28,520 bases of DNA from a virus: positions 1-28,520 of IMG/VR virus record IMGVR_UViG_3300030020_000081; one strand, given 5' to 3'. Position 1 is the stretch's first letter; each line of letters starts with the position of its first letter. A model generated the notes under the pieces. That model ran no database searches. It saw only the letters and a program-made list of their open reading frames with translations, and was not told the origin of the DNA. Shown here in pieces: positions 1 to 28,520 of the stretch. Both the position numbers and the translations under genes were made by a program.

Positions 1-110
1 GTTGATGCAACAGCAATTATTCCAATCCAGATAATCAAACAAATATGGTTAAAATATTTATCATGAAAGTTATTTATAGCTCGAATTTTTAACAGTATTT
101 TGTATTTCAT
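1..110 (-). CDS. partial small membrane-protein candidate, runs off the left edge
   Basis: Reading leftward from an ATG at 110-108 there are 36 open codons up to the window edge. The first residues are basic (MKYKILLKIR) and are followed around residues 22-36 by a hydrophobic stretch (ICLIIWIGIIAVAS) that could be a membrane segment. The start lies inside the end of the preceding leftward gene (41-bp overlap) in a different frame, and a GGA lies about 10 bases upstream of the ATG, an arrangement typical of tightly packed phage genes. The rest of the protein is outside the window, so no function can be given. It could be a chance open frame; the hydrophobic character and start context are the only support. 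Confidence 0.4.
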   Translation of the reverse strand, partial: MKYKILLKIRAINNFHDKYFNHICLIIWIGIIAVAS

Positions 111-255
111 CAGTGTGTCCAATTAATTTCAGTTTGTCAGATTCAGGTATGTTTAAATATTTATCTTTGTTCATTTCAATATCAAGTTTAAAAGCCTTAC
201 ACCAGTTTATTTCTCTATATGCCATATCTAATAGCAATTCATCTTCACTGTCCAT
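70..255 (-). CDS. hypothetical small acidic protein
   Basis: A 61-residue protein rich in Asp, Glu and Lys with no recognised domain; it looks soluble. It is the second gene of a leftward pair, 12 bases after the stop of the 73-residue gene, with a GAG at suitable distance before its ATG. Both would be transcribed from the strong leftward promoter at 544-572. The opposite-strand frame over the same bases is a weaker candidate because it lacks a ribosome binding site and crosses the boundary between the two leftward genes. I recognise no homologue; a small early or regulatory phage protein is a guess from position. Confidence 0.55.
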   Translation of the reverse strand: MDSEDELLLDMAYREINWCKAFKLDIEMNKDKYLNIPESDKLKLIGHTDEIQNTVKNSSYK

Positions 256-267
256 TTTGTATTCTCG

Positions 268-489
268 TTACCCTATTTTTTGTTTAATAATTAAATCATT
301 GATGTTGTTATGGATAAAATAAAGGCAGTAGTGGCCATTTAGACCATCCTTTACGGCCTTTTTAATCATCTTATGCATCAATGCTATTGAGGACTTTAGA
401 TCATTGATATTTTGTGCGGCTTTGAGCTTGTAGTAATCGTCAGATGTGGGGCATGGGGTGACTAGGTAATACGGAGGAGTAGTTGGCAT
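268..489 (-). CDS. hypothetical small protein, first gene of the leftward pair
   Basis: A 73-residue protein with a Pro/Tyr-rich start (MPTTPPYYLVTPCPTSDD) followed by a helical, basic middle (HKMIKKAVKDGLNGH). I see no known domain, signal peptide or clear membrane segment. Its ATG lies about 50 bases downstream of the predicted start point of the consensus-type leftward promoter at 544-572, which is the best evidence that it is expressed. The Shine-Dalgarno is weak (GAGATA region). The function is unknown; early phage operons often begin with such short proteins. Confidence 0.55.
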   Translation of the reverse strand: MPTTPPYYLVTPCPTSDDYYKLKAAQNINDLKSSIALMHKMIKKAVKDGLNGHYCLYFIHNNINDLIIKQKIG

Positions 490-543
490 AATAATTATCT
501 CAGTATGTTTGCGTTAAGTTAATTTACTGCATTTGTTGGAGTA

Positions 544-572
544 ATTATAGGTAAGTTGTTTAAAGATGTCAA
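544..572 (-). promoter_or_regulatory. consensus sigma70-type promoter, leftward
   Basis: On the minus strand the -35 box reads TTGACA (572-567) and the -10 box TATAAT (549-544), separated by exactly 17 bases. Both hexamers are perfect matches to the sigma70 consensus. The predicted start point near 537 leaves a leader of about 48 bases before the ATG at 489. Such a promoter would be read by host polymerase without phage help, so the genes to its left are likely early. The block resembling the 28-kb control region (632-688) lies just upstream of it. Confidence 0.8.
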
Positions 573-631
573 GAGTTGTTACAAAGTGTTAATAGTTGTT
601 AATAATGATGAGAAATAACAAGTAATTGTAA

Positions 632-688
632 TAAATACATTAGTTTAAGGATATAGATTACAGATAGGCAAGATATTGTCACATTAAT
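632..688. repeat. block similar to 28247-28303 (control-region repeat, copy 1)
   Basis: An ungapped hand alignment of this 57-base block with 28247-28303 gives 42 identical positions (about 74%). Shared landmarks are TAAATACA at the left end, GATTACA in the middle and TCACA near the right end, in the same order, spacing and orientation. Both blocks sit in intergenic regions upstream of leftward genes. This suggests a shared regulatory element or an old duplication of a control region. Part of the match reflects shared AT-richness. Confidence 0.5.
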
Positions 689-754
689 ATTTATCTGTTG
701 TTGATAAGGCTGTGAGTAACGCAGGACGTTTAACCAGTTAGATAAACTGTGAGT

Positions 755-853
755 AAGTGGAGTGAAAGTGTCGATTTTTAGGGCATTTTAGTAGTCAAGT
801 GGAGTGAAAGTACTAAATAGTGGTCATAATAATGGGTAAAGTGGAGCATAACG
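755..853 (+). repeat. three direct repeats at an exact 42-bp period
   Basis: The 15-mer AAGTGGAGTGAAAGT occurs perfectly at 755-769 and 797-811. A third, degenerate copy starting AAGTGGAG begins at 839. The starts are spaced exactly 42 and 42 bases, close to four helical turns, which would put bound proteins on one face of the DNA. A separate 10-base repeat, CTGTGAGTAA (710-719 and 747-756), and a short inverted repeat (CAGTT 735-739 / AACTG 745-749) lie just upstream. The last copy abuts a rightward promoter candidate. An activator or repressor binding array for late transcription, or iterons of a replication origin, are the readings I favour. Confidence 0.75.
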
Positions 854-882
854 TTGAAAGTTGTTATATTTTGCTGTAAATT
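854..882 (+). promoter_or_regulatory. candidate rightward promoter for the virion operon
   Basis: TTGAAA (854-859) and TAAATT (877-882) are separated by 17 bases and point to the scaffold gene at 985. The -35 matches five of six consensus bases and the -10 four of six. It directly follows the third 42-bp-spaced repeat, so the repeats could hold an activator that compensates for the weak -10. No better rightward promoter is apparent between 490 and 984. A TATAAA at 909-914 lacks a matching -35. Confidence 0.45.
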
Positions 883-984
883 TAAGCACATACAGTGTAC
901 GCAATCACTATAAATGCGGGTAGCAACTTACTTATTTATATAGTGTGAACGTGTCACATCATTTTTTAAAACACGGGATAGAAA

Positions 985-1998
985 ATGGCAGATTTATCAA
1001 AGAAATTGGCATCAATTACGGTTGGCAATACAGACACCAGTGATGCGGCTTTTCAAGCACTCAAAGCTGAGATCCAAAAACCTACTATTAATAGTGTCGA
1101 ACCTGACGATGTAGATGATCAAGAAGCCCTTGCCGATGAAGTCGAAGCTATTGAAGAGATAGAGGAAGCTTTAGAGGATGACTTAATTGAAGAATCAGAA
1201 GTTGTCGAAGAAGAGCCAATTTTAGAAGTCGTTAAGAAAGTCGATAAGAAGCTAGATCCTGAGCAACAAGATGCAGTGCAAAAGCGTATTAATAAGTTAG
1301 TCGCTCAGCGCAAGTCAGTTGATGAGGAGAATCGGGTACTCAAGGCGAAGTTAGAAAGTTATCAGGCACCAGTGCCAGCTAATATCCCAGAGATAGTTGG
1401 TGATACCTGGCTAATAAGACCTGATACTAAGCAACGCGTTGAGATGCCCAGAGCTGCTGATTACGAGGGTAATACTCCTTTATATATGGAGGATATGTAT
1501 AAGTTTAATAACCTTAAGAATCAGGTCATTAACGCGGTTACATCTCACCATAGACAAGAGTCGAGTAAGACTGCTTACGTTAATCAGATTAAAGATGATT
1601 ACTTAACGACTAAGTTGCCGGCTGCACGTGCTAAGTATAAAGACTTTGAGGCAGTCGTCATCAGTCCAGAGCAAGAGTCGTTAGAAAAGGCTCATCCTTG
1701 GATTGTCGAGGCTTTAATGGAGTCTGAGTATGGCACTGACATTGTATATAAGTTAGGCAAGCATCCCGAGTACTTGCGTGAGCTTACATCGATGAAACCA
1801 GCAAATGTGATGAAAGAAATTGGCAAATTGGAGGCTATGGAAGAGATGACAGTTAAGCCACGTACAGTTAGCGCAGCACCTAAACCTATTAGTTCCGCAG
1901 GGAAATTAGCAGGTACAGGGGCGGCTAGCGTTAAGACGAAGAGCTTTGAAGAGATGTCTATAAGTCAGTTAAAAGAACGCTTAAAAACGCGCCGCTGA
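985..1998 (+). CDS. capsid scaffolding protein (P22 gp8-like position)
   Basis: A 337-residue protein placed directly before the coat gene. Residues about 38-80 are extremely acidic (runs of Asp/Glu), followed by a Lys/Glu-rich helical stretch around 85-125 that looks like a coiled coil. The C-terminus is short, helical and basic, ending LKERLKTRR. A charged, mostly helical protein with a basic C-terminal tail matches phage scaffolding proteins, in which the tail binds coat during prohead assembly; P22 scaffold is 303 residues. The assignment rests on position and composition, not on a sequence motif. The ribosome binding site is modest (GGGATAG). A short hairpin-containing leader separates it from coat. 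Confidence 0.75.
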   Translation: MADLSKKLASITVGNTDTSDAAFQALKAEIQKPTINSVEPDDVDDQEALADEVEAIEEIEEALEDDLIEESEVVEEEPILEVVKKVDKKLDPEQQDAVQKRINKLVAQRKSVDEENRVLKAKLESYQAPVPANIPEIVGDTWLIRPDTKQRVEMPRAADYEGNTPLYMEDMYKFNNLKNQVINAVTSHHRQESSKTAYVNQIKDDYLTTKLPAARAKYKDFEAVVISPEQESLEKAHPWIVEALMESEYGTDIVYKLGKHPEYLRELTSMKPANVMKEIGKLEAMEEMTVKPRTVSAAPKPISSAGKLAGTGAASVKTKSFEEMSISQLKERLKTRR

Positions 1999-2012
1999 CC
2001 CTTTCCTATCCC

Positions 2013-2050
2013 GGAGGTGATGCGGCAAACTCAACTTAGAGACCCGCATC
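2013..2050 (+). promoter_or_regulatory. coat gene leader: perfect SD followed by a hairpin that ends at the ATG
   Basis: GGAGGTGAT at 2013-2021 is a nine-base match to the sequence complementary to the 16S rRNA 3' end, but it lies about 30 bases before the coat ATG at 2051, too far to work directly. Between them GATGCGG (2019-2025) pairs perfectly with CCGCATC (2044-2050), a seven-bp stem with an 18-base loop. Folding would bring the GGAGGT core next to the ATG. A similar loop-out of the SD-to-start spacer is established for phage T4 genes 25 and 38. A weaker GAGA at 2038-2041 is the alternative ribosome binding site. Confidence 0.6.
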
Positions 2051-3283
2051 ATGTCTACTGCAAATAATTTTAAAGTCGTCGATTTCATCGGCAAAAACGT
2101 ATTAGCCCGTACCGTCAATAGCTTAGCATTCGCCCACACTGCTAACCGTGATTGGGTAAATCCTTGGGGTGCAAGCAATGACTTCAAAATTGGTGATACT
2201 TTACGTATTCGTAAGCCAGTTTATTTCACGTCCAACAATGGTGCCGAACTACAAGTTCAGGGCATTATTGAAAACCAAGATACTTTAACGATTAACTATC
2301 AAAAGCACGTTGATATTGCTTTGACATCGGTTGACGTTCAACGTTTCCTACAAGATCCAGAAACCAACATCTATGAAGGCGCAGCGCAAGAATTAGCCAA
2401 TCAGATCGATGCTGTTGGTGCTCAAACTGCTGCTAGTCGTGTATGGCGTACCATTGGTACTGCTGGTGCCGGTATTACCTCGTTTGCCACTCCCAACTTA
2501 AGTGTTACCACCCAGCGTAAATATGGCGTAGTTAATAGCCGCTACATGACGTTCAATCCTGGTGATGCCGGTTCATTACGCGCAAGCTTACAAAACAGCT
2601 TCAATAAACCATTTAATGAAAATGTTTCGCAATATGCTCGCCTAGGTGAAGTTGCAGGTCATGACCTCATTGAAGATCAGAACTTAGCGATTCATACCAC
2701 GGGTACATTTGCTGGTACTGCATTGGTTAATGGCGCGCTACAAAGTGGATCGACCATCAATCTTAAGGGCTTCACCGCTAGCCAATCTGGCGTATTGAAT
2801 GTTGGTGACGTTATTAGCTTTGCTAACGTTTATGGCCTTAACCCTATCAGCCGCTTACAAGTTGGTACTGGTTCAGGTAACTTGGCTCAATTCGTGGTAC
2901 AAGAAGTTGTTAACTCTGATGGTAGCGGTTTAGCTACTGTAAGCATCTTACCTGCTATCGTACTTAGTGGTCCTTACCAAAACGTTACTACTGCTGCTGC
3001 TGATAGCGCTGCCGTATCTGCTGTTGGTATTACTGTACCCGGCACTGCTGCTCAGTGGTCTAATAACTACACGTACAGCCCTGATGCTTTCACTTTAGCG
3101 TGTGTTCCACCACCAATCATGATGGGCGCACCATACTGTAAAGTATTTACTGATCCAGAAACCAACATTTCGATTCGTTGTACTGTTTCCTACAACCCTG
3201 TTACCGATCAAGACATCATGCGTTTCGATGTATTCTTCGGCTGGCAAGTTTTTGGTCAATACTGTACTCGTCAAATCGGTTAA
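2051..3283 (+). CDS. major capsid (coat) protein, P22 gp5-like
   Basis: A 410-residue protein; P22 coat is 430. The N-terminal third has the order seen in P22-type coats: an early helix, a segment with the WVNPWGASNDFKIGDTLRIRKP motif region, then the VDVQRFLQDPE and AAQELANQID stretches that would form the spine helix. A Gly/Ser/Thr-rich middle (about 215-330) fits the inserted I-domain and A-domain of P22-type coats. It follows the scaffold gene and is followed by its own terminator. Codon choice is slightly richer in C than in neighbouring genes, as is usual for the most abundant protein. It would form the HK97-fold shell around the scaffold. Confidence is high from context, moderate from sequence. 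Confidence 0.85.
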   Translation: MSTANNFKVVDFIGKNVLARTVNSLAFAHTANRDWVNPWGASNDFKIGDTLRIRKPVYFTSNNGAELQVQGIIENQDTLTINYQKHVDIALTSVDVQRFLQDPETNIYEGAAQELANQIDAVGAQTAASRVWRTIGTAGAGITSFATPNLSVTTQRKYGVVNSRYMTFNPGDAGSLRASLQNSFNKPFNENVSQYARLGEVAGHDLIEDQNLAIHTTGTFAGTALVNGALQSGSTINLKGFTASQSGVLNVGDVISFANVYGLNPISRLQVGTGSGNLAQFVVQEVVNSDGSGLATVSILPAIVLSGPYQNVTTAAADSAAVSAVGITVPGTAAQWSNNYTYSPDAFTLACVPPPIMMGAPYCKVFTDPETNISIRCTVSYNPVTDQDIMRFDVFFGWQVFGQYCTRQIG

Positions 3284-3293
3284 TATTATGATT

Positions 3294-3325
3294 AGGGTGG
3301 GGCGCATTCGTGCTCTGCCCTTTTT
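3294..3325 (+). terminator. rho-independent terminator after the coat gene
   Basis: Bases 3294-3305 pair with 3310-3321 in a 12-bp stem that includes several G-U pairs, with a four-base ATTC loop, followed by TTTTT (3321-3325). It starts about 10 bases after the coat stop. It probably acts as a partial stop so that coat mRNA exceeds the mRNA for the downstream head-closure genes. No separate promoter is evident before 3338, so some read-through is needed. Confidence 0.8.
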
Positions 3326-3337
3326 ACTGGAGATAAT

Positions 3338-3496
3338 ATGAGCAAGGTTAAGAGCAAAGATCGTAAAGAGTTGGAAAAGAGTATGACGAAGGCGTTTAAT
3401 TCATTATTGAATAGTCAGCCTGAGTATAGCGGGCATAAAGCACCGGATTTAGCATCAAAGATGAAGCGAATTGTGATGACTGGGGATAAAAAATGA
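3338..3496 (+). CDS. hypothetical small basic protein
   Basis: A 52-residue reading frame starting ATG AGC AAG with GGAGAT six bases upstream, a good ribosome binding site. It is Lys-rich at the N-terminus (MSKVKSKDRKELEKSMTK) and ends MKRIVMTGDKK. Its TGA overlaps the ATG of the next gene (ATGA, 3493-3496), so the two are probably translationally coupled. No domain is recognised. Its place just after coat, with a good SD and stop-start overlap, supports a real gene although it is short. Confidence 0.65.
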   Translation: MSKVKSKDRKELEKSMTKAFNSLLNSQPEYSGHKAPDLASKMKRIVMTGDKK

Positions 3497-3852
3497 TCTT
3501 TAACCCTACATTACTCATGATGACTGATTCGGCCAAGAAGAGTGGGCAGCATTACGCACTCTATAAAAGTTGGGAAGAGTACATTATCTGTGATTTCTAC
3601 GAGCGTGATGATTACTTAAAGCGCGGCTATCGTGAGGACCCATCAGAATTTCTTAAGTGTATAGCTGATTGGGGCGATCAAATGTCCAAATTGGCAGATA
3701 AAAGAGATTTGTTGTCACAAGAAATAGAAGAATTAGAGCAGAAAGTGCCAAAAGTTCGCAAGAAAAGAGTTAATAAAGTGAAAGTTGACGATGAATTTGC
3801 GCAACCAGGTGATGATGTAATATCCGCACATGAGCCCATGGTGGATGATTAA
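3493..3852 (+). CDS. hypothetical protein between coat and gp4-like genes
   Basis: A 119-residue protein. The first 70 residues are aromatic and charged (HYALYKSWEEYIICDFYERDD), followed by a predicted coiled-coil stretch (about 75-90), a strongly basic patch (KVPKVRKKRVNKVK) and an acidic tail. GGGGAT five bases before the ATG is the ribosome binding site, and the ATG overlaps the stop of the 52-residue gene. The position between coat and the gp4-like adaptor suggests a structural or assembly role, but I recognise no family. It has no membrane segment or signal peptide. Confidence 0.65.
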   Translation: MIFNPTLLMMTDSAKKSGQHYALYKSWEEYIICDFYERDDYLKRGYREDPSEFLKCIADWGDQMSKLADKRDLLSQEIEELEQKVPKVRKKRVNKVKVDDEFAQPGDDVISAHEPMVDD

Positions 3853-3866
3853 CCAGTGATTTAACC

Positions 3867-4598
3867 ATGTCGAAAACTGCAATTCAATTGATTACCGATG
3901 CATTCTTGCAAACTGGCATGATACCGCAAGAAAATGCGAATGTGCCAGCGTATATGATCAACCAGGGATTAGTGTTGTTGAATGACATTATTCTCATGTG
4001 GGGATCAGATACAAGCCTCGCTCCTTATCAAAATGTTATCAATTTCACGTTTAAGGCCAATCAACAGTGCTATAAGTTCGGTATTGGCGATCAATATGAT
4101 GTAAATGCTGAACCAATGATCGACATTCTGTCATTTACCTACGAGATTAATCCAGGTAATGGTAATAATTTGGTATTTGCCTGTGAAATGATGACTGAGA
4201 CGGAGTATTCATCGATACTTTATCGTGGTGTTGCGACATATCCTGCAAAGTACTTAATGCGTCCATTTGCCGAATATACAGAGATTGTAGTTCAGCCATT
4301 GCCTCAGCAAGATTTTCCTGTTCAATTAGTTTTGAAGCAGCGGTTAGCTGAGATTAGTCTATATCAAGACTTAGAGTGTAGATTTCCGCCAGGGTTCTTG
4401 CTGTGTCTTAAGTATCAGTTGATGCTAGATATTTGTGATGCATTCTCCTTCGAGTGCTCCACTTCGTTCCAGTTGAAAGCTGCTAATGCGCTTAAGAGTA
4501 TGCAAGCTAATAACAGGATGGACCTCTACTCGCGTAAAACTGAGACTATTAGTGATAAGCGTCGTCAAGTATTTCCATTTACTGGATGGTTTACCTAG
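3867..4598 (+). CDS. head-closure/tail accessory factor, P22 gp4-like
   Basis: A 243-residue protein (P22 gp4 is 166). The N-terminus, TAIQLITDAFLQTGMIPQ followed by a Leu/Ile-rich helix and the phrase NDIILMWGSD, is typical of P22 tail accessory factor gp4 and related adaptors. The YLMRPFAEYTEIVVQPLPQ strand and the helical C-terminus with R/K-rich end fit the same family. In P22, gp4 binds the portal after packaging and starts closure of the DNA exit channel; the gp10-like gene that follows is its partner. The last 13 bases overlap the gp10-like gene. The start has only a weak SD. I did not use a database search, so the family call rests on recognised motifs and gene order. Confidence 0.75.
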   Translation: MSKTAIQLITDAFLQTGMIPQENANVPAYMINQGLVLLNDIILMWGSDTSLAPYQNVINFTFKANQQCYKFGIGDQYDVNAEPMIDILSFTYEINPGNGNNLVFACEMMTETEYSSILYRGVATYPAKYLMRPFAEYTEIVVQPLPQQDFPVQLVLKQRLAEISLYQDLECRFPPGFLLCLKYQLMLDICDAFSFECSTSFQLKAANALKSMQANNRMDLYSRKTETISDKRRQVFPFTGWFT

Positions 4599-6052
4599 TG
4601 GGCGGTAAGGCGGTTGATTTTCCGCTAGCTACACAGACCTCGCAAGAGAGATCAGTTGAGCAAGATAATAGCTATATCATTAACTATTACGTGACATTTG
4701 ATCCGCGTGGCACTAAGCAGATCATGCACAATCCAGCTCCGGGATATACGCTACGTTATACGTTGAGTACATCTAGTGACCCTATACGCATGATCTATAG
4801 CGATCAAAATAGCGCCTATTCCTACTGCTTAGCGTTCAACTCATCACTGGTTTATCTACTTGATAAGGGGCTTAGAACGATTGTTGTTGGTAACTTAAAT
4901 ACGTCTTCTGGATTTATTGGCGTTACTAGTTCCACGTCTCAAGTACTCATTGTAGATGGCGCTAATGGTTATGTGTATGACATTAACGCATTAACAACTA
5001 CTCCTATTGTTAGCGATAACTTTCTGCCTAACCCGCTCGATTGCGTATTCTTTAATAATTACTTTGTAGTCTGTCAGAGTAATTCGAATCAGTGGTTTAT
5101 ATCTGCAGCAGGTAGTGCTAGTACGTGGAATGCAGCTAATGGAGTTATCTTTAACGCTAAGGCAGATACTTTACAGGGTTGTGCAGCTGTAAATAACACG
5201 TTATTCATATTTGGCAATTACACGATCGAAGTGTGGTACCCGCAGGCTCAGGGATCATTTCCGTTCACTTACAATACTAATATGCTGTTTGAGTTTGGAT
5301 GTATTGCGACAGGATCTATTGCAGAGGGTCAGGGACTATTGATGTGGCTAGCTGGTGATAAAAATGGTGTTGGATCCGTCTATATGACGAACGGAACTAC
5401 CCCAGTTAAGATAAGTACGCAAGAAATAGACTTAACTATCAGAATGTTTGATGTAGTAAGTGATGCAATTGGATTTGTCTTCAAAGAAGCTGGTCATATC
5501 TTTTATCAGCTAACCTTTCCTACAGCTAACGTGACTTTCCTCGTTGACGTTACGCCTACAAATGGTGAGATTAGATGGTCTAATTTAGAGCGCTTAAATG
5601 GTGATTGTCATATAGCCACATGTCACACATACTGGAATGATCAACACTTAATCGGTAGCAGCTTACGAGCTGTCATTAATGATTACTCTACAGATATCTC
5701 TACTGATGATGGAGTGGCTAGACACTATAGAGTTCAGGGGCCACAATTGATGTTGCCTGCATACAATAGATTTAAGATAAACAACTTTGAGGTTAATTTT
5801 CAGGCAGGTACTGCTAATGCTAATTCACCTGGTGATGATCTTAAGGCTTTCCTATCAGTATCTAGTGATGAAGGTCATACTTTTTCAAGCCAGAGACCAG
5901 CTGAGTACGGAAAATTAGGCCAGTATAGATTTAGGGGTCAATGGTATGGGTTGGGTCAAATGCGTAGCTTTTTACCACGTATTGACGTCTACTCAGTGGT
6001 TCCTACATTTATTATGGGCGCTAAAATTGTGATGGAAGAAGGGGGTTCATAA
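4586..6052 (+). CDS. packaged-DNA stabilisation protein, P22 gp10-like
   Basis: A 488-residue protein (P22 gp10 is 472). It is almost all beta structure, with repeats of short strands around FINNYF/VVCQSNS-type motifs, as expected for the beta-propeller-like hub of gp10. The C-terminal part, with RFRGQWYGLGQMRSFLPRI, resembles the end of gp10 where an RxGRIRR/GxxRxF segment occurs. In P22, gp10 plugs the gp4 ring and helps hold the DNA inside. The ATG lies inside the preceding gene and the stop TAA shares its last base with the ATG of the next gene, so the three genes are tightly coupled. A GTG at 4598 is a possible alternative start. Confidence 0.8.
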   Translation: MVYLVGGKAVDFPLATQTSQERSVEQDNSYIINYYVTFDPRGTKQIMHNPAPGYTLRYTLSTSSDPIRMIYSDQNSAYSYCLAFNSSLVYLLDKGLRTIVVGNLNTSSGFIGVTSSTSQVLIVDGANGYVYDINALTTTPIVSDNFLPNPLDCVFFNNYFVVCQSNSNQWFISAAGSASTWNAANGVIFNAKADTLQGCAAVNNTLFIFGNYTIEVWYPQAQGSFPFTYNTNMLFEFGCIATGSIAEGQGLLMWLAGDKNGVGSVYMTNGTTPVKISTQEIDLTIRMFDVVSDAIGFVFKEAGHIFYQLTFPTANVTFLVDVTPTNGEIRWSNLERLNGDCHIATCHTYWNDQHLIGSSLRAVINDYSTDISTDDGVARHYRVQGPQLMLPAYNRFKINNFEVNFQAGTANANSPGDDLKAFLSVSSDEGHTFSSQRPAEYGKLGQYRFRGQWYGLGQMRSFLPRIDVYSVVPTFIMGAKIVMEEGGS

Positions 6053-6357
6053 TGGCTACTAATCCACTAAGCCCGGCACCAGTTCAGACACCATTTGCCG
6101 ACGCTAATGGCAATATATCGAATGATTGGAATAGATATTTTTTTAATACTTATGACACGGTTAATTCGTTAGCGGGGTTTGCTGTGTCTCCAAACTTGTT
6201 AATCAACGGTTCTTATAATTTTCAGGTTGGTATTTCTACACCATTAACGCAAGCTGCAGGTAATGGGGCATATATTGCTCAGACTTGGCAGATTTATGGT
6301 GCTGATAATGCGGAATATACGGTAACGAGCACTGCATATGGGCTATTAGATGATTAA
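6052..6357 (+). CDS. tail/needle-position protein, N-terminal part of a split jelly-roll protein
   Basis: A 101-residue frame with a strong SD (AGGGGG) and an ATG sharing a base with the gp10-like stop. The first 45 residues (Pro/Asn-rich, ending NRYFFNTYDTVNSLAG) resemble N-terminal anchors of phage tail proteins. From residue 47 the text NLLINGSYNFQVGIS...AQTWQIYGADNAEYTV is the usual first half of a phage carbohydrate-binding-like jelly roll. The frame stops at TAA 6355-6357 just where the second half begins one frame over (6350-6805). By position it replaces P22 tail needle gp26. It is either an N-terminal subunit or half of a frameshifted gene. Confidence 0.7.
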   Translation: MATNPLSPAPVQTPFADANGNISNDWNRYFFNTYDTVNSLAGFAVSPNLLINGSYNFQVGISTPLTQAAGNGAYIAQTWQIYGADNAEYTVTSTAYGLLDD

Positions 6358-6805
6358 TTCGGCATATTACGAAGACATTAATGTGACTTCCTGGAATGGT
6401 GGAGATCTTTATATCTATCAAGCATTTTCTGGCGTTCAATATGTGAGAATGGTCAGTAATAAGACAATTACTTTTAGCGGTCAGTTTACGAACTTAACGC
6501 AAAATGATGTGGCCATACAATTCGGAATTAATCGTTATTATGATCCTGGTAATGACTTGTTGTTGGCTAGAGCTGTTAACTTAAAGCCTGGAATTAATTT
6601 GATTAGTGCGACATTAACAGATATTCCCATTCCTTCTGTTACTAGCGCTGGGTCTGGAGCTGAGCTACAAGCTCGTATGTACATTAATGGCTTTACTGAT
6701 ACGTGCAATATACGTGTACATTACATTAAAGCAGAGTTCGGAAGGGTTAGTACACCTAACTTTACCGATAATTTCACAGAAAAAACCCGTGTACTTAACT
6801 TTTAA
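6350..6805 (+). CDS. C-terminal part of the split jelly-roll protein
   Basis: A 151-residue frame whose ATG overlaps the previous stop by eight bases and which has no clear SD of its own. The sequence NVTSWNGGDLYIYQAF, then KTITFSGQFTNLT, LKPGINLISATL and IRVHYIKAEFG, is the second half of the jelly-roll domain begun in the upstream frame. Such domains normally occur in one chain. Reading past the upstream TAA by skipping one base (+1) would give a continuous protein of about 250 residues. An in-frame TAG directly precedes this ATG (6347-6349). It could be made by termination-reinitiation, by +1 frameshifting, or be the product of a recent indel. Confidence 0.65.
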   Translation: MINSAYYEDINVTSWNGGDLYIYQAFSGVQYVRMVSNKTITFSGQFTNLTQNDVAIQFGINRYYDPGNDLLLARAVNLKPGINLISATLTDIPIPSVTSAGSGAELQARMYINGFTDTCNIRVHYIKAEFGRVSTPNFTDNFTEKTRVLNF

Positions 6806-6814
6806 GGTGATCTT

Positions 6815-7555
6815 ATGAGCATGATGGATGATATTTTCGGTGGTGGTCAAGGTGCTGCCTCAGAAGATTTAGCAAATGGGTATAACAACTCTATTAGTAC
6901 CTACGAAGATTACTTAAATAAAGTAACGCAATTATTTCAACCTTGGATGGATCGTGGTAACGCGGCTGGCGATAATATGATGAACATGGGTAATTCGCAA
7001 GAGTCCCAATTCGAAAACATGATGGGTAATGGCGAAGGTGGTACAGGTGACTGGATGACACAATATACCGCAAGTCCATGGGCTGAATATCAAACGGATC
7101 TTGGTACGCAATCAGCTAATGCTGCTGCGGCTGCTGGCGGAATGTTAGGGTCAGGCAATAACCAGAGATCAGTTGACACTATGTCACAAGGCATTTCCTC
7201 GGCTGACCGTCAGAATTACTATAACGATATGATGGGGTTAGGAGCTGCTGCAACTGGTAATTACAATCCACTTATGCAAACTGGCGCAAATATGACCAGC
7301 TCGTTAGGTCAAATGACTTATGGCACAGGTCAGGCTATTGGTGGTGCGCAACAAGGTATTGGTCAGGCAAATGCTATGGGAGACACTGCTAACAGTGCCA
7401 TGTGGAACAATGCAATGAACATGGGTATGTACGGCCCAACTGGTAGCCCAATGCAGTATCTTGGTGGTGGATCTGGTAACGCTTGGTCGGGATCTGGAAA
7501 AGGAACCGGGCAAAGTAATGCTGGGTTAATATCTGGCCTGATGGCATTAATTTAA
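6815..7555 (+). CDS. ejection (DNA transfer) protein candidate, P22 gp7-like position
   Basis: A 246-residue Gly/Met/Asn/Ala-rich protein. The start (MSMMDDIFGGGQGAASEDLANGY) and the YLNKVTQLFQPWMDRGNAAGD segment are typical of podophage and P22-type internal virion proteins that are packaged in the head and expelled with the DNA. The rest is low complexity, with repeated Met-Gly-Asn and Ala-Gly-Gln motifs. It has a strong SD (AAGGTGAT) and is followed at 12 bases by a second low-complexity virion gene. In P22 the ejection genes gp7, gp20 and gp16 form such a trio; the assignment to gp7 is by order and length (gp7 is 229 residues). Confidence 0.6.
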   Translation: MSMMDDIFGGGQGAASEDLANGYNNSISTYEDYLNKVTQLFQPWMDRGNAAGDNMMNMGNSQESQFENMMGNGEGGTGDWMTQYTASPWAEYQTDLGTQSANAAAAAGGMLGSGNNQRSVDTMSQGISSADRQNYYNDMMGLGAAATGNYNPLMQTGANMTSSLGQMTYGTGQAIGGAQQGIGQANAMGDTANSAMWNNAMNMGMYGPTGSPMQYLGGGSGNAWSGSGKGTGQSNAGLISGLMALI

Positions 7556-7566
7556 GGAGTTTAAAA

Positions 7567-8970
7567 ATGTCCGACGTTACAGATTTCATGAATGCAGCTC
7601 CTAAAGTGCAAGAAACAGCTTTGAACTCATTATATGGTGGTCGTGATAGGCAGCTTGGCGCACAGAATGCTTACTATAATAATCAAAAGTTGGCGGCTCA
7701 GCTTCCATTTGTTGCGCCACAAGAACAGGCAAGCCTTCAAAAGGCACAATTAGCGAATCAATATTACGCTCCATCACAAGAAGCAGATATTAATGCTAAA
7801 AATGCTCAAGCTGAAAGTGCGATGGCTAATGCTGATTTAATTGCTGGGCAAGCTGCTAATTTAAGTCAGGATCAATGGGCTAAAATTTATTCATCTTCGC
7901 CAGATTATGCTAAGCCAAATATGTTGGCTGCGCGTCAAGCTGCTATGCAAGCAAATCCTGCATTGGCAGGTACAAGTGCGCCTGGATTTAACGGGCAACA
8001 AACTCCTCAATCGTCATTCGCTCCGCAAGATATTGCAGCTGCTCGCCAAGCTCAGCAAAGTGGAATGATGCCGCCTCCTCAAGATGTCGCTATGCCACAG
8101 TCTGCAATGGCTGGCAGTCAAGGCAAGGCTCCTGGATTAGTTCCCTACAATCAGACTAATGCTCCTCAATATCAACAATCTCCACCACAAGTGGCTAGAT
8201 CTGCTATGGCCGGAATGCCTACACAATCACCATCTCAAGCTAATAATGCAGCTACTACTTTATTTACCAATACACCTGAGATGCAGCAGAATGCGGCACT
8301 TGGTCAAAAGCTAGCAGTAGGTGATGCTGGATCTAGAAATGACTTCAATAATGATGCAAGTTCATATGGAATTTCTAAGAGTATCAATCAATCAATAATG
8401 AATAATCCTGACATGATTAATCATTATTCTGGTGTTATTGGTGCTAATAAATTTAAGTATGATGAAGCCAAGTACGGAAATAATTTTGCCGCCGCTCCTC
8501 CTGAGTACACGGCAATGAAGCAATTAAATGACACTTACGGAAAGATTACGCCTGATGCATTAGCAAAAACATTCACGAATAGTGGAACGACTGGGAACAT
8601 TAATAGTTCTGCTGCCATTCTTCGTAAAGGTTTCAGTCCTGGATCAACAGAAGTTAATACATTAAATGCTATGACTGAATTGCTTAACTTGCAAGCTATG
8701 AAGATGCAGCCTAAGGCTCAGTTTGGAAATATGTCCAGTGAGTTCAATAAATTAACAGGAGCAGATGTTAATCAAGACTTAGTTAAAAATCCAATTGTAG
8801 CGGATATGACTAGAGATCAAGCATTAACTTTCTTAAAGAGCAAGTCAGATGCTGATAAGGCTAAATATGCTCCTGGTGTGACACAAATGCTATCACGTCA
8901 GCAAGCACCAGCTCCTCAGCCTGCTGGATCTGCAATGTATGCACCTATGGGAGTTAATCTAAATGGCTGA
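7567..8970 (+). CDS. ejection protein candidate, P22 gp20-like position
   Basis: A 467-residue protein (P22 gp20 is 471). The first half is rich in Gln, Ala, Pro and Asn and probably helical then disordered (AQNAYYNNQKLAAQL, ANADLIAGQAANLSQ), and the second half is more ordered. Gln/Ala-rich helices of this kind are typical of internal head proteins that must unfold to leave through the portal. It has an AAGGAG SD and overlaps the next gene by eight bases. No enzymatic motif is visible. The gp20 label rests on gene order and length only. Confidence 0.6.
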   Translation: MSDVTDFMNAAPKVQETALNSLYGGRDRQLGAQNAYYNNQKLAAQLPFVAPQEQASLQKAQLANQYYAPSQEADINAKNAQAESAMANADLIAGQAANLSQDQWAKIYSSSPDYAKPNMLAARQAAMQANPALAGTSAPGFNGQQTPQSSFAPQDIAAARQAQQSGMMPPPQDVAMPQSAMAGSQGKAPGLVPYNQTNAPQYQQSPPQVARSAMAGMPTQSPSQANNAATTLFTNTPEMQQNAALGQKLAVGDAGSRNDFNNDASSYGISKSINQSIMNNPDMINHYSGVIGANKFKYDEAKYGNNFAAAPPEYTAMKQLNDTYGKITPDALAKTFTNSGTTGNINSSAAILRKGFSPGSTEVNTLNAMTELLNLQAMKMQPKAQFGNMSSEFNKLTGADVNQDLVKNPIVADMTRDQALTFLKSKSDADKAKYAPGVTQMLSRQQAPAPQPAGSAMYAPMGVNLNG

Positions 8971-11152
8971 TGAATTAGATTCGATGCTAGCCAAATATGG
9001 CTCTCAAGCGCAAGCTTCAAAATCAACTGCATCAATTGGCCCTAGCCATGCAAATGATGAGCTTGATCAGATGTTAAGTAAATACAGCGGAAATCCTAAT
9101 CAAGGTGCTCCTAGTATGAAAGAATATTTTGGTGACTTAGTATCTGATGATTCAGATGAGGCAGTTAAGAATGCAAGAGATGCTGATACCTCATTTTTTC
9201 ATGTTAAATCATCTCTTGCTGACATAATTCCAAGTGGCAAGCGTGACCTAAGTAAATTAACGGCATTAGCAAGTGGTGCTCTACAAGGTGGTGCTGAGGC
9301 TGGTCAGGCGCTAGCTAATATTCCTAATGTTGCAATTAAGGGCATTAACTCGGTAGCAAATACGAATATTCCTGCTATTCCTATGCCAGAAATTAATGCA
9401 TCACCTTACGAGTATCAGCAAGAGGCTAAATCTGCACACCCAGGATATTCAATTGCCGGCAATGTTATTGGTGAATCTGCATTAGCGGCACCAATGTTTG
9501 GCGAAACAATGCTTGGTGCTGCTCCTTCATTATCAAGATTGGCTGGCACTGGTGCTGCCGTAGGTGCTGCTGGTACGAATAGTGAAGATCCATTATCTAG
9601 ATTAGGTGGAGCAACATTAGGTGCTGTAGGTGCGGCAGCTCCATCCTTAGTTGGTAAAGGCGTTCAAGGAGTAATGAAAGGAATTTCTGGGTCAACAATG
9701 AACCCTGAAACTGTTAATGCAGCTCGTGATGTTCTTGGCGAGGATGCTGATTTATTGCCTAATGTTCTGCTTACGAAAGATGATCAGGCCAAGAAAGATT
9801 TCATTAATAAAGTAATGCCGGCTGCTGGTAATGATAAGTTGCGTCAGCAAGCTACTATTAACGCTGAGAAAATAGATTCAGCATCTAATGACATAATTAA
9901 TGGTTTCAATGTTGCCGATAAAGATGGCTTAGCATTAACGAATGATAAAGGAGAAGCTCCTACGCAATCACAAGTAAAAAGAAATGTGGTTGATAAGATT
10001 AATAATGCTCATACTCAAGCTAAAGATGAAACAAATCAGCTTTATAGCATGGTGGATGAGACAGCTAAGTCATTAGGGGATAAATCTAATGTAGATGTTA
10101 ATAGTTACGCTAATAAATTACAGGAAATAGTTAATGCCCCTGAAGGAAGTTATCATAAGGAAGCAGTTAACCTCGCTAAAAGTCAACTCGATCAATTAAA
10201 AGAAAGAGGGGCCGTATCAAATCCTGAAAAAGATAGCGTAAATAAAGCATTTGGGATGAATAAAGATAATAAGGGTATTAGCTTTGAAGAGGCGACCAAT
10301 CTTGATAAAGATATTAATAAGAAAATCGGTAATAATGTAGGTAATGCTCATGAACCTGCGCTTCACCATGATTTATCAGAGCTTAAATCATCATTAAACA
10401 ATGATATTAGTCGCTCAACTGATCGATCTGGTAGCGAGGAATTACACGACCAGTGGTTAGATGCTAAAAAATCTTACGCTACGAAGGTGGCACCATTTTA
10501 TGAAAATAAATCTTTAAAGAAATTCCTACATAAAGGGAATGTTAAAGCAGAATCTGATGATGTATTGGTTGATCTCGTGAAAGGGGATAAACCAGAAAGG
10601 CTTGAAAAGACTTTAAGCTTAGTTCCAGATATCAAGGATGACCTAGGATTTCTTAAGTTGCGCTCTACAGGCGATAAAATGGGTAAAAAGAATAATCCAG
10701 ATATTCAAAATGCGCTAGAAAGCATTAGAGCAATGTCAGATGATCAAGGGGTTACTCTTTTTGGCCCTGATAAGTGGAGCAAGTTAAATAGCCTAAAGAC
10801 TTTGCATGGTGGATTGAGAGACTATCTGGATATTGGGAAGAATCCTAATACAGGTGGAAGAGTTCAAAATGCAATGGCAAGTAGCTTAACGGATGCGCTT
10901 AGCAATTCTATAGCAACCGGAGCTGCATTTGCTGGCAATGCTCCATTGGCGATTGGTAGTTTAGCTGCAAAAGCGGGTGGTAAATTGGTAGGTAATAAGA
11001 TTAAAGGAAATGTTTCGACAAGTGCTAAACAATTTGCAAATGCGAATGCTAATAGTCTTTTATCGCCTGCGGCACAAAAAGCATATCGATCAACATTAGC
11101 AGGAGCTGCCAATACTGGCTCAACGGCTATGACAAAAAAGGATAAAAAGTAA
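8963..11152 (+). CDS. ejection protein candidate, P22 gp16-like position
   Basis: A 729-residue protein (P22 gp16 is 609). The N-terminus carries the phrase DELDSMLAKYG (about residues 3-13) and again DELDQMLSKYSG (32-43), a short duplicated helix. Residues about 165-235 and 625-675 are Gly/Ala-rich and hydrophobic enough to associate with membranes, as expected for a protein that helps DNA cross the host envelope. The middle (about 280-600) is charged and helical. It begins eight bases before the end of the gp20-position gene with GGGAG upstream, and its stop TAA shares a base with the next ATG. No lytic transglycosylase motif is seen. Confidence 0.6.
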   Translation: MADELDSMLAKYGSQAQASKSTASIGPSHANDELDQMLSKYSGNPNQGAPSMKEYFGDLVSDDSDEAVKNARDADTSFFHVKSSLADIIPSGKRDLSKLTALASGALQGGAEAGQALANIPNVAIKGINSVANTNIPAIPMPEINASPYEYQQEAKSAHPGYSIAGNVIGESALAAPMFGETMLGAAPSLSRLAGTGAAVGAAGTNSEDPLSRLGGATLGAVGAAAPSLVGKGVQGVMKGISGSTMNPETVNAARDVLGEDADLLPNVLLTKDDQAKKDFINKVMPAAGNDKLRQQATINAEKIDSASNDIINGFNVADKDGLALTNDKGEAPTQSQVKRNVVDKINNAHTQAKDETNQLYSMVDETAKSLGDKSNVDVNSYANKLQEIVNAPEGSYHKEAVNLAKSQLDQLKERGAVSNPEKDSVNKAFGMNKDNKGISFEEATNLDKDINKKIGNNVGNAHEPALHHDLSELKSSLNNDISRSTDRSGSEELHDQWLDAKKSYATKVAPFYENKSLKKFLHKGNVKAESDDVLVDLVKGDKPERLEKTLSLVPDIKDDLGFLKLRSTGDKMGKKNNPDIQNALESIRAMSDDQGVTLFGPDKWSKLNSLKTLHGGLRDYLDIGKNPNTGGRVQNAMASSLTDALSNSIATGAAFAGNAPLAIGSLAAKAGGKLVGNKIKGNVSTSAKQFANANANSLLSPAAQKAYRSTLAGAANTGSTAMTKKDKK

Positions 11153-13263
11153 TGACTACTTGGTACAATTTAGCACCGCAGCCGAACTGGCAGGAGTGGT
11201 TGGGCGTCACAATTTCATGTAATCCAAGTGAATTTATTTTTGCTGCTAATTATTTAACAAATACGATCACGTTATCTGCTTCCAGTAATTATTTTACAGG
11301 TAAGGCCGTAATGTTGAATTCTGTTGGCGGTACATTGCCTACACCATTATCGTCATCCACTCCTTATTACTTGATATTTTTGTCACCTACATCATTTCAG
11401 CTGGCTACCACTTACGCCAACGCAATCGCTAATGCGCCAGTAACTTTAACGGGAAATGGCACGGGAACACTAACTATCATTAGCACTGGTGTAACTTACT
11501 TGCAGCCCAATGCTAATGGTTACATGAATACCTTTAGCTCACTTGCTCATCAGGTGTTAAAGCCTACTTATACCGATTGGACTGGCGCTACAGCTAATAC
11601 TAATCCTATTGTCTTTGACAACAAGGGAATGGCGACTATTTATTGGGAAGTTGACGGTGATAACGCTTTAAATAATTATTACATTGAAATTTATACGGCT
11701 GATGGTGTGCTGCTTTATACACGTGATAACTTTAATGCTCCTCCTGGTCTTGAGACTGCACAAGATATCGTTAGTGATGCGCAAGCAAACTTATTATTGA
11801 ATAATGAATTTGATTTCTGGGGCATGTACGACTACGGTATTAATGATATTTCAGTTGTTACGGCAAACTGCTCTGTTATTGCGGCTACTGCTGTAGAGAC
11901 TGCTTATTATTGGCATTTTTTTAAGTCAAATGATAATGCAACGGACGTTCTAACGCGTCAATTATTCCCAGCTGGTCAAACGGATGTTCCTAATACGCCT
12001 GTTTATTTCATAAATTTAGCGTGTACAAGTGCTGGAGCTGGTGGCGAAACATCTAAATCTTTTTATCAAAATATTACCAATGTTCAGAATTTAGCAGGGC
12101 AAACAGTAACGCTAAGTTTTGACGCGATGTCGACTACCAATGGGACAATCCTAGGGACAGAAGCATATCAATTATTTGGTTCCGGAGGATCCGCGCCTGT
12201 AACATCGTCAGGATCGGACTTTGCGCTTACTACTTCATGGGCGACTTACACCACGACATTTACTATTGCCAGCCTAAGTGGGCAGAGTGTTGGGGTTGGA
12301 AGCTTGCTTCAAATGTTATTTGTGTTGCCGATTAATACAACTTATAGCATTAGTTTATCGCAAGTCCAGTTAACAGTTAGTGACACTGTATTGCCTTACC
12401 GTCAAATGACGAGTGATGAAAGATTTGCGATGATGGCATCAGACAAGCAGGCTCATTGTGGAGATGTAAGAATTCAATCTTTTGGAACTATTCCAGATTC
12501 TTGGATGTCATTTCAAAATGGTACTGTAGGTAATGGATCAAGTGCCGCAACATTATTAGCCAGTCCACGGACGACATCATTATTTGCTGCATTGTGGAAT
12601 ACATATTCCGATTCAATATGCCCAGTTTACGATAAGACAGGCGCTAAAGTTGTTCGCGGTGCTACATCATTAATCGATTACGCAGCAGATTATCAAATTC
12701 AAGCATTTTTTAATGGTGGCCGCGTCATTGCGAATACGGGCAGCCCTAAATTAAGTTTCACTTATACAGCTCAAATAGACACTGTAAATACCATTACGAT
12801 TGCAGCCCCGGGATTATATTCTGATAGCACTTTATATTCGGGTATGGCTGTTCAACTTGTGACGACGGGTACCGCTCCTGCTGGTTTAGCCGTTGCCACA
12901 ACGTACTATATTATCAATGGAACTGGCATAAGCGTTCCTACTGCTCCTACTGGTGTATATCAATTATCTGCTACGTATAATAATGCAATTCAAGACCAAG
13001 TTCCGATTGTTATTACTGATGTTGGTACAGGTATCCAAACATTAGTCGTTGTTGATGATCAGACGGGAGCTCCACAATTAATTACGCAAGTTGCGGGTCA
13101 AGCAACCGGTGTGAATAGTGGATTAACTTCTTCACACTCAGTTAATTTAAATTTAGCTGGTGGCGGTGTTGCCATTAATCTTGTTAATCCCGACATCAAT
13201 GGTATTACAGCAATTCCCACAACGCAGCCGACGTTGGCTTTACCACATATTATTAAACTTTAA
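11152..13263 (+). CDS. large tail/receptor-binding protein with duplicated beta-domain
   Basis: A 703-residue, almost all-beta, Thr/Ser/Asn/Ala-rich protein. A domain at residues about 30-112 (NTITLSASSNYF...GTGTLTI) recurs in diverged form near 538-636 (NTITIAAPGLYS...GTGIQTL), with the shared TxYYxI and xYQLxxTYxNAI features. Between them, around 200-415, NLLLNNEFDFWGM...GQTVTLSFDAMST...SLSQVQLTVSD is a complete phage jelly roll followed by a YRQMTSDERFAMM linker. This architecture fits a tail fibre or tailspike that contacts the host surface. No catalytic depolymerase residues are recognisable. It is the first of several tail-type genes after the ejection proteins. Confidence 0.65.
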   Translation: MTTWYNLAPQPNWQEWLGVTISCNPSEFIFAANYLTNTITLSASSNYFTGKAVMLNSVGGTLPTPLSSSTPYYLIFLSPTSFQLATTYANAIANAPVTLTGNGTGTLTIISTGVTYLQPNANGYMNTFSSLAHQVLKPTYTDWTGATANTNPIVFDNKGMATIYWEVDGDNALNNYYIEIYTADGVLLYTRDNFNAPPGLETAQDIVSDAQANLLLNNEFDFWGMYDYGINDISVVTANCSVIAATAVETAYYWHFFKSNDNATDVLTRQLFPAGQTDVPNTPVYFINLACTSAGAGGETSKSFYQNITNVQNLAGQTVTLSFDAMSTTNGTILGTEAYQLFGSGGSAPVTSSGSDFALTTSWATYTTTFTIASLSGQSVGVGSLLQMLFVLPINTTYSISLSQVQLTVSDTVLPYRQMTSDERFAMMASDKQAHCGDVRIQSFGTIPDSWMSFQNGTVGNGSSAATLLASPRTTSLFAALWNTYSDSICPVYDKTGAKVVRGATSLIDYAADYQIQAFFNGGRVIANTGSPKLSFTYTAQIDTVNTITIAAPGLYSDSTLYSGMAVQLVTTGTAPAGLAVATTYYIINGTGISVPTAPTGVYQLSATYNNAIQDQVPIVITDVGTGIQTLVVVDDQTGAPQLITQVAGQATGVNSGLTSSHSVNLNLAGGGVAINLVNPDINGITAIPTTQPTLALPHIIKL

Positions 13264-13318
13264 TAGTATAATAATGCTTTGAATGTTTTAAATTTAATCA
13301 ATTAATGAGGGTAACAAA

Positions 13319-13915
13319 ATGGCTTATATCGTCGGCATTCCAGACAACTTGATGAACTTTGCTTCAACTACTGCAATGTCAGCTTATGACGTATCAGTAA
13401 CCGTAAATGGCGTGGCGACTGAAGTCGGAACTTTAGTTTCGGTTTATGAAAGTGGCATCTATCAATATCATGCTACAAACCAAACTTTTGCAGTTAATGG
13501 CACCACGGTGTTTGCAGCTCTAAATGGTGGTGTATGGGTTGAATATGCACTTGCTACCGCAACTCTTGGAAATCCACAAGCCTATATCTTAATTGATACT
13601 GCAACGAACAGCATTTCAACTGCTAATTCGATTGCTGCTGGTACGATTACCAGAACAATGTTAGCAACTGGCGTTAAACCTGAGGCAATCATTGTTGCAT
13701 CTGGTGCCACTGTATTTGCTGGTGGTGCTGTTACTGATACGCAAACTGTTGCTGGCGCTGTTGCTGGTGATCTAGTATTTGCGTCATTATCTGCTGCTGC
13801 TAATGCTGTTTATCTTCGTTCGGCTAGCTTATCTGGCACGACGATTACTTACACATTCAGTGCTGATCCAGGTGCATCAACTATCAATTATCAAATTGTT
13901 CGTGTAGCTAGTTAG
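13319..13915 (+). CDS. small virion protein, tail or decoration type
   Basis: A 198-residue, Ala/Thr/Val-rich protein with good SD GAGGGT. The C-terminal half (residues about 120-198: GGAVTDTQTVAGAVAGDLVFASL...TFSADPGASTINYQIVR) is a small beta-domain that I recognise from many phage structural proteins, with the usual end ending in a valine/arginine strand. The N-terminal half is also beta-rich and carries TLGNPQAYILIDTATNS. It follows a 55-base gap with a TATAAT (13267-13272) lacking a proper -35. A decoration or fibre-associated role is inferred from composition and position. Confidence 0.6.
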   Translation: MAYIVGIPDNLMNFASTTAMSAYDVSVTVNGVATEVGTLVSVYESGIYQYHATNQTFAVNGTTVFAALNGGVWVEYALATATLGNPQAYILIDTATNSISTANSIAAGTITRTMLATGVKPEAIIVASGATVFAGGAVTDTQTVAGAVAGDLVFASLSAAANAVYLRSASLSGTTITYTFSADPGASTINYQIVRVAS

Positions 13916-13920
13916 TAACT

Positions 13921-13946
13921 ATTGCCCCTCTGCTTGCATGGGCAAT
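13921..13946 (+). terminator. hairpin after the 198-residue gene, weak terminator candidate
   Basis: ATTGCCC (13921-13927) pairs perfectly with GGGCAAT (13940-13946) around a 12-base loop, five bases after the stop codon. The tail TTTATCTTATTT is T-rich but interrupted. It may attenuate transcription or protect the 3' end of the upstream message. The next gene begins within 30 bases. Confidence 0.4.
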
Positions 13947-13971
13947 TTATCTTATTTAAGTGGGGATGAAT

Positions 13972-14277
13972 ATGGCAGGCGCGCAAAATTACGCATTAGG
14001 TACGATCACTCCTTACGATCCAAATAGAGCCTTGCCATACGGCATGGAAGCTATGCAGAAAAGTAATCCTGTTGTATTAGATGAATTATTTACCGATTCT
14101 GTTGGAGCTACATGCTCACGTGTGATTATGGTTCAAGTTAGTGGATTAGTTACAGTAAAGTATGCTGATTTATCGACAGATACTCTTTATATCGCTGCTG
14201 GATCACAGTTTGTCGTTAGAGCGTTTGCAGTAATGACGACTGGAACTACTGCTACTGGTATTTCTTGGGGCTACTAA
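13972..14277 (+). CDS. hypothetical small virion protein
   Basis: I choose the ATG at 13972, six bases after GTGGGG, which gives a 101-residue product; a GTG at 13960 and an ATG at 13966 are in frame but leave no SD. The protein starts MAGAQNYALGTITPYDPNRALPYGME, then two beta-rich stretches (RVIMVQVSGLVTVKYADLS, TLYIAAGSQFVVRAFAV). It looks like a compact beta-domain of the kind found in minor tail or capsid-decoration proteins, but I cannot assign a family. It is followed after one base by a 45-codon frame. Confidence 0.55.
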   Translation: MAGAQNYALGTITPYDPNRALPYGMEAMQKSNPVVLDELFTDSVGATCSRVIMVQVSGLVTVKYADLSTDTLYIAAGSQFVVRAFAVMTTGTTATGISWGY

Positions 14278-14278
14278 T

Positions 14279-14416
14279 ATGATGATGGGGCTGCAACTAT
14301 CAATTTGGACCACAGACATTGAATCTGCTGGTGTAATCAGTGAATCATTTTATGTTGATGACGTAAATCGCATATACGAAGATGATACGAACGATCTATA
14401 TACGCCAGGGGAGTAG
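14279..14416 (+). CDS. hypothetical 45-residue acidic protein
   Basis: A 45-residue frame beginning ATG ATG ATG with GGGG eight bases before it. It is acidic near the end (VDDVNRIYEDDTNDLYTPGE). It fits exactly between the 101-residue gene and the fibre gene: one base after the previous stop and three bases before the next ATG. The tight fit and SD support translation. Its GGGGAG-containing end supplies the SD of the fibre gene. No function recognised. Confidence 0.5.
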   Translation: MMMGLQLSIWTTDIESAGVISESFYVDDVNRIYEDDTNDLYTPGE

Positions 14417-14419
14417 TAA

Positions 14420-17386
14420 ATGGCTAATGTTTTTTTATGGGATCATGTAATACATGCGCCACTTTCTGCTGCATCAGATTTGGCAGCATTAGATGTTACT
14501 GATTACATCAATGGTGTTGTTGCAAACGTCATTAATTTAGGAATATTTGTTTATAATAATTCCGCTACTGCTACACCTGATAATATTACAGTAGTTCAGC
14601 CAATTACTGGCCCTGGTCGTTGGTTAATCTCAACCCCTAATATCTCTGTGGCTAATGCCGTTCTTGGATCACTTGGTACACCAGGATCACTTTCAGAAAT
14701 ACCATTCACCTCTTTGGCTCGACAATTATCCGCGGAAACTTCAACATCTGCCTATCGTACGGCATTGACAGCTGCTGCAAGTGGTGCAAACTCAGATATT
14801 ACAAGCATATTAGGTCTTACCACGCCATTATCTGGTGCTATGGGTGGAACTGGCATTGCTAATACGGGAGCAACACTAACAATTAGTGGCGCAGCATCGG
14901 TCAGTGGTTCAAATACTGGCGATCAAACTAGTATTACAGGTAATGCAGCTACCGCTACAGCTTTACAGACAGCTAGAACTATTAATGGCGTCAGCTTCAA
15001 TGGTACTGCAAATATAACAGTACCTTCTGCTGCGGGTACATTGACTGGAGCCACTCTTGCATCTAATGTTGTAAGCTCATCACTTACTGGCTTAGGTACA
15101 ATTACTACGGGTATCTGGAACGGAACAGTATTAGCGACTACGTATGGAGGAACAGGAAATACTACTGGCCTAGCATCCTCTGTAGCAGCCGCGAATATTA
15201 CAGGTGGAACATTAGCTAGCAATGTTGTTGCGTCGTCATTAACTTCTCTTGGCACGATTACTACTTTAAATGCAGTTACAGAAACTCTAGGTAGCAATAC
15301 TATTGCTGGCACGTTAAACATATATCCTTCTGGTAATGCACTTGGTTATCTTAACTTGTCGGTTGCTAATAATTCCGGAAATTTCATAACTTCTATTACT
15401 AATGCTGCCCAAGCTGGTGCGCATACTTATACAATTCCTGACGCGGGAGTTAGTACTAACTTTGTAATGGGTGCAGGTACGCAGACATTGGCTGGAACTT
15501 ATACATTCAGCAATACGATAGTAGGTAACATTAGCGGAACATCTGGTACGGCTTCGGCTGTTGCGGCTTCCGCATTGACTGGCACCACATTGGCGTCGAA
15601 TGTTATTGCATCATCCTTAACTTCGTTTGGGTCATCACCATCGTTAACTAGCCCATCATTGTCTAGTCCAACCTTAACTGGGACGATTACTACTTCTGGA
15701 TTAACTGCATCATCTGCTGTCGTTACTAATGGAAGTAGCCAATTAGCATCATTGGCTTATACGTCAGGGCCAACGGCATCGACATTGGCATCTAGAGATG
15801 CAAGCTCTAATGTGGCATTTAATCAAGTTTTTTGTGGCATACCTGGAACATCTCAAGGAGCTTTAACCATTTATACTCCTTCAGCGTCACTAGGAAACAC
15901 AATATTCACTGCTAGCAATAATGCAGGAAACACTCAAACTACTATAAATACAGCCTCACAAGCTGGAGCAAGAGCTTATACAATTCCTGACGCGGGAGTT
16001 AGTACTAACTTTGTAATGGGTGCAGGTACGCAGACATTGGCTGGAACTTATACATTCAGCAATACGATAGTAGGTAACATTAGCGGAACATCTGGTACGG
16101 CTTCGGCTGTTGCGGCTTCCGCATTGACTGGCACCACATTGGCGTCGAATGTTATTGCATCATCCTTAACTTCGTTTGGGTCATCACCATCGTTAACTAG
16201 CCCATCATTGTCTAGTCCAACCTTAACTGGGACGATTACTACTTCTGGATTAACTGCATCATCTGCTGTCGTTACAAATGGTAGTAGTCAATTGGCATCA
16301 TTAGCATATTCTTCATCGGCAACGGCATCAACATTGGCATCTAGAGATTCAAGTGGGACCTGTAGTTTTAATACAGTATTTTTAGGAACTCCAGGATCTG
16401 CCGGTGGTGCTCTAGCTATTAATCCTACATCATCAGGTTTTGGTTATACTTTATTTTATGCTAGTAATAATACTGGGAACACAGTAACTAGTGTGCTGAC
16501 AGCTCCACAAGCTGGAGCAAGAAACTATACGATTCCAGACGCTGGAACAAACGCATCATTTGTAATGACTCAGGGCGCGCAGACCATTGCTGGTGCTACT
16601 ACTTTTTCAACTCCTATTGCAGTAGGTAGTGGCGGTACAGGAGATGCTTCATTTACTGCATATTCAGTAATTTGCGGCGGCACAACTTCAACAGGAGCGT
16701 TACAATCTATTGCTTCAGTAGGAGCTAGCGGCCAAGTATTAACGTCTAATGGCACTAGCGCATTACCTACATGGCAAGCTGGAATTGGTACGGCACTTCA
16801 AATAGTTAACACTCAAACGTTTACATCTAGTGGAACATACACGCCAACTTCAGGAATGCTTTATTGTATTATTGAAGCTGTTGGTGGTGGTGGTGGTGGA
16901 GTTACTACTGGAGCAAGTAACATTTCTTCTGGATCTGGCGGAGGATCTTATACAAAAGGATTATTTACTGCTGCGCAAATTGGATCTTCACAAACAGTAA
17001 CAATTGGTACTGGAGGAACTGCCGGTAATGCAGGGGTTGCAACTTCCGTTTCAACTTTAGTTGTGACAACTGGAGGTGGAATAGGGGTATCGATAACTGT
17101 CGCATCTACTCCAGGAGGAAGCGGTGGCGCAGCTGGTAGTGTAGCTGGTGGGAAGTTAATTATGGCAATTCCGGGTGGTGATGGTGGCCCTGGTCAATTT
17201 ACAACAAATGGTCAAGGATCTGGATTTGGTGGCGCTTCTTTTTATGGATTATCTTGCAAAGGCGCAGCATCAGGGTCGGCAGGAAATGCAGGAAAAAGCT
17301 ATGGTGGTGGAGCATCTGGAACGCAAAATGGCACTGCCGCATCTGGAGCACCTGGTATAGTTATAGTGACTGAGTATTGTAGTTAA
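14420..17386 (+). CDS. long tail fibre/adhesin with repeats and glycine-rich tip
   Basis: A 988-residue Ser/Thr/Ala/Gly-rich protein with a strong SD (GGGGAG). Residues 1-75 form an N-terminal beta-domain that may attach to the tail. From about 120 to 790 come repeated shaft modules: TLASNVxxSSLTxLGTI occurs four times, and a unit with QAGARxYTIPDAG...FVM...GxQTxAGxxTFS occurs three times. A 301-bp stretch encoding residues about 336-436 is repeated without mismatch for residues 519-619. The last 190 residues (from about 800) are a glycine-rich domain starting with TFTSSGTYTPTSGMLYCIIEAVGGGGGG and ending GAPGIVIVTEYC, a known type of phage fibre tip. A host-range adhesin is the likely role. 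Confidence 0.75.
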   Translation: MANVFLWDHVIHAPLSAASDLAALDVTDYINGVVANVINLGIFVYNNSATATPDNITVVQPITGPGRWLISTPNISVANAVLGSLGTPGSLSEIPFTSLARQLSAETSTSAYRTALTAAASGANSDITSILGLTTPLSGAMGGTGIANTGATLTISGAASVSGSNTGDQTSITGNAATATALQTARTINGVSFNGTANITVPSAAGTLTGATLASNVVSSSLTGLGTITTGIWNGTVLATTYGGTGNTTGLASSVAAANITGGTLASNVVASSLTSLGTITTLNAVTETLGSNTIAGTLNIYPSGNALGYLNLSVANNSGNFITSITNAAQAGAHTYTIPDAGVSTNFVMGAGTQTLAGTYTFSNTIVGNISGTSGTASAVAASALTGTTLASNVIASSLTSFGSSPSLTSPSLSSPTLTGTITTSGLTASSAVVTNGSSQLASLAYTSGPTASTLASRDASSNVAFNQVFCGIPGTSQGALTIYTPSASLGNTIFTASNNAGNTQTTINTASQAGARAYTIPDAGVSTNFVMGAGTQTLAGTYTFSNTIVGNISGTSGTASAVAASALTGTTLASNVIASSLTSFGSSPSLTSPSLSSPTLTGTITTSGLTASSAVVTNGSSQLASLAYSSSATASTLASRDSSGTCSFNTVFLGTPGSAGGALAINPTSSGFGYTLFYASNNTGNTVTSVLTAPQAGARNYTIPDAGTNASFVMTQGAQTIAGATTFSTPIAVGSGGTGDASFTAYSVICGGTTSTGALQSIASVGASGQVLTSNGTSALPTWQAGIGTALQIVNTQTFTSSGTYTPTSGMLYCIIEAVGGGGGGVTTGASNISSGSGGGSYTKGLFTAAQIGSSQTVTIGTGGTAGNAGVATSVSTLVVTTGGGIGVSITVASTPGGSGGAAGSVAGGKLIMAIPGGDGGPGQFTTNGQGSGFGGASFYGLSCKGAASGSAGNAGKSYGGGASGTQNGTAASGAPGIVIVTEYCS
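15426..15726 (+). repeat. 301-bp perfect direct repeat in the fibre gene, copy 1
   Basis: Bases 15426-15726 are identical to 15975-16275 by direct reading, with an offset of 549 bases (183 codons, so in frame). Immediately beyond the 3' end the two copies still encode the same residues but differ at six synonymous positions in 36 bases. The sharp edge suggests that the centre was recently homogenised by recombination. Confidence 0.95.
15975..16275 (+). repeat. 301-bp perfect direct repeat in the fibre gene, copy 2
   Basis: Second copy of the repeat at 15426-15726. Recombination between copies would delete or add 183 residues of shaft without changing the frame. A third, diverged partial unit (PQAGARNYTIPDAG) begins near 16503. 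Confidence 0.95.
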
Positions 17387-17436
17387 ATATTCTTAATAAA
17401 ATTGTATAATATTATTTTCAAAACTGGAGAGTAAAA

Positions 17437-17718
17437 ATGAGTTTTTTAACATTAAGTGAAGAATTAGAAAGTGCATTATCTGCTGTATGTCATATTGCGC
17501 TACAAGCTAAGGGTCTAGACGCCATTTCATTGGTTAATACTGTTATTGCTGGTGTTAAATCAATCGCTCCTGCTGCTGCTGCGCCAATTATTGATGATAT
17601 TGCTCCAGTAATTGAGGCTGTTGCCGTTGCTGAAGCCCCAGTTATTACGCCAGCATTAGCAGCTATAGAAGCTGTAGCGGAGCCAGTATCAGAAATAGTG
17701 AACGATTTGGGAAAGTAA
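17437..17718 (+). CDS. hypothetical Ala-rich small protein
   Basis: A 93-residue protein with GGAGAG SD. Residues 1-40 look like an amphipathic helix pair (LSEELESALSAVCHIALQ); the rest is Ala/Pro/Ile/Val-rich (APAAAAPIIDDIAPVIEAVAVAEAP) and repetitive. It is not clearly membrane-spanning since Asp and Glu are spaced regularly. It follows the fibre gene at 50 bases, so it may be a fibre chaperone or minor virion protein, but this is a guess from position. Confidence 0.6.
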   Translation: MSFLTLSEELESALSAVCHIALQAKGLDAISLVNTVIAGVKSIAPAAAAPIIDDIAPVIEAVAVAEAPVITPALAAIEAVAEPVSEIVNDLGK

Positions 17719-17781
17719 TTAGTTCGGAACCAAAGCTAGATGGGATCTGGGCGAGATTGTTATATTTATTAGGGCTTAATA

Positions 17782-17970
17782 ATGGCTGACAAGAAAATGT
17801 GGATAGCTGATGCTACCAAGGATAAAGGAGCTCTGCATAAGGCTCTTAAAGTTCCAGAAGGCAAGAAGATACCAGAAAAGAAACTTGAAAAGGGTGAGAA
17901 ATCCAAATCGCCTAAGATTAGAAAGGAAGTTGCTTTAGCTGAGACACTTAAATCGTTTAAGAAAAAGTAA
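17782..17970 (+). CDS. small Lys-rich phage protein of a widespread type
   Basis: A 62-residue, very basic protein. The pattern K-x-WIADA-x-KDKGALHKAL-x-VPEGKKIPEKKL followed by KIRKEVALAETLKSFKKK is one I recognise from many tailed phages, where it is always annotated as hypothetical. The charge suggests nucleic-acid contact. AGGG eight bases upstream is the SD. It is followed by the hairpin at 17990-18018. Its conservation in sequence pattern makes the gene call secure despite its small size. Confidence 0.75.
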   Translation: MADKKMWIADATKDKGALHKALKVPEGKKIPEKKLEKGEKSKSPKIRKEVALAETLKSFKKK

Positions 17971-17981
17971 TACTTTTAGGC

Positions 17982-18018
17982 AAAAAAAACCCACAGCGGC
18001 TCTTTAATTCGTTGTGGG
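17982..18018 (-). terminator. rho-independent terminator for leftward transcription
   Basis: CCCACAGCG (17990-17998) pairs with CGTTGTGGG (18010-18018), nine pairs with one G-U, loop of 11 bases. On the minus strand the hairpin is followed by eight T (complement of A at 17982-17989). It would stop transcripts coming leftward from the portal side before they run antisense into the tail genes. On the plus strand no T-run follows, so it should not stop the virion operon efficiently. Confidence 0.75.
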
Positions 18019-18035
18019 CAGTACAAAATCGGAGA

Positions 18036-18064
18036 TTGACAGACCGTTTGTATAAAGTAATTAT
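18036..18064 (+). promoter_or_regulatory. candidate promoter for the Met-rich gene
   Basis: A perfect TTGACA -35 at 18036-18041 is followed at 16-18 bases by AT-rich -10 candidates (TAATTA 18058-18063, AATTAT 18059-18064, ATTATA 18060-18065). It lies between the leftward terminator and the 80-residue gene at 18119, so that gene may have its own promoter. Confidence 0.45.
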
Positions 18065-18118
18065 AGAGTGTTAACATTATTATTGTCAATAATGACATTA
18101 ACTAACAAGGTGAAAGTT

Positions 18119-18361
18119 ATGGGATCAGTTCCGTATAAAGCTCAAGATGGCTCAAGAGATTCAATGAGAATGAAAGCACCAAAAGAAATGGCATCATCAA
18201 AAGGTGGCCGTGAAGGCATGAGTGATGCAATGAAATCAACCAAGGGAACACCAGTTAGTGGTGAATCGATGAATGGCATGTCTATGCGTGATGTAAAAAT
18301 CCCGATGGGCGGAAATATGTGCTATGAAATCGGTGATAAATTACCAAAAGTTCGCAAATAG
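18119..18361 (+). CDS. hypothetical Met-rich, Lys-rich small protein
   Basis: I place the start at the ATG at 18119, six bases after AAGGTG; the longer frame from a GTG at 18068 would run through the candidate promoter and lacks an SD. The 80-residue product is rich in Met, Lys, Gly and Ser (MRMKAPKEMASSKGGREGM, MNGMSMRDVKIPMGGNMCYE) and probably flexible. It is the last rightward gene before the convergent junction and ends eight bases before a strong hairpin. The role is unknown. Confidence 0.6.
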   Translation: MGSVPYKAQDGSRDSMRMKAPKEMASSKGGREGMSDAMKSTKGTPVSGESMNGMSMRDVKIPMGGNMCYEIGDKLPKVRK

Positions 18362-18368
18362 TATTATT

Positions 18369-18408
18369 TAAACCCCGGGGGTCTTCCTCAATAGCAAGCC
18401 GGGGTTTA
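18369..18408. terminator. strong hairpin at the convergent junction, terminator candidate
   Basis: TAAACCCCGG (18369-18378) pairs with CCGGGGTTTA (18399-18408), ten perfect pairs around a 20-base loop. It lies between the last rightward gene and the leftward HNH pseudogene, and the AT ends of the stem could serve both strands. The T-run after it is poor on either strand. Confidence 0.6.
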
Positions 18409-18411
18409 ACT

Positions 18412-18908
18412 TTATTTACATTTATAAAATTCATCATGATTATTTTTCGCGAAATTATCATAAGAATTTACAGCTTCTTCTTTCGTATAAAAAACTTCCT
18501 AAAAAATATCTCTTTCCATTCAAGCAAGCTGCTGCACACCATTTTTTATTGTATTTTGTTTGATAAATTCCCTTAGATCTTGTCTTGTTATCACATCTAA
18601 TACGTTGTTTTATTATATTATCAGATCCTGTTACTGCTCTTAAATTAGAGATCCTATTATCATCTAAAATTAAATTAATATGATCAATCGTTTGCGGGGA
18701 TAAATCATTGTACATATATATCCAAGCCAATCTGTGTGCTAAATACTGTTTACTGTTTATCTTTCAAACCTATTGTTCTATATCCTGCAGCTGTTTTAGT
18801 ACCGGAAATCGATCCTATTTTAGCTTTATGACTGGTAGACTTCCACGTAAAATTACCTGTCTCAGGATTATATTCTAATTTTTCTTTCAATTCAGATTGT
18901 GTGATCAT
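18412..18908 (-). pseudogene. HNH-AP2 homing endonuclease, inactivated by two frameshifts
   Basis: Read leftward from ATG 18908: MITQSELKEKLEYNPETGNFTW starts a protein almost identical in pattern to the HNH protein at 27379-27681, then a stop appears. The cause is visible: a tandem duplication of ACTGTTT (18745-18751 and 18752-18758, plus strand). Removing one copy restores DKQYLAHRLAWIYMYNDLS, then the HNH core IDHINLILDDNRISNLRAV. A second lesion is in a run of six A (18489-18494); with five, the frame continues LGSFYTKEEAVNSYDNFAK to a TAA at 18414-18412, completing an AP2-like DNA-binding domain. The reconstructed protein is about 163 residues. Sequencing error is possible for the homopolymer but not for the 7-bp duplication. 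Confidence 0.85.
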
Positions 18909-18936
18909 TTTTAGTCCTAGCTATAGGTGAGTGAGT

Positions 18937-18989
18937 GTCAGCATCGACAACCGCTAGGAATGGTCGATATTATGGACTCCTCCACTGAC
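18937..18989. ncRNA. structured element A of a tandem pair (undescribed)
   Basis: The outer stem GTCAG (18937-18941) / CTGAC (18985-18989) encloses a hairpin ATCGAC (18943-18948) / GTCGAT (18963-18968) with a loop containing GGAATG, then a second hairpin TGGA-CTCC-TCCA (18973-18984). The result is a three-way junction in either strand. It shares length, outer stem and GGAATGG with element B while the inner stem sequence differs. It lies downstream of the portal gene on the leftward transcript. A DNA site is equally possible. Confidence 0.4.
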
Positions 18990-19029
18990 GGTATAATTAT
19001 ATAACAACTTAATATTGATATCTATATAA

Positions 19030-19085
19030 TTGTCAGCTTATGCCAAACTGGAATGGCAAAACTTGCGTCTTTTCAGAACTGACAA
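19030..19085. ncRNA. structured element B of a tandem pair (undescribed)
   Basis: The outer stem TTGTCAG (19030-19036) / CTGACAA (19079-19085) encloses a hairpin TGCCA (19041-19045) / TGGCA (19054-19058) whose loop contains CTGGAA. A weak AT-only second hairpin may follow. It starts 95 bases from the matching point of element A. The intervening DNA is very AT-rich with an inverted AATTATATA/TATATAATT pair. It begins about 14 bases after the portal stop codon on the leftward strand. Confidence 0.4.
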
Positions 19086-19098
19086 CCTATTATATCAA

Positions 19099-21462
19099 TT
19101 AATCCTCTACTATTACCGATGGATGATTATTGCGGAAATCATGTAGACCTTGAAGATGGGTTTTATGGATTTCAGCAGTTTTACCATGTGCATCTAGTAT
19201 AGATTTATGCATATTTCCAGCAAGTTTCATTCCCTCGACTTCAATATTAGCATCACTATGATATCGTTCAGCGTCAGTAGTTGCCTTTATTTCTTGCAGA
19301 GATAAATCGGCCTTTTCTCTTTCTACATTGTTCTTATCGGCTGCAATAACATTTTTCTCATGTTCATTTTTAGCTAATATTTTCTTTAATTCAATCTCTT
19401 GTTGCTGTAATTGAAGCTCAATTTTCTTCAAGTCTTGATCTCCGGCCTTTAATTGCAGCTCTCCTTGTTTCAACTGTAGGTCACCTTGTTTAAGTTGCAT
19501 TTCTATCTGCATCATCTGATCTTCAGGATTAGGTTTTTTAGGTTCTTCCGGCATATCCATCTCTTCACGCAGAATATCAGCAGGATTTTTACCAAGAATA
19601 ACTTGTCGTATACGATCTACAATTTGAGTCGTATTTTCAAGATCAGTATTAGCAGCATAAAGATCAGCCAGTGCGCCAACAAGCATAGGATTACTTGGAG
19701 CAAGAGTGGCCATAAGGTCTTTAAGAGAGTCCATATTTTCTTGCTTCTGAATTTCATAGTTGCTGCCAACAGTAACTTCAATTCCATAATTACCTTTTGT
19801 TAGATCATTTTCGTAGTCATCACCTTTGGGCTTGTTGATATTGACGATGCTTTGATCACCAGATGCCTTTCTAACTGTTATATTACGTGTACTATCATAA
19901 AGAGACGGAATTAATGACATTACACACTTTGCGGTCTGCTCAATAGCTCTGCCCCAGTTATCAAAGTACACAAAACTAGCCATTGATCCTTGTTTAGCTC
20001 GGTTATTGATAGCAACACCTGACTTTTCATTACCTTGTTCGCCAGTATTTGCCTCAAAATAACCTAATGTGTTTTTAATATCTTGCGTGGATTGCTGAAA
20101 CAATTGCATAAAGTTAGGTGATATTTGAGGGGGTGCCACCTGCTCCGGCATGATTCCTTGATCTCTATTGGCTACGAGAGCGCCTTTAGCTAATGAAGGA
20201 TTTCTCCACATTGCTTCGTAACCCTTGAAGTTTTCAGGTGTTCCGATCCACTGTTCTTTATGAGAATTCATCAAGTTCTCAATAGCTTCGGACGCCGTGT
20301 AATTAACTATTTTCTGCGCATCTTTAGCTGTTCGGTGATAAGACTTGGTGAATTGCTTGCCTTCAATAAATTGACTATGGCCATCTACAAAGATAATTGG
20401 CATTATTTTACTAGGCCATACAGCCTCTTCTAAGATCTCATCCTCAGACATGATGTAATTCATTATCTTGTAGTCGATGGTATCTCTAGTATCGACAATT
20501 TCTAGTGCTTCATGAGTATCTAAAAAAGAATTATCATTAATTCCGAAGCCTAAAGAGGTCATTGTCTTCTTTAACTTCTTCTCTTTGCTCTTAACGCGAG
20601 AGATCATTTCTTGATGCAGCTTAACCTCTTCTCTAGCCTCAGATATTTCTAGTGATCTGCCATCGCTTAAAAGGGCAATCTGCATAGGGTAAGCTTCTTT
20701 CACATACATGTTTGCTACTCTAACCCATTCTTCAGAGCGCCAAAAGCTATCAGATTCTCTATTTAGCTGAGTCGAAGGGAATGAAGAGGGCATTTCGTCT
20801 GCAAAATCTTTCTTTCTATCTGGAAATTTATCGTTAAACTCCTGGATTGTGTAAGTAATCATCTCACCGCAAAACTTACTATCTGATTTAGTTGCTTCTT
20901 TAGCTGTGGAATCCCAAAAACATGTTAAAGGATCATCAATTGCCCTAAATTTTGGCACTTGATTAAAGGACATGTCCGATTCATACTCAACATGAACAGC
21001 AATGGCGCCAAATCCACGTAATAACGCGCTTTCACCGGCTTGTTGAAATACAATTTCTGACTTATTGTCAAAAAATATTTGTCTCATTAGTCCATCGTAT
21101 AGATCAATCTGTGGCTGGCTTACTTCAGCATTTGGGTTGCTTTCATCGGTCGTCGTGTATACCTTAAATTCTGGGGTTTGCTTACGATATTGGCCGACTA
21201 AGCTGGCAATAAGGGCATAGATATAATTAATTTGCAGGCAAGCTTTGCCTTCTTGAACTCGCTCTTGATATAAATTTTGATCCCACTGATTAATGACGGC
21301 AAAGTAAATATCCTCTTTAGCGTTTTCAATATTCATGTTGAAGTACGCGAACCATTCGTTAACGCGCTCAATGGACCTAGAAATAAATTGATCGTCATCT
21401 AAATCACGATCTGGCTTTTCATCTGATACAGCTTGGCCAAGTAAATAACTTGTTTTTGGCAT
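19099..21462 (-). CDS. portal protein, P22 gp1-like
   Basis: A 787-residue protein (P22 portal 725). The first 250 residues have the P22-portal pattern: RVNEWFAYFNMNIENAKEDIYFAV, QWDQNLYQERVQEGKACLQIN, SLVGQYRKQTPEFKVY, GESALLRGFGAIAVHVEYE and FRAIDDPLTCFWDSTAKEATKSDS. A central VDGHSQFIEGK stretch and the later NYTASEAIENLMNSHKEQWIG helix complete the family signature. Residues about 645-740 are a Gln/Lys/Glu-rich coiled coil with repeated LQLKQGE-type heptads, in the place of the P22 barrel. The ring forms the DNA entry vertex and docks terminase. Its ATG lies one base after the large terminase stop with GGAGAT as SD. It is transcribed toward the virion operon, unlike in P22. Confidence 0.9.
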   Translation of the reverse strand: MPKTSYLLGQAVSDEKPDRDLDDDQFISRSIERVNEWFAYFNMNIENAKEDIYFAVINQWDQNLYQERVQEGKACLQINYIYALIASLVGQYRKQTPEFKVYTTTDESNPNAEVSQPQIDLYDGLMRQIFFDNKSEIVFQQAGESALLRGFGAIAVHVEYESDMSFNQVPKFRAIDDPLTCFWDSTAKEATKSDSKFCGEMITYTIQEFNDKFPDRKKDFADEMPSSFPSTQLNRESDSFWRSEEWVRVANMYVKEAYPMQIALLSDGRSLEISEAREEVKLHQEMISRVKSKEKKLKKTMTSLGFGINDNSFLDTHEALEIVDTRDTIDYKIMNYIMSEDEILEEAVWPSKIMPIIFVDGHSQFIEGKQFTKSYHRTAKDAQKIVNYTASEAIENLMNSHKEQWIGTPENFKGYEAMWRNPSLAKGALVANRDQGIMPEQVAPPQISPNFMQLFQQSTQDIKNTLGYFEANTGEQGNEKSGVAINNRAKQGSMASFVYFDNWGRAIEQTAKCVMSLIPSLYDSTRNITVRKASGDQSIVNINKPKGDDYENDLTKGNYGIEVTVGSNYEIQKQENMDSLKDLMATLAPSNPMLVGALADLYAANTDLENTTQIVDRIRQVILGKNPADILREEMDMPEEPKKPNPEDQMMQIEMQLKQGDLQLKQGELQLKAGDQDLKKIELQLQQQEIELKKILAKNEHEKNVIAADKNNVEREKADLSLQEIKATTDAERYHSDANIEVEGMKLAGNMHKSILDAHGKTAEIHKTHLQGLHDFRNNHPSVIVED

Positions 21463-21463
21463 T

Positions 21464-22936
21464 TTAATATCTCCGTGGCGGGGTGTTATACCCTAGTTGA
21501 TTCATTAAGTGCTCGTTGGTACGAGACGAGTTTGGCGCTTTGAAACTATCAAATTGCAAAGTAATGTATTGTAGAGCATCTTGCGAGTGTGAATATTGGT
21601 CTTTATCCGGCATTTCTTTGTACTTTGTTTCGCCTTTACCTACGGCTATGTTAACTTTTTCGTAATGATAAGCTCCCTTTAACCCTTTTCTAATCATGGG
21701 CGCTAATGGGCCTATTTTAATACTAGGATCACCATCAATCATTGTTGTTAATCTTCTGGCAACAGATTCTCGTCGTGGTAAGAACGCATTAGTCTTAGCC
21801 GGTATTGTATTGATCCCATGATCTTTAAGGATGGTGAAGCAGGTCTGACGCTCATTTAGCTTGCCGCCCATATCAGCTGAGCCAGCAGGATCACCAACAG
21901 ATACTTCGATTTCAAAGTCACCGTATCTACTAGATAGGATTGGATTTACACAATTAACAATAAATGAGGTAATACCCATATAAGACGTTACTATCTCCTC
22001 TAGGATTATTAATTGACCATTAGGCAATAACTGAGAGATTACACAGCAAGGAGTAAGTCCAAAATCCCACCCTAAGATAATAGGTATATTTGCAACTGGC
22101 TTTAGCATTGGTGCAAAGTGAACGGAATCGGAATATTCAGGGTAGACAGGTCGACCATCAATGGTACTTCCCCATTCACCACAAAGATAAACTCGAATCC
22201 ATTCTTCACTTGGGCCGTTAACTTGCTTTAAGTAATAATCAGCGCCTTCGCCTAAATTAGCAATATTCTCGGCATCTGGATTAATTGTCCAAGTTAAACC
22301 ATTAACATCATCTTTATGCCCAATTAATGCTGGTGGGTAGTGATGAACGGAGTAATTATTGGGCTTTTTAATTTCGAATTGGTCATATAGCCAGTGATCA
22401 TTGTCAGGTGGGTTAGTGTCTAAAATAACACCACTCCGCGTAGCCTTAACACCATCAAACTCTTTAGATGGGTAACGTCCAGTACGGCCTACGGCATGAT
22501 GAAGAATGTCTAGCATGGAAAATCTAGCTTCATTCATCCAAATAAACGTACTCTCTAGAGACATTAGCTTTTTAATGTCATCATCATTTTCGATGGACAT
22601 AAACACCACTTCAGCTTTGATGTCTCCAAATTCGAAATAATGGACTATGGGTGAGCCATGAACAATTCGTCCTGTCTCAGGGCACGGGAAAAGCTGCTTC
22701 CACGTACGCAATGTAGTAGTCGTGATCATTGGGTATGACTCACGAGTAATGATCATTCTTGTACGTCTAAATCCGTCAGGTGAAGGATCTTGAGAAGCCA
22801 TCAGTCTGAATAGTTCGAAGCAAGCAGCAACAGATTTTCCGCAGCCAACAGGACCAATAAGCAGTCGAACACGATTAGGGTCAAGATGAAATTTAAGGCC
22901 GGTAGGTGTTGGCGTATATGATATTGGGCTAGCCAT
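21464..22936 (-). CDS. terminase large subunit (ATPase-nuclease)
   Basis: A 490-residue protein (P22 gp2 is 499). Walker A is GPVGCGKS (28-35); Walker B is TFIWMNEA (130-137) with catalytic E136 and an Asn where Asp is more usual; the coupling motif is ILDTNPP. The C-terminal nuclease shows the three acidic clusters of the RNase H fold: GWDFG, SVGDPAGSAD and DQYSHSQDALQY. It pumps DNA into proheads through the portal and cuts it. Its ATG shares a base with the small terminase stop (TAATG), and its stop is next to the portal start, so the three genes form one operon. All catalytic elements look intact. Confidence 0.93.
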   Translation of the reverse strand: MASPISYTPTPTGLKFHLDPNRVRLLIGPVGCGKSVAACFELFRLMASQDPSPDGFRRTRMIITRESYPMITTTTLRTWKQLFPCPETGRIVHGSPIVHYFEFGDIKAEVVFMSIENDDDIKKLMSLESTFIWMNEARFSMLDILHHAVGRTGRYPSKEFDGVKATRSGVILDTNPPDNDHWLYDQFEIKKPNNYSVHHYPPALIGHKDDVNGLTWTINPDAENIANLGEGADYYLKQVNGPSEEWIRVYLCGEWGSTIDGRPVYPEYSDSVHFAPMLKPVANIPIILGWDFGLTPCCVISQLLPNGQLIILEEIVTSYMGITSFIVNCVNPILSSRYGDFEIEVSVGDPAGSADMGGKLNERQTCFTILKDHGINTIPAKTNAFLPRRESVARRLTTMIDGDPSIKIGPLAPMIRKGLKGAYHYEKVNIAVGKGETKYKEMPDKDQYSHSQDALQYITLQFDSFKAPNSSRTNEHLMNQLGYNTPPRRY

Positions 22937-23421
22937 TATTTAGTGGACCCATCAAGATTAACTGTAATCGTGTAAGGTACAGCGCCAGTGCTAACTTCAA
23001 CTTCTGTGCGCTTAGGAGCGTCTAGGCCCATCAAGTCACGAAGATCTTTAATGGCATCGCGTGTATTTTTTAGGTATGCAACATGAGCGGGGGATACCGT
23101 AAAGTCGCTCTTGGCATTTTCCCATTGCTTTGAAGTCTCGTTAGCAATATAAAATAACTTAAGTGCTAGATCTTGGCGAAAAGAATCAACATCTTCCCAG
23201 ATCTCCATCTGATATTCAGCATTAAGTGATTTAATGTAATTTTTCACCATTGCAGTGGAGAATCCAAGCATTACACCTATTTCAACGTATGAAAACCCTT
23301 GAAGTCGGTACTTCCAGCATGCGTGGGCAAGCGCCGTCATCTGCTCTTCATTCGCTTTTTTCGAGTTAATGGGAGACTCGGACAGAATCTTCTCAGTTGC
23401 GTTGCTAATCTTCTTCGCCAT
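22936..23421 (-). CDS. terminase small subunit
   Basis: A 161-residue protein directly upstream of the large terminase. Residues about 25-70 contain a helix-turn-helix of the small-terminase kind: ALAHACWKYRLQGFSYVEIGVMLGFSTAMVKNYIKS would recognise the packaging site. The middle is helical (oligomerisation), and the C-terminus ends in a short beta strand (VPYTITVNLDG) that could bind the large subunit. Its role is to select phage DNA and start packaging. Assignment relies on the HTH, length and the adjacent large terminase; P22 gp3 itself has a different fold. Confidence 0.8.
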   Translation of the reverse strand: MAKKISNATEKILSESPINSKKANEEQMTALAHACWKYRLQGFSYVEIGVMLGFSTAMVKNYIKSLNAEYQMEIWEDVDSFRQDLALKLFYIANETSKQWENAKSDFTVSPAHVAYLKNTRDAIKDLRDLMGLDAPKRTEVEVSTGAVPYTITVNLDGSTK

Positions 23422-23454
23422 TTTATATTCATCCAGTAATGAATTGTTGACCGA

Positions 23455-23856
23455 TCACTCAGAGGTTCTTTTTATTAGATGATCTACCTTATCATGTAAT
23501 TTCTTTATTTCTATTTCATTTTTTGAGTCTATGGTTAAGTCTAAATTGGCTTTAATCCTATCTCGTTCGCTCGATCTATTATTTGACATCATAATTATCG
23601 GGCATTGTATGGCAGCAACACAGCTCAGAAATAGGTTGAGAAATGAATAAGGGAAGGGATCTATCGGATGAACAAAAATCTCGAAAGAATTAAGAGCGCA
23701 CCAGCCAATCATCACGGCAAAGAAAAATATAATAAATGACCAGCTACCACCAATTTCAGCAACTTTGTCAGCAATAGTCTCGCCAAATGTTTCATTTGCT
23801 ATAAATTCAGCGTCAATCTCATCAATTATTTCATTTTTAACTTTTTTTCTGTCCAT
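23455..23856 (-). CDS. DUF1003 family membrane protein
   Basis: A 133-residue protein with two hydrophobic segments: GSWSFIIFFFAVMIGWCALN (about 33-52) and SFLNLFLSCVAAIQCPIIMM (about 71-90). The phrases DPFPYSFLNLFLS and PIIMMSNNRSSERDRIKANLDL followed by a charged helix match the DUF1003 family of bacterial inner-membrane proteins of unknown function. The family is usually longer at the N-terminus (about 170-190 residues), so this is a compact version. It starts the leftward terminase-portal operon and diverges from the lysozyme gene, 65 bases apart. A role in lysis or superinfection control is possible from position only. Confidence 0.8.
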   Translation of the reverse strand: MDRKKVKNEIIDEIDAEFIANETFGETIADKVAEIGGSWSFIIFFFAVMIGWCALNSFEIFVHPIDPFPYSFLNLFLSCVAAIQCPIIMMSNNRSSERDRIKANLDLTIDSKNEIEIKKLHDKVDHLIKRTSE

Positions 23857-23921
23857 AACTTGAATTATCCTCTTAAAATTAAGTTAATATTATATATTAT
23901 TTAGACAATTGAGCTTGATTT

Positions 23922-24410
23922 ATGACCGATTTAACGAATGCGACATTAATGCTGCAACAGTGGGAAGGATGCAAGTTAGAGGCTTATCCGGATCCTGTTA
24001 GTGGTGATGCTCCGTGGACTATTGGTTATGGCAGTACGGGTTATAATATTATCAAAGGTTCTACTTGGACTCAGCAGCAAGCTAATTTAGATTTAGAAAA
24101 TAAGATTAGTACTTTATACGATGAGATTAGCAATCTAGTCGATTACGATTTAGATGACTGCCAATACTGCGCATTAATATCATTTGCCTATAATTTAGGC
24201 ATTGGTGCATTATCTGGGTCAACACTGCTAAAGAATCTTAATATTGACGGATATGGTAATTCTCATGACTTTTTACCATGGTGTAATGCTGAAAGGCATC
24301 CAGTAGAAGACTTGCAGGAAAGAAGAATTGGTGAAATGTTGTTATTTTCCGGAAGAGGAGTGAAGTCACAGGCGGCTTGTAAGGAATTATTACCGACTTA
24401 CTACCCATGA
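23922..24410 (+). CDS. endolysin, T4-type lysozyme (GH24)
   Basis: A 162-residue glycoside hydrolase family 24 enzyme that cuts the peptidoglycan glycan chain. The catalytic Glu15 (QQWEGCKLEAY), Asp24 (AYPDP) and Thr33 (PWTIGYGST) are all present; the spacing between Asp and Thr carries the short PVSGDAP insertion seen in many phage versions. The SFAYNLGIGALSGSTLLKNLN and WCNAERHPVEDLQERR segments are the family's later conserved parts, the latter a variant of the usual GLxxRR. There is no signal peptide, so a holin is needed; the small membrane gene next to it fits. The start overlaps no other gene and a weak TGAG lies nine bases upstream. Confidence 0.92.
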   Translation: MTDLTNATLMLQQWEGCKLEAYPDPVSGDAPWTIGYGSTGYNIIKGSTWTQQQANLDLENKISTLYDEISNLVDYDLDDCQYCALISFAYNLGIGALSGSTLLKNLNIDGYGNSHDFLPWCNAERHPVEDLQERRIGEMLLFSGRGVKSQAACKELLPTYYP

Positions 24411-24622
24411 TGGAATTTATAAAGAGTGCTTTGACAACATCTGACAACAAGACAGCAGATATTATTCGAATTTGTTTCTTTATGTCTTTTGTTGCCTATT
24501 TGATACTTCAACTATTAGATTATCAAGAGTTCAGCCCGACTACTTTTGCATCCGGGCTGGCAATATTGTTTACATCTGCTAGTGGAAGTTTATTGCTTAA
24601 AAAAGACACTGAACCAAGTTAG
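24407..24622 (+). CDS. holin candidate
   Basis: A 71-residue protein with two hydrophobic helices, about residues 18-38 (DIIRICFFMSFVAYLILQLL) and 48-64 (FASGLAILFTSASGSLLL), a charged N-terminus and a short charged tail (KKDTEPS). Size, topology and linkage to the lysozyme (ATGA overlap, 24407-24410) fit a phage holin, which opens the inner membrane so the lysozyme can escape. Unusually the holin follows the endolysin. Its TAG overlaps the opposite-strand TAA of thyX. No particular holin family is recognised. Confidence 0.7.
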   Translation: MMEFIKSALTTSDNKTADIIRICFFMSFVAYLILQLLDYQEFSPTTFASGLAILFTSASGSLLLKKDTEPS

Positions 24623-25275
24623 ATATTCATGGCTTGTAAAGTATTTGGGAAGTACTCCCTTAGTTCACTTGCCATTGATCTTGCTAATAATTCGTGTTCT
24701 TTTTGAGTGCCATTGCCTATTCTAGCTTTCATGTAAAACACTAGGTCTCTAATAGTTCCGGTGACATAAAGAGTACTAGCCGTCAAGCCTTCCGGAAGTA
24801 GTGACCTAGCTACTTCTTTGGCAATTCCCCTTAAAATAGCATCTTGATAGGATTCAATGGCAGTATTCCACACGTCATATTGTATTTCGTCCCAATTTTC
24901 GCAATGGTCCTCATCGTAAGTAATAACGCTATTCTGACGATTTTTTGGATCTTGCAATCTGCACTCTTGCTCGACCATTTCGGAGTTCATTTCGGCGTAT
25001 CTTCCGCTATATTCTTGGAAATTTAGGCTCCTATGACGCAATAACTGCCTACTTATAGCTCTAGTGGTGCTTATCTCAAGGGTTGCGGTAACCATCTGCA
25101 AGGGCGAGAAGTGTCCATGAGTAATAAGATACTTGAGCAATTTAACTGAAGTATCTAAATTACCCTGGTTAGCAGGTGATGACACCCTGGCGGTGTAAAC
25201 TATAAATTCCTCTGGCGTTAAGTGTTCTAAGTCACCTAATGTCTTCGATATTGCGATCAATTTAGCAGAGTGCAT
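24619..25275 (-). CDS. thyX: flavin-dependent thymidylate synthase
   Basis: A 218-residue ThyX enzyme, which makes dTMP from dUMP with FAD, NADPH and methylene-tetrahydrofolate. The signature region is RHRSLNFQEYSGRY (80-93), a variant of RHRxxSxNExSxRY of the type seen in phage ThyX; the preceding HGHFSPLQM and STTRAISRQLLRHR also match. The C-terminal ARIGNGTQKEHELLARSMASEL contains the late conserved Arg and Gln-Glu-like residues. It is the last gene of the leftward early operon, starting one base after an HNH gene stop with GGGAA upstream. It would supply thymidine for the AT-rich phage DNA. Confidence 0.92.
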   Translation of the reverse strand: MHSAKLIAISKTLGDLEHLTPEEFIVYTARVSSPANQGNLDTSVKLLKYLITHGHFSPLQMVTATLEISTTRAISRQLLRHRSLNFQEYSGRYAEMNSEMVEQECRLQDPKNRQNSVITYDEDHCENWDEIQYDVWNTAIESYQDAILRGIAKEVARSLLPEGLTASTLYVTGTIRDLVFYMKARIGNGTQKEHELLARSMASELREYFPNTLQAMNI

Positions 25276-25276
25276 C

Positions 25277-25594
25277 TTATTTCCCTGTTATAGATTTATT
25301 TGGAATCCTATAGCTCTTTTTGAGATTATCAAGCCTATTATCATTTCTTAAGGAGTTCTCATGGTCAATTCTATGTTGAGGCCATCTACCATTCATGTAC
25401 AAAAAAACAAGTCTGTGTGCATAGTGAGACATTCCACCTAATCCTATTACCACATAGCCATTCTTAGTTATGGACCCTGCAATTTTCCCGAATTTTACTT
25501 TCTGACGTGAAGTTATCCAGGTAAATAACCCTGATTCAGGGCAATAGTTCAGGTTTTCCTTAAGCAGTTTCTGAGTTACTTTTTTATGCTTCAT
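25277..25594 (-). CDS. HNH endonuclease, short homing type
   Basis: A 105-residue member of the HNH_3 type: N-terminal CPESGLFTWITS module, GKIAGSITKNGYVVIGL, then AHRLVFLYMNGRWPQHRIDHENSLRNDNRLDNLK with the catalytic Asp-His, Asn and Asn residues in place. The related gene at 18412-18908 has an AP2 domain after this core; here the protein ends 14 residues after it (KSYRIPNKSITGK), so it is probably C-terminally truncated. It overlaps the upstream gene by ATGA and ends one base before thyX, inserted without disturbing either. Such free-standing endonucleases spread by homing into phage genomes. Confidence 0.85.
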   Translation of the reverse strand: MKHKKVTQKLLKENLNYCPESGLFTWITSRQKVKFGKIAGSITKNGYVVIGLGGMSHYAHRLVFLYMNGRWPQHRIDHENSLRNDNRLDNLKKSYRIPNKSITGK

Positions 25595-26064
25595 TTTCTA
25601 TACCTGTCATCAAGTTCTGGGTGATCTTCTATTGCCTGCAGGCATGCAAGAGCGTTCCAAGCTATGCTAGCAAGGTGCGAGTTGCCATCAATAGCATCAT
25701 GGTCTTTGCCGTCCATAAATTCGATAGAGTGCCTGAAAATGGCATCTATGAACCGACTAGACGTTAATCCATTGCGATAATTATTTGGGCCGTACTTTTT
25801 CTTGCCAAGAGCTTCTATCTTTCCAAGTTCATTCAATCCAGCAGGCGGCAAACAAGCAAAAGATGGCTTATTATCATCAAATTTAACGCCTTTTTGATCT
25901 CTATCTGCAAATTTATTGATAAAGTCTTCTCTTAGGAAAATATCGCACGTATAACATCCGCCTGTTACTGATAATACAGATTTGGGGTTTTCTTCTCTTT
26001 TTACGCACTCACTGCAGTTTCCTTTACGCTTTACATCAAACATTTGCTCTTCCCAGTCATTCAT
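25591..26064 (-). CDS. dATP/dGTP diphosphohydrolase-like protein (DUF5664 type) with Zn-ribbon
   Basis: A 157-residue protein. Residues 1-45 hold a four-Cys ribbon: Cys17 and Cys20, Cys37 and Cys40. From about residue 60 comes KFDDNKPSFACLPPAGL, KYGPNNYRNGL, FRHSIEFMDGKDHDAIDG and SHLASIAWNALACLQA, the pattern of the phage DUF5664 family annotated as dATP/dGTP diphosphohydrolase, an all-alpha NTP-PPase relative with metal-binding Glu, Asp and His. It would trim purine deoxynucleotides. It sits in the operon between an HTH protein and HNH/thyX. SD AAGGACA. The enzymatic activity is inferred from family naming, not seen directly. Confidence 0.75.
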   Translation of the reverse strand: MNDWEEQMFDVKRKGNCSECVKREENPKSVLSVTGGCYTCDIFLREDFINKFADRDQKGVKFDDNKPSFACLPPAGLNELGKIEALGKKKYGPNNYRNGLTSSRFIDAIFRHSIEFMDGKDHDAIDGNSHLASIAWNALACLQAIEDHPELDDRYRK

Positions 26065-26067
26065 TAA

Positions 26068-26331
26068 TTATTGTCCTTTCTTCTTCTGCGATGCTATTCT
26101 GCTTTTAGCAAATGCAGGTGAAATTTTTTGTAACTCCAACCATTCGTCGATGTCTTTTTTATAAAAATACACTTTATTGACGATAGAAAAGTAAGCCGGT
26201 GCTATGCCTAGGGACATATATAGACGTAGTGAATGAGCCGAGCAGTCAATATACTTAGCAGCATTAGATAGCGTCATCCTACCGTCATGAGTTATGGTTA
26301 TTTCGGATATATCTTTCTGTTTAATTGTCAT
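26068..26331 (-). CDS. helix-turn-helix DNA-binding protein, MerR/excisionase-like
   Basis: An 87-residue protein. Residues about 15-65 (DGRMTLSNAAKYIDCSAHSLRLYMSLG...VNKVYFYKKDIDEWLE) form a winged HTH of the type in excisionase, AlpA and MerR N-terminal domains: an AAKYxxxSxxxLRxY recognition helix, then a beta wing and a helix with the DIDEWL phrase. The C-terminal tail is basic. It overlaps the previous gene by ATGA and has a very strong SD (GGGAGGG). It may regulate this operon or be a directionality factor; no integrase is present in the window. Confidence 0.75.
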   Translation of the reverse strand: MTIKQKDISEITITHDGRMTLSNAAKYIDCSAHSLRLYMSLGIAPAYFSIVNKVYFYKKDIDEWLELQKISPAFAKSRIASQKKKGQ

Positions 26332-26537
26332 AATACCCTCCCCATTGTTATATTCTGCTGCAACTTTATTAGCTTGTTATTCAGAGTCCAGACTTCACCC
26401 GTCTTATCCTCAGCAATCACCCACAGAAGGTCGTGCTCCTGTGAATAATCAAGAATTGCTATGGCTACGCCTTTATTCCATATTCCTGGCTTAGACTGAA
26501 ATACCACGGGAATGTAAGGACTAAGCTGCGTCAACAT
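26328..26537 (-). CDS. conserved phage hypothetical protein
   Basis: I choose the ATG at 26537 (69 residues, starting MLTQLSPYIPVVFQSKPG), since GAGG lies nine bases upstream, rather than the longer frame from 26558, which has no SD. The protein carries KPGIWNKGVAIAILDYSQEHDLLWVIAEDKTGEVWTL in overlapping pieces that I recognise from many phages as a small beta-barrel-like hypothetical, often near recombination genes. It overlaps the end of the Bet gene by 17 bases. Function unknown. Confidence 0.7.
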   Translation of the reverse strand: MLTQLSPYIPVVFQSKPGIWNKGVAIAILDYSQEHDLLWVIAEDKTGEVWTLNNKLIKLQQNITMGRVL

Positions 26538-27330
26538 TAGAGATGTCCTCTTTAGCATCGAATTCTTTGGCTAATTCAGCGATAGGCTGCATGCGATCTT
26601 TAATTAGATTCTTTTGATTTTTATCTAGGCAGCTATACCATTCACGCAAAGCTACTTGACCACTGCCAGCAATGATCTTCGCGTTGTCCAATAATGTTTG
26701 CGTAGCATCCAATACATCAAAGGCAGCTTCGAGTATTTCAGTATTAGGGGATGGATCTACTTTTTTAGGCTTGTAGGATGATTCTTGCTTAGTACTGGTT
26801 GAGTCTGCCTGAGACAACTCATCTGCGGTGTAAAGGCCGCTTAGCTCATTAGGTGCGGCTTTCCTAAGTGCTAATGCCTCAGCGCACTTGCTTAACATAG
26901 CACGAGGTAGCCTAGCCCATAACCCACCAGGTTTACCATTAAATACTTGCATGTATTCATCCATGTAAGCAGTAGCGGTAAATTCAGCAACATGAGAACC
27001 AACTAGCATTTTAATAGTTACAGAAGCTGATATTATTTTCCCATCCTTCTCAACAAAGGTCGCGTCACTGTTTCCGATCAATCTTCCAGTTCTTGAAGCT
27101 ATTAATCTAAATCCATCAATAGAGGTTTGAATGGTTCTTTTGTTCCCACGCTGTATGCTATATATCTGATTGTCTAATATGCTTAAGCCTTTCTTTTCCG
27201 CAATCGCTAAGAAAAGTTGAAATTCTTGATCTGTAGCTCCAGAGCAATACACAGACTTTATTAAATCTATTTGGTCATTAGTATAAGAGATTTCTTTCTT
27301 CACATCTTCATGTTCTATTACTGCACTCAT
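26521..27330 (-). CDS. bet: single-strand annealing recombinase, lambda Bet/RecT type
   Basis: A 269-residue protein (lambda Bet 261). The core is typical: QEFQLFLAIAEKKGLSILDNQIYSIQ, then TIQTSIDGFRLIASRTG, followed by MDEYMQVFNGKPGGLWARLPRAMLSKCAEALALRKAAPNELSGLY in successive pieces, corresponding to the Bet segments VVGVDGWSRII, GPWQSHPKRMLRHKAMIQCARLAFGF. It anneals complementary single strands during phage replication-recombination. No partner exonuclease gene is visible in the window. The C-terminal 80 residues are variable and charged, as in the family. SD TGGAGC. It is preceded by an HNH fragment and RusA in the same operon. Confidence 0.88.
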   Translation of the reverse strand: MSAVIEHEDVKKEISYTNDQIDLIKSVYCSGATDQEFQLFLAIAEKKGLSILDNQIYSIQRGNKRTIQTSIDGFRLIASRTGRLIGNSDATFVEKDGKIISASVTIKMLVGSHVAEFTATAYMDEYMQVFNGKPGGLWARLPRAMLSKCAEALALRKAAPNELSGLYTADELSQADSTSTKQESSYKPKKVDPSPNTEILEAAFDVLDATQTLLDNAKIIAGSGQVALREWYSCLDKNQKNLIKDRMQPIAELAKEFDAKEDISNVDAA

Positions 27331-27378
27331 TTTATGCTCCAGTTTTCTTATAAATTAACATTATCAATCTCCGGTTAT

Positions 27379-27681
27379 TTAATATTTAATTCTTGCGTTT
27401 ATTTTCTTGTCCGTTTCTTTTAAATTTACAAGTCTATTGTCATGTCTATCTAAATTAATATGTAACATTGTGTTAGGCCAATACCCATGCACATATAGCC
27501 ATGCCAGTCTGTGAGCTAGGTATGGTCTTCTATTAATGCCAATCCTAATTTCACCGTTATACTTAGTGCCGGCAATCTTACCCTTTACTGCACCACCACC
27601 AATCTTTGTTTTTAACCAGATAAACTTACCAGTCTCTGGGTTATATTTAAGATTATCTTTCAGCTCATCTTGTGTAATCAT
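27379..27681 (-). CDS. HNH endonuclease fragment, active-site Asp replaced
   Basis: A 100-residue homing-type HNH protein. ITQDELKDNLKYNPETGKFIW at its start closely parallels the pseudogene at 18412-18908, and LAHRLAWLYVHGYWPN precedes the core. The core reads TMLHINLDRHDNRLVNLK: His and both Asn are kept, but the Asp before the His, which in HNH enzymes binds the metal, is Leu. The protein stops 12 residues after the core without an AP2 domain. It overlaps the RusA stop by one base (TGATG) and has AAAGGT as SD, so it is probably translated, but nuclease activity is doubtful. Confidence 0.8.
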   Translation of the reverse strand: MITQDELKDNLKYNPETGKFIWLKTKIGGGAVKGKIAGTKYNGEIRIGINRRPYLAHRLAWLYVHGYWPNTMLHINLDRHDNRLVNLKETDKKINARIKY

Positions 27682-28124
27682 CAGTCGACCTTTTCCCTGT
27701 ATTGAAATGAAATTTTAATTCTATCCTTCGGCACATCGTTGAATCTTTTTAATACGTGTAAATCCGTTACATAGCTGTCATCGTGATAGAGGACCTCATT
27801 AAGAGCATCAAGCACTGACTTAGCAATGTTGTCACAATCTGGCTTGGTAACCTTATGCTTTAACTTATTGTTAGCCGGCCTCTTATGGTGAAACTCTAGC
27901 CATACTTCTAAGGCGACCTTAGGCGCTATAGGCAGCTCGTGCATTCTTAGCCATCTAGATACTCTCAATGCCAACTCTTCCTCGAAATTTGCCGTCTTTA
28001 CTGGAGTGTAGTGGCGTATTGAAAATCCATTGGTAGCAGTGGAAGACTTCTCAACTGTGGATCTTGCTCTAGCCTTTGCAACTATCGGCATGTCGCACAT
28101 AAAGGTATAGATATCGGGCAACAT
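27681..28124 (-). CDS. rusA: RusA-family Holliday junction resolvase
   Basis: A 147-residue protein (E. coli RusA is 120). The catalytic region is KPDCDNIAKSVLDAL (94-108) followed by YHDDSYVTDL (113-122); Asp96, Asp98 and the Asp115/116 pair correspond to the metal-binding aspartates, and Lys102 to the active lysine. The N-terminus with MPIVAKARARSTVE and the WLEFHHKRP strand also fit. It cuts four-way junctions before packaging. It is the first gene of the leftward operon, with GAGGTT nine bases upstream, and starts about 120 bases from the 28247-28303 block. Confidence 0.9.
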   Translation of the reverse strand: MLPDIYTFMCDMPIVAKARARSTVEKSSTATNGFSIRHYTPVKTANFEEELALRVSRWLRMHELPIAPKVALEVWLEFHHKRPANNKLKHKVTKPDCDNIAKSVLDALNEVLYHDDSYVTDLHVLKRFNDVPKDRIKISFQYREKVD

Positions 28125-28246
28125 TACTGCTCAACCTCCATTTCTCAGTCAATTTTCAAGTTGAATTCATGTACATACTTTACACTATTTTTAACTAAAT
28201 GTAACATCTTTTAACACTTTTCCTTATTTATTTTAATGATTCTAAG

Positions 28247-28303
28247 TAAATACAATAAGTTAAGATAATGGATTACAAATATGTAAGATTAAATCACAAT
28301 AAT
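28247..28303. repeat. block similar to 632-688 (control-region repeat, copy 2)
   Basis: Matches 632-688 at 42 of 57 positions ungapped by hand count. It lies between the divergent RusA operon and the gene at 28382. It overlaps the first of the inverted repeats described at 28273-28337. Confidence 0.5.
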
Positions 28304-28337
28304 AACAATTGAATTGTAAATATAATTAAATTACAAT
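28273..28337. promoter_or_regulatory. cluster of three inverted repeats, operator candidates
   Basis: Three dyads share TTACA/TGTAA or TTGT/ACAA halves: TTACA-aata-TGTAA (28273-28286), the 13-base palindrome ACAATT-G-AATTGT (28305-28317), and ATTGTAA (28313-28319) with TTACAAT (28331-28337) 11 bases apart. TTACAA (28331-28336) could also be a -35 for a rightward promoter with TAATTT at 28353-28358 serving the gene at 28382. They lie between divergent genes, as operators of an early switch would. AT-rich DNA makes some chance palindromes likely. Confidence 0.45.
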
Positions 28338-28381
28338 GCGCTCCGATGTATTTAATTTAATGTAACTTAATGGGGGCAAGT

Positions 28382-28520
28382 ATGAAGATTGACGGAAATA
28401 ATTATATTTTGATGACTGATTGGGAAAAACACCACTCATGGCCAAGTCTGAATGGGATAAGAAATATCAGAGCCATAGCAGATAAAGGAGATAAGCAAGG
28501 TGCAATTTCATTCTTTAAAA
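28382..28520 (+). CDS. partial gene, excisionase-like DNA-binding start
   Basis: Only 46 residues are inside the window. The ATG has GGGGGCAAG just upstream. The visible text MTDWEKHHSWPSLNGIRNIRAIADKG resembles the start of small phage excisionase/AlpA-type proteins, in which a W-P-S-x-x-x-x-R helix is followed by a VGRRVLIDE wing that would lie beyond the edge. It is divergent from the RusA operon. Assignment is tentative because the diagnostic part is missing. Confidence 0.55.
   Translation, partial: MKIDGNNYILMTDWEKHHSWPSLNGIRNIRAIADKGDKQGAISFFK

Follow-up and report, generated by a model that had tools for sequence, protein, structure and literature searches.

The window, here the whole stretch of 28,520 nucleotides of viral DNA that was analysed, carries a P22-like portal gene and, further along the same minus strand, a gene for an HNH_3 homing endonuclease. 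Between the portal stop (19099) and the HNH_3 start (18908) lie two short structured elements, A and B, and beyond the HNH gene an inverted repeat divides two convergent operons (Table 1). An earlier note on this DNA had described two elements of 52-53 bases with starts 95 apart, a shared outer stem (GTCAG/CTGAC) and a common GGAATGG, and all of these can be read directly in the sequence. On the plus strand element A runs from GTCAG to CTGAC over 18937-18989 (53 nt), with the inner stem ATCGAC/GTCGAT and a second hairpin TGGACTCCTCCA, while B occupies 19032-19083 (52 nt) with the inner stem TGCCA/TGGCA, or 19030-19085 (56 nt) if its 7-bp P1 stem is counted. That note placed the pair correctly behind the portal gene; it missed the strand (minus), the promoters, the position of A as leader of the HNH gene and the loop of A that is complementary to the ribosome-binding site (RBS).

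Table 1. Features of the locus between the portal gene and the inverted repeat (window coordinates)
Feature	Position	Strand	Basis or remark
P22-like portal gene, upstream of the elements	19099..21462	-	P22_portal match, E 1e-117
Extended -10 promoter box TGATATAAT, before B	19089..19097	-	sole TGNTATAAT in window; L004 keeps TGTTATAAT at same place
Element B, three-way-junction RNA: P1 7 bp, P2 3 bp with GNRA loop, P3 8 bp (one mismatch) with 8-nt loop UUCCAGUU	19030..19085	-	read directly; B versus L004 changes
B P1 5' strand TTGTCAG, partner 19030-19036	19079..19085	-	pairs 1-56 and 4-53: U-A to G-C and C-G in L004
B P2 hairpin TCT-GAAA-AGA	19068..19077	-	pair 9-18: U-A to C-G in L004, loop remains GNRA
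B P3 hairpin, loop sequence kept in L004	19038..19061	-	pairs 28-45 and 29-44 changed on both sides; 30-43 becomes wobble
Promoter-like TAGATA-17-TATAAT, before A	18996..19024	-	10/12 matches
Element A, probable diverged paralogue: P1 5 bp, P2 TGGA-GGAG-TCCA, P3 about 7 bp, loop CAUUCCUAGCGGUU	18937..18989	-	direct reading and global alignment
Linker with HNH ribosome-binding site GCUAGGA, complementary to P3 loop UCCUAGC of A over 7 nt	18910..18936	-	shuffle and genome-window pairing test
HNH_3 homing-endonuclease gene, frame broken at two places	18427..18908 (end approximate)	-	HNH_3 match and frames read
Inverted repeat AAACCCCGG...CCGGGGTTT between convergent operons, likely bidirectional terminator	18366..18410	.	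read directly

This portal was found on four IMG/VR contigs, three of which are the same phage and the fourth of which (L004) is a recombinant. The first 1500 nt of the L004 portal gene are 100% identical to the window and most of the remaining 900 nt are 75-94% identical; this 3' tract includes one 100-nt bin at 100%, and identity falls to 69% beside the element. Past the inverted repeat L004 is again about 100% identical to the window. Both A and the HNH gene are absent from L004, which holds a single element in the place of B, followed after 20 nt by the inverted repeat, with too little space between them for a gene. In the window, A and the broken HNH gene intervene between B and this repeat. 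The L004 repeat has a 20-nt loop and a short U run, and it went unflagged by the simple terminator scan, which admits short loops only. The differences from window positions 19030-20000 thus form a recombination tract of about 900 nt over the portal 3' end and B that stops at the inverted repeat. This tract coincides with the presence or absence of the HNH cassette, and it could reflect co-conversion.

Element B and its L004 counterpart are both 56 nt long and can be aligned gap-free; they differ by 15 substitutions, ten of which make up five compensatory pairs spread across P1, P2 and P3. On the minus strand 5 of the 18 pairs are altered on both sides, one has turned into a wobble and none is broken, whereas sliding the partners by 1-3 columns as a control leaves no double change. 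When the 15 substitutions were placed randomly, at least five doubles arose in 12 of 1,000,000 trials, and in none of 1,000,000 with no pair broken as well, figures that are somewhat flattering, as these same two sequences had served to select the structure. When the minimum-energy fold of B alone is used instead, the signal drops: two pairs are doubles and three are broken. That fold has a different P2, and its P1 end is shifted, which explains the drop; P1 and P3 occur essentially in both folds. In the shared fold the P2 loop is GAAA or GCAA and the P3 loop is UUCCAGUU. The alternative P2 of B, AGAC-GCAA-GUUU, also has a GNRA loop and an almost equal energy with zero double changes, and it may be an alternate fold. 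Since the compensatory changes fall in three stems including P2, B is also a three-way junction, so that both elements are of this kind. The second hairpin that the earlier note saw in A, making it a three-way junction, holds, although the corresponding P2 hairpin of B had escaped it.

A homologous copy with compensatory changes, which had been proposed as the check on these elements, exists in L004, with five double changes and no broken pair. Selection on structure, as claimed before, is borne out by this comparison; the differing inner stems of A and B, then read as covariation, are no evidence by themselves since A and B are too diverged there. On the sequences of its two independent representatives B is a conserved structured RNA, better supported than A. 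The single-sequence stability of the elements is modest (minus strand, z -3.2 for B and -1.1 for A), and a loose descriptor of the shape alone matched many places, so that shape by itself is too unspecific. What exceeds chance is the compensatory pattern together with the conserved promoter box.

The minus strand, which has the same sense as the portal and HNH genes, is the biologically likely one, because the small hairpin there has a GNRA loop in B (UCU-GAAA-AGA) and in L004, because G-U pairs appear, and because the two-sequence consensus energy (alifold) is better, at -17.1 against -10.2 for the plus strand. These observations bear on the proposal that the locus is a DNA site (for recombination or packaging, a cruciform or an operator) whose stems act as inverted repeats. 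Compensatory changes preserve DNA inverted repeats too, the phage has RusA- and RecT-like proteins and the recombination tract ends at the locus. However, GNRA loops and U-G changes make sense only as minus-strand RNA, a DNA site bound by protein does not usually have nested stems such as P2 and P3, and the window proteins that were scanned included none recognisable as integrase-like. A DNA site is therefore very unlikely.

The relationship between A and B, also suggested previously, was recovered by global alignment of the elements alone, where the A-B score was reached by 0 of 5000 shuffles and the A-L004 score by 3 of 5000. It is a distant one: local alignment of A with the others was much weaker, and a covariance model of B and L004 alone scored A at only 9.1 bits (E 3.3 in the window). 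Features in common are GTCAG/CTGAC, a tetraloop hairpin directly after it, the junction AA and CCATTCC in the P3 loop; the P1 end of A is mismatched. We take A to be a distant, diverged paralogue of B.

No family of Rfam 15 reached its gathering score in the window, and the element region and L004 gave only chance-level matches to Rfam at E up to 10, in agreement with the first impression that no known ribozyme or riboswitch is matched. Nor were homologues beyond this lineage found at 80 loci with portal relatives, of which almost all are about 23-29% identical, by pattern scans of IMG/VR and species genomes, near HNH relatives, or with one covariance model against 274 gammaproteobacterial genomes; the search in IMG/VR is limited by the small number of close relatives there. 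Apparent hits at L007, L233 and L324 were chance matches, those at L007 and L324 lying within coding sequence. The loop of B, compared with the phage's own start regions as antisense targets, performed no better than shuffled loops. Three hairpins in tandem, GTTTACGT...ACGGGT or similar, occupy the portal-scaffold gap of L332, a distant portal relative (33% identity; 5240-5341, minus strand); their inner stems differ yet pair, and their sequence is unrelated to A and B. Elsewhere in the window, the tail-fibre gene (15368-16546) is internally repetitive, with long direct repeats that agree at about 84% over 632 bases.

The compact junction and the tandem arrangement in a phage recall the hammerhead and other small self-cleaving ribozymes, from which these elements differ in having no matching core; such cores were rejected for lack of an Rfam match. 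An undescribed class of small self-cleaving ribozyme or ligand-binding RNA might instead be built around the unpaired nucleotides conserved between B and L004, the junction CGNAAG and the loop UUCCAGUU. This is highly improbable, as permissive thresholds gave no Rfam ribozyme or riboswitch match, there is no sign of a cleavage site, and the conserved unpaired bases come from two sequences only.

In B and L004 a TATAAT precedes the G of the P1 motif GNCAG by 5 nt, and in A by 6 nt. The hexamer is otherwise rare in the window (23 found against 44 expected), the extended box TGNTATAAT occurs once in the whole 28.5 kb, exactly before B, and L004 retains TGTTATAAT though its flanks differ. A -35-like TAGATA stands before A at 17-nt spacing from its TATAAT; no good -35 box was found before B. 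The pattern TATAAT-N4-7-GNCAGT-N19-25-CATTCC matched 80 contigs over all IMG/VR, and only A, B and the L004 element add a Watson-Crick P1 with a P2, a scan that shows rarity and not independence as the pattern was derived from these elements. With TATAAT 5-6 nt ahead of P1 in all three, each element is probably the 5' end of its own transcript, with the likely start at P1. The L004 product is probably a small RNA of roughly 110 nt closed by the inverted repeat, and the layout of its locus would be that of phage small RNAs generally (own promoter, structured 5' part, terminator hairpin); the L004 element and B belong to no known sequence family. A second small-RNA-like gene is seen at 17979-18089 (minus strand), with a perfect TTGACA-18-TATAAT (12/12), a length of about 75 nt and a hairpin CCCACA...TGTGGG followed by eight T; it has no Rfam match.

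Alternatively, the TATAAT boxes could be incidental and B a 3'-untranslated structure of the terminase-portal message on read-through RNA, where it would block 3' exonucleases or, as an RNase III site, trim the message. B begins about 13 nt past the portal stop in both variants, ahead of the inverted repeat. Moreover, P1 of B and L004 runs 2 bp upstream of the likely start and its outermost pair covaries, which counts against an own start and fits read-through from the portal message better. Set against this are the window's only TGNTATAAT, placed exactly at B and kept in L004, and the same box and spacing at A, which is not at a gene end. A 3'-untranslated role is possible but rather doubtful. 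Of the three roles first offered for the pair, a small RNA is the best supported for B, by its own TATAAT box and the L004 inverted repeat 20 nt downstream; an mRNA 3' element is possible, and a DNA recombination or packaging site found no support.

By its position A is the 5' leader of the broken HNH endonuclease gene, which starts 28 nt after it. The P3 loop of A, UCCUAGC, is a perfect 7-nt complement of GCUAGGA, a pairing equalled by 15 of 5000 shuffled linkers and by 16 of 2192 genome windows (0.7%), that is p of about 0.003-0.007 before counting the other things looked at. The predicted ensemble has the UAGG core of the RBS paired at more than 90%; the three-way-junction form of the leader (-19.2) scarcely differs from the loop-to-RBS form (-19.6), and both have the core paired. 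As A has a mismatched P1 end and a dead gene behind it, this predicted pairing may be a relic or chance. The other HNH_3 genes of the window, at 25277-25594 and 27379-27681 (minus strand), have open frames and each overlaps the preceding gene, leaving no room for such a leader.

In T4-type homing endonuclease genes the RBS is sequestered by RNA structure (I-TevI, segB, Aeh1 mobE; PMC2988022). Element A resembles those leaders (PMC2988022) in that it is structured and immediately precedes the RBS of a free-standing HNH gene, an RBS that is predicted to be paired. It differs in being a three-way junction whose loop reaches the RBS, and the gene is broken. In addition, A seems to have a start of its own; the structures of the T4 genes arise within RNAs transcribed from early and middle promoters further upstream. 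The likeness would be one of mechanism and not of family membership. It could also be supposed that A and B are both leaders from mobile HNH cassettes, with B left over from an older insertion and now without a function of its own. The place of A directly before the HNH RBS, the predicted loop pairing and the coming and going of HNH genes, with none in L004, agree with this origin. Nevertheless B is constrained in L004 despite the lack of an HNH gene there, and the HNH relatives that turned up, at 35-38% identity, lack an upstream element of this kind, which makes it unlikely.

The explanation that we favour, with about an even chance of being right, is that A and B each form the 5' end of a separate transcript from the minus strand, B belonging to a small RNA and A to the HNH leader. 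RNA polymerase would start at or beside the G of P1, so that the RNA would open with a closed junction; this would shield the 5' end and offer the P3 loop (UUCC...) and the GNRA hairpin to a partner. The L004 product, probably also that of the ancestor, would be a small RNA of about 110 nt made of the junction, a 20-nt linker and the terminator hairpin, while in the window the cassette of A and the HNH gene would lie between junction and terminator. The P3 loop of A could pair with the HNH RBS and so repress translation, which is what hairpins do in T4-type homing endonuclease genes.

A junction RNA encoded beside packaging genes also brings to mind the phi29 pRNA (e.g. PMC6765105), likewise a phage RNA with a three-way junction. 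The defining feature of phi29-type pRNA is that it is required for the packaging ATPase at the portal. Here there is no Rfam match, a P22-like portal and a Terminase_6-type terminase take the place of the phi29 motor, the junction domain is much smaller and a packaging role is speculative. It is extremely improbable that B serves packaging in a P22-like phage much as pRNA does in phi29, by binding the portal-terminase motor; if it did, a small three-way-junction RNA would be made next to the terminase and portal genes.

The best reading of B and the L004 element is that they represent a new, narrow and so far very rare phage RNA family. This would be a structured phage RNA absent from every library searched and backed by natural compensatory changes, and the locus indicates that an endonuclease cassette with a related leader can lodge inside such a place. 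Should the RNA be produced and work in trans, a new and very small regulator would be encoded next to the packaging genes.
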